DNA from: an uncultured Acidimicrobiaceae bacterium
Lineage (GTDB): Bacteria > Actinomycetota > Acidimicrobiia > Acidimicrobiales > SZUA-35
Reading direction: 5' to 3'
NCBI GenBank assembly: GCA_947259095.1
Contig: CAMYLA010000012.1
Location: 1 to 63,234, forward strand
DNA: 63,234 bases
The notes below the pieces were generated by a model that saw only the letters and a list, made by a program, of their open reading frames with translations, ran no database searches and was not told the DNA's origin. This document shows, piece after piece, positions 1 to 63,234 of the stretch (position 1 is the first letter of the stretch; every line of letters starts with the position of its first letter). Position numbers and translations under genes: made by a program.

Positions 1-366
1 GCATCCGCCGGCGGGTACGACGAGCCGCCGCCTCATGCCCTTGACGCCGCCATCACCTTCGCACCCGTCGGGTCGGTGGTGGTCGACGCGCTGCGGGCCA
101 CCGACCGGGGCGGCACGGTGGTGGTGAACGCGATCCACCTGGATGAGATCCCGGCGTTCGACTACGGGCTGCTCTGGCACGAGCGCGGCATGCGCAGCGT
201 GGCCAACGTGACGCGGCGGGACGCGACCGAGTTGTTGACAATGGCTCGCGAGATCCCCCTGGTGACCCATCATCAGGAGTTCGAGCTGGCTGACGCCAAC
301 CGGGCTCTGGCCGACCTGTCCGCCGGCCGCGTCAGTGGCGCCGCGGTGCTGGTACCACGCCACTGA
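1..366 (+). CDS. Zinc-type alcohol dehydrogenase, C-terminal part (5' truncated by window edge)
   Basis: The reading frame is open from base 1 and gives 121 residues of the C-terminal half of a medium-chain alcohol dehydrogenase. It contains the end of the cofactor-binding fold (GSVVVDALRATDRGGTVVVNAIH) written as a strand-turn-strand pattern, and the typical ending in which a helix leads to ALADLSAGRVSGAAVLVP, as in zinc-dependent alcohol dehydrogenases. The zinc ligands and the GXGXXG loop would lie upstream of the window and cannot be checked. The substrate is unknown. About 110 nt separate it from the heat-shock gene that follows, so the two are probably not one transcription unit by necessity. 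Confidence 0.8.
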   Translation, partial: ASAGGYDEPPPHALDAAITFAPVGSVVVDALRATDRGGTVVVNAIHLDEIPAFDYGLLWHERGMRSVANVTRRDATELLTMAREIPLVTHHQEFELADANRALADLSAGRVSGAAVLVPRH

Positions 367-474
367 ACGCTCGCGGGAACGGGCACCGACAACCCGTGAC
401 AGGACGGATCCGGAGTGCGATAGTCGAAGGAGGAGCGGCGACTTCGTTGCCGTCAACTGACAGGAGGAAGGCAG

Positions 475-912
475 ATGCTGCTGCAGAACGATCGATTTCG
501 CGACATGGACTATGTGCTGTCCCGGCTCGGCCGGACCGGGCCCGAGTACCTGACCATGCCGGTTGACGCCTACCGACGGGGCGAGGACGTTTGGGTGCAC
601 ATCGACCTTCCGGGTGTCACGGACGAGAACATCGAGATCAGCGTCGAGCGCAACGTGCTCACCGTGGCCGCGGAGCGCAACTGGCCGACCGAAGAGGGCG
701 ATGTGATGTATCTGAACGAACGTCCCCTCGGGACCTATCGTCGCCAGATCCACCTCGGTGACGGGCTCGATGCCGAGCGCATCGAGGCGCACAATGCCGA
801 CGGTGTCGTCACGCTGAGGATTCCGGTCGCCGAGCGGGCCAAGCCCCGCCGGATCGACGTGGTGACCACCAAGAAGCCGATCGAGACGACTGCCACCGAT
901 ACCACGGACTGA
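475..912 (+). CDS. Small heat shock protein, Hsp20/alpha-crystallin family
   Basis: This 145-residue protein is an ATP-independent holdase chaperone of the cytoplasm. The alpha-crystallin domain spans about residues 30-120: DLPGV at 44-48 and the conserved NADGVVTLRIPV stretch at 107-118. A short C-terminal tail carries RRIDV at 125-129, in the place of the I-x-I/V anchoring motif. The length is normal for the family. The ATG is preceded by a strong ribosome site, AGGAGGAAGGC, about 7 nt away. I see no CIRCE or HAIR operator in the 108 nt upstream, so the mode of heat control is not evident. The family call is secure. Confidence 0.93.
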   Translation: MLLQNDRFRDMDYVLSRLGRTGPEYLTMPVDAYRRGEDVWVHIDLPGVTDENIEISVERNVLTVAAERNWPTEEGDVMYLNERPLGTYRRQIHLGDGLDAERIEAHNADGVVTLRIPVAERAKPRRIDVVTTKKPIETTATDTTD

Positions 913-987
913 CCCGGCCTCGCCTCGCCGTAGAGGGCCTCTTCGGCCTCTTCGCCGCTGACGATCCGGGCCCCGGTCAGCGATGGC

Positions 988-2250
988 TTGATCGCCCCCG
1001 AGGTCAACAAGCTCATCGAGCAGACGCCGAGCAACCAGGTCTGTGTCGAGGTCCGCAACGGTGATCGGGTGCTGGGTATGCGCCAGGACGTCCCCGGGGG
1101 CCTGGTACCGGCCTCGAACCAGAAGCTGGTCACCACCTACGCCGCCCTGGGCATCCTCGGGCCCGACTTCACGTTCAACACCAGGGTCGTCGCCTCGGCG
1201 CCGGTGGTCGATGGTGTGCTCGACGGCGATCTTTACCTGGTCGGCGACGGCGATCCGTTCCTGTTCACCGATGGCTGGCTCGGACAATACGAGGAGATCG
1301 ACGGTCGGAACCACACCCGGTTGGAGACGTTGGCCGATGCGGTCGCTGCCACCGGCTTGACCAACATCACCGGTGCCGTCATCGGCGACGAGTCCATGTA
1401 CGACTCGGTGCGGTACGGCCCGTGGGACGCTCGGCTGATCACCCAGAAGCAGTCGGGGCCGATGTCGGCGTTGACGGTGAACGAGGGATTCGTGGACTGG
1501 CCCGACGATTTCCGGGACTCGTTCCGACCTCGGTCGGAGACCGACAACCCCCCGCTGCTCGGGGCCTCGGTGTTCGGCCAGCTGTTGCAGGAACGCAACA
1601 TCGGGGTCGGGGGAGGCGACGGGGTGGGCGTCGCCCCGGCCGCCGCGGTGGAGCTGGCCGCCGTTCCGTCGCCGCCGCTGCTGGACATCGTCACCCACAT
1701 CAACAGCTACAGCTCGAACATCGGCGCCGAGCTGCTGCTGAAGCGGATCGGGTTGGCGGGGCGGGGCGAAGCCAGCACCGAGGCCGGCGCAGCCGAGGTG
1801 GCCGCCTACCTGACCGAGCAGGGCATTCCGACGGCCGACGTCCAGGTACTCGATGGTTCCGGATTGGCGGAATCGAATCGGCTGACCTGCGCCGCACTGG
1901 CGGCCATCCTGGCCAGGAGCGGGCCGGAAAGTCCGCTCGGCGCCTCGCTGTCGATCGCCGGCAGTCGTGGGTCGCTGGTCAACCGTTTCGTCGACACCCC
2001 GGCCGCCGGCATGGTGCTGGCCAAGACCGGCACCCTGCGCGGGGTTCGGGCGCTGTCGGGCTTCGTCAACAGTTCGGTGGAGAGCGACATCGGGGCCTAC
2101 GTGACCTTCGCCTACGTCCTCAATGACGACGAGGTGATCGAGGACGGGGCGGTCGAAGCGCTGCAGGACCCGTTCGTCAGCGCCCTCACCGGGTACCCGG
2201 GCGGACCGCCGCTGAGCGAGTTGTCGCCGCTGGCTCCCGAACCCGGCTAG
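988..2250 (+). CDS. dacB: PBP4-type D-alanyl-D-alanine carboxypeptidase (S13), no visible signal peptide
   Basis: The enzyme trims pentapeptide side chains of peptidoglycan in the periplasm or wall zone. All three active-site boxes of penicillin-binding serine peptidases are present: SNQK at 43-46 (nucleophile Ser43), SSN at 242-244 and KTG at 346-348. Total length is 420 residues. The only in-frame start is TTG at 988, because an in-frame TAG lies at 931 and no ATG or GTG follows it. No Shine-Dalgarno stands before it. The product begins directly in the mature domain and lacks the signal peptide that this extracytoplasmic family needs. Either the 5' end was lost in a small deletion after the Hsp20 gene, or a sequencing error hides it. 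Confidence 0.85.
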   Translation: MIAPEVNKLIEQTPSNQVCVEVRNGDRVLGMRQDVPGGLVPASNQKLVTTYAALGILGPDFTFNTRVVASAPVVDGVLDGDLYLVGDGDPFLFTDGWLGQYEEIDGRNHTRLETLADAVAATGLTNITGAVIGDESMYDSVRYGPWDARLITQKQSGPMSALTVNEGFVDWPDDFRDSFRPRSETDNPPLLGASVFGQLLQERNIGVGGGDGVGVAPAAAVELAAVPSPPLLDIVTHINSYSSNIGAELLLKRIGLAGRGEASTEAGAAEVAAYLTEQGIPTADVQVLDGSGLAESNRLTCAALAAILARSGPESPLGASLSIAGSRGSLVNRFVDTPAAGMVLAKTGTLRGVRALSGFVNSSVESDIGAYVTFAYVLNDDEVIEDGAVEALQDPFVSALTGYPGGPPLSELSPLAPEPG

Positions 2251-2319
2251 CCGGCCCGACCGATTCTTTGGTCCCGGACCCAGCGCCGATCTGCAACCGT
2301 GACTAGCGTCATTCTTGCT

Positions 2320-2934
2320 ATGCCCACTCTTCCCCAATTCCCGTTGAATTTGGTACTGTTCCCAACGATGGTGCTGCCGCTCCACGTGTTCGAACCCCGC
2401 TATCGGGCCATGGTCCACGACATCTTGGAGGGTGACCGCAAGTTCGGTGTCGTCTTGATCGAGAAGGGCCCCGACACCGGTGGCGGTGACGTTCGGTCCT
2501 CGTTCGGCACCGTGGCCCGGGTGCTGGAAGCCGAGGAGTTCGAAGACGGACGCTGGGCGCTGATCACCGTTGGCGGCGAGCGTTTCAAGGTCAAGGACTG
2601 GCTTGTCGACGCCCCATACCCGGTTGCCGACATCGAGCCATGGCCCGACGAGGGCGGGCGGCCACTCGACGGCGAGGACTTCGACCGGGTGCTGGCCAAG
2701 TTCCGTCGCTGCGTTGCCCTGGCATCGGAGGCCGGCGTCGACATCGGCCGGGTCCCGGACACCCTCGACAGCGGCGAGCTCGGCACCATGCAGATGGCGG
2801 CCATGATGCCGGTCGACGCATTCGACAAGCAGCGGCTGCTGGCCGCCCCCGATGCCGCAACCCGCTTGACGCTGCTGGAGACGACGATCAATGACACGCT
2901 GGAACTGGTCGAGGTCCGTCTCCGGGGAGGCTGA
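2320..2934 (+). CDS. LON peptidase substrate-binding domain protein
   Basis: The 204-residue product matches the N-terminal substrate-binding domain of Lon protease standing alone, without ATPase or protease parts. The hallmark opening PLNLVLFPTMVLPLHVFEPRY is present in the first 30 residues, and a helical C-terminal half follows (about 120-204). Such stand-alone proteins are common in actinobacteria; their role is not settled, with adaptor or protein-quality functions proposed. I chose ATG 2320 over GTG 2299 because the ATG puts the conserved MPTLPQFPL start at residue 1. A TAGCGT box at 2304-2309 could serve as a -10 element close to it. Confidence 0.88.
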   Translation: MPTLPQFPLNLVLFPTMVLPLHVFEPRYRAMVHDILEGDRKFGVVLIEKGPDTGGGDVRSSFGTVARVLEAEEFEDGRWALITVGGERFKVKDWLVDAPYPVADIEPWPDEGGRPLDGEDFDRVLAKFRRCVALASEAGVDIGRVPDTLDSGELGTMQMAAMMPVDAFDKQRLLAAPDAATRLTLLETTINDTLELVEVRLRGG

Positions 2935-3077
2935 GGTAGCGGTCGACGGTGCCCCTCGGTGCCCCGGCGCCAGGACGTTGCCCGAAGAGGCCCCGAATCG
3001 GTCGTCGATGCACCTACACTTGCGTACTCGCCCCGGCGTTGGTGCCGGTGGTTCGACGATCAGCGAAAGGAGAGCCG

Positions 3078-3395
3078 GTGTCGACGAGCAACCCCCTCGA
3101 GGGTGCCCAGGAAATCCAGCAGATGCTGGTCGACTACGCCAAGCAGGAGACGATCCTCCCGCTGAAGCAGCTCGGCCGTTACCTCGGTCTTGGGATCGGC
3201 GGGTCGATCGTGATGGCCTTCGGTGTGTTCTTCGTCGGTCTGGCCACCCTCCGGCTCCTTCAGTCGATCGATACTTTCGCCGGGGGGTCGTGGATGTCGA
3301 CCTTGCCCTATGTGGCGACGATCTTCGTGCTGCTGTTGGCGATCGGCTTGATCTACCTCACCCTCTCCAGGGCCAAAAAGAAAGTGCTGGCATGA
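3078..3395 (+). CDS. Small membrane protein with two transmembrane helices (holin-X/DUF1469-like)
   Basis: This 105-residue protein has an amphipathic N-terminus (LEGAQEIQQMLVDYAKQE), a first hydrophobic segment at about 42-68 and a second at about 77-98, then a basic AKKK end, suggesting the C-terminus faces the cytoplasm. The pattern resembles the small actinobacterial phage-holin-family or DUF1469 membrane proteins, but no catalytic motif is visible. GTG 3078 is chosen because AAAGGAG lies 6 nt upstream; a longer frame reaching back to 2949 has no such site. Its stop overlaps the next start (ATGA), so it is translationally coupled to the next two small genes. Function is unknown. Confidence 0.75.
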   Translation: MSTSNPLEGAQEIQQMLVDYAKQETILPLKQLGRYLGLGIGGSIVMAFGVFFVGLATLRLLQSIDTFAGGSWMSTLPYVATIFVLLLAIGLIYLTLSRAKKKVLA

Positions 3396-3601
3396 CTGAA
3401 ACCGCAGCGATCACTCCGGCCGATATCGAGGCCAAGTTCCGAGATATCCAGGGCCAGGTCGATGTGGTGGCCGAGGACAGCAGGAAAAAGATGGCCATCG
3501 CCGGCTCGGCGATCTCGCTCATCATCTTGATGCTGGTCTATGTGATGGGCCGGCGGTCGGGCAAGCGGATGAGTTCTGTGGTCGAGATTCGCCGCCTCTG
3601 A
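3392..3601 (+). CDS. Small single-helix membrane protein
   Basis: The product has 69 residues: a soluble charged part (ITPADIEAKFRDIQGQVD, 7-24) followed by one transmembrane helix at about 37-53 ending in RRSGKR, so probably N-out or tail-anchored with a basic cytoplasmic end. ATG overlaps the stop of the preceding gene in an ATGA arrangement, and its own TGA overlaps the ATGATG of the next gene. This spacing makes the three genes one translational unit. I do not recognise a named family. Confidence 0.7.
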   Translation: MTETAAITPADIEAKFRDIQGQVDVVAEDSRKKMAIAGSAISLIILMLVYVMGRRSGKRMSSVVEIRRL

Positions 3602-3867
3602 TGATGCAACGTCTGCTGCTCTGGGCCGTTCGGTCATACATCGGAGCCGGCTCGAACGCCTGGATCTACACCTCGGCCGCCCAGTTGGGCCTTCGTATGG
3701 TTCGGTCGGTGCGGGGGCGGCGCTGGGTGGTGGAGCGGCTGTCGATCGCTCCGGGGCAGATCGTCATGATCGATCATCTACGAATCTCGCACAAGCAGCA
3801 GATGAAGGACATCAAGCGGGAGAAGAAGCAGTCGAAGCGGGCCGCCCGCAAGCTAGCCAAGCAGTAG
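3601..3867 (+). CDS. Small basic protein, unknown function
   Basis: An 88-residue protein whose start overlaps the stop of the preceding gene. The first half is moderately hydrophobic with aromatic residues (LLLWAVRSYIGAGSNAWIYT) and could associate with the membrane. The last 25 residues are strongly basic and helical (KDIKREKKQSKRAARKLAKQ), suggesting contact with nucleic acid or membrane phosphate. It is the third member of the coupled cluster 3078-3867, which lies just before the tRNA thiolation operon. No family was recognised. Confidence 0.65.
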   Translation: MMQRLLLWAVRSYIGAGSNAWIYTSAAQLGLRMVRSVRGRRWVVERLSIAPGQIVMIDHLRISHKQQMKDIKREKKQSKRAARKLAKQ

Positions 3868-3958
3868 TCGGCCTTCCCTCCGTCGAGCCGGCCCATGGCC
3901 GAATCGCAAATCGGTGGGAACGGCCAAAGATCGGGCCCGGCGCTGGCATGCTGAGAGG

Positions 3959-4159
3959 GTGAAGGTACGACTACGGAACCCAAACCGGGACGTCCAGTTC
4001 CCCGGCCCCATCTCGGTGGTCAAATTGCTCAGGCAACTCGACCTCAACCGCGAATCGGTCCTGGTGATTCGTGGCGGCACGCTGGTTCCCGGCGACGCCG
4101 TTCTCGACGACGACGATCAGGTGGAGATCCGACCGGTGATCAGCGGAGGAGCACGGTGA
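3959..4159 (+). CDS. MoaD/ThiS-like sulfur carrier, TtuB-type
   Basis: The 66-residue beta-grasp protein fits the ThiS/MoaD fold, whose members carry sulfur as a C-terminal thiocarboxylate on Gly-Gly. The conserved core (LLRQLDLNRESVLVIRGG, 24-40; GDAVLDDDDQVEIRPVISGG, 45-64) is clear. The next gene, which it overlaps, is a TtuA-like thiolase, so the natural reading is that this is its sulfur donor, as TtuB is in Thermus. An oddity is that Gly63-Gly64 are followed by Ala-Arg, so the di-glycine is not terminal as written. The bases coding for that end also form the ribosome site of ttuA. GTG 3959 is preferred to upstream starts because it begins at the first beta strand. Confidence 0.8.
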   Translation: MKVRLRNPNRDVQFPGPISVVKLLRQLDLNRESVLVIRGGTLVPGDAVLDDDDQVEIRPVISGGAR

Positions 4160-5187
4160 AGTGTCGGGTCTGCCGCCTGCCGGCGGTCATCGATGTTCGC
4201 CGCCACAACGCCAACTTCTGTGCCGAGCACTTCCTTCGCTACTGCCGCCAGCAGGTCGAACGGGCGATCTCGGCGTTCGACATGCTGTCGGAGGGGGAGC
4301 GGGCGCTGGTTGCGGTCTCGGGCGGCAAGGACAGCCTGGCGATCTGGGACCTGCTCGTCGAGGCCGGTTTCGAGGCCGACGGCCTCTACGTCGGGCTCGG
4401 CATCGGGGAGTACTCCGATCGCTCGGCCGACCACGCCCGCGCCTTCGCCGAGGCTCGGGGGCTGCGGTTGCTCGAGATCGATCTCCGCGATGATCACGGG
4501 TACGACGTGCCGACTGCGGCGGTTGCGACCAAGCGGGTGCCGTGCTCGGCCTGCGGGTTGTCGAAGCGGCATGTCTTCGATCGGGCCGCCATCGACGGCG
4601 GCTACGACGCCCTGGTGACCGGGCACAACCTCGACGACGAGGCGGCGGTGCTGTACGGCAACGTGCTGCGGTGGCAGACCGACTACCTGGCCCGGCAACG
4701 ACCGGTGCTGCCGGCGGAGCAGGGGTTCCCCCGCAAGATCAAACCGCTGGTCCGGCTGTCAGAGCGCGAGACCGCGGCGTACTGCGTGCTGCAGGGCATC
4801 GACTATCTGGTCGAGGAATGCCCGATGGCGGTAGGCAACAAGCACCTGCTGTACAAGGATGCCCTCAACGACATGGAGCAGAAGTCGCCGGGCTCGAAGG
4901 CCGAGTTCTACTTCGGTTTCCTGGCCAGGGCGGTCGACCGGTTCGACAACCCCGATTCCGGTCGGTCCGTGCTCGGTGCCTGCCACCGATGCGGCAGTCC
5001 TGCCGAATCCGATCTGTGTGCGTTCTGCCGTTTGGCCGAACGTTCCTCCCGCGCCGATCCGGTTCCGGTCGAGTTCGTGCTGCCGAAAGCCAGACACCGC
5101 AGGCGTCGCGGCGAGCGGAGCCCGTCGGCCGAGGCCGGGCCGCCAACCGCCACCGTGTCGCCACAATCGAATGGACCTGCCACGTGA
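4156..5187 (+). CDS. ttuA: tRNA 2-thiolation enzyme, TtuA/Ncs6 family
   Basis: This 343-residue PP-loop ATPase adenylates a uridine in tRNA and replaces its 2-oxygen by sulfur. An N-terminal zinc finger (Cys3, Cys6, Cys22, His25) is followed by the PP-loop SGGKDS at 55-60. Cys130, Cys133 and Cys222 occupy the positions of the [4Fe-4S] ligands known for Thermus TtuA, and a C-terminal zinc ribbon has Cys276, Cys279, Cys288 and Cys291. The disordered tail after 300 is basic. GTG start; it overlaps the sulfur carrier before it (GTGA) and the methyltransferase after it (GTGA). The family is secure. Whether the target is U54 (TtuA), U34 or C32 is inferred from the neighbours, which favour U54. Confidence 0.9.
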   Translation: MKCRVCRLPAVIDVRRHNANFCAEHFLRYCRQQVERAISAFDMLSEGERALVAVSGGKDSLAIWDLLVEAGFEADGLYVGLGIGEYSDRSADHARAFAEARGLRLLEIDLRDDHGYDVPTAAVATKRVPCSACGLSKRHVFDRAAIDGGYDALVTGHNLDDEAAVLYGNVLRWQTDYLARQRPVLPAEQGFPRKIKPLVRLSERETAAYCVLQGIDYLVEECPMAVGNKHLLYKDALNDMEQKSPGSKAEFYFGFLARAVDRFDNPDSGRSVLGACHRCGSPAESDLCAFCRLAERSSRADPVPVEFVLPKARHRRRRGERSPSAEAGPPTATVSPQSNGPAT

Positions 5188-6068
5188 CCGACCACGCCCC
5201 GCCAAAAGCCACCTCGACCGCGACCGGGCCGGGGGCGGCCCCGGTCGACGATGCAGTCGAGCAGGACGGGCAACCGAGCCCGGCGGCCCTCAAACCGTTG
5301 GCCACCGGCGACCTGGTCCTCCTGGTCGACCACAAGAAGCGCCGTTACCTGGTGCGGCTGGAGACCGGGGCCGAGTTCCAGACCCACGCAGGGGTGGTTC
5401 CCCACAACGATTTGATCGGCCGTCCGGAGGGCGCAGGCGTCGCCAGCACTCGGGGTCAGAAATTCCAGGCCTACCGGCCGACCCTGAGCGACTACATCCT
5501 GGCCATGCCTCGAGGTGCCCAGGTGATCTATCCCAAGGACATCGGCCCCATGCTGCTGCTGGCCGACATCGAACCGGGGTGCCGGGTCTTCGAGTCCGGG
5601 GTCGGTTCCGGGGCGCTGTCGATGGCCATGCTCCGGGCCGGGGCCCACATCACCGGCTACGAGCTGCGGGAGGACTTTGCGGCTCGGGCCGCCAAGAACG
5701 TGGCCGAGTTCCTGGGCCCCGATGCGCTGGCCGGCTACGACGTCCACATCCGCGACGCCTATGAAGGCATCGAACACGGCGGATTCGACCGGATCGTGCT
5801 CGACCTGCCGGAGCCCTGGAAGGTGGTCCCCAGGATCGGCACTGCGCTGCGACCGGGCGGCATCTTCTTGTCATACAGCCCGTCGATCACCCAGGTCATG
5901 CAGGTCCGCCGGGCGCTCGACGGAGCGGGCTTCGCCGAGGCGTCGTCGATCGAGGTGTTGAACCGGGGTTGGCACATCGACGGAGCCGCGGTCAGGCCCG
6001 ACCACCGCATGGTGGCCCACACCGGGTTCCTCACCCGAGCCAGGCTGCTGGCGCCGGCCGGCGGCTGA
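5184..6068 (+). CDS. trmI: tRNA (adenine-58-N1)-methyltransferase TrmI
   Basis: The 294-residue SAM-dependent enzyme makes 1-methyladenosine at position 58 of the tRNA T-loop. A variable N-terminal tail (1-37) precedes the small beta domain (GDLVLLVDHKKRRYLVRLETG, about 42-62) typical of actinobacterial TrmI. The SAM motif VFESGVGSGALSM (about 138-150) and the catalytic-site DLPEPWKVV follow. GTG 5184 is set by the overlap with the TtuA stop. In Thermus the m1A58 made by TrmI promotes 2-thiolation of T54 by TtuA, so the three overlapping genes make biochemical sense as one operon. Confidence 0.92.
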   Translation: MTDHAPPKATSTATGPGAAPVDDAVEQDGQPSPAALKPLATGDLVLLVDHKKRRYLVRLETGAEFQTHAGVVPHNDLIGRPEGAGVASTRGQKFQAYRPTLSDYILAMPRGAQVIYPKDIGPMLLLADIEPGCRVFESGVGSGALSMAMLRAGAHITGYELREDFAARAAKNVAEFLGPDALAGYDVHIRDAYEGIEHGGFDRIVLDLPEPWKVVPRIGTALRPGGIFLSYSPSITQVMQVRRALDGAGFAEASSIEVLNRGWHIDGAAVRPDHRMVAHTGFLTRARLLAPAGG

Positions 6069-6085
6069 GGGCCCCGGCCCGGCGT

Positions 6086-7411
6086 TCAGTCCAGCCAGGA
6101 GGCAGCCGAGCCCCGCTGCACCTCGTTGAACCTGCTGGCGAAGCTGGGCCCCAGGGAGGTCTTGCGGGGCCCGGAGAACCCGAACAGGAACTGCGCCACC
6201 CGCCGGATCTGGATCTCCTCCGACCCTTCGGTGATCCGGTAACGCCGGTGATGGCGGTAGATGTGCTCGAACGGCATGTGACGGCTGTAGCCGATGCCAC
6301 CATGGGTCTGGATGGCCTGGTCGGAGGCCTGGCAGACCAGCCGATTGGCCCGGTAGTTGCACATTGCGACCTTGTCGGAGATGAACATCGGGTCGACGCC
6401 CTGGTCCATCTCCCACGCCGTCTTCCGAACCAGTTGGCGGATCATCTCGGCCTCGGTGTGCATCTCGGCCAGCGGCCACTGGATGGCCTGGTTGAGCGAG
6501 AGGGGCTTGCCGAACGGCGTGCGTTCCCTGGCGTACTTGACCGACTCGTCGATGCAGTACTGCGATGCCCCGACCCCCGAGGCGGCCTGACGGATGCGGT
6601 TCTCGTGGACGAAGGTCTGGGCCACCGCCAAACCCCGGCCCTCGTCGCCGAGCATCGTCGAGTCCGCGACCCGCACGTCGGTCAGGGTGACCTCGGCGTG
6701 GTCGGTCGGCATGTTGAAAGTCCACCACATGAACTCGACGTTGAACCCAGGCGTCTCGACCGGGACGATGAAGCAGCTGATCCCCTCGGAATCGCCGGGG
6801 TCACCGGACGTCCTGGCGAACACGTAGTCGTGGGTTGCGGCGTGCATCCCGGTGTTCCACCGTTTTGCGCCGTTGATGACCCACTCGTCGCCGTCCCGGT
6901 AGGCGGTCGTCTCCATCCAGGTGGCGTCCGAGCCGTGCAACGGTTCGGTCAGACCGAAGCCGATCCTCGCCTCGCCGGCCAGCATCTTCGGCACCCAGTG
7001 CTCCTTCTGCTCGGCGGTGCCGTAGAGGTCCATCATCAGCACGGTCGGAAAGTTGCCGACGACCGAGCTCTCGTTCTGCAGGTCGTTGTGCAGCCCCAAC
7101 CCCTTGGCCGCCAGATGCTCCCGGATGATGGCCATACCCAGGTTCGAGCCATCGCTGCCACCGAACTTCTTTGGCAGGTGGTACCGGAGGAAACCGGCGG
7201 CGTCGGCCCGTCGTCGCATCTCCCGCAGCAGGTTCTCCCACTCGGCGTTCGGCCAGCCGTCGCGCTCGAAATCGGTGCGGGCCCACTCCCGACGGTGATC
7301 GAAGAAACGAATGTTGTCGTCCTGGCGTTCGAGGGGCTTGATCTCGTCCTCGATGAAGGTGTCGATCTGATCGAGCAGAGCCTGGATTTCCTGAGGTACG
7401 GCAAAGTCCAT
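6086..7411 (-). CDS. Acyl-CoA dehydrogenase
   Basis: A 441-residue FAD flavoenzyme that introduces the alpha-beta double bond in an acyl-CoA. It shows the FAD-contact segment IGFGLTEPLHGSDAT, the family signature ERTPFGKPLSLNQAIQWPLAEM and a C-terminal catalytic base in ITEGSEEIQ (Glu395). The N-terminus with an insertion (RQDDNIRFFDHRREWARTDF) is typical of the longer actinobacterial acyl-CoA dehydrogenases related to ACAD10/11, so the substrate may be other than a plain fatty acid. It is convergent with trmI, with 17 nt between them. Start ATG with a GGGCGCAAC leader gives only a weak ribosome site. Confidence 0.92.
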   Translation of the reverse strand: MDFAVPQEIQALLDQIDTFIEDEIKPLERQDDNIRFFDHRREWARTDFERDGWPNAEWENLLREMRRRADAAGFLRYHLPKKFGGSDGSNLGMAIIREHLAAKGLGLHNDLQNESSVVGNFPTVLMMDLYGTAEQKEHWVPKMLAGEARIGFGLTEPLHGSDATWMETTAYRDGDEWVINGAKRWNTGMHAATHDYVFARTSGDPGDSEGISCFIVPVETPGFNVEFMWWTFNMPTDHAEVTLTDVRVADSTMLGDEGRGLAVAQTFVHENRIRQAASGVGASQYCIDESVKYARERTPFGKPLSLNQAIQWPLAEMHTEAEMIRQLVRKTAWEMDQGVDPMFISDKVAMCNYRANRLVCQASDQAIQTHGGIGYSRHMPFEHIYRHHRRYRITEGSEEIQIRRVAQFLFGFSGPRKTSLGPSFASRFNEVQRGSAASWLD

Positions 7412-7684
7412 GTTGCGCCCTTTCCTGTGGCACCAGCGTGATGGAGCAGCCCGAGTGTGTCCTCGGCCGCTGCTTGCGTGTCCGGTTCATCGGCCGTTCG
7501 CCGACCCGGCCGATACTATGCCGAGACCCTCCCAGAGGACGAAAACCGCTCCCGTCGCGGCCGGTGCTGGGATTGGCCCCGGCCGTCGGTCCGGTACTCG
7601 GCCGTGCCACCATTTCCGAGCACCGCTGCCCTAGAATCGGTGCGTCGTTGACGACGGCGACCCCCGGCAACCGTTGGAGCATTC

Positions 7685-8176
7685 GTGCTGGACAGAGTGG
7701 AAAGAAGCGATGTGCTCAACGCCTCGGCGCTGGCCATCGTGCTGCTGCTCCTCGGTTTCGTGATCCTCAACGTCGTCGATCGCCTCGGCGAGTCGGTCGA
7801 CGAAGGGCTGTGGGCGTCCACCGGCACCGAGGAGCTGGACGATCTCGAGGTGATCGGCAGCCCGTTCCTCCGGCCGCCGAACGAGGTGAGCGTCCGGGTC
7901 GGGAACGGGTCGGACGGTCGTCAGGGGCTTGCCGGCCAGGCCACCAGCAGGTTGCAGAGCGCAGGCTACGGGGTCCTCGATCCGAAGAACAAGGAGGGCT
8001 TGGCGATCGACGAGAGTTTCATCTACTACATCGACGGCTTCAAGATCGACGCCATCCAGGTCGCCACGCTGCTCAACATCGTCGAGAGTCGGGTTCGGCC
8101 ACTGCTGGACAACCCCGGTGTTCCGACCGAGGGGGCCGATGTGATCGTGGTCCTCGGCCAGGACGCCGACTTCTAG
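7685..8176 (+). CDS. Membrane-anchored LytR_C-domain protein
   Basis: A 163-residue protein with a single N-terminal transmembrane helix (about 11-32) followed by an exported domain. From about residue 62 the sequence VSVRVGNGSDGRQGLAGQATSRLQSAGY matches the LytR cell-envelope C-terminal domain (LytR_C), found alone or behind LytR-CpsA-Psr phosphotransferases and thought to act in cell-wall assembly. GTG start with GGAG 7 nt upstream. In the 273 nt before it I see a TAGAAT box at 7632-7637, a fair -10 element. No other gene is visible there. Confidence 0.82.
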   Translation: MLDRVERSDVLNASALAIVLLLLGFVILNVVDRLGESVDEGLWASTGTEELDDLEVIGSPFLRPPNEVSVRVGNGSDGRQGLAGQATSRLQSAGYGVLDPKNKEGLAIDESFIYYIDGFKIDAIQVATLLNIVESRVRPLLDNPGVPTEGADVIVVLGQDADF

Positions 8177-8308
8177 CGGTCTGTCGCCGATACCGGGGGG
8201 TCATTTTGGCGTCAGACCACGAGCCCCTCCAGCGATTGACCGGCCGGCCGCTCGAACTCAGCCTCGTCCTCGTGCTCGGCCCAGCCGCCTGGCCTCGGCC
8301 GTCTGGCG

Positions 8309-8821
8309 TCAGCCGTCGCCCGGCCGGGGCTCCGGGGAGATGTCGAGGGGCGGGTCCGGGAGCGGGCCGTCGATCAACTGGGGCAGCAGTCGCGGCAGGC
8401 CGGGGGGCAGGAAGTTGGTGTCGGCCCTTGCCACCTCGTCGCGATCCCACCATCGAGCTTCCTTGAACGCCAGCGCTTCGAGCGCCTCCAGTCCCTGGGG
8501 CCGGTGGATGCCACGTTCGTTGGTCCTGGCGACGTGGATCACCTCGTCCTGGTCGAAGTGGTAGCCGCCGAAGTCGAACTCGACGTGTTGGACCCACACG
8601 ACCGGCCCGACCTGGGCGTCGGTGATACCGGCCTCCTCCCGGAGCTCCCGGGAAGCCGCATGCTCCGATGCCTCGCCGGGGTCGATGCCTCCGCCGGGGA
8701 TCTCCCACCACGGTTGTTTGCTCGGGTCGGCGGGGTCGATGGCCTTGATCAGGAATACCTGGTCGAGATCGTTCAGCAGGACAACCCTGGCGGCCTGTCG
8801 CCGCAGTACCCATGCGTTCAT
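8309..8821 (-). CDS. NUDIX hydrolase
   Basis: The 170-residue product contains a complete Nudix box from GGGIDPGE through REEAGI (about 42-65), matching GX5EX7REUXEEXGU, with the metal-binding glutamates in place. NUDIX enzymes hydrolyse nucleoside diphosphates linked to another moiety; the substrate cannot be told from sequence. The C-terminal segment (KEARWWDRDEVAR, then a Pro-rich end) resembles the common actinobacterial 17-19 kDa NUDIX proteins. It is divergent from coaA and about 120 nt from its start. Confidence 0.9.
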   Translation of the reverse strand: MNAWVLRRQAARVVLLNDLDQVFLIKAIDPADPSKQPWWEIPGGGIDPGEASEHAASRELREEAGITDAQVGPVVWVQHVEFDFGGYHFDQDEVIHVARTNERGIHRPQGLEALEALAFKEARWWDRDEVARADTNFLPPGLPRLLPQLIDGPLPDPPLDISPEPRPGDG

Positions 8822-8941
8822 CGGAGTTCAATGTAGCCCTCCGGCACCCGGCCGATCGATTCGCCGCCGCCCGGCCGGCGTCGGGTCCCGGCCGGTCACC
8901 GTTTGATGGATCGACCGATGGCGTGGCACCATGCCCCTCGG

Positions 8942-9883
8942 ATGAAAGCCCACGACGCGTTGTCGCCCTATATGACGTTCTCCGCTGCAGACTGGGGCCG
9001 GCTGCGGGCGTCGACGCCGTTGACCCTGACCGAGGACGACCTGGCCCAGCTGCGTGGCTTGAACGTGGCACTCAGTCTCGACGAGGTGGCGGAAATCTAT
9101 CTGCCGCTGTCGCGGCTGCTCAACCTCTACGTCGGTGCATCCCAGGAGCTGTACCGGGCCAGCGACACCTTCCTCGGCAAACTGCCGGCCAAGGTACCGT
9201 TCGTCATCGGGGTCGCCGGCTCGGTGGCGGTCGGCAAGTCCACCACCTCCCGGGTGCTGCAGACCCTGCTGGCCCGCTGGCCGAACCATCCTCAGGTCGA
9301 CCTGGTGACCACCGACGGCTTCCTGTACCCGAATGCGGTGCTGGCCGAGCGGGACCTGATGCATCGGAAGGGTTTCCCCGAGAGCTACGACCGCCGCCGC
9401 CTGTTGCAGTTCCTGGCCGAGGTGAAGTCGGGTCAGCCCGAGGTCTGCGCCCCGGTCTACTCCCATCTGACCTACGACGTGTTGTCCGACGAGCGGGTCA
9501 CGGTACGCCAGCCCGACATCCTGATCGTCGAGGGGCTGACCGTGCTCCAGTCCGGGGTCGCCGACGAGGCCAATCCGGTCTTCGTCTCCGACTACTTCGA
9601 CTTCTCGATCTATGTCGATGCGATGACCGAGCACATCCGGAACTGGTACGTCGAGCGGTTCTTCACCCTCCGCGAGACGGCGTTTCGTGACCCTCGGTCG
9701 TACTTCCAGCGGTACTCGCACGTGACCGACGAGGAGGCCATGCGGATCGCAACCGGGATCTGGACCGGGATCAACGAGAAGAACCTGAACGAGAACATCC
9801 TGCCGACGAGGGAGCGGGCGGATCTGATCCTGACCAAAGAGGCCGACCACTCGATCTCCGAGGTCCGGCTGCGGCGGCTGTGA
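8942..9883 (+). CDS. coaA: Type I pantothenate kinase
   Basis: This 313-residue cytoplasmic kinase phosphorylates pantothenate, the first step of coenzyme A synthesis. The Walker A loop [12 protein letters not shown] (about 96-107), the [12 protein letters not shown] stretch with the catalytic aspartate, and the C-terminal block ending [20 protein letters not shown] are diagnostic of CoaA. ATG 8942 gives the usual length and the standard start ([18 protein letters not shown]); the frame could extend to 8903 without support. The supply of CoA fits the many acyl-CoA enzymes around it, but this is a housekeeping gene. Confidence 0.96.
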
Positions 9884-10047
9884 CCGGCCGGTGGCGATGG
9901 TGGCCGGTGGCTCGGGCTTTGATTCGATCGGCCTATTGTCACTCTAAGTGGTCTGGTGTTTACTGAAAGTGCGGGTAGTTGGAAGTCCGAGCTCTGCGCC
10001 CTCTCTGGCGGGTCGGGGCGCGTCATGAGCCGGCTTCCTACTTCAGT

Positions 10048-10076
10048 CTGAGGGCGGCTCCTGGAGCCGCCCTCAG
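10048..10076. terminator. Long perfect hairpin, terminator-like
   Basis: CTGAGGGCGGCTCC is followed after one base by its exact reverse complement, giving a 14-bp GC-rich stem that ends in GGCTTTCCC. It lies between coaA (plus) and the convergent LLM gene (minus), so it could end transcription from either side. The run of T is only three long. The 160 nt before it contain no gene. Confidence 0.7.
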
Positions 10077-10107
10077 GCTTTCCCATCACTGCGACGCGCG
10101 GCCCCGG

Positions 10108-11235
10108 TCAGCGGGCGCCCACCTCGGCACGAACCTGGGGCATGACCACCTCGTGGTAGGCCCGCAACGCCTCGTCATCGAACGGTGCCCGGAGTGCGAT
10201 GTTGACCATCTGAGCTCCGGCCTCGGCATAGGCCATCACCTGGTCGACCGCCTGCTCCGGGGTGCCGATGAGCGCCCCGCCCCGGATGCGATCGGCCATC
10301 GGCCCCCACTGCTCGGCCAGGCCGGACGAGATGCGATCGGCCTGGGCGCGATCGGCGCCCATGGCGAACACCAGGTTGACCGACCGCTCGATCTCCTCGG
10401 GGTTCCGACCGGCGGCCTGGCAGGCCACATCGAGTACTCGGTTCTTGTCGCCGTACTCGCCGGCCGAGATGTAGGCGGCATTCCAGCCATCGGCGTAGCG
10501 GGCGGCCATCGGCAGGGTGCGCTTCTCGCCGACCCCGCCGATCCACAACGGCATGGAGCCGTAGCGAGGTGGGGGGAGACAGGACGCCTCGACCAGCCGG
10601 AAATGGTTGCCGGAGAAGCTCGTGCGTTTCGGCTCGACGGTGCCGTCCGGTGTGTCGCCGCCATTGCCGATGTCATTGCCGATGCCATTGCCCCCGCCAC
10701 CTTCGATGTCATTGCCCCCGCCACCTTCGGTGCCGTTGCCGCCATCGCCGCCGGCGCCGCCATCTCGGCCGTCACCGGCGGAGAACCGCGAGGCGTTGAT
10801 CAGCGGTCCGATCAGCTGGGTTGCTTCGTCCAGCATGTCGAGTCGGGTGCCCGCCGACGGAAAGTCGTACCCGTAGGCCTCGGCCTCCCACTGGTGCCAT
10901 CCGGCCCCCAGGCCCAGTTCGAACCGCCCCCCGGCCAGGTGGTCGATGGTGATCGCCGCCTTGGCCAGCAGCCCCGGGTTCCGATAGCCGACATAGAACA
11001 CCAGACAGCCGAGGCGGGCGTTGGTGGTCTCGACCGCCATGGCGGCCAGGGTGGCGACCGCTTCGAAATGGGGGATCGTTCCCGGCCGGGGATCACTCGC
11101 CGGTGGTGCCTCGTAGATGTGGTCCCAGGCCGAGATCCAATCGAAGCCGTTGCCGTCGAGCCAGCGCCACAGCGCCCGCATCTCGTCCATCTCGAAGTTC
11201 TGTTGGCCGACGTGGGCGCCGAGGAGAAGAGTCAC
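10108..11235 (-). CDS. LLM class F420-dependent oxidoreductase with Gly/Asn-rich insert
   Basis: A TIM-barrel enzyme of the bacterial luciferase-like superfamily, 375 residues. The first half (LLGAHVGQQNFEMDEM... WISAWDHIYEAP) and the ALIGTPEQAVDQVMAYAEAGAQMVNIAL ending are typical of the F420-dependent group; the substrate is unknown. An insertion of about 40 residues at 156-194 is almost pure Gly, Asn, Asp and Glu in imperfect repeats (GGGGND, GGGGNG), placed where the family has a surface loop. The insert is encoded by short tandem DNA repeats, so its length may vary between strains. Start is GTG. Convergent with coaA. Confidence 0.88.
   Translation of the reverse strand: MTLLLGAHVGQQNFEMDEMRALWRWLDGNGFDWISAWDHIYEAPPASDPRPGTIPHFEAVATLAAMAVETTNARLGCLVFYVGYRNPGLLAKAAITIDHLAGGRFELGLGAGWHQWEAEAYGYDFPSAGTRLDMLDEATQLIGPLINASRFSAGDGRDGGAGGDGGNGTEGGGGNDIEGGGGNGIGNDIGNGGDTPDGTVEPKRTSFSGNHFRLVEASCLPPPRYGSMPLWIGGVGEKRTLPMAARYADGWNAAYISAGEYGDKNRVLDVACQAAGRNPEEIERSVNLVFAMGADRAQADRISSGLAEQWGPMADRIRGGALIGTPEQAVDQVMAYAEAGAQMVNIALRAPFDDEALRAYHEVVMPQVRAEVGAR
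10655..10770. repeat. Short imperfect tandem repeats within the LLM gene
   Basis: Two 12-nt units (ATTGCCGATGTC and a one-base variant) at 10663-10686 are followed by two 24-nt units starting ATTGCCCCCGCCACC at 10687-10734, then degenerate GCC-rich copies. Every unit is a multiple of three, so expansion or loss would keep the LLM frame. Confidence 0.8.
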
Positions 11236-11310
11236 GCCCCGACGTTAGTCAACAACGGTGTCGACGACGAAGAACGAGGCCACGCTTCTGTGACCCTCGG
11301 GGCGGTTTGC

Positions 11311-11316
11311 TACCGT
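11311..11316 (+). promoter_or_regulatory. -10 box for the aminotransferase gene
   Basis: TACCGT fits the actinobacterial TANNNT -10 pattern and ends 9 nt before ATG 11326. No Shine-Dalgarno sequence lies between them, so a very short or absent 5' leader is likely. Confidence 0.4.
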
Positions 11317-11325
11317 CCGGTTGAT

Positions 11326-12474
11326 ATGAAGCCCTCCACCCGCAGCGACGTCGCACCGTTCTATGTCATGGAGGTCATGCGGGCCGCCGAGGCTCGGGAG
11401 GCCGCCGGCCACGAGGTCCTGCACCTGGAGGTCGGCCAGCCGTCGACGTCGGCCCCGATCGGAGCCCTGGATGCGGTTGCCGCCGCGATGCGAAACGACA
11501 AGCTCGGCTACACCGGGGCCGCCGGCACGCCGGAACTGCGGCAGGCGATCGCCGGCTGGTACCGGACCCGTTATGGGCTGTCGGTCCCGGTCGAACGAAT
11601 TGTGGTCACCACCGGCGCATCCGGGAGCTGCGTGCTCGGCTTCCTGGCCCTGTTCGACGCCGGCGACCGGGTGGCGGTGCTGGAACCGGGCTACCCGTGT
11701 TACCGCAACGATCTCACCGCCCTCGGCATCGACGTGGTCACCGTACCGGTCGGCCACGAATCGGGGTTCCGGCCGACGGTGGACCAGCTCGAAGAACTCG
11801 GCCCGGTCGACGGTTTGATCGTCGCCAGCCCATCGAACCCCACCGGGACGGTCCTCCCGGCCGACATGCTCTCGGCCATCGTGACCTGGGCCGACGCCGG
11901 TGATGTTCGCCTGGTGGTGGATGAGATCTACCACGGCGTGACCTACGGCGCAGCGACGCCGACCGCCCTCGCCTTCAGCGATCGGGTGACGGTCATCAAC
12001 AGTTTCTCCAAATACTTCTCAATGACCGGCTGGCGCCTCGGCTGGGTGGTCGCCCCGGCCCCGATCGCCGCCGCAGTGGAACGGCTGGCCCAGAGTCTGA
12101 CGATCGCCGCCCCGACCGTGAGCCAGGTCGCCGGGCTGGCGGCGTTCGACTGTGTGGAGGAACTGGAGGCCAACGTCGCCCGCTATCGGCTCAACCGGCA
12201 GGTCGTGCTCGACGGCTTGGGCCGGGCGGGGCTGGCGAGGATGGCACCGGCCGATGGGGCGTTCTACGCTTGGGTCGACGTGTCCGAGATCGGGATCGAC
12301 AGCCAGAGCCTGTGTGCCCGATGGCTCGACGAGCTCGGCGTGGCGACCACGCCGGGGATCGACTTCGACCGCACCAATGGCCACCGGTTCGTCCGCTTCT
12401 CCTATGCCGGTGACCCCGCTGAGCTGGGTGAGGCCATGCGCAGGATCGAGGCCTGGATGGACGCCCGCCGGTGA
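11326..12474 (+). CDS. PLP-dependent class I/II aminotransferase
   Basis: The 382-residue enzyme has the fold-type I aminotransferase layout: substrate N-terminus (LEVGQPSTSAP, about 33-43), the SPSNPTGTVLP block, the PLP-contact DEIYHGVTYG, and the Schiff-base lysine in SFSKYFSMTGWRLGW (about residue 229). The RFSYAG arginine near the C-terminus binds the substrate carboxylate. It is probably an aspartate/alanine-type aminotransferase; the exact amino donor is not clear. ATG 11326 follows a TACCGT -10 box with no ribosome site. A much longer open frame upstream is only the shadow of the opposing LLM gene. Confidence 0.92.
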   Translation: MKPSTRSDVAPFYVMEVMRAAEAREAAGHEVLHLEVGQPSTSAPIGALDAVAAAMRNDKLGYTGAAGTPELRQAIAGWYRTRYGLSVPVERIVVTTGASGSCVLGFLALFDAGDRVAVLEPGYPCYRNDLTALGIDVVTVPVGHESGFRPTVDQLEELGPVDGLIVASPSNPTGTVLPADMLSAIVTWADAGDVRLVVDEIYHGVTYGAATPTALAFSDRVTVINSFSKYFSMTGWRLGWVVAPAPIAAAVERLAQSLTIAAPTVSQVAGLAAFDCVEELEANVARYRLNRQVVLDGLGRAGLARMAPADGAFYAWVDVSEIGIDSQSLCARWLDELGVATTPGIDFDRTNGHRFVRFSYAGDPAELGEAMRRIEAWMDARR

Positions 12475-12508
12475 GGGACCGACGCCGGCCACCAACGCCA
12501 GGCCGACC

Positions 12509-12937
12509 GTGACCGGTCGGGCCGGGGCAGGCGATGCCGGGCCGTCGAACGGGAGGATGATCGGCCGGGGGCTGCTGCGGCGGTGCCCGGTCTGTGGCAC
12601 CGGGCACCAGTTCCGTTGGTGGGTCAGGATGAACGAGGTCTGCCACCGCTGCGGCTTGACGTTCGAGCGTATCGAAGGCCACTGGATCGGTGCCATCGGC
12701 ATCAACACGATCGTGAGCTTCGGTATTCTCCTGCTGTCGATGGTGGTCAGCTTTGTTGCGACCCTGCCGGATCTACCCGTGGTGCCACTCATGGTCGGCC
12801 ACGTCGCACTGGCGGTCGTCATCCCGACGTTGTTCTATCCGATCAGCAGAACCCTGTGGACGGCGATAGACATTGCCATGCGGCCGCTCGAACCCCACGA
12901 GGTCGACTGGTCGGTCGTTCTCGCCGACCGAACCTGA
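12509..12937 (+). CDS. DUF983 membrane protein with zinc-ribbon-like N-terminus
   Basis: The protein of about 142 residues matches the DUF983 family: a four-cysteine motif (CPVCGTG and CHRCG) near the N-terminus, then GHWIGAIGIN and two transmembrane helices (about 70-90 and 95-115). Function is unknown; in other bacteria members sit near cytochrome oxidase genes, which are not seen here. The start is uncertain. GTG 12509 gives a short extra tail, while ATG 12557 has a GGAGG directly touching it, too close to act as a ribosome site. The gene follows the aminotransferase after about 35 nt and could be co-transcribed. Confidence 0.8.
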   Translation: MTGRAGAGDAGPSNGRMIGRGLLRRCPVCGTGHQFRWWVRMNEVCHRCGLTFERIEGHWIGAIGINTIVSFGILLLSMVVSFVATLPDLPVVPLMVGHVALAVVIPTLFYPISRTLWTAIDIAMRPLEPHEVDWSVVLADRT

Positions 12938-13035
12938 ACCCTCCAGCCGTCAAGAGCAGTCTTGCCAACAGAATCGTTGTCACAGCAATCCTCACCAGAG
13001 CAATCCCACAAGCGCCATCCCCACAAGAGGCACCC

Positions 13036-14403
13036 ATGGACTCCTTCGACCTGATCATCATCGGTAGCGGCTCCGGCAACGCCATACCGCCCGAATGCTC
13101 CGACTGGAAGATCGCGCTGATCGAGCGGGGCACCTTCGGCGGCACCTGCCTCAACGTCGGTTGCATCCCGTCCAAGATGTTTGTGCTCCCGGCCGATGTG
13201 GCCGAAGCGGCACGCCACGGTGATCGACTCGGCCTCGACACCTCGTTCAACGGCGCGGACTGGCCCGCCATCCGGGATCGGGTCTTCAACCGCATCGATC
13301 CCATCGCCGCCGGTGGTGAACAGTATCGGGCCGAGGGAACCGAGAACCTGGAGCTCATTCGGGGCACGGCTCGCTTCATCGGCCCCCGGGAGCTGGAGGT
13401 CGACGGTCGCAAGATCACCGCCGAACGGATCCTGGTGGCCGCCGGATCCCGAACCACCATGCCCCCGGTGCCGGGGCTGTCCGAGGTCCGGGTCCACACC
13501 TCGGACACGGTCATGCGGCTCGAGCGTCAACCAGAACGGCTGGCCATCATCGGCGGTGGCTTCATCGCCACCGAGATGGGTCACGTGTTCAGCGGTTACG
13601 GGTCGAAGGTCACGCTGTTCAACCGCTCCAACACCCTGTTGCGGATGGAGGACGGCGAGATCGCCACCCGGTTCACCGAGGTGTTCGGTCGCCGGGTCGA
13701 GCTTCGTCTCGGCAACATCCCCGAGCTGGTCGAGCAGGTTGGCGACACCATCCGGCTCCACAGCAACGGCGAGATCATCGAGGTCGACGAGCTGCTGGTG
13801 GCCGTCGGCCGCAAGCCGAATGCCGACCTGGTCGATGCGGTCGCCGGTGGCATCGCACTGCACGACGACGGCCGGATCGCAGTCGACGACACCATGGCCA
13901 CCTCGGTCGAAGGGGTGTGGGCCATCGGCGACGTGAGCAACTCCTACCAGCTCAAGCATTTGGCCAATGCCGAGGCCAAGGTGGCGTTCTGGAACATACG
14001 TAACCCCGACCAACCCCGGTCGCTGGACTACCGGGCCGTGCCCCATGCGGTGTTCAGCGACCCCCAGGTGGCCTCGGTGGGGTTGACCGAGGAGCAGGCC
14101 CGCAGCGCCGGATACGACGTGGTGATCGGCCGCCGGGAGTACGGGGCCACCGCCTACGGCTGGGCCATGGAGGACCGCACGTCGCTGGCCAAGGTGCTGA
14201 TCGATGCCGACACCGGCCTGATCGTCGGCTGCCACATTCTCGGTCCCCAGGCCGCCACCCTGATACAGCCCGTCATCCAGGCCATGCAGTTCGGCCAGAC
14301 CGCCGAGGCCATTGCCGGCGAGGTGTTCTACATCCATCCGGCCCTGACCGAGGTGGTCGAAAACGCACTGCTCGACGGGGTCGAGCGGCTGCAGGCCCGG
14401 TAG
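13036..14403 (+). CDS. mtr: Mycothione reductase
   Basis: This 455-residue flavoprotein disulfide reductase uses NADPH to reduce mycothiol disulfide, keeping the actinobacterial thiol pool reduced. It has the FAD-binding IIIGSGSGNA (8-17), the redox pair Cys38 and Cys43 in GGTCLNVGCIPSK, the NAD(P)-binding IIGGGFIATEMG, and the C-terminal active-site pair His434 and Glu439 (HPALTE). The cysteine-region sequence and the missing residues of the N-terminal GXGXXG helix (NAIPPE) are features of mycothione reductases rather than lipoamide dehydrogenases. Its presence is strong evidence for an actinobacterium. ATG 13036. Confidence 0.93.
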   Translation: MDSFDLIIIGSGSGNAIPPECSDWKIALIERGTFGGTCLNVGCIPSKMFVLPADVAEAARHGDRLGLDTSFNGADWPAIRDRVFNRIDPIAAGGEQYRAEGTENLELIRGTARFIGPRELEVDGRKITAERILVAAGSRTTMPPVPGLSEVRVHTSDTVMRLERQPERLAIIGGGFIATEMGHVFSGYGSKVTLFNRSNTLLRMEDGEIATRFTEVFGRRVELRLGNIPELVEQVGDTIRLHSNGEIIEVDELLVAVGRKPNADLVDAVAGGIALHDDGRIAVDDTMATSVEGVWAIGDVSNSYQLKHLANAEAKVAFWNIRNPDQPRSLDYRAVPHAVFSDPQVASVGLTEEQARSAGYDVVIGRREYGATAYGWAMEDRTSLAKVLIDADTGLIVGCHILGPQAATLIQPVIQAMQFGQTAEAIAGEVFYIHPALTEVVENALLDGVERLQAR

Positions 14404-14561
14404 CGGCGGAAAATCGGCCCGAAACACCCATCAACGTCTGCGCCGCACGACCCGATAGAAGCGTGACCGGTGAATAGACCGCCGGTCCCAGCGCGATAGG
14501 TGAGGTGGCTCTTCAAGCACTGGTTACCCGCCGGTACAAAGAACATACATGAGGTGCGGGC

Positions 14562-15419
14562 ATGCCAGCTGATATCGAACGTTATGCAGAGGTACTGAGC
14601 TTCTCGCCGATCGGCTGCCTGCTCATCGAGCGGGGCGTGATCCGTCGAGCCAACTCCGAGGCGATCGAGACGATGGGCATCCCCGGCGATCGGTTGCTTG
14701 GCGTGCCGTTGGCCGAACTGCTGGTGCCGGAGTACGAGCAGGCCTGCCTGGACATGCTGGAGCGGGCGGCCGCCGGTGTGGAGCCAGGCACCAAGAGTGA
14801 GCCGGTCCGCCTGGCCCGGGGGCTGGCGCCGATGGAACTGCTGGCCAGGGGCATGGACGGCGACCTGGTGATGGTCGGCGTGCGGTCGATGGCGAACGAG
14901 CACTACTACTCGTCGCAGGCCGGCGGGGCCCTGACCCACGACACGGTGACCGGATTCCCCGACCACTACCACGTGCTGTCGCAGCTCCACGAGCGTCTCG
15001 GTGCGCCCCACCGCAAGCCACTGGCGTTGATGTGTCTCTGGGTGGACGAGCTGCCGGAGCTCGCCGACACCTATGGCAAGCGGGCCGTGCACCGGGTGAT
15101 GCGGGAGGCCGGCGAGCGAATCCAGGAGCGGCTCCGCGGCCCCGACGTGCTGGGTCGCTTCGACGATGCGGGGTTCCTGGTCATGATGTCGTCGGACTCG
15201 ACCCCGGAGCAGCTGACCGAGATCGCCGAACGGCTCAGGGCCGAGGTGGCGTTTCCGGTGGAACTCGATCGGGGCTTGGTCTCGTTCACCGCCAGTGTCG
15301 TGGTCGGTTCGATCACCACCCAGCGGCCCTCGATCGAGCGGATCCTGGCGCTGCTGGAGGCGGCGGCCAACCGAGCCGCCACCAGCGGCGGAAACCGCAC
15401 CGACTACCTGTCGATCTGA
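14562..15419 (+). CDS. PAS and degenerate GGDEF domain protein
   Basis: The 285-residue cytoplasmic protein begins with a PAS sensor domain (about 5-110: FSPIGCLLIERGVIRRANSEAIETMGI) and continues with a GGDEF-like domain (about 127-283) that opens with DTVTGFPDHYHVL. In the active-site loop the GGDEF sequence is replaced by DDAGF (201-205), and the metal and GTP contacts are lost. It is therefore not expected to make cyclic di-GMP. It may be a receptor for a ligand or nucleotide, or a partner for another cyclase. No transmembrane part. ATG start without a clear ribosome site. Confidence 0.8.
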   Translation: MPADIERYAEVLSFSPIGCLLIERGVIRRANSEAIETMGIPGDRLLGVPLAELLVPEYEQACLDMLERAAAGVEPGTKSEPVRLARGLAPMELLARGMDGDLVMVGVRSMANEHYYSSQAGGALTHDTVTGFPDHYHVLSQLHERLGAPHRKPLALMCLWVDELPELADTYGKRAVHRVMREAGERIQERLRGPDVLGRFDDAGFLVMMSSDSTPEQLTEIAERLRAEVAFPVELDRGLVSFTASVVVGSITTQRPSIERILALLEAAANRAATSGGNRTDYLSI

Positions 15420-15593
15420 GCAGCAGCAGGCGACCTCCGCCCCGGTCGTGTCTGTGGCCCGAGCTCACCGGTGTTGGTCACGCCGGCCCGCAGCCGGGCC
15501 CACGACCCGGAACGGTCGGGCGAGGGCTGGTCGACCCTGCGGGCGGGAAGTACTGTCTCCGGTTGAGCAGCCGACGACAAACGGGAGCGGTGA

Positions 15594-15770
15594 TTGAGTT
15601 ACGACAAGGGCCCGACCGAGGTGGCCGACGGCGTGTTCGCCTACCTCCAGCCCGACGGCGGATGGGGTTGGAGCAATGCCGGCCTCGTGGCCGGTGACGG
15701 TCGCTCACCGCTCGTCGACACCCTGTTCGACCTGTGTCGGACCATGGCCGAGCTCAAGCAGCGCGAGTGA
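15594..15770 (+). pseudogene. MBL-fold metallo-hydrolase remnant (first 58 residues)
   Basis: The 58-codon frame from TTG 15594 reads as the N-terminal two strands of an MBL-fold hydrolase (TEVADGVFAYLQPDGGWG, then NAGLVAGDG and LVDTLFDL), but stops at TGA 15768 before the HxHxDH metal site. GGGAG lies 7 nt upstream of the TTG, so the start itself looks genuine. The stop overlaps the GTG of the oxidoreductase gene as GTGA. The simplest explanation is a deletion that removed the rest of an MBL gene and joined its 5' end to the next gene, which may now be translated by coupling from this remnant. A functional peptide cannot be excluded. Confidence 0.65.
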
Positions 15771-16828
15771 CCGAGCTTCGGGTCGGGATCATCGGGTGCG
15801 GCCTGATCGGCCGGAGCCACGCCACCGGTCTCCGATCGGCCCCCGGGGCCCGGATCGTTGCGGTCCACGATCTCGACGTCGATCGGGCCACCCGGCTGGC
15901 CGAGGAGTTCAGCCCGCTCGGTCCCGAAGCGGTGATGGCCGGGCCGGACGAGGTGATGGCGGCGGTCGACGCCGTCTACGTCTGCACCTGGACCAGTGCC
16001 CATCCGGCGCTGGTGGCGGACGCGGCGTCGGCCGGCCTGGCGGTGTTCTGCGAGAAGCCCCTGGCCAAGACCTTCGACCAAGCCCGGGAGATGACGGCGG
16101 CGGTGGCCATGGCCGGCGTGGTCAACCAGGTCGGCCTGGTCCTGCGGCACTCGCCTGCGTTCCGGCTCTTGCGGGCGATGATCCGCCGTCCCGAGGTCGG
16201 TCCGATCATGAACGTGGTGTTTCGTGACGATCAGTACCTGCCGACGCAGGGGATGTACGGCTCGACCTGGAGGGGTGACGTCGACAAGGCCGGGGGAGGA
16301 GCACTGCTGGAGCACTCCATCCACGACCTGGATCTGCTGGAATGGTTGATCGGGCCCATCGCCGACGTATCGGCCAGGATGGGCGCAGTGCACGGCCTCC
16401 CGGGAATCGACGACCAGGCCACCGTGACGTTGACGGCCCAGAGCGGGGCCCAGGCCGCGCTGGTCTCGGTGTGGCACGACGTGTTGACGAGGCCTTCCCA
16501 GCGGCGGGTCGAGGTGTTTGCCGGCAAGGGCTATTTCTCCCTGGAGGGCGACTGGCACGGACCGGTCGGCTACGACATCGCAGAAACCGAGCTCGGCCCG
16601 CCCAACGCCGACCGTTTGGAAGGCCACGGCCTGGTCGACCGGTGCCGGGAGCTCGGGCTCTCCGGCTTCCAGCCCGACGCCGACTTCGTGTCATCGGCGC
16701 TCGACCGTCGACCGGCCTCGCCAGATTTCCGGTTGGCGCTGGAGGCCCATCGATTGGCCGACGCCGCCTACCGCTCGGCCGCCTCGGGTGGGGTCACCAT
16801 CGCAACCCCACCCCTTCGATCCCCGTAG
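15767..16828 (+). CDS. Gfo/Idh/MocA family oxidoreductase
   Basis: A 353-residue NAD(P)-dependent dehydrogenase of the glucose-fructose oxidoreductase/inositol dehydrogenase family. The Rossmann motif GIIGCGLIGRSHA lies at about 7-19, the EKPLAK motif with the catalytic lysine at about 98-103, and GGGALLEHSIHDLDLLEW with the active-site His/Asp at about 170-187. Sugars or cyclitols are usual substrates; the actual one is unknown. GTG 15767 is chosen because it begins just before the Rossmann strand and overlaps the preceding TGA. A start at 15734 would add eleven residues without family support. Confidence 0.9.
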   Translation: MTELRVGIIGCGLIGRSHATGLRSAPGARIVAVHDLDVDRATRLAEEFSPLGPEAVMAGPDEVMAAVDAVYVCTWTSAHPALVADAASAGLAVFCEKPLAKTFDQAREMTAAVAMAGVVNQVGLVLRHSPAFRLLRAMIRRPEVGPIMNVVFRDDQYLPTQGMYGSTWRGDVDKAGGGALLEHSIHDLDLLEWLIGPIADVSARMGAVHGLPGIDDQATVTLTAQSGAQAALVSVWHDVLTRPSQRRVEVFAGKGYFSLEGDWHGPVGYDIAETELGPPNADRLEGHGLVDRCRELGLSGFQPDADFVSSALDRRPASPDFRLALEAHRLADAAYRSAASGGVTIATPPLRSP

Positions 16829-16857
16829 TCGGCCCGTGCGGCGATTTTGTGATCCGC

Positions 16858-17703
16858 TCAGCGGTCGATGAGCTTGGCGTGCTCCTCGACCACGGCCATG
16901 ACCTCGTCCCGTGGCCCCTGGGGTAGTCCGAGCACCGCCTTGACCACACCCCGTTCGGCCAACTCGTCGAGATGGGACGGGTCGGCCTTGGCCCCGAACA
17001 CGCTCAGCTCCACCGTCTTGGGGTCACGGCCTATGGCTTCGCAGGCCTTCTCGATCTCGGACCAGCCGTCGAGGGCGTGACGGCCGCCGATCGGCATCCA
17101 GCCGTCGCAGAACTCGGCGATGTGGGCTGCGGTCTTGGGGCCGGCGGCGCCGCCCATGATCACCGGCGGGTGGGGCTGGCGGGTCGGTTTTGGCCATGAC
17201 CAGCTGGCCGAGAAGTTGACGTGGTCGCCGGCGAACGATGCTTCGTCCTCGGTCCACAACTGCTTCATGGCCAACACGTTCTCCCGGAGACGGGCCCGAC
17301 GGTTCTTGTAGGGGTAGCCGTGGTCCTCCATCTCCTCGACATTCCAGCCGTAGCCGATGCCGAACAGCAACCGACCGTTGGAGATCCGGTCGACCGAGGC
17401 CACCTGCTTGGCGGTCCAGATCGGGTCCCGCTGGGCCACGAGGCAGATCCCGGTCCCCAGCTCGATCCGCTCCGTCACCGCCGCCACCGCAGCCAGGGCA
17501 ACGAACTGGTCGTGGGTCCGCCAGTAGAAGTCCGGTAGCTCGGGGGCGCCTTCACGGCCACCCCAGGGGGTGATCCTCGAGGTCGGGATGTGGGAGTGCT
17601 CGGGGAACCACAGCGATCCGAATCCCAGATCCTCGGCCGCCTTCCCCAATTCGACCGGGTCGATCGTCTGATCGGTGGGGAAGATCATCAGTCCTAGTTC
17701 CAT
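16858..17703 (-). CDS. LLM class F420-dependent oxidoreductase
   Basis: The 281-residue TIM-barrel protein has the luciferase-like opening (MELGLMIFPTDQTIDPVELGKAAEDLGFGSLWFPEHSHIP), the cofactor-binding strand ELGTGICLVAQRDPI and RLLFGIGYGWNVEEMEDHG. It belongs to the F420-dependent branch common in mycobacteria and Acidimicrobiia; reaction and substrate are unassigned. Convergent with the Gfo/Idh gene, 29 nt apart. Start ATG is preceded by GAAAGG on the minus strand. Confidence 0.9.
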   Translation of the reverse strand: MELGLMIFPTDQTIDPVELGKAAEDLGFGSLWFPEHSHIPTSRITPWGGREGAPELPDFYWRTHDQFVALAAVAAVTERIELGTGICLVAQRDPIWTAKQVASVDRISNGRLLFGIGYGWNVEEMEDHGYPYKNRRARLRENVLAMKQLWTEDEASFAGDHVNFSASWSWPKPTRQPHPPVIMGGAAGPKTAAHIAEFCDGWMPIGGRHALDGWSEIEKACEAIGRDPKTVELSVFGAKADPSHLDELAERGVVKAVLGLPQGPRDEVMAVVEEHAKLIDR

Positions 17704-17818
17704 GGCTGGCCTTTCGTCGAGGTGAACTCCGGCTCATCACAGCACAAAGCCACCCCGATCGTCGATTGCCTGGAGCCGGTGTCCGGACCCAGCGCTCGGC
17801 CCCCGGCCCCCACCGGCG

Positions 17819-18511
17819 TCAGAGATGTCTCGTCAGCGCCTGGGCGACGTGGGGATTGCCGCCGAGCGAGGCGGTGAGCTGTACCGGCAGCTCGTGGGCC
17901 AGGACATCCCACATCCGGTCCAGCAGTTCGGCCGCCATCATCGTCTCGGTGGTGATGCCAAGCGGAGCGTCGCGGCGCATCGAGTCGGCAACGGTTCTGA
18001 TGCCCACCAGGGTGGCTCCGACCGCCAGGTCCAGCGGTGCCGCTCCGGCCGCTCTGGCGGAACGGATCCTGGACTCGATGTCGCGGCTCAACGACGCCAC
18101 CAGATCGTCGACGACCAACTCATAGGCCGAGCGGGGGGCCCGGGGGGAACGGATCAGCAGGGTCTGGGTGGCGCTGCGACCGGCCAGGCGGGCCAGTCTG
18201 GCCATCTGGGCCTGGACCCCGGCGGCCCACGCCTGGCGCCGAGCCCCGGCCGGATAGCGGACAAAGGTGGTGGTGGCGATCGGCACCGGCACGCTCACCG
18301 TGCGGTCGTATTGTCGACGGAGCTCGGTGTCGGAGAGGATCCGCCAGGCCTCGTTGACCTCGGCCATCGTCCCCAGGCCCGGTTTGTGGATCGCAACGTC
18401 CGGATGGCGTTCCCGTGCCAGCCGCCGGTATGCCGACCGCAGCTCGTCGAAGCTGCAGGTGGGGGCCACGCCGAGAAGCTCGTAGTGGGTCCTGGTTCGG
18501 GCCTCGGGCAT
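17819..18511 (-). CDS. DnaJ-domain protein
   Basis: The 230-residue protein opens with a J domain (about 8-70: THYELLGVAPTCSFDELRSAYRRLARERHPDV, then AEVNEAWRILSD) containing the invariant HPD loop that stimulates DnaK ATPase. No zinc-finger or C-terminal client domain of classical DnaJ follows. Instead there is an alpha-helical, Ala-rich part (95-230) ending ALTRHL. It is a J-domain co-chaperone of a specialised type. ATG 18511 starts two residues before the family homology; a frame reaching further to 19282 is an artefact of the opposing gene. Confidence 0.85.
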   Translation of the reverse strand: MPEARTRTHYELLGVAPTCSFDELRSAYRRLARERHPDVAIHKPGLGTMAEVNEAWRILSDTELRRQYDRTVSVPVPIATTTFVRYPAGARRQAWAAGVQAQMARLARLAGRSATQTLLIRSPRAPRSAYELVVDDLVASLSRDIESRIRSARAAGAAPLDLAVGATLVGIRTVADSMRRDAPLGITTETMMAAELLDRMWDVLAHELPVQLTASLGGNPHVAQALTRHL

Positions 18512-18586
18512 CACCCCATTGTGGCAAGGCGCCGGCTGAAAGCGAAGACAATCGGTGGCGAAATTCCCCGCTCGACACCTCCCCGG

Positions 18587-18592
18587 TAGGAT
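18587..18592 (+). promoter_or_regulatory. -10 box, leaderless start
   Basis: TAGGAT ends 6 nt before ATG 18599. With transcription starting about 7 nt below a -10 box, the mRNA would begin at the start codon. No Shine-Dalgarno is present. Confidence 0.5.
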
Positions 18593-18598
18593 CGGGCG

Positions 18599-19411
18599 AT
18601 GTCCACCGATGCCGGTGACGGCGCAACGCCCGATGGAGTGCTCCCCGCCGAGGATCGCACGTTGACCGCCGACGAGGTGATGGCGCTGACCGCCAGACCG
18701 ATTCTGGAATACGGTCGGGGGTGGATGGCCGACCCCGCAACGGCGACACGGGCGGCCGAGCTGGCGTTGGTACCCGGTTTCGGCTTCTGGGTCAACGGGC
18801 GGGCCGGCGTGCTTGGCGACGCCGACGCCGACGTGGCCGCTGCGGCCATCGGCTTCATGGCCCCATCCATGGTCCGAGAGGTCTGGGGTGTTCGCCGGGC
18901 CGGGATGACGGCCCTCGACGTCACCATGGCCTACGCCGAGGCGGCATCGGCGTGGGGTCGACGAACCCTGGTCGACGTCGATGCCGGGGACCTCGACCGG
19001 CTGGCCACCCTGTGCGACAAGGTGGCGGCGGCGGCGCTGCCATCGTGCGGGCTGTTGTTCGCCGGCTGGCGGGCCCTCGACCGCAGCAACGACCCGGCTT
19101 CCAATGTCACGGTCGCCCTCAACGTGCTCCGCGAGCTCCGGGGCGGCGCCCACCTCAGCGCGGTGCAGGCGGTCGGCATCGGCCCCGTCGGCGCCATCAT
19201 GGCCGCTGACGATCCGGTCCGGGGAGGTCCCGCCGGCGCCGAGCGGTTCGGTTGGACCCCGCCCTACCCCGCACCCGATCACCAGCGGCGGGCCGAGGCC
19301 GAGCGCCTCACCTCGGAGATCTGTCGCCCGGCCTACGAGGCGCTCGATGATGGTGAGCGATCGGAGTTCGTTGCGCTGGTGCAGCGGGCCAGAGCATCCG
19401 TCGAAGCCTGA
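18599..19411 (+). CDS. SCO6745-family protein
   Basis: The 270-residue product fits the actinobacterial SCO6745 family: helical, Ala-rich, with repeated segments of the form RPILEYGRGWMADPATATRAAELALVPGFGFWVNGRAGVLGDADADV and APSMVREVWG. Some members are annotated as helix-turn-helix proteins, but I see no clear DNA-reading helix. Function is unknown. The gene stands alone, divergent from the J-domain gene with 87 nt between starts, and seems to be transcribed as a leaderless mRNA. Confidence 0.8.
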   Translation: MSTDAGDGATPDGVLPAEDRTLTADEVMALTARPILEYGRGWMADPATATRAAELALVPGFGFWVNGRAGVLGDADADVAAAAIGFMAPSMVREVWGVRRAGMTALDVTMAYAEAASAWGRRTLVDVDAGDLDRLATLCDKVAAAALPSCGLLFAGWRALDRSNDPASNVTVALNVLRELRGGAHLSAVQAVGIGPVGAIMAADDPVRGGPAGAERFGWTPPYPAPDHQRRAEAERLTSEICRPAYEALDDGERSEFVALVQRARASVEA

Positions 19412-19447
19412 GCGGCCGGTGCCGAGGCCGTTCGCCGGGTCGGCGTA

Positions 19448-20221
19448 CTAGCGGCCTTGCCAGTCGGGGCTTCGCTTCTCGGCGAACGCTCGAGGACCTT
19501 CGATGAAGTCTGCGCTGTCCCGCATCGCCCTGACCGCCTCGTACTTCCCGGCCGAGGCGGCCTGGACGCCGGCGTGGGCCAAGCCTTGGTAGACCGCTTG
19601 CTTGGAGGCGCGGATCGACATCGGTGAGCATTCCAGGATCTGGGCCGCCCAGCGCTTGGCCGCAGCCACCACCTCGCCGTCCGCCACCACCTCGTTGACG
19701 AACCCCAGACGCTGGCCCTCCTCGGCTGCGACCCGCCTTCCGGTCAGGATCATGCCCAGGGCCTGCTTGGTACCGATCTCCCGGGGCAGGCGGTGGAGAC
19801 CGCCCGCCAGTGCAGCCAGGCCGACCCGAGGTTCGGGCAGGGCGAACACCGCACTTTCGGCGGCAATGATCAGGTCGCAGGCCAAGGCGATCTCGAAGCC
19901 ACCGCCCATGGCGACGCCGTTCACCGCGGCGATGACCGGCTTGGCAAGGTCGTAGCGGTTCGTCAGCCCGGCGAAACCGGACTTCGGTGAGCCGCTCATG
20001 TCTCCACCCTCGGCCTGGTATTTCAGGTCGTTGCCTGCGCTGAAGGCCCGGCCGTTGCCGGTGATGATGGCGACCCAGGCATCGGGGTCGGCGGCGAACT
20101 CGTCGAACACCCCCGACAGTTCGGCGTTGGCCGGTGGGTGAAGCGCATTCAGCCGGTCGGGTCGGTTGAGCGTGATGACAAGGAGATTGCCGTCCTTCTC
20201 GGTCGTGCAGAACTCGCCCAT
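19448..20221 (-). CDS. Enoyl-CoA hydratase/isomerase
   Basis: A 257-residue crotonase-fold enzyme that adds water to 2-enoyl-CoA or rearranges the double bond. It shows the oxyanion-hole loop (AFSAGNDLKYQAEGGD), GVAMGGGFEIALACDLIIA and the catalytic region with PEPRVGLAALAGGLHRL. The second catalytic glutamate of true hydratases (in PEV/PEP segment) is present as Glu in PEPRVGL, but the first is less clear, so isomerase activity is possible. ATG 20221 has a strong GGAGG 8 nt upstream on the minus strand; longer frames upstream lack family support. Next to a TesB-like thioesterase on the same strand (95 nt). Confidence 0.9.
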   Translation of the reverse strand: MGEFCTTEKDGNLLVITLNRPDRLNALHPPANAELSGVFDEFAADPDAWVAIITGNGRAFSAGNDLKYQAEGGDMSGSPKSGFAGLTNRYDLAKPVIAAVNGVAMGGGFEIALACDLIIAAESAVFALPEPRVGLAALAGGLHRLPREIGTKQALGMILTGRRVAAEEGQRLGFVNEVVADGEVVAAAKRWAAQILECSPMSIRASKQAVYQGLAHAGVQAASAGKYEAVRAMRDSADFIEGPRAFAEKRSPDWQGR

Positions 20222-20315
20222 TGAAACACCTCCAGGTTCGTCGAACCCCAGTAAGAACAGCACCCGGTGCTGCATTTTGCCAATTGGCGATGGGGCGATC
20301 CAGGCCGGCCGGAAG

Positions 20316-21131
20316 CTACTCGATGGGCCGGCGCTCCCGGAGCAGGACCTCCTGGGCGATGGTGGCAACGTGGACCCCGTCGGGAGAGAAGAGGTTGCCA
20401 ACCGTCATCCCCCTGGCGCCGGTCAGGCCGTGACAGTCCCAATCGTAGAGGTGCCACCGATCGGCTCGCATCGGCCGGTGGAACCACATCGCATGATCGA
20501 GGCTGGCGCCCATGAATGAGTCGTGGTATCGGTCGCGGGGGACCTGGAGCGGGTGGATGCTCCGGGCCGAATCGAACTGCACGGTGTCGGAGGTGAAGGC
20601 CAACCCGCAGACGTGGAGCCGAGGATCTTCCGGAAGGGGGTCGATCAGTTTCACCCAGCCCATCGACTGCCCGGCCCCGGGGTAGCTGACCATCGGCCTG
20701 CGCTCCATGATCCACGGCCAATCGTCTTCGCGGGGGCGGGAGTCCTCCGGGTCGGGGGCGATCGGCATCCGGGCGGTCTGCACCTCGGCGTCCACCTCCT
20801 TGCGCTGGAACGAGCACGACAGGTGGAGGATGGCGCCGCCGGACTGGCGGGCCACCACCGCCCTGGTGCAGAAGCTGCGCCCGTCCCGAAGCCGATCGAC
20901 CTCGAGCCGGACCGGTTCTCTCACGTCGCCGGCACGGATGAAATAGGCGTGCAGAGAGTGGGTGTCGAACTCCGGGTCGACGGTTCGCAGCGCCGCCGAC
21001 AGCGCCTGGGCCACCACCTGGCCGCCGTAGATCCGACCCCAGGTGTATTCGGCGCTCAGCCCGACCCACGTGTCTGGACCATGCTGCTGCAGTTCCATGA
21101 GATCGCTGAAGCTGGTCGGGGAAGGCGTCAC
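20316..21131 (-). CDS. Acyl-CoA thioesterase II (TesB-like)
   Basis: The 271-residue double-hotdog thioesterase hydrolyses acyl-CoA to free acid and CoA. The signature parts are IYGGQVVAQALSAALRTV (about 34-51), HSLHAYFIRAGD (about 59-70) and, in the second hotdog, ASLDHAMWFHRPMRADRWHLYD (about 215-236), where the conserved Asp, Thr/Ser and Gln catalytic group sits. The length is normal. It precedes the enoyl-CoA hydratase gene on the same strand and both may serve one acyl-CoA route. Confidence 0.92.
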   Translation of the reverse strand: MTPSPTSFSDLMELQQHGPDTWVGLSAEYTWGRIYGGQVVAQALSAALRTVDPEFDTHSLHAYFIRAGDVREPVRLEVDRLRDGRSFCTRAVVARQSGGAILHLSCSFQRKEVDAEVQTARMPIAPDPEDSRPREDDWPWIMERRPMVSYPGAGQSMGWVKLIDPLPEDPRLHVCGLAFTSDTVQFDSARSIHPLQVPRDRYHDSFMGASLDHAMWFHRPMRADRWHLYDWDCHGLTGARGMTVGNLFSPDGVHVATIAQEVLLRERRPIE

Positions 21132-21211
21132 CGGCTCAGCCTAGGTCCTGGTGGACCCGACGGCGATCGCATCGGCATCGCACCGGGTGCCCGAGCCCGC
21201 CCATGGTCGGC

Positions 21212-22177
21212 TCAGATCAGACGCTGCTGGGAGGCGGCGGTGATCGGCTCGGGCAGGGGGGTGAGGTCGACCACGACGGTGCCGACCTCAGCGTGGAACC
21301 GTCGTGCCAGGGCCGGGGCCAGCTGGTTGTCCGGCGTATGGATGAAGACCATCGGTGATCGACCTTCGCCGAGCCATTGCGCCACCTTGGCGACCCACTT
21401 CGACCACCAGACCGGGTTGGCCTCTGCCGCGGTCTGGCCGATGAACCGCACCACCGGGTGTTCGCCGATCGCCACCGGCCTGACCATCAATCTCGGCTTG
21501 CGTTCGAACGCCTCCCGTTCCGCTGGGGTGAGGCAGGGGCCGGCGAACACCGCTCTGGTGTCGATGATGATCCGCTCGACGTGATGGCCGGCCAGCAGAT
21601 CGTTGAGCCGACGCTCCTCGTCGCCGCCGGTGCAGAACTCGGGGTGCCGGACCTCGACGCCCCAGCGGTGCTCGGTTGGCAGACGCCGCAGGAAGGCCGA
21701 CAGCACCGGGAGGTCCGCAGGACCGAACGTGGCCGGCAGTTGAATCGAGAACGGCCGAGCCCGGTGCCCCAATGGTTCGAGACGGTCCAGGAACCGATGG
21801 AGCTCCTCGTCACTGTCCCGAAGCCGGCGATGGTGGGTGATGACCTGGGGCAACTTGAACAGGAACCGGAAGCCGTCCGGGGCGTCGGCGGACCAGCGGG
21901 TAACGGTGCTGGGGGAGGGAAGCCCGTAGAAGGTGGTGTTGCCCTCGACCGCCGTGCACCATGAGCTGTAGGGCACCAGCTCCCGCCCGGCCGGCGTGTC
22001 GGACGGGAAGTAGCGGCCTGTCCAGGTCCGGTTGGCCCACATGGCACAGCCGACGCGGAGATTCGGTGCCCCGGTTCCCACCGCCGCCACGGTAGCCGAC
22101 CGAGATTGGTCGCCGCTTGTGTGCCGCCGCCCGAAAGATCCGTCATTCTTCGCGTTGTTCCATGGAAAGACGTGCAT
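21212..22177 (-). CDS. DUF72 family protein
   Basis: A TIM-barrel protein of the DUF72 (YecE) family, up to 321 residues. Typical parts are RVGCAMWANRTWTGRYFPSD (41-60), NTTFYGLPSP, FRFLFKLPQVITHHRR, and the C-terminal barrel strands HPVVRFIG and VFIHTPDN. No enzymatic activity has been settled for the family. The first 29 residues (HVFPWNNAKNDGSFGRRHTSG) are not part of the domain; a GTG at 22090 would give a more usual start, so the true 5' end is uncertain. It may share a transcript with the TesB-like gene, 80 nt downstream. Confidence 0.85.
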   Translation of the reverse strand: MHVFPWNNAKNDGSFGRRHTSGDQSRSATVAAVGTGAPNLRVGCAMWANRTWTGRYFPSDTPAGRELVPYSSWCTAVEGNTTFYGLPSPSTVTRWSADAPDGFRFLFKLPQVITHHRRLRDSDEELHRFLDRLEPLGHRARPFSIQLPATFGPADLPVLSAFLRRLPTEHRWGVEVRHPEFCTGGDEERRLNDLLAGHHVERIIIDTRAVFAGPCLTPAEREAFERKPRLMVRPVAIGEHPVVRFIGQTAAEANPVWWSKWVAKVAQWLGEGRSPMVFIHTPDNQLAPALARRFHAEVGTVVVDLTPLPEPITAASQQRLI

Positions 22178-22277
22178 TTCCGGGTTGGAATGCTGGTCTT
22201 CAACGCCTCAGTGCCGCAAAGTCATGTTCATTCACGATTGATCCCGGCCACGGGGCACGACCAGGAGAACGATCAAG

Positions 22278-22427
22278 ATGAACAGCTCACCGCAAATCGA
22301 CAGCGCAGAATACGACCGTCCGACCCAACTCCACTGGATGGAGGACTTCGAGGATCTCACCGTCGACGAGTTGCGGGAGTTGCCGAATCGCATGCAACTC
22401 GGCATGGATCTCTCGGTCTTCGACTAG
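22278..22427 (+). CDS. Hidden 49-residue acidic small protein
   Basis: An ATG at 22278, with AGGAG 10 nt upstream, opens a 49-codon frame ending in TAG. The peptide is very acidic (12 Asp/Glu against 3 Arg) and has a compact helical motif, LHWMEDFEDLTVDELRELPN, and no cysteine, signal peptide or membrane segment. It lies alone in the gap between two minus-strand genes and starts 100 nt from the DUF72 start. Upstream is a perfect palindrome, TTCCATGGAA, at 22158-22167 that could bind a regulator. I do not recognise a family. A regulatory or adaptor peptide, antitoxin-like acidic protein or unspecific ORF are all possible; the ribosome site favours real translation. Confidence 0.55.
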   Translation: MNSSPQIDSAEYDRPTQLHWMEDFEDLTVDELRELPNRMQLGMDLSVFD

Positions 22428-22468
22428 CCCGGTTCGCAGCGGCGGCCCAGCGGTTGGTGTCGTATCGG

Positions 22469-23344
22469 CTACAAGCGGCGAACCGAGGCCGGCTTGCCGG
22501 TGGTGCCGTGGGCCATCCCGACCGTTCGGTGCAGGTTCCTGGTGTTCTTGAGCCTGCCGAAGATCCGTGGTCCGGCCGCCAACAGGGCCCCGTCGACCTT
22601 GATGGCCTCGCCGCTGACGAAGCCGGCGTCCGGACCGGCCAGCCACAGTGCAGCCCCGGCGATGTCTCGACCTTCCCCCCGATCGGGGAGGGGCTGGAGT
22701 TCGGCCACCATTGCCTCGGCGTCTGCCTCGTCGCCGGAGTGCATCAGGGGGGTGAAGATCACGCCGGGGCAGATGGCATTGACCCGGATCCGCTGCGGCG
22801 CCAATTCGACCGCCGAGGTGGTGGTCAGGTTGATGACCGCGGCCTTGGCTGCCGAGTAGGCCTGGGGGCCGGCCCCGCCGCCCAAGCCGGCGATGGAAGC
22901 GGTGTTGATGATCGACCCGCCCTCACCCCGTTCGATCATCGCCCGGGCCCCGTGTTTGATGCCGAGGAAGACGCCCCGAACCAGCACCGCAAACGTGGCG
23001 TCCCAGTCGTCGACTTCGAGCTCGGTGATGGGACCGAACGCCCCGCCGATACCGGCGTTGTTGAACAGCACATCGAGGCGGCCGAAGGACTGGACCGCCA
23101 GGTCGACCGCAGCGGCGACATCGGCCTCGACCGAGACGTCGCACAGTGCAAACCGGGTGGCGTCGCCGAGCTCCTCAACGGCGGCCATGCCGGCATCGCG
23201 GTTGAAGTCGGCGATGACCACCGCCGCCCCCTCGGCAACGAAGCGCTCGGCAGTGGCCAACCCCATGCCACTGGCGCCGCCGGTGATGATCGCCACCGAC
23301 CCCTGGAGGACGCCCCCTGCTCGGCGCTCGTTGTTGTCGACCAT
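22469..23344 (-). CDS. SDR family oxidoreductase
   Basis: A 291-residue short-chain dehydrogenase with the cofactor motif TGGASGMG (21-28), NNAG, the catalytic Ser/Tyr/Lys set (ASIAG, then YSAAK) and the PG motif in AICPGVIFTP. The acidic residue after the second strand (IADFNRD) suggests NAD rather than NADP. It is a classical SDR acting on a secondary alcohol or ketone. The C-terminal 35 residues (IFGRLKNTRNLHRTVGMAHGTTGKPASVRRL) extend beyond the usual end. LLM-type and acyl-CoA neighbours suggest a catabolic role. Same strand as the following LLM gene, 84 nt apart. Confidence 0.92.
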   Translation of the reverse strand: MVDNNERRAGGVLQGSVAIITGGASGMGLATAERFVAEGAAVVIADFNRDAGMAAVEELGDATRFALCDVSVEADVAAAVDLAVQSFGRLDVLFNNAGIGGAFGPITELEVDDWDATFAVLVRGVFLGIKHGARAMIERGEGGSIINTASIAGLGGGAGPQAYSAAKAAVINLTTTSAVELAPQRIRVNAICPGVIFTPLMHSGDEADAEAMVAELQPLPDRGEGRDIAGAALWLAGPDAGFVSGEAIKVDGALLAAGPRIFGRLKNTRNLHRTVGMAHGTTGKPASVRRL

Positions 23345-23428
23345 GTTTGGTGTGCTCCTGTCTGTCGATGGACTGTTCCCCGACTGTTCCCCGACCCTTC
23401 CCCGACGGTGGTGGCGGCGGGCTGCCGG

Positions 23429-24256
23429 TTACCGGTCGGCCAGCGTCGCCAGTTCGGTCAGCGCCGCCCGTATGGCATCGATATCGGCGGTTGCGACACC
23501 GACGATCAATTGGTCGGCTCCGGCCTCGGCCCACGCCTCGACCGATGCTCGATCCGGGACCTGGGAGATGTCGATCCGGGGGGCGACCACGATGTCGGCC
23601 CTGCGCCGACCGTTGTCGGCCAGCGCCGATTCCAGTCGGGGCATCCGACGGGCCAGGCCGGCCACCGAACACATCGGATGCCAGCCCTGACCGGCACGTG
23701 CGGCTCGGGCCCTGGCCGGGGCGCCGGAGCCGCCGATCCAGATCGGTAGCTGCGGCTGTGCCGGTTTCGGCGACGTGATGACGTCGTTCAACCGGTGGAA
23801 CCGGCCGGGGTGGTTCGCCGGCCCGTCCGCCCACAGGGCCCGCATGACGGCGATGAACTCATCGGACCGGGGACCCCGCTCGGCGTAGTCGACGTCGAGG
23901 ATGGTGTTCTCCTCCGGCAGGCTGCCGACGCCGAGTCCGGCGATCACCCGCCCGTTGCTCAGTCTGTCAAGGGTGGCCAGGGACTTGGCCAGAACCATGG
24001 GATGGAGATAGGGCATCACCAGTACCGACGTGCCGAGCCGGACCCGCTCGGTTCGTGCGCCGACCCAGTCGAGTACGGTCAGTGCGTCGTAGTACGGACG
24101 ATCGCCCAGCCGGTCGGCGATGTAGCCGACGTTGATCACGTGATGGTTGACCCAGACCGAGTCCAGGCCGGCCTCTTCAGCCTCGACGGCCAGGTCGATG
24201 ATGGGTGACGGGTCCTCGAGACCCCAGTTGTTTGGCAACACGAACCCGAACTTCAA
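23429..24256 (-). CDS. LLM class F420-dependent oxidoreductase
   Basis: The 275-residue luciferase-like protein opens with LKFGFVLPNNWGLEDPSPIIDLAVEAEEAGLDSVWVNHH and carries VRLGTSVLVMPYLHPMVLAKSLATLDRLSNGRVIAGLGVGSL, the cofactor-binding core of the superfamily. I place the start at TTG 24256, the first start codon before the first beta strand; the frame is open far upstream but that part is a shadow of the PEP-utilising gene on the other strand. The divergent PEP gene begins 139 nt away. Substrate unknown. Confidence 0.85.
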   Translation of the reverse strand: MKFGFVLPNNWGLEDPSPIIDLAVEAEEAGLDSVWVNHHVINVGYIADRLGDRPYYDALTVLDWVGARTERVRLGTSVLVMPYLHPMVLAKSLATLDRLSNGRVIAGLGVGSLPEENTILDVDYAERGPRSDEFIAVMRALWADGPANHPGRFHRLNDVITSPKPAQPQLPIWIGGSGAPARARAARAGQGWHPMCSVAGLARRMPRLESALADNGRRRADIVVAPRIDISQVPDRASVEAWAEAGADQLIVGVATADIDAIRAALTELATLADR

Positions 24257-24394
24257 CCGGTGAACCCCCGTTTGGTGTGACCAAACTAGACGGTCGGTTC
24301 CGTCCCGACCAACTGCCGGGCCATCGCCCTGCCGGTCCGGCCCGCTGGCGGCGCACGTCGACAAGCGACGGTCGGTCTGACACCATGAGCGGGC

Positions 24395-26176
24395 ATGGGT
24401 CCATGGAAGGCGGTCGGCGGTGGGGAACCGGGTGGCTCCAGACCCCACGACGCTCCGGCCTGGGTCGGAAACGACACCAGCGAACGGTTTCCCATCTACA
24501 CCAGGGGCAATGTCGGAGAGGTCTACCCGGAGGTGTTCACCCCGCTGAGCTTCTCCGTTGCATCGGAGGCGGGCGAAAGGGCGATGCGCAATGCCATCGT
24601 CGACAGTGGCCTGGTTCGGCCCTCCGAGCTCGAGGACATCCCCCTCACCACTGCCGTCGGGAGCGGGGTGTTCGGCGGCTACGCCTACCTCAACCTCAGT
24701 ATCCAGCGGCTCATGGCGGCCCGGGCCATCGGCGGCAACGCAACCGACGCCGACGTGAACCTGCTGGGGATCGGCGAGCCGCCACCCCATGAGCCACTCC
24801 CGAATGAGCGCAACCTGGTGGCCTCCCTGGCCGGGGTGCGATACCTGTGGCGCACCGTGCGCCGGACCGAGCTGTCGGAGCTGGCCGATGACCAGCGTCG
24901 GGTCGATCACTACCTTGGTCTGCTCCATGATCCGGCCCGCTCGACCGACGAGGAGCTGCGGCGATCGATCGAGCTCTTCATGCCACTGTTCGCCGAGCTC
25001 TTCGAGCGCCATCTCAAGATCAGTTTCGCCGCCGGCATGATCGTGGCCGTGCTGAGCGGCATCTGCGAACGGCAACTGGACGATCCCACGTTGACCGTCG
25101 GGCTCCTGGCCGGTCTCGGCGAGGTCGATTCGGCGGCGCCATCCCAAGCCCTGTGGGATCTGAGCCGGTTGGCGAACCGAAGCCCGAAGCTGACCGCGTT
25201 GTTCGATGACGGTGTGGAGGGGCTGGCCCAGCGGCTGCACGAGGCGTCCGCCGACGATCCGGACTGCGCCCGCTTCGTCGAACGGTTCGCCGTCTTCCTC
25301 GAACGGTTCGGCTCGCGGGGCCCCAACGAGTGGGACACCGCCTTCGACACCTGGGGAACAGACCCCACGTTGGCGCTGACCCTGGTCGAGCGGATGCGGG
25401 CCGCCGAGGAGTCCAATGATCCGTCACGTCAACAGAAGCGGTTGGCGGCCGAGGCGGCCGAGCTCGAAGCCGACGCCACCAACCGGCTGCCGCGGCCGCT
25501 GCGGCCGCTCTTCCGGCGGGTGCTCGCCGCCGCCAGGCGCTACAGCCGGAGCCGGGAACGGACCAAAACCACGGTGATCAGGGCCATTCACGGGGCCCGT
25601 CTGCAGTCGATGGAGCTCGACCGCCGGCTGGTCGGACGATCGGGCGGGCAGAAGGGCGATATCTGGTTCGTGCTCCAGGAGGAGCTCGACGGCTACCGGG
25701 CCGACCCGTCGTCCTACCGATCGGTGATCGCCGGGCGCCGCGCCACCCACCGAGCGCTGGCCGAGCGGGTTCCCCCGTTCTTCTTCGCCGGTTCGCAGCC
25801 GCCCCTCGAGGAGTGGGAGCTGCGGACCGCAACCCGGCCCGAGCTCGAACCGGGCGATTCGATCACCGGGCTGCCCGGTTGTCCCGGCGTGGCCAGGGGA
25901 ACCGCCCGGGTCGTCACCGATCCCGGTGATCCCCGGGGACTGCAGCCGGGCGACGTGTTGATCGCCCCGCTGACCGATCCGGCGTGGACGCCGCTGTTCG
26001 TCCCCGCCGAGGCCGTGGTGGTCGACGTGGGGGCCATCATGAGCCATGCGGTCATCGTGAGCCGGGAGCTGGGCATCCCCTGCGTGGTGTCGGCAACCGG
26101 GGCCACCAAGCGCATCGCCGACGGTGCCATCGTCGAGGTCGACGGCAGCCGGGGAACGGTGACCGTGGTCGGTTGA
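24395..26176 (+). CDS. PEP-utilising enzyme mobile-domain protein
   Basis: This 593-residue protein ends in the swivelling phosphohistidine domain of PEP synthase and pyruvate phosphate dikinase: PGVARGTARVV (about 500-510) and GAIMSHAVIVSRELGIPCV, where the His after IMS is the phospho-carrier. The preceding 480 residues match the middle part of rifampicin phosphotransferase-like and mycobacterial PEP-mobile proteins, but the N-terminal ATP-grasp domain is missing. It would need a partner to be phosphorylated. An oxygenase or hydrolase-associated role is possible. ATG 24395 is the only good early start. It is followed by an AhpD-like gene on the same strand. Confidence 0.8.
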   Translation: MGPWKAVGGGEPGGSRPHDAPAWVGNDTSERFPIYTRGNVGEVYPEVFTPLSFSVASEAGERAMRNAIVDSGLVRPSELEDIPLTTAVGSGVFGGYAYLNLSIQRLMAARAIGGNATDADVNLLGIGEPPPHEPLPNERNLVASLAGVRYLWRTVRRTELSELADDQRRVDHYLGLLHDPARSTDEELRRSIELFMPLFAELFERHLKISFAAGMIVAVLSGICERQLDDPTLTVGLLAGLGEVDSAAPSQALWDLSRLANRSPKLTALFDDGVEGLAQRLHEASADDPDCARFVERFAVFLERFGSRGPNEWDTAFDTWGTDPTLALTLVERMRAAEESNDPSRQQKRLAAEAAELEADATNRLPRPLRPLFRRVLAAARRYSRSRERTKTTVIRAIHGARLQSMELDRRLVGRSGGQKGDIWFVLQEELDGYRADPSSYRSVIAGRRATHRALAERVPPFFFAGSQPPLEEWELRTATRPELEPGDSITGLPGCPGVARGTARVVTDPGDPRGLQPGDVLIAPLTDPAWTPLFVPAEAVVVDVGAIMSHAVIVSRELGIPCVVSATGATKRIADGAIVEVDGSRGTVTVVG

Positions 26177-26388
26177 GCCTCTCGTTCGGCCTCCTGGGTG
26201 GCGCAATCCTTGGCCCGCCCACGCAGAGTGGGTTCTGGAGCGGCGGTCTCCGAAGCCCGATGGTCCGATTTCGACAATCTTGTGGCAAAATGGCCTGGAT
26301 GGAGCGGGCGAGCACCCAGCAGGCTAGGACGGATCGCAGCCAGTCGGCGGCGACGAGGACGAGCAGGGAACCCAGAGCGGACACACCA

Positions 26389-27726
26389 ATGACAGCAAAC
26401 ACGCTCGCTCAGCAGATCGATGCCGCCTCGGTGAGCTTCGAGGAACTCGACAAGCATCATCGGCCGATGCTGAAGCTGGTGGAACAGCTGATCGGCGTCG
26501 TCCCAAACTGTGATCGCCTGCTCGAGATCTGGCCCACCGGCTTCCGGACCTACAATCTGCTGGTCCCAAACCTCTTGAATCTCCCGGCCTCGCTCTTCGG
26601 CAGCGGTGCACCGAAGGAGCTGGTCGGGTTGTCGATGTACATCTCCAGCCGGGCTGCCGAATGCATGTACTGTTCGGCTCATACCTGCTCGTTCGCCCTC
26701 CGGCGAGGGGCGACGCCCGAAACCCTGACCGGAAACTACTCGCCGGTCGAAGCCGCCGTCGCAGCGGTGGCCGAGGGCTTGGGACGAGTACCGGCCCACC
26801 TGACCAAGGCCGACATCACCGACCTCAGGAAACACCTCGACGACGACGAGGTCGAGTGGGTCGTGCTCGGAGCGGCCCTCATGGGCTTTCTCAACAAGTT
26901 CATGGACACGATGGGTGTCGAACTCGAGGAGTCGGCCGTCAACGACGTCAAGGACCTCATCACCAACACCGGCTGGAAGGCGGGGAAGCACGCCTGGACC
27001 GCCGAGGACGTCGACGGGGTGTTCGGCGACCAGCTGGACGGTCGGACGCTGGGCCCGACGCCGACGCCGTCCGAAAACAACGGTGTGCCAGGCTACAAGC
27101 AGGTGAAGAAGGATGGGATCGGCACCTACCTCCGGGTGATACGGCAGGCCCCCGGGGCCATTCGCCGGGACCGGGCCTGGACCAAGGGCATGTCCTCCCG
27201 ACCGGGGGTGGCTCTGCTGGCGCTGGAGGAGGAGGTCGGGTACGCCTACACCACGCTGGCCAGCCTCAACCAGAAGCGGGCGGTGCGAGCCATCGCCACC
27301 GTGGTCCGCGACAACATGAACCCCGACGACACGACCCTCGGGCTCGGCGCAAAGTGCATGATCGCTCTGGTCTACGCCCAGGTGGTCGGCAACGAGGTGC
27401 TCACCGCCGATGCGGTGCAGATGGCGGAGCGGCTGGCGCCGGAGATCGGGCATCGCCGGCTGGCCGCCATCGGCAAATTCGCCGCCGCCGACATGACCGA
27501 GGCCAGGATTCCCCCCGGGCTCTCCACGGTCGAGTCGGCGGTGGTCATGCTGGCCAAGGCTGCGGCGCCGAGCCCGTCGGAGGTCAACCGGATCACCATC
27601 GCCATGGCCGCCGACTCGCTGACACCGGCGCAGATCGTCGAGGCGGTGGTCTGGATCTCGGTCCAGCAGCTGCTCCATCGGCTCTACGTCTACTACGAGG
27701 CCGATCACGAGTTCGACGATCTGTAG
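26389..27726 (+). CDS. Two-domain AhpD/carboxymuconolactone decarboxylase-like protein
   Basis: The 445-residue protein contains two copies of the AhpD-like helical fold. The first (about 50-200) has the redox motif CMYCSAH at 91-97, matching the CxxCxxxH site of alkylhydroperoxidase D. The second (about 280-430: ALLALEEEVGYAYTTLASLNQKRAVRAIATVV) lacks the cysteine pair. A disulfide reductase or peroxidase-type activity is likely for the first half only. ATG 26389 lies close to the beginning of homology; longer starts upstream of 26300 cannot be excluded. The 211 nt before it, after the PEP-mobile gene, show no other gene. Confidence 0.82.
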   Translation: MTANTLAQQIDAASVSFEELDKHHRPMLKLVEQLIGVVPNCDRLLEIWPTGFRTYNLLVPNLLNLPASLFGSGAPKELVGLSMYISSRAAECMYCSAHTCSFALRRGATPETLTGNYSPVEAAVAAVAEGLGRVPAHLTKADITDLRKHLDDDEVEWVVLGAALMGFLNKFMDTMGVELEESAVNDVKDLITNTGWKAGKHAWTAEDVDGVFGDQLDGRTLGPTPTPSENNGVPGYKQVKKDGIGTYLRVIRQAPGAIRRDRAWTKGMSSRPGVALLALEEEVGYAYTTLASLNQKRAVRAIATVVRDNMNPDDTTLGLGAKCMIALVYAQVVGNEVLTADAVQMAERLAPEIGHRRLAAIGKFAAADMTEARIPPGLSTVESAVVMLAKAAAPSPSEVNRITIAMAADSLTPAQIVEAVVWISVQQLLHRLYVYYEADHEFDDL

Positions 27727-27759
27727 CCGATCCGGCAGGGCGAGCCGAGATCCGGGCCG

Positions 27760-28806
27760 CTACTCCGACCAGGCCTTGATCTTCTCGATGACCTCGAGCG
27801 GGTTCTCGCCCTGCGGATCGACGTTGAGGTGGGTGACGCCGACGTCCTTGTAGACCTGGAGTCGCTCCCGGACGTATCCTTCGTCGCCGCACAGCATCGA
27901 AAGATCGAGGTACTCGTCGGGCACGGCGGCGGTGGCTTCTGCCCGCTTGCCAGACAGGAAGAGATCCTGGATCCTCTCCGCCTCCTCCTCCCACCCGTAC
28001 CGCTTGAACAGGTCGTTGTAGAAGTTCTTGGACTTGGCGCCCATGCCACCGACGTAGAAGGCAATGTGGGCTCTGGCCGCTTCCCGGGCCTCGGTGACAT
28101 GGGGCCCCTGGCCGAGGGCCACCGACCCGCCGGCGATGATCTCCAATGGTGGCAACTCGTCGTTGCGCTTGGCCCGGCCGGCCTCCAGCGACTCCCCCCA
28201 GACCTGCTGGAACCGATCGGGGACAAAATGGATCGGTTGCCAGCCATTTGCCAACTCGGCGGTCAGTTCCACGTTCTTGGGACCGATGGAGGCGACCACG
28301 ATCGGGATGTCGGCTCGTAGCACCCGGTTCATGAACTTCAGCGGCTTGCCAAGCCCCGACCCTTGATCGGCCGGCAGCGGCAGGCTGAACGCCTTGCCGT
28401 CGTGGGTGACCTTCTCGCCGCTCCACACCTTGCGGCAGATCTCGATGGTGTCCCTGGTGCGGCCGAGCGGCTTCACGAACGGGACCCCGTGCCAGCCTTC
28501 GATGACCTGCGGGCCCGAGGTGCCGAGACCGAGCACAAATCGGCCGTTTGACAGCGCATCGATCGTCGCCGCGGTCTGGGCGATCAACGCCGGGCTCCTG
28601 GAGTAGACCGGGAGAATGCCGGTCATCAGCTCAACCCGTTCGGTCTGGCCTGCCAAGTAGGCCAGCGTGGACACCAGATCGAAGCCGTAGATCTCGCCGC
28701 CCCACAGCCGGTCGATGCCCGCCGACTCGAGGTCCCTGGCCCGCTTGGCCAACTTGGCGGGATCGCCGGAGAATCCGATGGTCGTGCTCAACTTCATGAT
28801 GCTCAC
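27760..28806 (-). CDS. LLM class F420-dependent oxidoreductase
   Basis: A 348-residue luciferase-like enzyme: TTIGFSGDPAKLAKRARDLESAGIDRLWGGE opens the barrel, RVELMTGILPVYSRSPALIAQTAATIDALSNGRFVLGLGTSGPQVIEGWHG is the signature core, and VVASIGPKNVELTAELANGWQPIHF binds cofactor and substrate. The length and ending (VGVTHLNVDPQGENPLEVIEKI) resemble the F420-dependent hydride-transfer group. ATG 28806 or the in-frame ATG at 28797 are equally possible. Convergent with the AhpD-like gene (33 nt). Confidence 0.9.
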   Translation of the reverse strand: MSIMKLSTTIGFSGDPAKLAKRARDLESAGIDRLWGGEIYGFDLVSTLAYLAGQTERVELMTGILPVYSRSPALIAQTAATIDALSNGRFVLGLGTSGPQVIEGWHGVPFVKPLGRTRDTIEICRKVWSGEKVTHDGKAFSLPLPADQGSGLGKPLKFMNRVLRADIPIVVASIGPKNVELTAELANGWQPIHFVPDRFQQVWGESLEAGRAKRNDELPPLEIIAGGSVALGQGPHVTEAREAARAHIAFYVGGMGAKSKNFYNDLFKRYGWEEEAERIQDLFLSGKRAEATAAVPDEYLDLSMLCGDEGYVRERLQVYKDVGVTHLNVDPQGENPLEVIEKIKAWSE

Positions 28807-28979
28807 CTTCGTGGTCTTGCCGTGGCTCGGCCGGTTCGCGGCTCTCAGCTGCGATGCCGTGCGATCGGCCGTCGGTCACCAGCAGTATGTCCCGTTCCGA
28901 TCACCGGGCTCCAGTTCATCGGCCGCCACCGCTGGCAACCGAGCCGGTGAGCAGCGGGGTTGGCCGCACCTCCAGCGGT

Positions 28980-29303
28980 TCAGGGAGTCGGCCCCCAGGG
29001 TGCGTTCTGCAGCAGCTGCACCTCCTGGGCCGCGATGTTTGGCCGGAGTTCGGCTGCGAACCCCATGAAGACCTCGTCAGCGAACAGCCGCTTCCAGAAC
29101 CCGCGGCGCTCGGTGTCATCCTCGAATCGCCACAGATGCATCAGCTGGTGAAGCGTTCCGGTGTCGCTGATGAAATAGCCGACGAGGTTCTGGTCGAACC
29201 CTCCTGCCTCCATTGCCGGGTAGCCCCGATCGCGGTAGAGCTCGATGACCTGTGCCATCTGCCCCACCCGGATGTCGTAGGTTCGCTTCTCGTAGATCGC
29301 CAT
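28980..29303 (-). CDS. NIPSNAP-family protein
   Basis: The 107-residue product has the ferredoxin-like alpha-beta pattern of NIPSNAP proteins: YEKRTYDIRVGQMAQVIELYRDRG, then VGYFISDTGTLHQLMHLWRFEDDTERRGFW. The family is small, dimeric and of unsettled role, and often lies next to catabolic oxygenases and dehydrogenases, as here. The 173 nt before the LLM gene downstream show nothing else. Start ATG. Confidence 0.9.
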   Translation of the reverse strand: MAIYEKRTYDIRVGQMAQVIELYRDRGYPAMEAGGFDQNLVGYFISDTGTLHQLMHLWRFEDDTERRGFWKRLFADEVFMGFAAELRPNIAAQEVQLLQNAPWGPTP

Positions 29304-29349
29304 GATCGGGACCCTAGCGGCCGGGCGGTGGCACCACCTGCCGTCGCGC

Positions 29350-30153
29350 TCAGCTCCAGTGCCGCGTCCGGGCGAACCGGGTCAACCGGTGGTCGATCGT
29401 CTCCCACACCGGGTGGTCGGGGTCGATGATGTGGAAGTGGTCGACGTCGGCCGGTGCCAGCAGCTCGACCTCGTCGCCGGCATCGGTGGCAGCCGTTGCG
29501 TAGGCGATCCCGATCTCCTGGGGAACCGCGTCGTCAGCTCCGCCGTGCACGATCAGCTGGGGGAGACCGAGGGGGAGCAGGGCCCGTGGCGAGGCGGCCC
29601 GATAGAGGTCCGGCCGGGCTGTGCTGTCGGCTCCGAGCAGTCGGCGGACCACCCCGTCGCTCAGGCTCAGCCGGTCGGCCGCCACCAGGTCGGCAACGGG
29701 GGCCAGTGCCACCACCGCATCGATTCCGGACGAGGTGGCGCCGGCCCAGAGGGCCAGGTGGCCCCCGGCGGAGTGTCCGATGGCCACGACCGGGCCGGCC
29801 GAGGCATCTGGCCCGTGACGTCGGGTCGGGTCCGGCGCCCCATCCCGGGGCTCGTTGACGGCGTGGATCGCCGACAGCACGTCCGACGACATCTCGGGCC
29901 AGATGCCATCCCGGTCGGCCCCGGGGCGATGAGCGTCCGGTTCGGCCAGCCGGCGATACTCGATGTTGGCAACCTCCCAGCCCGAGGCGACAAGATGGTC
30001 GACCATCGGGTCCATCAGGCCCAGTCCGTACCGGTCCCGCCAATAGCCGCCGTGGATGAGGATGGCGGTGCCGATCATGTGGCCGGCGGGCCGCTGGAAT
30101 CTCAGGTACTGGGAGGCATCGGGCCCGTAGGCGTGAACCGTGGCAGTGCTCAT
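29350..30153 (-). CDS. Alpha/beta hydrolase, esterase-like
   Basis: The 267-residue hydrolase has the oxyanion-hole motif HGGYWRDRYG (about 36-45), the nucleophile elbow GHSAGGH (about 126-132), and an acid/base end in VDHFHIID. It resembles kynurenine formamidase and BD-FAE-type esterases. ATG 30153 (MSTATVHAYGP) is the best start. The frame continues upstream through a 21-bp tandem repeat, each unit of which supplies another in-frame ATG, so an N-terminus lengthened by copies of MSRHDWP is possible (307 residues at most). Convergent or divergent neighbours give no pathway. Confidence 0.87.
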   Translation of the reverse strand: MSTATVHAYGPDASQYLRFQRPAGHMIGTAILIHGGYWRDRYGLGLMDPMVDHLVASGWEVANIEYRRLAEPDAHRPGADRDGIWPEMSSDVLSAIHAVNEPRDGAPDPTRRHGPDASAGPVVAIGHSAGGHLALWAGATSSGIDAVVALAPVADLVAADRLSLSDGVVRRLLGADSTARPDLYRAASPRALLPLGLPQLIVHGGADDAVPQEIGIAYATAATDAGDEVELLAPADVDHFHIIDPDHPVWETIDHRLTRFARTRHWS

Positions 30154-30249
30154 GGGCCAATCATGGCGGCTCATGGGCCAATCATGGCGGCTCATGGGCC
30201 AATCATGGCGGCTCATGGGCCAATCATGGCGGCTCATGGGCCCATCGTG
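30151..30249. repeat. 21-bp tandem repeat over the hydrolase start codon
   Basis: Four perfect 21-nt units begin CATGGGCCAATC and end GGCGGCT (30151-30171, 30172-30192, 30193-30213, 30214-30234), followed by a degenerate fifth (CATGGGCCCATCGTG). On the minus strand each reads ATGAGCCGCCATGATTGG, adding seven residues MSRHDWP in frame. Copy number is likely to vary. Confidence 0.95.
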
Positions 30250-30386
30250 CCTGGACCCGGGAGCAGATCGCACGGTCGGCCCCGGCCGGACCCCAGGGGC
30301 GTGCGACCTCGACCGGCCGCTGTCGTCGAACCTTTCTGGGGACTAGTGTCGAACAACAATCCGATGGTCGAGGACGGGGGATCTTG

Positions 30387-30958
30387 ATGCTTGCCATGGA
30401 TTTGTCCGGCCGACGGGCCGTGGTCACCGGGGCCAGCCTCGGGATCGGCGCCGCCACCGTGACCATGTTGGCCGACCACGGGGCCGAGGTGGTTTTCTGT
30501 GCCAAGGGAGCGGAGCCGGTGGAGCGGCTCGGCGCATACCGGCCGCCAAGCGGTGACGGATCGGTCGATGGCGTGGTGGCCGACATGGGACAGGCCGAGT
30601 CGGTGGCATCGTTCCTGGCCTCGGTCGATCAGCGGGGCCCGGTCGACATCCTGGTCAACAATGTTGGGGCGTGGCCGTCCCGCAACTTCCTCTACATGAC
30701 CGACGAGGACTGGGAGCAGCTCCACCAGCTCAACCTGATGTCGGCGGTTCGTTGCACCAGGCACTTCCTGCCGGCGATGCGAACGCAGCAGTGGGGGCGC
30801 GTGGTGATGGTGGCCAGCGCCGCCGCCAAATATCCCGGCGCGGCGCTGATCGACTACGCCGCAACCAAGGCGGCGATGGTGGCCACCGCAGCGACGCCGC
30901 CTCCTATGTCAACGGCATCTCCGTTTCGGTCGACGGCGGCTCCGGTGCCCACAGCTGA
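30387..30958 (+). pseudogene. SDR-family oxidoreductase, internally deleted and frameshifted
   Basis: From ATG 30387 the frame gives a normal SDR N-terminus: TGASLGIGAAT (about 15-25), NNVGAW, the catalytic Ser in MVASAAAKYPG and YAATKAAM. Immediately after the YxxxK lysine (near 30885) the family sequence stops. The expected C-terminal end, SDAASYVNGISVSVDGGSG, continues at 30890 in another frame and ends in TGA 30956. About 70 residues between (the PG loop and substrate-binding part) are missing. The pattern is one deletion with frameshift, leaving an inactive gene. The start has GGGGG 8 nt upstream, so it may still be transcribed with the esterase that follows 50 nt later. Confidence 0.8.
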
Positions 30959-31008
30959 TCTTCGACCAACTCCGATCTCGAACCGAAACCCTGAAAGGAC
31001 CAATCAAG

Positions 31009-32088
31009 ATGGCCACCTCAACCCCGAACCTCCCCGGTCGCCTCGGCGACCCCGACCTCACCCTCGGCACCGACCCCCGGGCCGACCCCAGAATGGTGGC
31101 GGTGATGGCGTCGATGGCGCTGGACGGCGCACCGGAACCTCTGCCGGTCGACCAGGATTCACCGATGGAGGCCATTCACGAGGTCCTGGACGTAACCGAG
31201 GAAGGGTTCGGCGCCCTGTTCGCAGCGCTGCTGGTCGGCCTGGACCCGGTCCCCGGGGTGACCTCGCGCACCCAGATCATCCCCGGTGTCGACGGCAACG
31301 ACATCAGCCTCTACATTCACGAGCCGGCTGAACGGTCCGGTCCGCTTCCCGGTCTCGTCCACACCCACGGTGGCGGCATGGTGATCGCCACCGCAGCCGA
31401 CCCGAACTACGCCCGGTGGCGTGACGAGCTGGCCGCGACCGGGATGGTGGTGGTTGGCGTCGAGTTCCGAAACGGTGGCGGCAAGCTGGGCAACCACCCG
31501 TTCCCGGCCGGTCTGAACGACTGCGCCAGCGGGGTCCAGTGGACCGCGGCCAACAAGGAGGATCTCGGGATCTCGCACCTGATCGTGTCCGGTGAGTCCG
31601 GTGGTGGCAACCTTGCTGCGGCCACCGCACTGAAGGGCCTGCAGGACGGCTGGGTGGCCGACATCGCCGGTGTCTACGCCCAGTGCCCCTACATCTCGAA
31701 CGGCTACGCCAACCCACCGGCCAACCTGACGTCGTTGACCGAGAACGACGGCTACTTCCTCAGCAATCAGATGATGGCGCCGCTGGCCCGGGCCTACGAT
31801 CCCGACATGGACAACGCCGCCAATCCGCTGGCCTGGCCCTACCATGCGGACGCCGACATGCTGACCGGCCTGCCGCCGCATGTGGTGTCGGTCAACCAGC
31901 TCGACCCGCTCAGGGACGAGGGGCTGGTCTACTACCGCAAGTTGCTCGACGCCGGTGTCAGCGCCTCCAGCCGAACGGTCAACGGCACGTGCCATGCCGG
32001 TGACTGCATCTTCCGGGCCGCCATGCCGGAGGTGTACCTGTCGACCGTCAACGACATCAACAGTTTCGCCAACTCGCTCCAGGTCTAG
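31009..32088 (+). CDS. Alpha/beta hydrolase, hormone-sensitive-lipase-type esterase
   Basis: The 359-residue enzyme has the HGGG oxyanion motif (THGGGMVIA, about 120-128), the nucleophile Ser in GESGGGNLAAA (about 196-206), the Asp in QLDPLRDEG and the base in CHAGD near the C-terminus. These are the marks of the HSL/BD-FAE esterase family, acting on short acyl esters. ATG 31009 has GAAAGGACC 9 nt upstream. It directly follows the broken SDR gene and may once have formed a two-gene pathway with it. No signal peptide, so cytoplasmic. Confidence 0.9.
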   Translation: MATSTPNLPGRLGDPDLTLGTDPRADPRMVAVMASMALDGAPEPLPVDQDSPMEAIHEVLDVTEEGFGALFAALLVGLDPVPGVTSRTQIIPGVDGNDISLYIHEPAERSGPLPGLVHTHGGGMVIATAADPNYARWRDELAATGMVVVGVEFRNGGGKLGNHPFPAGLNDCASGVQWTAANKEDLGISHLIVSGESGGGNLAAATALKGLQDGWVADIAGVYAQCPYISNGYANPPANLTSLTENDGYFLSNQMMAPLARAYDPDMDNAANPLAWPYHADADMLTGLPPHVVSVNQLDPLRDEGLVYYRKLLDAGVSASSRTVNGTCHAGDCIFRAAMPEVYLSTVNDINSFANSLQV

Positions 32089-32116
32089 TGTCCGTGCTGC
32101 GGCGGCCGTCGGTCCA

Positions 32117-33316
32117 TCAGCCGACGGCCGTCAGCTTGCCGATGCCCCGTCCCAGTTCGTTGCCCGACCACGGACGATCGGGGTCGTCTGGACGGAGATC
32201 GGGCATGGCCCGGTAGAGGGCCCGAAGGGCGATCATCAGTTCCATCCTGGCCAGCGGGGCGCCGAGGCAGTGATGTAGGCCCCAGCCGAACCCGAGGTGG
32301 GGGTTTGGTTCTCGGCCCAGGTCCACCGTCGCCGGGTGGTCGAACACGGCCGGATCGTGGTTGGCGGTCAGGATCACCAGGAAGACCCGTTGTCGCGGTT
32401 CGAACCGCACCTCACCGACGGTGAACGGTTCCGGGCCGACCCGGCGAACCATCGTCTTGGCCGGCCCGGCGACCCTGAGCAGCTCGTCCGGTGCGGTCGA
32501 CGCCACTGCGTCGTCGATCACCAGCCGTCGACGGTCGTCTGGCCGGTCGGCCAGCAGATGGATGGCGCTGACCAGCATGTTGGTCGTCGTCTCGTGCCCG
32601 GCGAACAGCAACAGCGTGCACGCTCCGACCAACTCCATGGCGGTGAGGTTGTCGGCTCCGCCGGTGACCATGCGGCTGATCAGGTCCTGTTCGGGTTTGC
32701 GTCGCCGGTGCTCGATCAGCTCGGTGAAGAAGCGGGTGAACTCGTCGACCGCCTGGCCAACGGCTGCGGTCGGCACCGTTCCCGGTCGGACCGAGAACAC
32801 GATCTCGGCCAGCCCGTCCGACCAGGCTTTGAACCGATGGCGTTCCGAGCCCGGAACACCGAGGAGTGCGGCGATCACGATGGCCGGCAACGGTTCGGCG
32901 AATTCAGTACGGAAGTCGAACGGCTGCGATGACGGCAGGCCGGTCACCAACTGGTCGACGGTTGCGCTTATGGTCGGGCGGAGCCCATCGACCACCCGGG
33001 GGGTCAGTTCTCTACGCACCGGGTCGCGGAGGTGGGTGTGGGCCGGCGGATCCCGGAAGATCATCCAGCCGGAGAGCAGTTCGACCACCTTGGCGAACTC
33101 GTTCGGCCGTTCGATGGCCAGCCGCTGCAGTGGCTCGATGCGGTCGGCCGACAACCTGGTGTCTCGGAACGCGGCCGACACCGCCTCGTGGGACAGGACC
33201 AACCAGCCCCGATGGATGTCGCTCCACTGAATCGGCCCGTCCGGAAGAACTGCGGCGGTGAATCCCGACGGGTCCTGGTTCACCTCGCTCGATGCCAGGT
33301 CCAAAACCGTTGCCAT
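32117..33316 (-). CDS. Cytochrome P450
   Basis: A 399-residue soluble bacterial P450. The I-helix oxygen-activation motif FAGHETTTNML, the K-helix ExxR in DELLRVAGP, and the heme-ligand loop HLGFGWGLHHCLG with the proximal Cys at about 350 are all intact. The substrate is unknown; it needs a ferredoxin and reductase, neither of which is in the window. Convergent with the esterase gene. Start ATG with no strong ribosome site. Confidence 0.95.
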   Translation of the reverse strand: MATVLDLASSEVNQDPSGFTAAVLPDGPIQWSDIHRGWLVLSHEAVSAAFRDTRLSADRIEPLQRLAIERPNEFAKVVELLSGWMIFRDPPAHTHLRDPVRRELTPRVVDGLRPTISATVDQLVTGLPSSQPFDFRTEFAEPLPAIVIAALLGVPGSERHRFKAWSDGLAEIVFSVRPGTVPTAAVGQAVDEFTRFFTELIEHRRRKPEQDLISRMVTGGADNLTAMELVGACTLLLFAGHETTTNMLVSAIHLLADRPDDRRRLVIDDAVASTAPDELLRVAGPAKTMVRRVGPEPFTVGEVRFEPRQRVFLVILTANHDPAVFDHPATVDLGREPNPHLGFGWGLHHCLGAPLARMELMIALRALYRAMPDLRPDDPDRPWSGNELGRGIGKLTAVG

Positions 33317-33497
33317 ACCACGGCGACCTTAGTGCTGCGGCCGCCGCCGGCAGCAATCCTCGTCGTGGCCGATCGCCGTCGCCGGACGTCGCGGCCGGTC
33401 CTCGTTGCCGCTTCTCGCGGCCGGTCGTCGTGAGCCGCCGGGGGTGCCGACCCGTCATCGGGCCGGCACCGCTTTGGCCGCCGGGAAATCCCGGCGG

Positions 33498-33503
33498 TAC
33501 CCT
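33498..33503 (+). promoter_or_regulatory. -10 box, near-leaderless start
   Basis: TACCCT ends 8 nt before GTG 33512 of the thioesterase-like gene, with no Shine-Dalgarno between. This matches the other leaderless starts in the window. Confidence 0.4.
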
Positions 33504-33511
33504 CGTCGCCA

Positions 33512-34432
33512 GTGTGCTCCGGAACCCCACACCTGTTCGAGGTCGATGGTGACCTGCTCTTGCCCACCGATCTGGTTCGGGGCCCTTGGGATCACGGGTT
33601 GCAGCATGGCGGTGCGGTCTGCGGGGCCTTGGGCTGGGCCGCCGAAACCGCTGTCCGGGATGGGGCGACCGAGGATTCGGCCATCCGGGATCCGGCGGTC
33701 GATGGCGACCGTGACTTCGTGCTGTGCCGGCTGACGACCGAGATCTTGCGGCCCGTGCCGGCCGTACCCCTGCGCTACCACGCGTCGATCGACCGGGCCG
33801 GGCGCCGCACCCGGGTGGTGTCGTCGTCGCTGTGGCACGACCAGACCTGCGTGGCCCGTTCGTCGAGCCAGTGGGCAAGGGTGGCCGAGGCTCCGGTCGG
33901 CCCGGACAACCGAACCGGCACTGGACCGGCCGTGTTTCCCATCGACACGGCCGTGCCCCGCCGCCCGGCGCACCGGACAGACCCGGGAGCCACCGACATC
34001 GGCTACCCCCGGCCCGGCTTCAACTGCGACGTGTTCGAGTTCCGCTGCCTGACCGGCAGTACCGAGGATCCCGGGCCGGGCACGATCTGGGTCAGGATGG
34101 TGGTGGAGCTGATCGCCGGGGAGCCGCCGACCCCGGTCCAGGTGATGGCCACGGTGGCCGATCTCGGCAACGCCGTCGGTTGGGAGTTCTCGCCGTCGGG
34201 GCAGCCGATGATCAATCCCGACCTCACGCTGCAGATGTTCCGCTACCCGGTCGGGGGGTGGGTGTGCCTGGAGTCGTCGGGTCGAGCCGCAACCACGGGC
34301 ATCGGGATGATGGAAACCCGGCTGTGGGACGGTGATGGGCAGTTCGGGCTGGTGCTGAGCACGACCATGGAGTCGCCGATGCCGTTGGCCATCGACCCGT
34401 CGGGGCCGCCGAGCGATGGCCGGGCCGGGTAG
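33512..34432 (+). CDS. TesB-like acyl-CoA thioesterase, double hotdog
   Basis: The 306-residue protein has two hotdog halves: GPWDHGLQHGGAVCGALGWAAE (about 24-45) with the first central helix, DFVLCRLTTEILRPVPAVPLRYH, and in the second half NPDLTLQMFRYPVGGWVCLES, matching TesB-like thioesterases. The proposed active Asp in the second half is at NPDL. Acyl-CoA substrate unknown. It is followed 51 nt later by an SDR gene on the same strand, probably co-transcribed, which fits an acyl-CoA degrading unit. GTG start with a TACCCT box just upstream. Confidence 0.82.
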   Translation: MCSGTPHLFEVDGDLLLPTDLVRGPWDHGLQHGGAVCGALGWAAETAVRDGATEDSAIRDPAVDGDRDFVLCRLTTEILRPVPAVPLRYHASIDRAGRRTRVVSSSLWHDQTCVARSSSQWARVAEAPVGPDNRTGTGPAVFPIDTAVPRRPAHRTDPGATDIGYPRPGFNCDVFEFRCLTGSTEDPGPGTIWVRMVVELIAGEPPTPVQVMATVADLGNAVGWEFSPSGQPMINPDLTLQMFRYPVGGWVCLESSGRAATTGIGMMETRLWDGDGQFGLVLSTTMESPMPLAIDPSGPPSDGRAG

Positions 34433-34483
34433 CTTTGGGTCGTCGAAGATCGAAGACAAACAACACGAGACGGAGGAAAGAAC

Positions 34484-35443
34484 ATGGGTTCGTTGGACGG
34501 ACGGGTGGCCATCATCACTGGGGCCGGGCGTGGTATCGGCCGGGAGCACGCGCTGCTGATGGCATCGGAGGGGGCCAAGATCGTCGTCAACGATCTCGGG
34601 GGTGCCACCGACGGAACGGGCTCCGATGATTCACCGGCGGCCCAGGTCGTGGCCGAGATCGAGGCGATGGGTGGTGAGGCCGTGGCCAACGGCGCCAACG
34701 TCACCGATTGGGAGGGCGTGCAGGGCATGGTCAACCAGGCGGTGGAGCACTTCGGAGACCTGCACATCCTGATCAACAACGCCGGGATCCTCCGGGACCG
34801 GGTGATCGTCAACATGACCGAAGCCGAGTGGGACGGTGTGATCGACGTCCACATGAAAGGTCACTTCGTGCCGACCCGGTGGGCCGCCGCCTACTGGCGG
34901 GAACAGACCAAGGCCGGCAACGAAGCGCCCCGGGCCATCGTGAACACCGCCTCGGGGGCCATGCTGGGCAACCTCGGTCAATACAACTACGCCGCGGCCA
35001 AGGCGGCCATCGCCGCCATGACCTTCGTGGCCGCCGGGGAACTCGGGCGCTACGGGGTGAAGGTCAACTGCCTGGCTCCCATCGCCAGGACCAGGATGAC
35101 CCTGGCCACCCCCGGCCTGGAGGACGTGGTGAAGGCTCCCGAGGATCCGAGCGAGTTCGACAAGTGGGATCCGGCCAACATCTCACCCCTGGTGGCCTAC
35201 CTGTCGACCGCCGACTGCCCGTTCACCGGTGGCGTGTTCCACGTCGGCGGCAACGAGGTGGGGCTCTATGGGGGCTTCTCCCTTTCCGACCACGACATCA
35301 TCGCCACCGACGGGCGTTGGACGGTGGAGGACCTGGCTGCCCAGGGGGCCAAGCTGGCCGAGGGACGGCCGAAGCTGGCCTCGGTGGCCACCAGTATCGG
35401 CGACACCTTCAAGGAGTTCGGCAACCGCCCGCCGACCGCCTGA
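34484..35443 (+). CDS. SDR family oxidoreductase, 3-hydroxyacyl-CoA dehydrogenase type
   Basis: A 319-residue short-chain dehydrogenase with TGAGRGIGREH (13-23), NDLGGATDGTGSDDSPA, NNAG, and YNYAAAKAA as the catalytic Tyr/Lys site. The characteristic insertion after the second strand and the long end are shared with the dehydrogenase half of peroxisomal multifunctional enzyme 2 (HSD17B4), suggesting action on (3R)-hydroxyacyl-CoA or a steroid-derived acyl-CoA. ATG 34484 has a strong GGAGG (GACGGAGGAAAGAAC) upstream. With the thioesterase before it, it may form a two-gene operon. Confidence 0.9.
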   Translation: MGSLDGRVAIITGAGRGIGREHALLMASEGAKIVVNDLGGATDGTGSDDSPAAQVVAEIEAMGGEAVANGANVTDWEGVQGMVNQAVEHFGDLHILINNAGILRDRVIVNMTEAEWDGVIDVHMKGHFVPTRWAAAYWREQTKAGNEAPRAIVNTASGAMLGNLGQYNYAAAKAAIAAMTFVAAGELGRYGVKVNCLAPIARTRMTLATPGLEDVVKAPEDPSEFDKWDPANISPLVAYLSTADCPFTGGVFHVGGNEVGLYGGFSLSDHDIIATDGRWTVEDLAAQGAKLAEGRPKLASVATSIGDTFKEFGNRPPTA

Positions 35444-35587
35444 CTGTGGGCATCGGCCGGCCCGAACCGGAAGCTCGCCCGGGCACAACGATCGGACCCG
35501 CAAACGATCCAGATCCGGCCAGAGTGCATGAGTCTCGACAGCCGGACCCTCAGATGACACGCTGTTGAGGGGGTAAGGGGCTCGGCC

Positions 35588-35884
35588 ATGTCACGATTCA
35601 TCGTTCTGATCAACTTCGGCGGGGACCTGGCGTCGCAGATCAAGGCTCTGCCAGACATCTTGTCGTTGAGCCGGCGAGTGGCCGGTGAGCTGGGCGTCGT
35701 CGTGGAGTCCTACGATGTCACCTTCGGTCGCTTCGATGCGGTGGCAATCATCGAGGCGCCGAGCGAGCCGACCGCGGCGGAGTTCATCCTCAAGACGTTC
35801 GGCAGTGGGCAGGTTCGTACCGAGACGATGAGCGCATTCACCGAAGATCAGATTCGGTCCATCTCGGAAGGTCTGCTCGACTAG
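35588..35884 (+). CDS. GYD-domain protein
   Basis: The 98-residue alpha/beta barrel-like protein matches the GYD domain family (VVVESYDVTFGRFDAVAIIEAPSEPTAAEFILKTFGSGQVRTETMSAFT). The family is small, of unknown role, related to dimeric ferredoxin-like folds such as ABM. ATG 35588 follows a GAGGGGG run. It stands alone, between an SDR gene and a peptidase-like gene on the other strand, with no pathway link. Confidence 0.87.
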   Translation: MSRFIVLINFGGDLASQIKALPDILSLSRRVAGELGVVVESYDVTFGRFDAVAIIEAPSEPTAAEFILKTFGSGQVRTETMSAFTEDQIRSISEGLLD

Positions 35885-36001
35885 TGTCGCGTGTCGGAGG
35901 TTCGCTCGGTGCGGAGATTCGGCCGGCCAGGGCCGGTCGCCGATCCCGTTCGACGTCGAGGCAGCCGATCTCCAGGTGACCCGACCGGAGCCCCGCAGGG
36001 C

Positions 36002-36625
36002 TCACCGACCGGAATCGACCTCGATCGCGATCTCCGGTGAGAGGGAGTAGCCGGACCCGAGTACCAGCCGGTCACCGCTCCAGAAGCGGCCGGGGTCGTA
36101 CCAGTTCGGTGGCTTGCCGCCGTCGAGCAGGCCGAGGCGTTGGTAGGTGACGGCGATCAACTCGGCGCAGAAGATCTCCTCGGGAAAGGCCGAGCGCCGA
36201 ACCTTGCCCTGCACCCATCGTTTTGCAAGACCCCGGGCCGTGGGGAACCTCCGACCGCTGTACTCGTTGATCACCCGTAGCAGCTCGTCCTCGGCCTGCC
36301 GGTCGAGGGGTGGCGAGAGCTGGCGTACGAACGGCTGATGACCCCAGCGCAGGCTCCAGACCCGAACCGCGTCGTCGAGGAGTTGGAGTTGCACGCCGCC
36401 GTGCCGCTCGCCGGTCCACACGTCGACCGTCGACGGACTCGACTCGGTGTGCCACAGCAGCGGCGGGAGATCTCCTACGGCCACCGCCATCGCCACGTGA
36501 TTGACGGGGCTGTTCGTGGCCGCCCGAACGAAACGATCGTTGGCCTTGGTGCCCCTGAACAGCCAGATGTCGCCGGTGGCCGCCGAATCGAGAGCGACCC
36601 GAAGCCTGATCGACGATCCATCCAC
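36002..36625 (-). CDS. YiiX/permuted papain-like amidase family protein
   Basis: The 207-residue protein fits the permuted NlpC/P60 (YaeF/YiiX) superfamily: ATGDIWLFRGTKANDRFVRAATNSPVNHVAMAV (16-48) carries the conserved His, and FPEEIFCAELIAVTYQRLG (about 147-166) the active Cys with its helix. Such enzymes cleave amide bonds, often in peptidoglycan or acyl-amides. No signal peptide is visible. GTG 36625 is the start and lies inside an inverted repeat. The gene is divergent from a 50-codon membrane protein gene only 20 nt away. Confidence 0.8.
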   Translation of the reverse strand: MDGSSIRLRVALDSAATGDIWLFRGTKANDRFVRAATNSPVNHVAMAVAVGDLPPLLWHTESSPSTVDVWTGERHGGVQLQLLDDAVRVWSLRWGHQPFVRQLSPPLDRQAEDELLRVINEYSGRRFPTARGLAKRWVQGKVRRSAFPEEIFCAELIAVTYQRLGLLDGGKPPNWYDPGRFWSGDRLVLGSGYSLSPEIAIEVDSGR

Positions 36626-36638
36626 TGATGGATAGTGT
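36616..36638. promoter_or_regulatory. Inverted repeat and TANNNT box between divergent genes
   Basis: ATCCATC and GATGGAT are separated by 4 nt (36616-36633) and cover the GTG start of the minus-strand gene. TAGTGT at 36633-36638 ends 7 nt before ATG 36646 of the plus-strand gene, a probable leaderless -10 box. A protein bound at the repeat would affect both genes. Confidence 0.5.
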
Positions 36639-36645
36639 AGCGGCG

Positions 36646-36798
36646 ATGAAACTGTGGAAGTTTGTCGGACTGGCCGGTCTCGCAGGCGTTGCGGCCAGTG
36701 GTGTCGTCATCGCCCGTCGGCGTCGCTGGCGGAACTACGACGCAGATGAGCTCCGAAAGACGCTCCACGATCGGCTGGCCGAGGTGCCGACGAAATAG
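36646..36798 (+). CDS. Small single-pass membrane protein (50 residues)
   Basis: The peptide starts with one hydrophobic helix (about 6-23: FVGLAGLAGVAASGVVIA), continues with a basic anchor (RRRRWR) and an amphipathic helix DADELRKTLHDRLAEV. This N-in or signal-anchor layout is seen in many small actinobacterial membrane proteins. No ribosome site, but TAGTGT lies 7 nt upstream, consistent with a leaderless mRNA. It is too short for ordinary gene callers. Function unknown. Confidence 0.65.
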   Translation: MKLWKFVGLAGLAGVAASGVVIARRRRWRNYDADELRKTLHDRLAEVPTK

Positions 36799-36916
36799 TC
36801 GAGCGCCAACGACAGGTCGCCGTCCCACCCACCGTCGCACAGGACGGTGCGTCGCCGGATCGCCGGCCGGTTGAATCCCGGTGGGCGCAGTAGCATCGTG
36901 AGCGGAAGGAGTGCGG

Positions 36917-37783
36917 GTGGAAGCGTCAAGCCAGACCTGGTGGGTGTGGGCACGGTTCGAGGCGTGGCTCTCCGGGCTCTCGAACCGATCGTCGCCTCTG
37001 CTGTTCGGTGGGTTCCTGGTGTGGTTCGTCGGCTGGACCGTACTCGTCGGGGTGGTGCTCGATGCGGTGGTGGACGAGGCCGATCAACCCCCAATGTCCG
37101 AGGCTGCCGGCCGGCTCATACCGGCTGTGGGTGTGCTGTTTGCGCTCCTGACCGCATTCGTGATCACGAATCAGTGGAACCGGAGCCGCAGCGCCGAGGG
37201 GATCGTGGGCACCGAGGCGGACGCCGCCATCCGTCTGGCGTTGGCCAGTGAGTCGCCGGGGATCGACGGGGGCCGGATGCGGTCGCTGTTGGTGCAGTAC
37301 CTGCGGGTCGTTGTTGACGAGGAGTGGGAAACGCTGCGGCATGAAGTTGTCGGATCGGACCGCACAGCGGCCACCCTGTCGCAGCTCGAGCGTGATGTGC
37401 GCGCCGATGCGACCGCACCCGGGGTGGGTTCGGCGATCTGCGCCGACCTCCTGGCCGCAGCCGAGGGGGTGGCGGTGGCCCGGCGTGACCGGCTGAACCT
37501 GGCCGGGCACGGGCTGCCGGCACCGTTGTTCCTCCTGGCGTTCGTGAGTGGTGTGGTGCTGTGCCTCAATGCCATTGCCGTCGCCGTGAGCCTCGACGAC
37601 TGGGTGGCGATCGTCATCGGCGGGCTGGTGGCGCTGATCGCCTTGGATCTCGCGCTGGTCGTGGCCATCAGCGACCCCTTTCGGGGCTCGCTGCGGGTCG
37701 TGCCGTCACCCATCGAGGCCGTACTGGCCGAGCTGAACGCCGGACACTTCGGGCCCCTGAGCGCGGGCCTCGAGTCGCCCTGA
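36917..37783 (+). CDS. DUF4239-like membrane protein
   Basis: The 288-residue integral membrane protein has hydrophobic segments at about 25-50 (LFGGFLVWFVGWTVLVGVVLDAVV) and 67-84 before a soluble helical part (about 90-195, ESEWVDS-free, EADAAIRLALASESPG) and two more helices at about 200-225 and 230-250. This is the DUF4239/bestrophin-like layout. The role is unknown; an ion-channel-like function has been suggested from the fold. GTG 36917 is favoured over GTG 36911 because AAGGAG at 36906-36911 is at proper distance only from the former. Confidence 0.75.
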   Translation: MEASSQTWWVWARFEAWLSGLSNRSSPLLFGGFLVWFVGWTVLVGVVLDAVVDEADQPPMSEAAGRLIPAVGVLFALLTAFVITNQWNRSRSAEGIVGTEADAAIRLALASESPGIDGGRMRSLLVQYLRVVVDEEWETLRHEVVGSDRTAATLSQLERDVRADATAPGVGSAICADLLAAAEGVAVARRDRLNLAGHGLPAPLFLLAFVSGVVLCLNAIAVAVSLDDWVAIVIGGLVALIALDLALVVAISDPFRGSLRVVPSPIEAVLAELNAGHFGPLSAGLESP

Positions 37784-37818
37784 CAGCCCTGAGCGTTCAC
37801 GCCTCTGTGGCTGTGCCC

Positions 37819-37832
37819 GCCCTCGAGAGGGC
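37819..37832. terminator. Hairpin between convergent genes
   Basis: GCCCTC and GAGGGC face each other across two bases, giving a 5-6 bp GC stem 36 nt after the DUF4239 stop. There is no T-run, so the terminator call is tentative. Confidence 0.45.
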
Positions 37833-37928
37833 AGGACCGAATGCAGGCGGTCCTCGCCAATGGAGGGATGACAATCCTGCTGGGCCTCGCACGACCAAGG
37901 TTTCCGGGGGTCGCCCGCGCCCCCGGCG

Positions 37929-38762
37929 TCAGCGGTCGGGCGGCCGGTGGTGGCGGATCGGTCGCTCCGAGCGGGCGAACTCCGGCCACCGCGACCACGC
38001 CGGACCGGCGGCGAAGCCCCCGTCGACCACGAACTCCTGGCCGGTGACCCAGGCCGAGTCGTCGGAGGCCAGGAACAGTGCCATGTTGGCGATGTCGGCC
38101 GCCTCGCCGACCCGACCCATGACCTGGGCCCGGGCCGAGCCATCCCGCATCTTCTGGATCCGGGATTCGTCGGCCTCGGGGTGCCCGGCCGCCAGCGGGG
38201 TTGCGATGAAGCCGGGGCAGATGGCGTTGACCCTGATGTTCTGCTCACCGAGCTCCAGGGCCACCGTCCTGGTGAGATGGATGACCGCACACTTGGCAAC
38301 ACTGTAGAGGTGGGGGGCGTTGCCGGCCCGCAGTCCGGCCACGCTGGCGGTGGAGATGATCGAGCCCGACCCCTGCTCGGCCATCACCGGTGAGGCGTGC
38401 TTGATCCCGAGGAAGACGCTCTTGAGCAGGACGTCCATCGTCAGGTCGTAGTCCTCCACGGTGGTCTTGGCGATGGGGCCGAGCGCCCCACCGAATCCCG
38501 CATTGTTGAACAGGCAGTCAAGCCGGCCCCAGAGATCGGTCGCCTCGGCCACCATGGCCGCAACCTGCTCCTCCTTGCTCACGTCGGTGGCGAGGAACGC
38601 CACGTTCTCGCCGAGCTCGTCTGCCAGCGCCCGGCCACCGCCCTCGTCCAGGTCGGCGATCAGGACCCTGGCCCCCTCGGCCACGAACCGCCGGACCGTG
38701 CCCGCGCCGATGCCGCTGGCGCCACCGGTGATCACTGCGACCTTGCCGTCGAGTTGTCCCAT
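37929..38762 (-). CDS. SDR family oxidoreductase
   Basis: A 277-residue classical short-chain dehydrogenase with TGGASGIGAGT (about 12-22), an Asp after strand two (IADLDEGG, favouring NAD), NNAGFGG, the catalytic YSVAK and PGFIATP. It is closely similar in layout to the SDR at 22469. ATG 38762 is chosen because family homology begins at once; an upstream frame extension to 38927 belongs to the opposing sequence. Last gene of the minus-strand operon 42618-37929, 53 nt below the LLM gene. Confidence 0.92.
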   Translation of the reverse strand: MGQLDGKVAVITGGASGIGAGTVRRFVAEGARVLIADLDEGGGRALADELGENVAFLATDVSKEEQVAAMVAEATDLWGRLDCLFNNAGFGGALGPIAKTTVEDYDLTMDVLLKSVFLGIKHASPVMAEQGSGSIISTASVAGLRAGNAPHLYSVAKCAVIHLTRTVALELGEQNIRVNAICPGFIATPLAAGHPEADESRIQKMRDGSARAQVMGRVGEAADIANMALFLASDDSAWVTGQEFVVDGGFAAGPAWSRWPEFARSERPIRHHRPPDR

Positions 38763-38815
38763 GTTCTTGTCGCTACTCCCAGTCTCGATGTCTTGTTGTG
38801 GCCGCCACCGGCCGG

Positions 38816-39730
38816 TCAGCCGGTGGCGGCGGTGATCTTGTCGTGCAGAAGGCCGAGCTGGTCGATCATGGCATCGACGCTGCGGGCCCCGGCCTGGAAC
38901 ACCGCAGTTGCGTTGAGCGAGATCCACTCGAAACCGAACTCGTGAAGGGCCACCGCCCGGCGGACGACCTGGTCGTGGTCTGCGTAGTACTCCTTGTCAG
39001 CCTGGCGGGTCGGTGGGGGCTGCAGCATCATCTGCAGGCCGATCTCGGCCGGGTCCCGTCCGAACGACTCGGCGTGTGACCGGATCGAGGCCAAGGCGGC
39101 CACGATGGCCTCGTCGTCGACCAGCGCACTACCCATCCAGCCGTCACCCAACTCGGCCACCCTCCGAAGGGCGGCCTGGCTCCCGCCACCGATCCAGATC
39201 GGCGGGCCCCCTTCTTGGGCCGGCTTTGGTTCCATGGCCATGGCGGTCGAGCCGTAGTAGGCGCCGTCGAAGTCGATTCTTTCGTCGGACCAGTACGACC
39301 GCATCAGCCTGATGGCCTCGTCCATCCGCCGGCCGCGGTTGGAGAAGCTTTCCTCCAAGGCGTCGTACTCCGACTCCTGCCAGCCGACCCCGACCCCCAA
39401 TCGAACACGCCCGCCCGAAAGCAGGTCGAGAGTGCTGATCTGCTTGGCAACCAGGACCGGCTGGCGCTGGGGGAGGACCAGCACCTCACTCGACAAGCCG
39501 ATGCGTTGGGTGACGGCGGCCAGTTGGGCCATCAGCACGATCGCCTCCAGGACCGGCATCTGGGGCGGGTACCGGGGCGGCGGCCGATCATCGGCCGGGT
39601 AGCCCATGACCACATGGTCGAACACGGCGATCTCGTCGTAGCCGATCTCCTCCAGGCCTCGACCGAGGTCGAGCACCTTGGCCGGTCCCTCTCTGAAAGC
39701 GACACTGGGATAGTCGACGGTCAGCTTCAT
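38816..39730 (-). CDS. LLM class F420-dependent oxidoreductase
   Basis: The 304-residue TIM-barrel protein carries LEEIGYDEIAVFDHVVMGYPADDRPPPRYPPQMPVLEAIVLMAQLAAVTQRIGLSSEVLVLPQRQPVLVAKQ, the standard luciferase-like core, and RVRLGVGVGWQESEYDALEESFSNRGRRMDEAI. It is a TIGR03619-like F420 family member by length and motif; substrate unknown. ATG 39730 has AAGGAG 6 nt upstream. It follows the MerB-like gene by 40 nt on the same strand, so both are probably on one mRNA. Confidence 0.92.
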   Translation of the reverse strand: MKLTVDYPSVAFREGPAKVLDLGRGLEEIGYDEIAVFDHVVMGYPADDRPPPRYPPQMPVLEAIVLMAQLAAVTQRIGLSSEVLVLPQRQPVLVAKQISTLDLLSGGRVRLGVGVGWQESEYDALEESFSNRGRRMDEAIRLMRSYWSDERIDFDGAYYGSTAMAMEPKPAQEGGPPIWIGGGSQAALRRVAELGDGWMGSALVDDEAIVAALASIRSHAESFGRDPAEIGLQMMLQPPPTRQADKEYYADHDQVVRRAVALHEFGFEWISLNATAVFQAGARSVDAMIDQLGLLHDKITAATG

Positions 39731-39770
39731 CCGCTGCTCCTTGGCTCGAACCTCGCCACCGGGCCGACGG

Positions 39771-40454
39771 TCAGTCCTGGCCGGAGAGCCTGGCCCTGAG
39801 CTCGCCGAAGGCCGATCGACCCGCATCGCTCATGGTCCAGGAGATGTAGTCGGGGCGAACCCGTTCCCGGAAGAACGGGTTGGAGAAGGTCTCGGCCCAC
39901 CAGCCGACCGGCCGCAGCATACGATCCTCCAGATCCGGATCGAAACCGGTCCAGTTCCGAGCGTGTTCTTCCGACCGGAAGAGGTTCATGCTCGCTCACC
40001 GGAACGGCCTCGTCGAGGCCTCGCCGCCCACCTCGGCGCTGGTGTAGCCGACCATGGTGTCGGGATCGACCGACAGGATCTCCTCGTCCCGCATCTCGAC
40101 CACCATCGGTTGGCCACAATCCAGACACGGCGCTTCGACGCGGACGGTCTTGCCGGGGAACAGCCAGCGCACGGCCAGCGATTCGAAGCCTCATTGGCCA
40201 TACCACGACTGTTTGCCGTCAACCGAGATCCGGTACTGGGTGGGCTGGTTGTTGAACGGTGGAAACGAGGCGATGTAGTCGGTGCCGGGATGGACCCAGC
40301 CCGGGATCGATTCCATCAGCTCGTGGACCACCGCTCGGCCGTTCTCCGGTGACATGTCGAGTGCCGATGCCAACTCGGTGAAGTGCGGGGCGACACCGGT
40401 GTCGACCATGGTCGTCATGATCGAGGCGAATGCCTGGTCGAGATACGTCGTCAT
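39771..40454 (-). CDS. MerB-like (organomercurial lyase) protein with two in-frame TGA codons, probable double selenoprotein
   Basis: One reading frame of 227 codons, starting at ATG 40454, contains TGA at codon 88 (40193-40191) and codon 153 (39998-39996) and ends in a third TGA at 39771. If both are read through, the product has an N-terminal winged-helix part (about 1-60) and a MerB-like domain. By-eye alignment with MerB puts Sec88 on catalytic Cys96, Glu91 on Asp99, Cys110 on structural Cys117 and Sec153 on the Cys158-Cys159 pair (catalytic Cys159), with spacing differing by at most two residues. The segment after Sec153, NLFRSEEHARNW, matches the MerB C-terminus. Each TGA has a bacterial SECIS-like hairpin at the right distance. 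Two nonsense mutations that both hit the catalytic cysteines would be a remarkable accident. Fourth gene of a five-gene operon; mercury itself need not be the substrate. Confidence 0.75.
39967..39982 (-). promoter_or_regulatory. Bacterial SECIS-like hairpin for the second TGA
   Basis: In the mRNA sense TCTTCC and GGAAGA form a 6-bp stem closed by the tetraloop GGTC. The loop begins 20 nt after TGA 39998-39996. In E. coli fdhF the apical loop also holds GGUC, about 19 nt after UGA. Fits the bacterial SECIS rule of a G in the first two loop bases, 16-37 nt from the UGA. Confidence 0.7.
40161..40177 (-). promoter_or_regulatory. Bacterial SECIS-like hairpin for the first TGA
   Basis: TGGCC and GGCTG pair with three GC pairs and two wobble pairs around the seven-base loop GTGCGCT. 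The loop begins with G, 19 nt after TGA 40193-40191. A longer alternative pairs CTGGCCG with CGGCAAG (40178-40149). Weaker than the second hairpin. Confidence 0.5.
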
Positions 40455-40511
40455 GGCCAAGAGCTTGTGCGGTGACCGGGCCGTCGTCAACTCGACGCAC
40501 CGCCGGACGTG

Positions 40512-41498
40512 TCACCGTGATGGTTCGAGAATGACCCGGCCCGTGGTACGACGCTCGGCCAGGTCCTTCAACGCCCGGGGAAGGTCGTCCATGGCAATAG
40601 TTTCACCGATCAGGGGGTCGATCTTGCCGTCGGCCAGGAGCTGGTAGATGTCTTCGTAGCATCGTCGGAACGGTGAGGGGTCGGCTTCCCGGTATCCGCC
40701 CATATGGACCCCGACCAACGAGTAGTTCTTGACCAGGACATGGTTGACCGGGGCCTGGGGTATTCGGCCACTGGCGAACCCGACGATCAACAATCGGCCT
40801 TCCCAGGCCAGCAGCCGGCGGGCGACGTCGAAGTGGTCGCCGCCGACCGGATCGTAGATGACGTCCACCCCTCGGCCGCTCGTTTCCTCCATGACCCGCT
40901 GATAGAGATCCTCGTTGTTGTAGTCGATGGCGATGTCGGCCCCGAGCTCGGTGCAGACCTGCGCCTTGTCCGGTCCGCCGGCGGCGGCCAGCACCCAACA
41001 GCCGTGGGCCTTTGCCATCTGCACCGCCGAGGAGCCGACCCCACCGGCTGCGGCCAGGACCAGCACCGACTCGCCGGGCTGGAGCCGGCCCCGGTGGTGG
41101 AGCGCGAACCACGAGGTGCCGTAGGTGACGTGCATCGCCACCGCGGTCGACGACGCGACCTCGTCCGGCAGCACGGTGCAGCCGGCCGCACCCATCAACG
41201 CCTGTTCGGCGAACCCACCGTTGCCGACCACCGTCCAGCCGACCACCCGTTGCCCCGGTTCCAGATCGACATCGGGCCCGACTGCCACGATCGTGCCTGC
41301 GGTGCTCATCCCGGGCGTGAACGGGGTCGGGACCTTGACCTGGTACTGGCCCTGGCATTGGAGGACATCGGCGAAGTTCAGATCGGTCCCTTCGACGTCG
41401 ACCAGGACTTCGCCGGCACCGGGGGTGGGTGATGGCAGGTCGGCCAGGACCAGATTGGTCCAGGGATCACCCGGTTCGTGCAATTGCCATGCTTTCAT
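40512..41498 (-). CDS. NADPH:quinone oxidoreductase (zinc-free MDR)
   Basis: A 328-residue medium-chain dehydrogenase/reductase without zinc. It carries VEGTDLNFADVLQCQGQYQVKVPTPFTPGMSTAGTIVAVG at the N-terminus and the NADPH motif LAAAGGVGSSAVQMAKAHG (about 149-167). The family reduces quinones, enones or enoyl groups. ATG 41498 has GAAAGGGATCGA upstream. The gene lies 57 nt above the MerB-like gene on the same strand and 58 nt below the kinase-fold gene. A role in reducing an alpha,beta-unsaturated intermediate of the same pathway is an inference. Confidence 0.92.
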   Translation of the reverse strand: MKAWQLHEPGDPWTNLVLADLPSPTPGAGEVLVDVEGTDLNFADVLQCQGQYQVKVPTPFTPGMSTAGTIVAVGPDVDLEPGQRVVGWTVVGNGGFAEQALMGAAGCTVLPDEVASSTAVAMHVTYGTSWFALHHRGRLQPGESVLVLAAAGGVGSSAVQMAKAHGCWVLAAAGGPDKAQVCTELGADIAIDYNNEDLYQRVMEETSGRGVDVIYDPVGGDHFDVARRLLAWEGRLLIVGFASGRIPQAPVNHVLVKNYSLVGVHMGGYREADPSPFRRCYEDIYQLLADGKIDPLIGETIAMDDLPRALKDLAERRTTGRVILEPSR

Positions 41499-41556
41499 TC
41501 GATCCCTTTCGGTTGTGGCATTGTCGGTTGTGGCATTGCAGCCTCGGCGATGCCGA

Positions 41557-42618
41557 TCATGCAATACCGAGGTGGGCGGCGGCCTTGTCGACCCGCCGGA
41601 TGACGCTCTCGGCGTAGAGGTCGAGATCCAACTCCTCGTCCTGGGTGCCCTGCTGGCCGTTGAGGTAGCGGGCGTAGACCCCTTCGGCGATGCAGGCCAG
41701 CCGCCAGCTGGCCCATCCCCGGTAGTAGTCGACCAGGTCGAGCGAGACCTGCATCTCCTCGGCGTACAGACCCGCCATCTCCTCGCTCGACAAAAAGCCA
41801 TCGAGCCCGGTCGTCTCGTTGTCACCGCCGACGTCGGGGTCGGACGGGTCGTGCCAGTAGCCGAGCAGGCCGGCCAGATCGGCCATCGGGTCGCCAAGCG
41901 TGCACAGTTCCCAGTCGAGCACGCCGGCCACCGGTCCGGTCCGGTCCATCATGCAGTTCGACAGCCGGTAGTCGCCGTGGGCGATGGTGGTCTCGGCCTC
42001 CGGTGGGATCCGGGCCAACAGCGCTTCGCGAACCCGGTCGATGAGCGGGATCTCCCTGGTCTTCGACTGCTCCCACTGGCCGGACCACCGCTTGATCTGT
42101 CGTTCGATGTAGCCGCTGCGCTTGGCCAGGTCGCCGAGGCCGACCGCATCGATGTCCACCCGATGCAACGCCGCCAGTGTGTTTATCAGTTCACGACTCA
42201 TCGTGGTTCTTACCTCGACCGGGATGGTGCGGCCGATCTCGATGTCGCGAACGATCACCCCGTCGAGGAAGTGCATGACGTAGAAGTCCCGGCCGTTCAC
42301 CGATTCGTCCTGGCACAGACCGACCATGTTCGGGACCGGCACCGACGAGTCCCGCAGGGCGTGCATCAGGCGATGCTCTCGTGCCATGTCATGGGCGCTT
42401 GGCAACAGCTCGCCCATCGGCGGCCGGCGGAGCACGAAACGGCGGCCGCCGCCGTCGGTCACGGTGAAGGTCATGTTCGACCTGCCGCCGGCTATCAGGG
42501 CGAACGTCAGGGGCCGCTGCAGCTCGACGCGATCCTCGAGCCACCGGGTGACGTTTTCGATGTGGATGCCTTCGACCGCGGCGGCCGTTCCCTCGTCGTT
42601 GGTGTCTGCGGTACCCAT
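41557..42618 (-). CDS. Aminoglycoside-phosphotransferase-fold protein (ACAD10/11-type)
   Basis: The 353-residue protein has the APH kinase fold: FALIAGGRSNMTFTVTDGGGRRFVLRRPP (about 30-58) as the nucleotide-binding strand loop, the catalytic HGDYRLSNCM (about 197-206) and the metal Asp in VLDWELCTLGDPMADL. The closest type is the kinase part of ACAD10/11, which phosphorylates 4-hydroxyacyl-CoA before dehydration. An acyl-CoA dehydrogenase partner is elsewhere. First gene of the five-gene minus-strand operon that includes the MerB-like gene. Start ATG. Confidence 0.9.
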   Translation of the reverse strand: MGTADTNDEGTAAAVEGIHIENVTRWLEDRVELQRPLTFALIAGGRSNMTFTVTDGGGRRFVLRRPPMGELLPSAHDMAREHRLMHALRDSSVPVPNMVGLCQDESVNGRDFYVMHFLDGVIVRDIEIGRTIPVEVRTTMSRELINTLAALHRVDIDAVGLGDLAKRSGYIERQIKRWSGQWEQSKTREIPLIDRVREALLARIPPEAETTIAHGDYRLSNCMMDRTGPVAGVLDWELCTLGDPMADLAGLLGYWHDPSDPDVGGDNETTGLDGFLSSEEMAGLYAEEMQVSLDLVDYYRGWASWRLACIAEGVYARYLNGQQGTQDEELDLDLYAESVIRRVDKAAAHLGIA

Positions 42619-42719
42619 CGCCCAATAGTGCCACCTCCGTCGGTCGCGAGCGAAGGCCCGGTGTTGGACCGGACCGTCGGGCGCGCCGCCTCGCGGCCGA
42701 GCCGTTTCGACGTCGGTGG

Positions 42720-42725
42720 TAACCT
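42720..42725 (+). promoter_or_regulatory. -10 box, leaderless start
   Basis: TAACCT ends 6 nt before ATG 42732, with no Shine-Dalgarno between, so the mRNA is expected to start at or near the A of the start codon. Confidence 0.5.
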
Positions 42726-42731
42726 CTGGCG

Positions 42732-43619
42732 ATGAAGATCCGAATCGGTGTTGCCGCCGGCCCTGGGGTGGCGGACGACGCAGCGGCGTTCTTCGACCTG
42801 GTCGACGCAGTGGACGAGCTGGGCTACGACTCGATCTGGGTGCCGGACGTCATCACCACGCCGACCCTCGATCCGATCGCCGCCCTGGCCGCTGCGGCCG
42901 GTCGCCGCCGCCGACTCAAGATCGGCACCCATCTGGTCCTCCCCGGCCGCAACCCGGTGCTGCTGGCCAAACAATTGGCCACCCTCGATCGGGTGTCGGA
43001 GGGACGGCTCCTGTTGCTGGCGGTGCTCGGGCTGCGCCAACCGGCGGAGCTCGCAGCCCAGGGCGTGACCGCCGCCGATCGGCCCACGATGCTGGAGGAG
43101 ATGCTCCACATCATGCGGAGCCTGTGGCGAGGTGAGACCATTCGTTTCCAGGGTCGCCACTATCGGTGCGACGAGGTCGAGCTGGCGGTTCGCCCGCTCC
43201 AGGATCCACTCGAGGTGTGGCTCGGAGGGCAGGTGCCTGCGGCACTGCGCCGCTGCGGCCGGATCGGCGAAGGGTGGATGCCCGGCCTGTGCACACCGCA
43301 GGAGGCGGCCCGATCCAAGACGGTGATCGATGAAGCTGCGGCCGAGGCCGGGCGCCACGTCGATGCCGAGCACTTCGGTGTCAACATCAGCTGGGTCGAC
43401 GGTGCGATCGATGAGACGGTGGCGGCCGCCGTCCGCTCCCGCAGGCCCGATTTGGCCGCCGAGGACGTGGTGGCCCGGGGCGTCGAGGGCCTGGCCGAGC
43501 GCGTCGGCGCCTTCGTTGAGGTCGGTTTCTCGAAGTTCGTCATACGACCGGCGGTTTCGCCAGACGACTGGCCGAAGGCGATCGGGTCGGTGGCCGAGGT
43601 GGTGAAAATCCAGTCCTGA
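42732..43619 (+). CDS. LLM class F420-dependent oxidoreductase
   Basis: The 295-residue luciferase-like protein contains VDELGYDSIWVPDVITTPTLDPIAALAAAAGRRRRLKIGTHLVLPGRNPVLLAKQLATLDRVSEGRLLLLAVLG, the F420-family core with the usual glycine-rich strand degraded to LLLLAVLGL. The ending VEVGFSKFVIRP is typical. Substrate unknown. It is divergent from the kinase-fold gene with a 113-nt gap and starts from a leaderless TAACCT promoter. Confidence 0.9.
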   Translation: MKIRIGVAAGPGVADDAAAFFDLVDAVDELGYDSIWVPDVITTPTLDPIAALAAAAGRRRRLKIGTHLVLPGRNPVLLAKQLATLDRVSEGRLLLLAVLGLRQPAELAAQGVTAADRPTMLEEMLHIMRSLWRGETIRFQGRHYRCDEVELAVRPLQDPLEVWLGGQVPAALRRCGRIGEGWMPGLCTPQEAARSKTVIDEAAAEAGRHVDAEHFGVNISWVDGAIDETVAAAVRSRRPDLAAEDVVARGVEGLAERVGAFVEVGFSKFVIRPAVSPDDWPKAIGSVAEVVKIQS

Positions 43620-43717
43620 AGCCGGTTTGGGCCACAAAGAACTTCGGTACCGGTCCGGTTCGACCTCGCCCGAATCTGGTTGTTGGTGATTGTCGTGTAA
43701 TCAGTCCGTAATGTGGC

Positions 43718-43838
43718 TAGGGTTTGGCTGCTGGGAGCAACGGGCGCTCGCGGCGAGCAAGGCGGAAGAACGACGAGGCAGGTTGTGCAGTCGTGAGGTG
43801 ACGGGCCGGAAGGCCCGCGGGCAGGGAGCTAGTTCCTG
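43718..43838 (+). promoter_or_regulatory. Structured leader with Shine-Dalgarno-sequestering hairpin before the Rpf-like gene
   Basis: A -10-like TAGGGT at 43718-43723 is followed by a leader of about 110 nt with several stems: GCTCG-CGG-CGAGC at 43746-43758, CGGGCC-GGAA-GGCCCG at 43802-43817 and CAGGGA-GCTAG-TTCCTG at 43822-43838. The last contains the ribosome site AGGGAG and ends at the base before ATG 43839, so translation should depend on its opening. This is a riboswitch-like layout. Known rpf genes of actinobacteria have c-di-AMP (ydaO) riboswitches, but I do not see the ydaO consensus here. Confidence 0.55.
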
Positions 43839-45272
43839 ATGGTCAGCCATGTGTACCCACCCCCGGTTTCGAGGCGATCGAGCGGTTCGGTGCGGAAGCG
43901 AAGGACGGTGCGGCCCTCTCCGGCGGTGTCCGATCGGCCACCGCCCATCGATGCGGTTCCCGTCGTTCCGTCCACCGTGGCCGAACTGGAGGGATCGGTC
44001 TCGATCGGCGAGCAGTCGGCGGCGGCCGACCAGTGGACCGGCATCCCCCCGTTTGCCAGAAGCCTCGAATCCGCAACTCCGGCCGAGCCCCTTGTCGGAC
44101 CCGTCGATCACTCCGAGCCGAATGCGGGCCGGGCCGACCCCGATGTCGATGTCGATGTCGACGTGGCCGGGTCGGTCGATGCCGAACGATCGCAGATCCT
44201 GGTGACCGAGCCACCCGGTGTCGCCCGAGGTCGCGAGGTCTCGCACCGATTCGACTACTGGTCGGCCGAGGACGAGATGCGGCCGGCGTCGGCGCTCGGA
44301 CGACGCCTGGTCCGCGGCGCGATCCTGCTGGCCCTCGTCGTCGCCGCCGGTGCCCTGCTGTGGGTCATTCCCGAGAGTGAGGATTCGCTCTTCGCCACCG
44401 ACAAGCCGACCGATCGGGTCGAAGCCACGGAGAAGCCGGTGGCTACCTCCGACATGCCATCACCGAGCGATGGCCCCGAGGTCGAGGGCTCGTTGCGGCT
44501 CCTGGCCGGCTCGGGACGCCTCAGCGAGGCCGGCCCAGACCGCAGGTCGGCCACCATCGTTGCCAGTACGGTCGGCGGCGAGGACTTCGGCGAGGCGGTG
44601 TCCACCGCGGCCCAGGACGTGGCCGTCGATGCTCCCGATCAGCCGACCACCACGACCCGCCCCGAGCCGACCGTGTCACCGGAGAGCGAATGGGTGGACA
44701 GCGGCAACGGTGTGTTGGTCCCGGACGTATTGCGTCGGATTCGATTCTGCGAGTCGACCAACAACTACTCGGCCACCAACCCCGCCTCCACCGCCAGCGG
44801 TGCGTACCAGTTCCTCGACAAGAGCTGGGACTGGTACGGTCATGCGGCCAGAACCGGTGTCAGCAGGGCCCACCAGGCAACCAGGGCCCAGCAGGATCAG
44901 TCGGCGTTGCTGACCCTGCAGAGCCAGGGCACCTCCCCGTGGGCCGCCAGTCGATCGTGCTGGGCCAACGGCAACATCGATCCCCGCTACGCCACTGCAT
45001 CACCGCCACCGGCGAGGGCCACCACCACGGCCCCCACCACCAGCGAAACCACCGGCACAACCGAGGCCGGCACCGGCGGGTCGTCCACCACCGCAACAAC
45101 CACGTCCTCCACCACGGGCGGCACCGGAGACACGACCACCTCGACGTCGACCGCAACGTCGAACCCCTCCACCACCGCCTCGACCGAACCATCGACCACC
45201 ACCGCCGGACCGACGACGACGGTCGGCTCCTCATCGACAGAGGCCCCCGGTTCGACGACATCGACGGGCTGA
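43839..45272 (+). CDS. Rpf-like transglycosylase-domain protein (resuscitation factor)
   Basis: The 477-residue protein has a long cytoplasmic N-terminus (1-150, with the acidic repeat DVDVDVDV), one transmembrane helix at about 162-177, a linker, and the exported transglycosylase-like domain at about 293-375 (LRRIRFCESTNNYSATNPASTASGAYQF). Glu305 in FCESTNNY is the catalytic acid of Rpf lytic transglycosylases, which cleave peptidoglycan and stimulate regrowth of dormant cells. A Thr/Ser/Gly-rich tail (378-477) may span the wall or be glycosylated. An unusual feature is the large N-terminal cytoplasmic part. ATG 43839 follows a structured leader. Confidence 0.85.
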   Translation: MVSHVYPPPVSRRSSGSVRKRRTVRPSPAVSDRPPPIDAVPVVPSTVAELEGSVSIGEQSAAADQWTGIPPFARSLESATPAEPLVGPVDHSEPNAGRADPDVDVDVDVAGSVDAERSQILVTEPPGVARGREVSHRFDYWSAEDEMRPASALGRRLVRGAILLALVVAAGALLWVIPESEDSLFATDKPTDRVEATEKPVATSDMPSPSDGPEVEGSLRLLAGSGRLSEAGPDRRSATIVASTVGGEDFGEAVSTAAQDVAVDAPDQPTTTTRPEPTVSPESEWVDSGNGVLVPDVLRRIRFCESTNNYSATNPASTASGAYQFLDKSWDWYGHAARTGVSRAHQATRAQQDQSALLTLQSQGTSPWAASRSCWANGNIDPRYATASPPPARATTTAPTTSETTGTTEAGTGGSSTTATTTSSTTGGTGDTTTSTSTATSNPSTTASTEPSTTTAGPTTTVGSSSTEAPGSTTSTG

Positions 45273-45302
45273 GAACCCCGCCCCGCTCACCGGGGCAGGT
45301 TC
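45273..45302. terminator. GC-rich hairpin after the Rpf-like gene
   Basis: GAACC-CC-GCCCCG-CTCAC-CGGGGC-A-GGTTC forms a stem of 6 plus 5 base pairs that begins at the base after the stop. There is no T-run. It ends 32 nt before the EthD start. Confidence 0.6.
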
Positions 45303-45334
45303 ATGTCGGCGCCGCCGGTGTGCAAGGATACGGC

Positions 45335-45886
45335 ATGCTCGAACTCGTAGGACTGGGATCGGACCCCACCGCCGCCGAGGCGGCCGGAGAGGCCACCGGG
45401 GCAACGGTGTACGTGAAGCACCAGGACGAGGGCGACGGCCGACCGTACGAAACGATGATCCGGGCATCCACCGACCGGATCGAGGTGGTCCGTGGGGCGG
45501 CCGACGTGGCGCTGTTCGTCTGCTTCTCCCGGGCGATCAAGGACGAGCGGCGACCTCTGCCGCCGAACCGGGCGATCGGGTCCTTCCCGCTGGTGGCCCA
45601 TCCCGACCTCACCCACCGTCAGGCCGACGATCACTGGCGCGATGTCCACGGACCGCTGGCGCTGGCCAGCCACTCGGCCATGTGCGACTACACCCAGCTT
45701 TCGGTGGTGGCCACGTTGGTCGGTCGGGAGCTCGACGGCATCGCCCTGTGCGCCTTCGAATCACGCGACGACCTGCGAACCAAGTTCTTCAACGACGACG
45801 ACGCCCGGGCCGCCATCGAGGCCGATGTGGCCACCTTCGCCGACCTCCGCCGATCGCCTCGTCGGGTCGTCCTGACCCAGCTCTGA
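45335..45886 (+). CDS. EthD-domain protein
   Basis: The 183-residue protein matches the EthD family of dimeric alpha-beta barrel proteins: VCFSRAIKDERRPLPPN and then HPDLTHRQADDHWRDVHGPLALASHSAMCDYTQL, the signature HW...HGP pattern. EthD is needed by P450 systems for ether breakdown, but its chemistry is unclear. ATG 45335 lacks a clear ribosome site. It lies 14 nt upstream of the acyl-CoA dehydrogenase gene and is probably co-transcribed with it. Confidence 0.85.
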   Translation: MLELVGLGSDPTAAEAAGEATGATVYVKHQDEGDGRPYETMIRASTDRIEVVRGAADVALFVCFSRAIKDERRPLPPNRAIGSFPLVAHPDLTHRQADDHWRDVHGPLALASHSAMCDYTQLSVVATLVGRELDGIALCAFESRDDLRTKFFNDDDARAAIEADVATFADLRRSPRRVVLTQL

Positions 45887-45900
45887 CCGGGAACGCCGCA

Positions 45901-47067
45901 ATGACAGACCAGCAGACCGCCGATGAGATCGTCGACACCGTCGCCCGATGGGTCGACAGCGAGGTGATGCCGAACGCCTCGGAGTTCGAACTGGCCGACG
46001 CCTACCCGGACGAGATGGTCGACCAGTTGGCCCGCTTCGGGTTGTTCGGGGCGACGATCCCCGAACAGTACGGTGGCCTCGGCCTCGACGTCTCCACCTA
46101 CGCCCGGGTCATCGAGGAACTGTCGAGGGGCTGGATGTCGCTGGCCGGGGTTGTCAACAGCCACCTGATCGCGGCCCAACTGATCACCCGTTTCGGTACC
46201 GAGGATCAGCGCCGGCACTGGCTGCCGCAGATGGCGGAGCCAACCCGGCGGGGCTGTTTCTCGCTCTCCGAGCACGATTCGGGCAGCGACGCAGCGGCCC
46301 TGCGGTGCAGGGCGGTTCGCGACGGCGACCAGTGGGTGGTCAACGGGACCAAGATGTGGGTGACCAACGGCGAGCGGGCGGGACTGGTGGCACTGTTGGC
46401 CAGGGCCTGCGACGCCGACGGCACCGATCACGGCATCACCTGTTTCCTGGTCGACAAGCAACCCGGTCCGTCAAGCGGGGGCATCACCGTCAGCCGCAAC
46501 ATCGACAAGCTCGGCTACCGGGGGCTGGAGACGGTCGAGATGACCTATGTCGATCATCGCCTGCCGGCCGACCGGGTGCTCGGCGGACCGGGCGGGGTCG
46601 GCCAGGGGTTCCATTGGTGCTTGGCGGCGTTGGAGCTCGGCCGGGTCAATGTGGCGGCCCGGGGCGTCGGGGTGGCCAGGGCGGCGCTGGACGCGGCGCT
46701 GGCCTACGCCGAGACCAGAGAGACCTTCGGCAGACCGATCGGCCAGCATCAGGGCATCCAGTTCAAGCTGGCGGAGATGGCCACCAAGGTGGAGGCGGCC
46801 CGGTTGCTGACCAGGGAGGCTGCTCGCAAGCTCGACGGTGGCGAGCGGGCCGACATGGCGGCCGGAATGGCCAAGCTGTTCGCCTCCGAGACCGCGGCCG
46901 AGGTGGCACTCGACGCCATGAGGATCCACGGCGGCAACGGGTTCACCACCGACTACCCGGTCGAGCGGTACTACCGCGACGCCCCGTTGATGATCATCGG
47001 TGAGGGAACGAGCGAGATACAGAAGATGGTGATCGGCCGGGCCCTGATGCGGGGCGACCGTCCCTGA
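45901..47067 (+). CDS. Acyl-CoA dehydrogenase
   Basis: The 388-residue FAD enzyme has CFSLSEHDSGSDAAAL as flavin-binding segment, the ETFGRPIGQHQGIQFKLAEM signature, MRIHGGNGFTTDYPVERYYRDA and the catalytic base in IIGEGTSEIQK (Glu368). The length and motifs fit the short/medium-chain class. Just after the EthD gene, 14 nt apart. Substrate unknown. Convergent with an FAD-dependent oxidase gene. Confidence 0.95.
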   Translation: MTDQQTADEIVDTVARWVDSEVMPNASEFELADAYPDEMVDQLARFGLFGATIPEQYGGLGLDVSTYARVIEELSRGWMSLAGVVNSHLIAAQLITRFGTEDQRRHWLPQMAEPTRRGCFSLSEHDSGSDAAALRCRAVRDGDQWVVNGTKMWVTNGERAGLVALLARACDADGTDHGITCFLVDKQPGPSSGGITVSRNIDKLGYRGLETVEMTYVDHRLPADRVLGGPGGVGQGFHWCLAALELGRVNVAARGVGVARAALDAALAYAETRETFGRPIGQHQGIQFKLAEMATKVEAARLLTREAARKLDGGERADMAAGMAKLFASETAAEVALDAMRIHGGNGFTTDYPVERYYRDAPLMIIGEGTSEIQKMVIGRALMRGDRP

Positions 47068-47155
47068 GGTCGACGCCATCGGCCGGCCGGCGGCTTCGGA
47101 CCCCAACTGCCAGAGGTTCGCCCCGCAGCCCTGCGTCGACCGATCGCTCGCAGGG

Positions 47156-48358
47156 TCAGTTGCCGTGGCGGCTTCCGATGGCCGGGGTGAAGCTGCCGAA
47201 CCGGGCGACAAAATCGTGGCCATCGAGTTCGGCGTCGTCCCAGGAGCCGGTCAGGGCCAGGTGGGCCGCCAAGGCGCCGATGGCATCGGCACTCTTGGCC
47301 GCGTGGCCGTTGCCGCCGAAGGCCACCGTGACCCCATTGTCCAGCCGGTCTATGTAGGGAAGACCCGATTCGGTGTCGGTGATCAGGCAGGGCCTCGTCC
47401 GCCAGCCGACAAAGTTCACGTCGGGTAGGAGCTCGGTCAGGACCCTTCGCAGCACCGGCAGCCGATCGTCGGCGGCACCGGGCTGCATCCACTCGTTCAT
47501 GGTGACCGGATCGTCGAGAAGGGGTGCCGCCCGGTGGGAGCCCCCCATCTTGATATAAAGCTTGCCGTCCGGGTAACGGACCGGGGGCACGAGGTAGACG
47601 TCGCCCAACTCGGGGTCGTCGAGCAGGTGGATGATCGACGGCATGGCCGACAGCCGAGACGCCTCGTCGTCGTCGATCTCGCCAAGAACCACCGCCTCGG
47701 GCCGGACCGAGATCGCCAGGGGCTGGGGGAGAAGCTGGTTGGAATAGGCTCCGGCGGCGATCAGGACCTGCTTGGCCTGGTGGGTTCGGCCGGCCACGGT
47801 CAGCAGCTCGAACCCCGACAGCGACGGTCTGATCGACATCACGACATCCCGGGCGACCAGGGCGTGGCGTCGCTTTGCGGCCCGGTGCTGGGCATCGATC
47901 ATCCGTCGGGGGTCGATGGCCCCGGCCGGCCCGGGTTCCCGGAACACGGTCCAGGCGTCGGGGACCGACAGATACGGCAGGTCGCCGAGGAGTTGCGCCG
48001 GTCGCCCGATCTCCACCGGGATGTTCTGGGCTGCGGCGACCGCGGTGAGGTTCTCGATCCCGTCGGGATCGTTTCGGACGAACACCATTCCGACCGGCCG
48101 GTGGAACTCGATCCCCGACTGCGCTTCGATGACCGGGTACTGGTCGATCGATCTCGATGCCAGCAACGCCCACTGGGGCCTGGCGTCCAGCCGCCTGGTG
48201 ATCCGACCCGAGTCGTAGTGACTGGCAAAGGGGCCGCGGTGATCGGGCCACGAGGTCGGTTCCGGCGGTCCGATCCCCACCACCGACGCCGAAGCGGCGG
48301 CGTGCCGGAGGGCGGCGCTCCCGATCAACCCCATTCCCACGATCGCCAGATCCTGCAT
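47156..48358 (-). CDS. FAD-dependent oxidoreductase, sarcosine-oxidase-like
   Basis: The 400-residue flavoenzyme opens with the dinucleotide motif LAIVGMGLIGSAALRHA (4-20), contains VLIAAGAYSNQLL with the FAD strand, and ends GNGHAAKSADAIGALAAHLALTG. It belongs to the DAO family (monomeric sarcosine or N-methyl amino acid oxidase). Such enzymes usually hold FAD through a Cys near the end; NGHAAK has no Cys, so FAD is likely non-covalent. ATG 48358 has GGGGAG upstream. The next gene, on the other strand, is an O-methyltransferase. Confidence 0.88.
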   Translation of the reverse strand: MQDLAIVGMGLIGSAALRHAAASASVVGIGPPEPTSWPDHRGPFASHYDSGRITRRLDARPQWALLASRSIDQYPVIEAQSGIEFHRPVGMVFVRNDPDGIENLTAVAAAQNIPVEIGRPAQLLGDLPYLSVPDAWTVFREPGPAGAIDPRRMIDAQHRAAKRRHALVARDVVMSIRPSLSGFELLTVAGRTHQAKQVLIAAGAYSNQLLPQPLAISVRPEAVVLGEIDDDEASRLSAMPSIIHLLDDPELGDVYLVPPVRYPDGKLYIKMGGSHRAAPLLDDPVTMNEWMQPGAADDRLPVLRRVLTELLPDVNFVGWRTRPCLITDTESGLPYIDRLDNGVTVAFGGNGHAAKSADAIGALAAHLALTGSWDDAELDGHDFVARFGSFTPAIGSRHGN

Positions 48359-48537
48359 CGACTGCTCCCCTCGGCCGTCGGCCAACGACACCGCCGGCTT
48401 TCGTCGTCGACCGATCGTAGGCCGGATCGACCCGGCGCGGGAAGCGGGCGGACGCAGGCGGCCGCAACGTCGACCCGATGACGGTGGGGGCGTCAACGAC
48501 CGACCGGTCGGGCCGGGCCCCATGCTAGAAAGGGCCG

Positions 48538-49194
48538 ATGACCAGCAACATCGCTTTTCTCGATCCGGCGGTCGCCGGTTACCTGGCGTCCCACACCACA
48601 CCACCGGATGATGTCGAGCAGCGGTTGATCGACGAGACCCAGCGGCTGTCGGCGGCGGGGATGCAGATCGGCTACCCGCAGGCCCGCTTCATGGCCATGC
48701 TGGCCGCCCTGCTCCGACCCCGGCTGGTGGTCGAGATCGGTACCTTCACCGGCTACTCGTCGCTGGTGGTGGCACGGGCACTCTCCGACGACGCACGGTT
48801 GATCGCCTGCGACGTGTCGCAGGAGTGGACCGCCACCGCCGAGCGGTACTGGGCCGAGGCCGGCGTGGCCGACCGGATCGACCTCCGGATAGGACCTGCA
48901 GCCGAGACGCTGGCCGGCTTCGATCCCGAGACCACGGTGGACATGGCATTCATCGACGCCGACAAGTCCGGCTACATCAACTACTTCGAGCAGCTGGTCC
49001 CGATGCTCGCTCCACGGGGTGTCATCCTGGTCGACAATGTCCTATGGGACGGGCAGGTTGTCGACCGGGACGACCAGACCAGGGACACCGTGGCCCTCAG
49101 AGAGTTCAACGACCACGTGCTGGCCGATGATCGAGTCGAGGTTGCCCTACTCCCCATCGGCGACGGGGTCTCGATGATCACCCTCGCCCGCTGA
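48538..49194 (+). CDS. SAM-dependent O-methyltransferase (class I, CCoAOMT-like)
   Basis: The 218-residue methyltransferase has the motif VVEIGTFTGYSSLVVARAL (about 63-81), MAFIDADKSGYINYFEQLVPML (about 139-160) with the metal Asp, and VILVDNVLWDGQV, as in cation-dependent catechol and caffeoyl-CoA O-methyltransferases. It likely methylates a vicinal diol. TAGAAA lies 6 nt before the ATG, an imperfect leaderless -10. Convergent with the copper amine oxidase. Confidence 0.92.
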   Translation: MTSNIAFLDPAVAGYLASHTTPPDDVEQRLIDETQRLSAAGMQIGYPQARFMAMLAALLRPRLVVEIGTFTGYSSLVVARALSDDARLIACDVSQEWTATAERYWAEAGVADRIDLRIGPAAETLAGFDPETTVDMAFIDADKSGYINYFEQLVPMLAPRGVILVDNVLWDGQVVDRDDQTRDTVALREFNDHVLADDRVEVALLPIGDGVSMITLAR

Positions 49195-49212
49195 CCGGGC
49201 CCGATCGGCCGG

Positions 49213-51069
49213 TCAGTGGCAGTGGTCCGGCGCCGGCAGATCCAGTGCCGGGTTCCGGTCGAAGAAGCCGAACGGCACCCAGGTGCAGCGGGCGTACTCC
49301 ACCGGCATGACCGGATAGTCCTCCGGCCGGGAGCTGTGGGTGAGGCCGAAGCTGTGCCAGACCGTGATATCGGTGTCGACCAACGACCGGTCGGCCCTGG
49401 TCCAGCTGGGAAGGCCCTGGCCGTCCGGTGTGCTCTGGGTGACGTGGTTGCCGGCCGGGAACCGCTCGTCGGCCGACGTCGGGGTGATCCACATGTTCTT
49501 GGTGGCGAAGCCGGCTCGACCGGCGATCCGTGACCTGTCGGATGGGAACAGGGTTGCGGTGTCGGCAGGCAGCAGCTTGAACCCGGTCGGTTGGCCCAGC
49601 CGATTCGTGGCCGCCTGGTTCATCACCCGCCAGGTTCGGGCCTTGGACGCATCGACAACGTCGATCGCCGCCAGCTCGGAGTCGAGCCTGGTGGCCACGG
49701 AACGGAAGGCGTTGTCATGGGGGTTGTCGGGCCCGGGGGGATCGGGGACCACGTCGACCCGATAGGCGGTGTTGTCCGGCCCGTCGACCTCCATGTCGAA
49801 CCGGGCGCAGAACAGGTGCTGGTGGATGGGGGCCGCCACCTCGGGGGCGACGTGGGCCGCGTAGCGGAGGTCGTCGCCGTGGCGGTGACTCTGGGTTGTC
49901 ACGATGCCGGTCAGCTTGATCTCCATCTGGATCGTGCCGTCGACGTAGAGGTACCAGAACAGCCCGTAGTCGTAGTTGCCGACGGTGAAGATGGAGCTGA
50001 TGACCAGCCGACGGCTCCGTCGAACCTCGGCCGTCTCGGTGTGGCTGTCGGTGTGTTTCCAGGCGATCCCGAAGTCCTCCTCGTGGATGCAGATCGCCTG
50101 TTCGACCACCACCGGTTTGCCGTCGTCGAAACACCAGGCGGCGTCCAGGTACGTGATGTCCCCCAGGCAGTCACAGCCGAGCGCGAGTGAGTTGACGCAC
50201 CGGCCCAACCCGATCTCGCCGACATCGAGCGCGTTCTTGAACGCCTGGGTCTCGCGGACCTCGCCGTACGGTACGACCATCTCGGCCAGGCTGGCCCGCC
50301 GCATGATCGGCCGTCGGGTGCCGTCGTCGGTCCAGCCGATCGAATGCAGGACCAGCCCCTCGGTGTGGTCGAGCAAGGCCCGCACGTCCCAGTGCTGCCA
50401 GTGGATGTGGTTGCCGTCGGTGACGGTGAAGCTCGGCCCTTCCGGTTGGGTGATCTCCAGCGGCTTGACGTCCTGGCGTTCGGCAACGGCACCGGCCGAG
50501 AAGTTGCTCTTCTCGGCCGCCAGCGGCCAGATGTCGAGGTCTTCGACCCGGTACACCTCCATGTCGTCGAGGTCGACCCATGCCATCAAGCCGTCGACCG
50601 GCCGGGCGTAGCCGTTGTCGTTCGGGTCCTCCCGGTAGAACAGGATGCACCTGGCCACCCGCCGTCCCTCCTCGTGGCCGAGACCCATGTTGCCGGTCGG
50701 CCAGGGGTCGACCTGGAGCTTGGCGGTGTCATCGATGCCCCGCTTGGCCGCAGCCTCGACGACCCTGGCGTCCTCCCGGACCAGTTTCATGGCCTGAGGC
50801 ACCTCGCCGAAGCCGATCTGAGGCCGCATACCATCGACCGTCCGGACCGTCACCACCTGGCCGGTGGTGAGCGAGACGATCAGCTCGTCGATCTGCTTGG
50901 TGTCGGCGTGGTACAGCCAGACCTCCAACCGTCGCTCGCCGAGGTTGCCCTCGTCGACGGCCACCCGGCGGAACGTGGTCCGTTCACCGACCAGGCCCTT
51001 GTCGGTGACGAGCGCTACCGCCTCGGCGATCTCGGCTTCGGAAAGGAGGGCAAGGGGGGTGGCGACCAT
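49213..51069 (-). CDS. Copper amine oxidase (primary-amine oxidase)
   Basis: The 618-residue enzyme oxidises primary amines to aldehydes with release of ammonia and hydrogen peroxide. TVGNYDY at 362-368 contains the tyrosine (366) that becomes topaquinone. His416 and His418 in HQH, and His572 in TVWHSFGL, are the copper ligands. The N-terminal small domains (about 1-180) are of standard type. No signal peptide, so cytoplasmic as in Arthrobacter. ATG start. Upstream lies a G-rich repeat and the DUF2461 relic. Confidence 0.95.
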   Translation of the reverse strand: MVATPLALLSEAEIAEAVALVTDKGLVGERTTFRRVAVDEGNLGERRLEVWLYHADTKQIDELIVSLTTGQVVTVRTVDGMRPQIGFGEVPQAMKLVREDARVVEAAAKRGIDDTAKLQVDPWPTGNMGLGHEEGRRVARCILFYREDPNDNGYARPVDGLMAWVDLDDMEVYRVEDLDIWPLAAEKSNFSAGAVAERQDVKPLEITQPEGPSFTVTDGNHIHWQHWDVRALLDHTEGLVLHSIGWTDDGTRRPIMRRASLAEMVVPYGEVRETQAFKNALDVGEIGLGRCVNSLALGCDCLGDITYLDAAWCFDDGKPVVVEQAICIHEEDFGIAWKHTDSHTETAEVRRSRRLVISSIFTVGNYDYGLFWYLYVDGTIQMEIKLTGIVTTQSHRHGDDLRYAAHVAPEVAAPIHQHLFCARFDMEVDGPDNTAYRVDVVPDPPGPDNPHDNAFRSVATRLDSELAAIDVVDASKARTWRVMNQAATNRLGQPTGFKLLPADTATLFPSDRSRIAGRAGFATKNMWITPTSADERFPAGNHVTQSTPDGQGLPSWTRADRSLVDTDITVWHSFGLTHSSRPEDYPVMPVEYARCTWVPFGFFDRNPALDLPAPDHCH

Positions 51070-51132
51070 CGGGCCATGCTATTTGCACCCCGTTGCCGGT
51101 GTCGACGCCGGTCGCAGATGTCGCGGGCGTTC

Positions 51133-51160
51133 GGGGTCGGGGTCGGGGTCGGCGTCGGGG
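51133..51160 (+). repeat. G-rich hexanucleotide repeats, possible G-quadruplex
   Basis: Four GGGG runs (51133-51136, 51139-51142, 51145-51148, 51157-51160) are separated by TC, TC and TCGGCGTC. The pattern could fold into a four-tetrad quadruplex on the plus strand. It lies between the amine oxidase start (51069) and the end of the DUF2461 relic. Confidence 0.6.
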
Positions 51161-51517
51161 TCAGAGGTTGGTCACCAGCCAGCGATGGACATCGCCGCAG
51201 GCGTCGAGTCGCTTGGCGCAGTGGGCGACGAACCGGGGTCCGTTGATGGCGGCCGGGACCGGCTCGGGCCAGCGGGCCTGGATCCCGCCCTTGATCCGAA
51301 GCAGGTCGGCCCGGGGATGGTCCTGCGGGTACGGCTTTGGCACCTTCTTGTAGCCCTCGCCTGCGATGTCGAACCCAGGCCGCTTGCCGAGTTCGGCCAG
51401 CGCCGCCGCCAGCGGCGCGCCGCTGAGGTCGTCGTCGATCAGCCGCCGCCACCGCTCGATGTCGGCAATGGCGGCGCCGGTGGCGAACCCGATCTCGTCC
51501 GGCCCGATCCTGACGAA
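51161..51517 (-). pseudogene. DUF2461 family protein, 5' truncated relic
   Basis: From TTC 51517 the frame reads FVRIGPDEIGFATGAAIADIERWRRLID, then GYKKVPKPYPQDHPRADLLRIKGG and a normal end at 51161. This matches the C-terminal half of DUF2461 (TIGR02453) proteins, including the K-Y/P-x-x-HPRADLLR motif. Upstream in the same frame is a stop (TGA near 51562) and no ATG, GTG or TTG. The N-terminal half is missing because the VOC-family gene begins there on the other strand. Deletion of the 5' half is the likely cause. Confidence 0.72.
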
Positions 51518-51607
51518 CGGGGCGGAGGTGTTTCGACATCGGAGACGGATTCTCGGCCGGTGTCGGCCCGGTGATCACCTCGTTCGCCTCCGGCCGTTGA
51601 TCGGCGT

Positions 51608-52396
51608 ATGGTCGTTGCCATGTGGATACGACTTCGCCAGATCGCGGTGGTGACCGCAGACCTCCGCAAGACCGCCATGGACATCGGCACCGTCCTCGGT
51701 GTGGAAGCCTGCTTCACCGACCCCGGCGTCAAACGATTCGGGTTGAAGAACACCCTGTGGCCGGTCGGCAGCCAGTTCCTGGAGGTGGTGACACCGATCG
51801 CCGACAACACGGCGGGCGGGCGGTACATGCAACGCCGTCACGGCGACAGTGGGTACATGTTCATCACCCAGGTCGACGACGTCGGTCGGCGGCGGGCCAG
51901 AGCGGCCGAGCTTGGCATCCGGATCGCCTTTGACCTGTCCTTCCCCGAGGAGGGTCACGACGGCATCCAGCTCCACCCGGCCGACACCGGCGGCACCTTC
52001 TTCGAGATGGACCAGATGACCATGGACGGCGGTGACGAGGTCGGCGGGCCGTGGTACCCGGCCGGCCGCAATTGGGAACCCTACGTGCGGACCGACTACG
52101 TGAGCGGCATCGTTGCGGCCGAGATCCAGAGCCCGGAGCCCGCAACGCTGGCCGGGCGCTGGTCCGACATGGCCGAGATCGACCTCGCCACCGATGACAA
52201 CGGGCACCCCTACCTTCAGCTCGACAACGCCACGGTGCGCTTCGTCGAGGACCAGGACGGCCGGGGGGAGGGGCTCGGCGGCATCGATGTCGCGACCGTG
52301 GATCGCGACGCGATCCTGGCCGGGGCCCGGGCCAGGGACTGCTACGTCAGCGACGACGAGGTCTCGGTGGCCGGCCTCCGGGTCCGTCTTCGGTAG
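51608..52396 (+). CDS. VOC superfamily (glyoxalase-like) protein
   Basis: The 262-residue protein has the paired beta-alpha-beta modules of the vicinal-oxygen-chelate superfamily: IRLRQIAVVTADLRKTAMDIGTVLGVEACF, QFLEVVTPIADNTAGGRYMQRRHGDSGYMFITQVDD and a second module ending GLRVRLR. Glu and His residues in the places of metal ligands (GGTFFEMDQM) are present. The substrate is unknown. ATG 51608 or ATG 51620 can serve. It faces away from the DUF2461 relic. Confidence 0.85.
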   Translation: MVVAMWIRLRQIAVVTADLRKTAMDIGTVLGVEACFTDPGVKRFGLKNTLWPVGSQFLEVVTPIADNTAGGRYMQRRHGDSGYMFITQVDDVGRRRARAAELGIRIAFDLSFPEEGHDGIQLHPADTGGTFFEMDQMTMDGGDEVGGPWYPAGRNWEPYVRTDYVSGIVAAEIQSPEPATLAGRWSDMAEIDLATDDNGHPYLQLDNATVRFVEDQDGRGEGLGGIDVATVDRDAILAGARARDCYVSDDEVSVAGLRVRLR

Positions 52397-52484
52397 CGGC
52401 CGACGGGCGGCCGGGCCCACGCCGGCCCGGAGGTGCCCGAGGTTCCCGAGCCCGGCATCCAGCGGCCGGCGGGGCCGATCCGGG

Positions 52485-53234
52485 TCAGGGCCGGTTGCCG
52501 GTGTTGACGATGCGGAACGACTCGCCGAGGCGGCCCCCCGGGAGCCCACCCCGCTCGCCCCGATCCGCCGCCCATTCGGTGAGCAGCTTCGGCAGGCGGT
52601 CGCCCATCCACTCGGTCTGGGAGACGTGGGCCCGCAGGGCCGCCACCTTGCGATCGAAGACGTCGGTGATGTCGACGGTCAGGTTCGATTCCGATCCCAG
52701 CACCCAGATCCGGTCGACGGTGTGCGGCTTGTGTCCCTCGTCGAGCAACTCGGAGTGGGCTCGGGGGTTGCGCGAGTCGGGGTAGACGGCGGCCACGGTG
52801 GCCTCGGCGGCCGCCAGGTGGTCGGGGTGGCTGCCGTAGAAGCGGTCCCAGTTGCGCTCCGGCGATTGGCTGATGACCACGTTCGGCCGCTCGACGCGAA
52901 TGATCCGGCTGATGTCCCGCCGGAGATCGAGATCGGCGACGACCCGGCCGTCGGGGTGGTGGAGCCAGTGCACGTTCTCGACCCCGACCTCGGCTGCGGC
53001 CGCCGTCTGCTCCGCTTCCCGCATGTCGGCCAACTCGGCCGATGACACCGACATGTCGTCGTCGCCGGCTTCGCCGCTGGTCACGAGGCAATAGGCGACA
53101 TGGCTGCCGGCGTCGGTGAGCGATGCCACCGTCCCCGCCGTTCCGAAGTCGATGTCGTCGGGGTGGGCGACGACCACCAGAACCCTTTCGGGGGCGTCGA
53201 CGTACCCGTCTGCAGTGAGGAGTTGACCAGCCAC
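52485..53234 (-). CDS. PIG-L/LmbE deacetylase family protein
   Basis: The 249-residue zinc hydrolase has AHPDDID at 23-29 and HPDH (about 132-135), the metal-binding motifs of LmbE/MshB/Mca. Family members remove acetyl groups from N-acetylglucosamine derivatives or cut mycothiol conjugates. Whether this one is MshB, Mca or another deacetylase is not decidable from sequence; its short length is unlike Mca. Together with mycothione reductase it agrees with mycothiol chemistry. Start ATG. Confidence 0.9.
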   Translation of the reverse strand: MAGQLLTADGYVDAPERVLVVVAHPDDIDFGTAGTVASLTDAGSHVAYCLVTSGEAGDDDMSVSSAELADMREAEQTAAAAEVGVENVHWLHHPDGRVVADLDLRRDISRIIRVERPNVVISQSPERNWDRFYGSHPDHLAAAEATVAAVYPDSRNPRAHSELLDEGHKPHTVDRIWVLGSESNLTVDITDVFDRKVAALRAHVSQTEWMGDRLPKLLTEWAADRGERGGLPGGRLGESFRIVNTGNRP

Positions 53235-53309
53235 CGTGACAAACCTACTGGTTCCCCGGCGATCGAGGCCGATTGGGCCGGGTGCAGCGGCCGAAGGCAG
53301 CGGTGGGGC

Positions 53310-54959
53310 TCACGCCCGGTCGACGGCCGCGATGACCTCGGCGAATGCCTCGACCCGTTCCGGCCCCTGGTTTCCGGTCAACGCCACACAGAACCGATCG
53401 ACGCCCAGTTGGCCCAGCAGCCCGAATCGCTCGACGTGTTCCTCGGTCGTGGCCGCCGACGAGGCGGCGGCGAATGACTCGGCCGACCGGTCGGGTGGGC
53501 GCAGGGCTTCGACCAGTTCGGCGAGGGATCGGCCCGAGGTGGCGTGGACCAGCGGATTGAGTGTGGTGACCGTGATCGTGCCCCGATCCCGGCCCACCTC
53601 GGCACAGTGAGACTCCAGTACCCCGATCTTGTGGGCCACGGTGGCCGGGTCGCCCATGACGTTGCAGGCGTCGGCGAACCGGGCGGCGAGCCGCAGTGTC
53701 CGCCGTTCTCCTCCGCCGCCGACCAGGATCGGGATCGGGTCCTGCAAGGGGCGGGGATACCCCATGGCCTCCGGAACCTGGAGCACCTTGCCGCTGAACG
53801 GTTTCGCCCCCGGCCCCCACAGCAGCGGCAGCGCCTGCAGTGCGTCCTCCAAGGTGTCGAGCCGGACCTGATCGGGATTGACCGGATAGCCGTAGGCGGC
53901 CTGCTCGGCGCTGAACCAACCTGCGCCGAGCCCACATTCGGCACGACCTGCGGAGAGCACGTCCAGGGTGGCCACGATCTTGGCCAGCAGGCCGATGTTG
54001 CGGTGCTCGACGCCGGTGACCAACGTACCCAGCCGCAGCCGGTCGGTCTTGGCCGCCAGGTAGGCGAGCGTGGTGTAGCACTCCAGCATCGGTTCCCACG
54101 GTCGGCCGACCTGGGGGACCTGGCGAAAGTGGTCCATGACCCACAGGGACCGGAAACCGGCTCGCTCGGCGGCACCGGCGATCGCCACCAGCGTCGGTTC
54201 GATGGGGTCGTCGAAGTCGTAACTCGACACCACCAGGTCGAAGCTCGACGACGTTTCCTGCGGCGCTTCGGGCGTGGCCCGCGGCGTTTCGGGCGTGGTC
54301 GCCTCGGCCGCTCCGGTCGCCCGGTCCACGACGCCGCCCTCCCGGTTCTGGCGGCCCTGCGACTCTCGCCCCTCCCGGTTGAGGTCGCGCCGGGCCCGGT
54401 CGGAGGCGGTGACGGCCGGGTTCGGTTGGTCTGCGGTCGTCACCGGGGCGGTGTCGAGCATCGCCGGGGTGACCAGCCGTACCGGGCCCGGGTCGATCAC
54501 AACGGCGTCGTAGCGTTCGTCGGCCAGCGCCGGCTTCGTCTTGCGCCACTGGCGAAGCTGTTTGTCGAGCACGGTCTTGGGGACAGGATGCCGTCGCCTG
54601 CGGTTGCGGGCCCGGCACATTTCGGGCTCGGTATCGAAGCCGACGGCGACACAGGCCATACCTGCGGCCTCGGCCGCCTCCCGGTAGCGGGCCCGCCGTT
54701 CGGCGTCGAGGCCGATGCTGTCGATGACGGTGGTCAGCCCTTTGCCCAGCCGGATCCCCAGCAGCTGATCGACCAGGGAGAAGGCCTCGGTGCCTGCCGT
54801 CCGGTCGGCCGGGCCGCTCCCGACCAGGGCTCGGAAGTGGTCGGACGACAGGACTTGGCCGGGAAGGAAGTTGGTGTCGGCCCAGGTCGACTTTCCCGCT
54901 CCCGATGGACCGACGAGGATCACCAGCGACGGCGATGGTATGACGGTTTCGTCGACCAC
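53310..54959 (-). CDS. P-loop kinase fused to LLM class F420-dependent oxidoreductase
   Basis: The 549-residue protein joins two enzymes. The N-terminal 150 residues form a polynucleotide-kinase-like P-loop NTPase: VILVGPSGAGKSTWA (about 13-27) as Walker A, SSDHFRAL, and the lid RNRRRRHPVPKTVLDKQLRQW. A charged Ala/Arg/Glu-rich linker (about 180-240) follows. From about 243 the luciferase-like F420 domain begins (VVSSYDFDDPIEPTLVAIAGAAERAGFRSLWVMDHF) and ends near 549. The combination suggests that phosphorylation or adenylylation of a substrate or of an RNA-linked molecule accompanies the hydride transfer. Function is unknown. Confidence 0.85.
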   Translation of the reverse strand: MVDETVIPSPSLVILVGPSGAGKSTWADTNFLPGQVLSSDHFRALVGSGPADRTAGTEAFSLVDQLLGIRLGKGLTTVIDSIGLDAERRARYREAAEAAGMACVAVGFDTEPEMCRARNRRRRHPVPKTVLDKQLRQWRKTKPALADERYDAVVIDPGPVRLVTPAMLDTAPVTTADQPNPAVTASDRARRDLNREGRESQGRQNREGGVVDRATGAAEATTPETPRATPEAPQETSSSFDLVVSSYDFDDPIEPTLVAIAGAAERAGFRSLWVMDHFRQVPQVGRPWEPMLECYTTLAYLAAKTDRLRLGTLVTGVEHRNIGLLAKIVATLDVLSAGRAECGLGAGWFSAEQAAYGYPVNPDQVRLDTLEDALQALPLLWGPGAKPFSGKVLQVPEAMGYPRPLQDPIPILVGGGGERRTLRLAARFADACNVMGDPATVAHKIGVLESHCAEVGRDRGTITVTTLNPLVHATSGRSLAELVEALRPPDRSAESFAAASSAATTEEHVERFGLLGQLGVDRFCVALTGNQGPERVEAFAEVIAAVDRA

Positions 54960-55048
54960 GAGGCCATCCTAGGGTCCAGCCAGGACCCATCGACCACCCC
55001 ACACCACGGCCGACGAAGCGGGACGACGGGAGCCGGGGCGGGGGAAGG

Positions 55049-55663
55049 TCAGAATGAGAACCGCATCTCGGCCGCAAGCTCCTCGGCCGCCTCGGCACCG
55101 GCCAATGCTCCGGAAGCGGTCACGAGCAGTCTCCCGTGGACGACACGATCCGACGACGGGGTGGCTCCCAACTCGGCCATGAGGTCGCCGGCCAGCCAGT
55201 GTCCCGCCGCCTCCCGGCCGTCGAGCACGCCGGTGGCGGCCAGGAGCAGGGACCCGGTGGACACCGCGATGATGCCCCTGGCGTCTGCCGCCACCCCTTT
55301 GAGCCAGTCCACCAGTTCGCTCCGTTCGGCCTCGCGGCGCCATCCAAGGCCACCGGGAATGACCAGACCGTATGGCCGCGCCACCTCGGACAGGGGCTCG
55401 GCGACAACGAACCTCGCCGGCTCAACGGCCACCACGTTGCCTGGCTCGGCCGACACCAGCCGGACGGTGGCCCCCAGCGGTCTGGCCAGGGCGTCGCCCA
55501 CCATCTCCACCTCGGAACTGCACACCCCCCGGTACACCAGGACCGCGACCTCGGCCGAGTCGCCGTGGCTCCAGCCGACCAGCGGCTCCATGGCACCCGG
55601 CGCCAACCGGGTTCTTGTGTCGTCGGCCCGTCGACGCTTGCGCAGGGTCGCTCGCAGGCTCAC
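55049..55663 (-). CDS. DJ-1/PfpI family protein with Ser in place of the nucleophile Cys
   Basis: The product (about 180-204 residues) has the class I glutamine-amidotransferase-like fold: AEVAVLVYRGVCSSEVEMVGDAL, then VIPGGLGWRREAE, and the elbow AVSTGSLLLAATGVLDGREAAGHWLA. In active DJ-1 or AraC-type sensors the elbow reads ...CTGS/A; here the Cys is Ser. Activity is therefore doubtful and a sensor role more likely. GTG 55663 touches GGAGG; ATG 55591 near the first strand is the alternative start. It follows the RIO kinase gene by 10 nt on the same strand. Confidence 0.75.
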   Translation of the reverse strand: MSLRATLRKRRRADDTRTRLAPGAMEPLVGWSHGDSAEVAVLVYRGVCSSEVEMVGDALARPLGATVRLVSAEPGNVVAVEPARFVVAEPLSEVARPYGLVIPGGLGWRREAERSELVDWLKGVAADARGIIAVSTGSLLLAATGVLDGREAAGHWLAGDLMAELGATPSSDRVVHGRLLVTASGALAGAEAAEELAAEMRFSF

Positions 55664-55673
55664 CTCCCAAGCA

Positions 55674-56423
55674 TTACAGCAATCCGAGCAGATCGGCGAA
55701 TACAACCTCGGCGTCGACCGCGATCCCACCACGACCGAACCACTGGCAGATGTTGACGACGTCGGCGTGGAGGAAGTTCAGTCCCTGAGGATTGGCAGCG
55801 ATGTCCACCGCCTGCGGGAAGTCGATGAACCACAGCGTCTCGTCCCACCACAGCAGGTTGTATGCCGAAAGGTCGCCGTGGGCCACACCGGCCGCGGCCA
55901 GCGCCTGCAGCCCCGAGATCAGCTGATCGAAGGCGGCTCGGAGCTCATCGGGATGCAATCTGGCGGCGAACAGCTGTGGGGCGGCTTGACGGTCGTCGCC
56001 GATGTACTGGAGGTCGAAGACGTCATCGCCGTAGGACAGCGGGTACGGCACCGTCACGCCGCACTCCCACAGGCGCAGCATGACGTCGTGTTCATGGCCG
56101 GTCCAACGGTCCTGGAGCAGCCGTTTGCCGTAGGTCGACATCCGTTCGACGGCCCGGCGGTCCCTGGTCTTGCGGAATTGACGGCCCTCCCGGTACTGAA
56201 CGTCGTTGCGGAACGTCGACGCATGCTGGACCCCCAACGCTTCGAGGGCCCCCTTTTGCTTCACCTCCCTCGGCAGGTACCGCTTACGGGCGACGAGGCA
56301 GCGGCGGCCATCGGCGCCCTGTCTCTCGATGAGGTTGATCTGGGCTTCTTTGCCACTTTTGAGAACGCCGAGATCGACGTCTTGATGGGGCTCTGCGACG
56401 AGCCAGTCCGGTGTCGGACGCAC
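55674..56423 (-). CDS. RIO-type serine protein kinase
   Basis: The 249-residue protein is an atypical RIO1-like kinase. The catalytic loop HGDLSAYNLLWW (182-193; Asp184, Asn189) and the metal loop IDFPQAVD (200-207; Asp201) are intact, while the P-loop region is divergent. In archaea and eukaryotes RIO kinases act in small-subunit ribosome maturation; bacterial members are less well studied. GTG 56423 has GAGGGAG 6 nt upstream. Ten nucleotides separate it from the DJ-1-like gene downstream. Confidence 0.9.
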   Translation of the reverse strand: MRPTPDWLVAEPHQDVDLGVLKSGKEAQINLIERQGADGRRCLVARKRYLPREVKQKGALEALGVQHASTFRNDVQYREGRQFRKTRDRRAVERMSTYGKRLLQDRWTGHEHDVMLRLWECGVTVPYPLSYGDDVFDLQYIGDDRQAAPQLFAARLHPDELRAAFDQLISGLQALAAAGVAHGDLSAYNLLWWDETLWFIDFPQAVDIAANPQGLNFLHADVVNICQWFGRGGIAVDAEVVFADLLGLL

Positions 56424-56611
56424 GGTTCACTCCCTCGCACTGGTGGGCGGTTCGAGACACCGGCCGCCGGCACGTGGGGTGCGGCGCTGTCAGGCCCTCC
56501 GAGGGGCGCGGCCGGGAGAGATGGGCAGGCAAACAGTCATATGCACAACCTCCTTCTCCTGGCTGATCAGTACGTCAAAGCGTAGACCAGCATCGGCGAC
56601 GGTGCCGCGAA

Positions 56612-57280
56612 TTATTCCTCGCCGGTCCGCCACGGCTCGTCCAGCTCCCACGGGTACTGGAAGTCGTGGGGGTCATCGGCTCCCTCGAACCTCGGTGCCG
56701 GCCGGTCGACCAGCCGGTAGCCGGTGAGGAAACCGATGATCATGCCGAAGAGATGCCCTTCCCAGGAGATGTCCCCCTGGGGCACGATGCCGGCCAGCAT
56801 CGTGCCGTAGAGGAACATCGCCACCAGGGCCGGGGCCAGGGTGGCCGGCTTCCTGCTTTTCAGCGCCGCTCCGAGCAGTGCGCCGAAGTAGCCGAACACC
56901 AGGCCGCTGGCCCCGATGTGGTTGGAGCCGCCCGCCAACAGCCAGACGAGGCCGCCGCCCCCGATCAGGGTCGTTGCGGTGACGATCAGCCAGAACCTCA
57001 TGCCCCGGAGCATGGTCAGCCAACCCAAGACCAGGAACGGGATGGTGTTCGAGGCGAGGTGGCCGAAGTCGGCGTGGAGCAGCGGCGCCCACAGCACACC
57101 GTCCAGCCCGCTGCTGCGCCTTGGCCCGATCCCGTTCCGCTGGAGTCGGTCGCTGAGCAGGAACGTGTCGGCGATCTCGATGAGCCACATTGCCGCCACA
57201 CACACCAGCAACAAACCGAACCCGGACAGCAGGATCCGGGCCGGCATGCTCCGCTGCTTCGGTTCCAGTGTTTCGGCCAT
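56612..57280 (-). CDS. Rhomboid family intramembrane serine protease
   Basis: The 222-residue polytopic protein has six hydrophobic segments. HADFGHLASNTIPFLVLG gives the H-x-x-x-N motif, GASGLVFGYFG contains the active Ser, and WEGHLFGMIIGFLTGYRL the catalytic His. Rhomboids cut transmembrane substrates within the membrane. The C-terminal tail (about 200-222) is cytoplasmic and acidic. In the 188 nt before the RIO kinase gene I see no further gene. Start ATG. Confidence 0.92.
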   Translation of the reverse strand: MAETLEPKQRSMPARILLSGFGLLLVCVAAMWLIEIADTFLLSDRLQRNGIGPRRSSGLDGVLWAPLLHADFGHLASNTIPFLVLGWLTMLRGMRFWLIVTATTLIGGGGLVWLLAGGSNHIGASGLVFGYFGALLGAALKSRKPATLAPALVAMFLYGTMLAGIVPQGDISWEGHLFGMIIGFLTGYRLVDRPAPRFEGADDPHDFQYPWELDEPWRTGEE

Positions 57281-57333
57281 GGTTCAACGCTACACGGCGA
57301 GTGCAGTATGGCCCGGGGTCGGGCGGGCGGCCG

Positions 57334-57711
57334 TCAGCCGAGACCGGCGAGGAACTTCTCCCGGTCGACCACCACCCGGGTGATGGTGCCCCGGGCCGCC
57401 ACCGTGTCGCCGTCGCGGACCGAGACCTCGAGGGTGACCTGGCGGCCGTCGATCTCGGCCACCGTGGCCAGGATCTGGACCTCGGCCCCGACCGCAGTCG
57501 GGGCCAGATGATCGACCCTGATCCGGAACCCGACGGTGGTCGTGCCGTCTTCCAGCGAAGGGGCCAGCGCCAGCACGGTCGCCTCCTCGCACCAGGCGAT
57601 CATTCGCGGCGTGCCGAGCACCGGAACATCGCCGGAACCCATGGCGATGGCGGTGTCGGCCTCGGTGACGATATGGCTCTTGGCTGCTGCGGCCCCCGTT
57701 TCGATGGTCAT
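57334..57711 (-). CDS. Thioesterase, FlK-like hotdog
   Basis: The 125-residue single-hotdog protein resembles fluoroacetyl-CoA thioesterase FlK and related actinobacterial proteins: VPVLGTPRMIAWCEEATVLAL (29-49) and TVGFRIRVDHLAPTAVGAEV (59-78), where Thr/Glu/His residues form the active site. The His in VDHLAPTAVG is conserved. Acyl-CoA substrate is unknown. It lies 26 nt below the fadB-type gene on the same strand, so co-transcription is likely. Start ATG. Confidence 0.87.
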   Translation of the reverse strand: MTIETGAAAAKSHIVTEADTAIAMGSGDVPVLGTPRMIAWCEEATVLALAPSLEDGTTTVGFRIRVDHLAPTAVGAEVQILATVAEIDGRQVTLEVSVRDGDTVAARGTITRVVVDREKFLAGLG

Positions 57712-57736
57712 GACCAGAGACTAGCCACCGCCGGGG

Positions 57737-59827
<2,091 letters not shown>

Positions 59828-60078
59828 GGGCCCCGACTGTAGAAGTCGCCAACCCCGAAGGCCACTTGGGGCCGATCTCCCGGATCGATGCAGCCCACAG
59901 GGCTCGTTGCGGGAGGTCGGTCGGGATGCTAGAACGGGCCCTCTGGGAGCGAGAAACGAAATCGGTTGCCGGTACAGATGACGACCACAGCCGGGAATGA
60001 ACCCCACCGCGGGTTGCATGACACGATGGCACTCGACGGGACCGGCCAGGCGGCCGAGCGGTCCCGGGTCTTCGCGAC

Positions 60079-61116
60079 GTGTTGACCTGCACCTGGGCCC
60101 CGACGGCCACCGCCGGCCCCGACCTGACCGGGTCGGGCCGCCGGGGTCGACTCGGGGAGCGGAAGGGCGCCGATCTGGTCGGTCGGCTCGAGGACCCGGT
60201 GTTGCGGGCCGAGGCGCTCGGTATCGATCACCTGCTGGTGGCCCAGCGATGGTGGGGGACCGGCCGGGAGATCGAGGGCAGCAGCTACGACTGTATGGCC
60301 ATGACCGCCTGGTACGCGGCAAGGACCGAGCGGATCGGCCTGATCACCGCAATCCACCCCGGCTTCTTCCTCCCGGCAGCGGTGGCCAAGTGGGGTGCGA
60401 CGCTCGACCGGCTGACCGAAGGCCGCTGGTCGATCAACGTGACGACCGGCTGGCATCTCGACGAGTTCGCCATGTTCGGCGTCGACCAGCCCGGTCACGA
60501 TCGGCGCTACGACCGGTCGACGGAGTTCATCGAGGTGTTGCGGCTGGCCTGGACCGGGCGCCCGGTGGACTTCGAGGGTGAGTTCTACCGGGTCGAGAAC
60601 CTGCGCATCGATCCACCACCGCTCTCCCATGCCCTCACCGTGTTCCAGGGCGGACAATCCGATGCCGCTCGCGACATGGCCGCCGGTCATGGCGACTGGA
60701 TGTTCCTCAACGGCGGCCCGGTGTCGAAGATCAGCGCGATCATCGACGATGTCCGAGCCCGGGCCGAGCGGGCCGGGAGGACGGTGCGGTTTGCGCTCTA
60801 CGGGATTCCCCTGTGCCGGGCGACCGACGCTGAGGCGTGGGCCGAGGTCGATCGAATGGTCGCCGCAGTCGACCCGTCGATCGTCGAGGCACGGCGGCGG
60901 CGGGTGGCCGGTGCCGAAGGCATGTGGGAACGCAGCGACGATGCGTTGACCATGCTGGATTCGAACGAGGGCTATGCCACCCGACTGATCGGCAGCCCCG
61001 AGACGATCGTCGGGCAACTCACCCTGTTGCGTGAGGCAGGCGTCGAACTGCTCCACACGACCCTCGGCGACGAACTGTTCGAGGCCGAGGTGCTGCCGGC
61101 GCTGCCCGGGCTGTGA
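60079..61116 (+). CDS. LLM class flavin-dependent monooxygenase (SsuD-like)
   Basis: The 345-residue protein belongs to the luciferase superfamily: TERIGLITAIHPGFFLPAAVAKWGATLDRLTEGRWSINVTTGWHLDEFAMFGVD is the core of the SsuD/dimethylsulfone monooxygenase branch, which uses reduced FMN rather than F420 in characterised cases. The exact cofactor cannot be told. The N-terminus (1-20) is odd and the GTG at 60079 lacks a ribosome site, so the true start is unsure. The 251 nt between it and the divergent fadB-type gene hold no gene that I see. Confidence 0.85.
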   Translation: MLTCTWAPTATAGPDLTGSGRRGRLGERKGADLVGRLEDPVLRAEALGIDHLLVAQRWWGTGREIEGSSYDCMAMTAWYAARTERIGLITAIHPGFFLPAAVAKWGATLDRLTEGRWSINVTTGWHLDEFAMFGVDQPGHDRRYDRSTEFIEVLRLAWTGRPVDFEGEFYRVENLRIDPPPLSHALTVFQGGQSDAARDMAAGHGDWMFLNGGPVSKISAIIDDVRARAERAGRTVRFALYGIPLCRATDAEAWAEVDRMVAAVDPSIVEARRRRVAGAEGMWERSDDALTMLDSNEGYATRLIGSPETIVGQLTLLREAGVELLHTTLGDELFEAEVLPALPGL

Positions 61117-61172
61117 TCGGTGCGGTGGCAATCGGCCCGGAGGTCGACTTCCGCCGACAAAACGGTCGACAC

Positions 61173-61178
61173 TAGGCT
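61173..61178 (+). promoter_or_regulatory. -10 box, leaderless start
   Basis: TAGGCT ends 6 nt before ATG 61185 of the amidohydrolase, with no Shine-Dalgarno, and fits the leaderless pattern seen elsewhere in the window. Confidence 0.5.
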
Positions 61179-61184
61179 CGGGCC

Positions 61185-62387
61185 ATGAGCACCCACCAGA
61201 CAGACGGAACCACCACCGGCGACCTGGTGGCTGGCTTGAAGGTGATCGACACCGACACCCACTGGTCCGAACCCTACGATCTGTGGACGTCGCGGGCGCC
61301 GTCGCGCTACGTCGACCGGGTGCCGAGGATGGTGGAGCGCAACGGTCGCCGGCGCTGGTGGTTCGATGGTGACATCGCCATCGGCCTGCCGATCGCCTCC
61401 AGCGTGATCGACCCGGAGGGAACCAAGATCACCGGCACCGCGTTCTTCGAGATGGACAACGAGATGGTCCACCGGGCCAGCTTCGAACCCGAGGCCAGGG
61501 TGGCGATGATGGACACCCTCGGCATCCACGCCCAGATCATGTATCCCAATGTGGCCGGTTTCGGCAACCAGAACTTCCTCAAGTCACCAGATGACATGCT
61601 GCGGCTGGTCAGTGTGCAGATCTACAACGACGCCCTGGCCGAGTTCCAGGATGCCACCGGCCAACGGGTCTTCGGTATGGCGCTGCTCCCCTGGTGGGAC
61701 CTCGAGGCCGCGGCGGCCGAGATCCAGCGGGTCGCCGACAACGGTCTGCGGGGCATCGTGACCTGCAGCAACCCCGAAGAGGCGGGACTGCCCGACATGG
61801 GCCAACCGGCCTGGGATCCGATCTGGGACCTGTGCTCGAACCTGGCCATGCCGGTGAACTTCCACATCGGCTCCTCCAAGGGCAACCTCGACTTCTTCGG
61901 CAAGGCGCCGTGGCCGTCGTTCGGCGCGGAACGCAAGCTGGCGGTCGGCTCGGCCAATCTGTTCCTCGGCAATGCGAGAGTGATCGGCAACATGATCTAC
62001 TCCGGTGTGCCGGAGCGGTTCCCCGACCTTCGTTTCGTCTCGGTTGAGAGCGGGATCGGCTGGCTGCCGTTCTTCCTGGAATCGCTCGATCATCAACTGC
62101 TGGAGACCGCCCCGAACGAGCTGGCCGACCTGACCATGGCACCGTCGGACTACTTCCGGCGTCAGTTCCTTGGCACGTTCTGGTTCGAGTCGGCCATGGT
62201 GGCGGCGGCCATCGACTTCCTGGGACCACAGAGCGTGATGTTCGAGACCGACTTCCCCCATCCGACCTGTCTCTACCCTCGCGACGACGCCCGGTTGTCC
62301 AAGACGCTGGCCGGGCTGGAACCGGAAGTGGTCCAACGGATCATGCAGGACAATGCGGCCGAGCTCTACCGGATCGACGTGTCCTGA
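61185..62387 (+). CDS. Amidohydrolase family protein (ACMSD-like)
   Basis: The 400-residue metal-dependent hydrolase has the early metal motif VIDTDTHWSEP (about 21-31), where D-x-H replaces the more usual H-x-H. It continues with MPVNFHIGSSKG, the barrel-ligand His, and VMFETDFPHPT near the C-terminus. The layout is that of the amidohydrolase_2 branch (ACMSD, gamma-resorcylate decarboxylase). It may decarboxylate or hydrolyse an aromatic or amide substrate. It lies between an LLM enzyme gene and a CoA-transferase gene on the same strand and could belong to one pathway. Confidence 0.9.
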   Translation: MSTHQTDGTTTGDLVAGLKVIDTDTHWSEPYDLWTSRAPSRYVDRVPRMVERNGRRRWWFDGDIAIGLPIASSVIDPEGTKITGTAFFEMDNEMVHRASFEPEARVAMMDTLGIHAQIMYPNVAGFGNQNFLKSPDDMLRLVSVQIYNDALAEFQDATGQRVFGMALLPWWDLEAAAAEIQRVADNGLRGIVTCSNPEEAGLPDMGQPAWDPIWDLCSNLAMPVNFHIGSSKGNLDFFGKAPWPSFGAERKLAVGSANLFLGNARVIGNMIYSGVPERFPDLRFVSVESGIGWLPFFLESLDHQLLETAPNELADLTMAPSDYFRRQFLGTFWFESAMVAAAIDFLGPQSVMFETDFPHPTCLYPRDDARLSKTLAGLEPEVVQRIMQDNAAELYRIDVS

Positions 62388-62414
62388 TTTGGCCGCCATG
62401 AGGGGCCACCGGTA

Positions 62415-63234
62415 GTGCCGGCCGGCGAGCCGGGCTCGGGCCACGACGGCCCTCGATCTCCACTCGATGGCCTCCGGGTCCTCGAGGTGGCCAACATGAT
62501 CGCCGCCCCGGCGGCGGGAGCGATCATGGCCGACATGGGGGCCACGGTGATCAAGGTCGAACCGAGATCCGGCGACATCCTCCGGCGGGCCGAGCGCACA
62601 ACGGCGGCCGGGGTGGACCCCTGGTTCGAGCTCGACAACCGCGGCAAGCGCAGCCTGGCCCTCGACCTCGGCCGCCCGGAAGCGCTCGACATCATCCACC
62701 GACTCGCCGCCGAGGCCGATGTCTTCCTGACAAACCTCACCGCCGAGCGTCAGCGGCGATTCGCCTTGACCGCAGCCGACATCCACCGGGTGGCCCCGAC
62801 GGTGGTCCACACCTCGCTCACCGGGTACGGCACCGAGGGGCCCGATGCCGGCCGCCTTGCCTACGACATGACCGCATTCTTCGCCCGCGGCGGCGTCCAG
62901 GCCCTGGTGGCCGAGCCCGGGGCTGCACCGTCTGCGTTCCGTCCCGGTCAGGGCGACCACACCTCGTCGCTCTCGCTGTTGGCCGCGGTGCTGGCTGCGC
63001 TTCGACTGCGGGACCGGACCGGTGAAGGGCAGGTGGTCGAGGTGGCCCTCCTCCATGTGGCGGCGTGGACGATCGCCAGCGACCTGGCGGGCACCCTGGC
63101 CACCGGCGCCGACCCGGTTCGGGTGCCACGGCACCGCTGGCCAACCCCGCTGACCTGCCGATTCCGCTGCGCCGACGATCGATGGGTGGCGCTGTGCATG
63201 CCCGGCCCGAAGGACTTCTTCCCCGCCTTCGCCG
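62415..63234 (+). CDS. CaiB/BaiF family CoA-transferase (3' truncated by window edge)
   Basis: The reading frame from GTG 62415 is open to the end of the window (273 residues) and begins LDGLRVLEVANMIAAPAAGAIMADMGATVIKVEPRSGD, the N-terminus of class III CoA-transferases. The catalytic Asp lies in GRLAYDMTAFFARGG, followed by GQGDHTSSLSLLAAVLAALRLRD and EGQVVEVALLHV. The enzyme moves CoA between carboxylic acids, here probably to activate a substrate for the acyl-CoA enzymes of the region. The stop lies beyond the window. It starts 27 nt after the amidohydrolase gene. Confidence 0.9.
   Translation, partial: MPAGEPGSGHDGPRSPLDGLRVLEVANMIAAPAAGAIMADMGATVIKVEPRSGDILRRAERTTAAGVDPWFELDNRGKRSLALDLGRPEALDIIHRLAAEADVFLTNLTAERQRRFALTAADIHRVAPTVVHTSLTGYGTEGPDAGRLAYDMTAFFARGGVQALVAEPGAAPSAFRPGQGDHTSSLSLLAAVLAALRLRDRTGEGQVVEVALLHVAAWTIASDLAGTLATGADPVRVPRHRWPTPLTCRFRCADDRWVALCMPGPKDFFPAFA

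Follow-up and report, generated by a model that had tools for sequence, protein, structure and literature searches.

A MerB-family gene with two conserved in-frame UGA codons at the mercury-ligand positions is a probable double selenoprotein

We describe a MerB-family gene from an uncultured Acidimicrobiaceae bacterium that has in-frame TGA codons at the positions of both mercury-binding cysteines of MerB, and we conclude with strong confidence that both UGA codons are recoded as selenocysteine (Sec). Taking this recoding jointly with the activity suggested by its fold and active site, we put at roughly 0.7 the probability that the gene encodes a double-Sec MerB relative cleaving the carbon-metal bond of organomercury compounds. 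The gene lies in a stretch of 63,234 nucleotides, the whole of which is referred to here as the window.

RESULTS

A MerB-family frame with two in-frame TGA codons

The gene occupies a frame of 227 codons plus a TGA stop on the minus strand (40454..39771), running from an ATG at 40454 to the stop at 39771. As the initial annotation had stated, TGA codons 88 and 153 are its only disruptions. The features of the frame are as follows.

39771..40454, minus strand: MerB-family frame, read through two UGA codons (PF03243, 68.9 bits; model with the MerB fold)
40191..40193, minus strand: codon 88, TGA, at the MerB Cys96 position by alignment; predicted Sec (TGA in 33/56 genes, Cys in 23/56)
40182..40184, minus strand: codon 91, Glu, at the MerB Asp99 position by alignment; predicted proton donor
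40163..40179, minus strand: predicted SECIS hairpin 3' of codon 88, with a 6-bp stem and loop CGUGC, 17 nt past the UGA (from folding, conservation and published rules)
40125..40127, minus strand: codon 110, Cys, at the MerB Cys117 position by alignment
39996..39998, minus strand: codon 153, TGA, at the MerB Cys159 position by alignment; predicted Sec (TGA in 56/56 genes)
39966..39983, minus strand: predicted SECIS hairpin 3' of codon 153, CUCUUCC-GGUC-GGAAGAA, with 6/7 pairs in the window, 19 nt past the UGA (from folding and conservation)

Read through both codons, the window protein scores 68.9 bits against the Pfam MerB family, for which the cut-off is 27, and its modelled fold is that of MerB at ~20% identity. 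A phmmer alignment to MerB (PDB 3f2g) placed codon 88 on Cys96, codon 91 (Glu) on Asp99 and codon 110 on Cys117, just as had been proposed by eye, and sharpened the placement of codon 153, previously given as the Cys158-Cys159 pair, to Cys159 itself. The two TGA sites are 65 residues apart, and neither is preceded by a Cys. Gene calling with table 11 breaks the frame into two short open reading frames (ORFs), as had been foreseen.

Both sites hold TGA or Cys throughout the subfamily

One scan of public genomes yielded 22 related loci, in which the second site is TGA in 22/22 and the first site is TGA in 7/22 and Cys in 15/22. Whole-genome searches with the subfamily alignment gave matches in 42 of 395 genomes of the window's class, in 24 of 148 genomes of the class to which a 'Deltaproteobacteria' relative belongs and in 18 of 245 genomes of that of a Dehalococcoidia relative; a search of a Nitrospirota class with the model of the selenoprotein SaoL gave matches in 8 of 230 genomes. 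From fetched loci we read 95 distinct aligned genes or fragments, leaving out weaker matches without a locus (e.g., 15 of the 45 match rows in the window's class), and defined the subfamily as the 56 of these 95 that score 150 bits or more with the subfamily model; the window gene is one of them. Read from the DNA, these genes all carry TGA at the Cys159 position (56/56) and split into 33 with TGA and 23 with Cys at the Cys96 position; at neither site did any of the 56 carry TAA, TAG or another residue. Glu occupies the codon-91 position in nearly all rows of the subfamily alignment. The 39 rows below 150 bits comprise 25 Cys/Cys genes, 11 Cys/TGA genes, 2 fragments that lack the first site and have TGA at the second, and 1 row with neither; the top-scoring row without TGA (L128, 110 bits) is Cys/Cys. 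Homologues with Cys at both positions had been named as a check on the Sec reading, and the homologues do have Cys or TGA at both.

A gene in a separate assembly (L024), 77% identical to that of the window, also carries both TGAs. Judged by record title or taxonomy, double-TGA genes occur in four phyla, namely, Actinomycetota (L024, L025), 'Deltaproteobacteria' (L032, L037, L040; Myxococcota in NCBI taxonomy), Chloroflexota (L043) and Nitrospiraceae (L045); this recurrence in independent assemblies serves in place of read data at the two sites. Across a 44-member tree, codon 88 switched state at least five times, and again five times when the columns flanking it were removed. The double TGA of L024, together with the conservation over 22 loci and 56 genes, indicates that the TGA pair is not due to chance, in line with the earlier argument that two random nonsense mutations at these positions would be improbable. 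Among plasmids, 10 of 72,556 records matched, at 23.5-31.1% identity and none over 80% of the query.

Two further observations concern related genes. A second MerB-like group of 11 distinct genes (L057, on the minus strand, L060, L062, L063, L064, L065, L067, L068, L071, L072 and L073) keeps Cys96 and Asp99 and has TGA at the Cys159 position. The frame of 11 loci among the 22 (L026, L028-L031, L033-L035, L038, L039 and L041), all of them Cys88 forms, extends ~147 residues past the MerB domain.

Selenocysteine machinery accompanies the gene

The window genome is a bin of 6.39 Mb in 229 contigs (96.5% complete, 7.1% contamination). The selA, selB, selC and selD genes that the initial annotation had asked for are all present: SelA and SelB adjoin on one contig (C168), a tRNA-Sec has the anticodon TCA, and SelD is encoded twice. 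The two SelD genes differ (L012 and L013; G000:C27:8618-9541 and G000:C83:1757-2680), and both have an in-frame TGA within the N-terminal stretch HGAGUACK; given the 7.1% contamination, one of them may be foreign. Because of the same contamination, the Sec machinery might in principle stem from another organism in the bin, a point that we count against the double-Sec reading.

SelB scored over the cut-off in all 22 genomes of the related loci versus 2 of 14 control genomes. Likewise, within the window's class, SelA was over the cut-off in 22 of the 24 genomes with a second-site-TGA MerB-like gene versus 256 of 395 overall (Fisher p 0.002; co-occurrence matched by hand). The two exceptions are G377 (56% complete) and G196; the latter, 96% complete, has a Cys/TGA MerB-like gene (L065) and no SelA match, and likewise counts against our reading.

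SECIS-like hairpins follow both UGA codons

Folding energy, ranked among all codons of the same gene, hardly discriminated the sites (mean rank 0.22 for 23 codon-153 sites, 0.36 for 8 TGA88 sites and 0.39 for 15 Cys88 sites), and we therefore relied on synonymous-site conservation, scored in 6-codon windows in the 33 double-TGA genes versus the 23 Cys88 genes. In the double-TGA genes, the two top non-overlapping peaks lie directly 3' of the TGAs, at columns 155-160 (z 5.0) and 89-94 (z 2.9). In the Cys88 genes, the codon-153 peak is kept (z 4.3), whereas the window 3' of codon 88 falls to z 0.4; the Cys88 set is less varied and unrelated windows in it reach z 2.65, which we weigh against the interpretation.

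The hairpin 3' of codon 153 has the loop GGUC in 55/56 genes and 6 or 7 of its 7 pairs in 55/56. That 3' of codon 88 has 6 or 7 of 7 stem pairs in 33/33 TGA genes versus 17/23 Cys genes, and a loop starting with GU in 33/33 versus 7/23; its loop-closing pair is G-C, A-U or G-U in 17 of the TGA genes and unpaired in the other 16. Comparing the pair counts of TGA and Cys genes at this hairpin gave Mann-Whitney p 0.06 (43 genes), and with correction for the tree 3 independent pairs were left on supported branches, too few for a decision; we count this, like the energy ranking, against the hairpin reading. Over 48 nt, the two window hairpins fold at -13.2 and -15.1 kcal/mol. Both predicted hairpins agree with the rules for bacterial SECIS elements as excerpted from PMC13188914, i.e., a loop of 3-9 nt with G in the first two positions, a stem of 4-16 bp and a spacing of 16-37 nt. 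Conserved TGAs, Cys homologues, Sec machinery and SECIS-like hairpins together support the initial annotation's proposal of a probable double selenoprotein.

Relation to MerB, SaoL and other selenoproteins

With MerB (PF03243; NF009710, NF033555; PDB 3f2g, 1s6l, 5c17), the window protein shares the Pfam family, the fold, both mercury-ligand positions and Cys117; it differs in having UGA at both ligand cysteines, Glu for Asp99 and an identity of ~20%. Excerpts of PMC4525700 and PMC8261052 describe Cys96 and Cys159 of MerB as binding Hg and Asp99 as taking part in proton transfer. At these three catalytic positions of curated MerB the window gene has TGA, Glu and TGA, and its scores of 38.4 (NF009710, cut-off 193) and 37.7 (NF033555, cut-off 200) lie far below the equivalog cut-offs, so that we do not assign it to curated MerB.

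Two reviews (PMC9312934, PMC13188914) include a single MerB relative in their lists of selenoproteins; the later of the two calls it SaoL (NF040728) and gives it one Sec, in a CU motif. SaoL, known here through its model and that description, resembles the window protein in being a MerB relative with Sec but has one Sec in the CU motif, in contrast to the two predicted Sec sites of the window gene. The window protein lacks such a single-Sec CU motif and scores 36.7 against the SaoL model (cut-off 140); we rejected this assignment as well. The match regions of nine relatives also remained below 140 (best 59.7), as did those of four members of the Cys/TGA group (L060, L062, L063 and L067) and all 8 matches in the 230 Nitrospirota-class genomes. 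Counted without gaps, the Cys159 position corresponds to about position 160-165 of the SaoL model, which has 159 positions. As the model ends at about this point, the Sec of SaoL may occupy the Cys159-equivalent site, and Sec at that one site may thus already be known. A second family, NF041115 ('putative mercuric reductase', UxxU), is similar in its mercury-related name and in having two Sec in one protein, as given in the review table of PMC13188914; by that description it is a different family in name and model, with both Sec in one short motif.

Among the best-ranked open-licence literature, we found no MerB with Sec at Cys96 or at both catalytic sites. Word searches of main texts showed that the GOS selenoproteome paper (PMC2398784) names mercuric transport proteins and not MerB, and that deep-Sep (PMC12013277) and PMC5029168 contain no mercury or lyase terms. 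Relative to this literature, Sec at both catalytic positions of a MerB relative, as predicted here, is new.

Proposed activity and mercury context

The MerB fold and the retained metal-ligand positions make organomercurial-lyase activity likely. SelB and tRNA-Sec, acting with the hairpin 3' of each UGA, would insert Sec twice; Sec88 and Sec153 would then bind R-Hg+ as selenolates, where MerB has two thiolates; Glu91, in place of Asp99, would protonate the leaving carbon; and Hg2+ would be released to small thiols or to a partner protein. Compared with a thiol, a selenol is more acidic (lower pKa) and binds mercury more tightly. A double-Sec site would for these reasons suit methylmercury at trace levels, but product release would become harder. 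According to excerpts of PMC11639659, small selone compounds that mimic MerB break the Hg-C bond faster than thiones do.

The principal alternative is a true double selenoprotein with the MerB fold that is not an organomercurial lyase and instead acts on another organometal(loid) substrate, binds or sequesters metal, or serves as a diselenide redox protein. We consider this rather unlikely, yet it draws on several observations that we count against lyase activity: besides the low scores to curated MerB and the replacement of Asp99 by Glu, no MerA in the window genome reaches the curated cut-off, and no mercury genes were found among the five window neighbours scanned. Against it stand the MerB fold and the presence of Cys or Sec at both metal-ligand positions in 56/56 subfamily genes, as well as one double-TGA member located ~3.2 kb from a MerA gene. 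In that genome (G022), the double-TGA gene (C1:1408052-1408666) and MerA (C1:1403446-1404828, 541.5 bits) are on opposite strands, with a PIN/CcdA pair and a short-chain dehydrogenase/reductase (SDR) gene between them. Across the class sample, MerA was over the cut-off in 3 of 14 subfamily genomes versus 44 of 395 (p 0.20). The tie to mercury genes is a partial one. At the same G022 locus (L102, G022:C1:1398000-1413000), DoxX and DUF3179 genes adjoin MerA on the side away from the double-TGA gene; DUF3179 is a family listed among selenoproteins in PMC9312934 and PMC13188914.

If organomercurial cleavage by a double-Sec protein is correct, selenium naturally occupies both metal-ligand positions of a MerB active site, and the Cys/Sec and Cys/Cys relatives form a natural series for testing what selenium gains over sulphur in carbon-metal cleavage.

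Public protein entries and why the family was overlooked

A public protein search returned 464 entries at E <= 0.001, of which the best 120 were examined. In 104 of these 120, position 88 is Cys and the protein ends just before position 153; the others have Trp at both sites (14 entries), Cys/Trp (1 entry) or Cys/Arg (1 entry, apparently from a shifted frame). An NCBI 'organomercurial lyase' of Candidatus Poriferisodalis is a fragment of the first kind, ending before position 153, with 163 residues. A protein search with residues 138-227 alone gave no match and missed even the full-length match P0002, so it is silent on Cys153 relatives.

The 14 entries with Trp at both sites would fit a genome that reads TGA as tryptophan (code 4), but at these sites relatives read from DNA have Cys and in no case TGG, the neighbouring oxidoreductase gene uses TGA as an ordinary stop, and the window genome holds Sec machinery, so that we discard this reading as highly improbable; the Trp forms, known from protein entries, suggest the output expected of a gene caller using code 4. 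A decaying gene or assembly error with two chance nonsense changes, compatible with the split of the frame under table 11, is refuted with equal firmness: the TGAs recur in assemblies independent of one another and across four phyla, are nowhere replaced by TAA or TAG, and lie in frames otherwise open and conserved.

With 104 of the best 120 entries ending before the second ligand, surveys that require this residue probably miss the subfamily. Returning to the double-Sec lyase, we lean slightly towards the wider view that widespread natural organomercurial lyases hold Hg between two selenolates (Se-Hg-Se), are tuned to trace methylmercury and have escaped counts of methylmercury degraders, as gene callers end the gene before its second catalytic residue.

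Gene neighbourhood and minor observations

By Pfam, the five scanned neighbours of the gene in the window are two luciferase-like oxidoreductases, an SDR, a zinc-type dehydrogenase and an APH-type kinase. Picking ORFs by length is unreliable in GC-rich DNA, and a composition-based pick was used for neighbourhoods; with it, a cluster of luciferase-like oxidoreductases appeared in 8/39 loci. The window alone holds two such genes, and we therefore draw no inference from the cluster.

Two mercuric-reductase-like matches elsewhere (G001:C16:200235-201584 and G237:C67:48411-49787) score below the MerA cut-off and have one in-frame TGA each. In the window at about 30140-30273, a minus-strand ORF (30273..29350) opens with several MSRHDWP repeats, followed by what by eye is hydrolase-like sequence.
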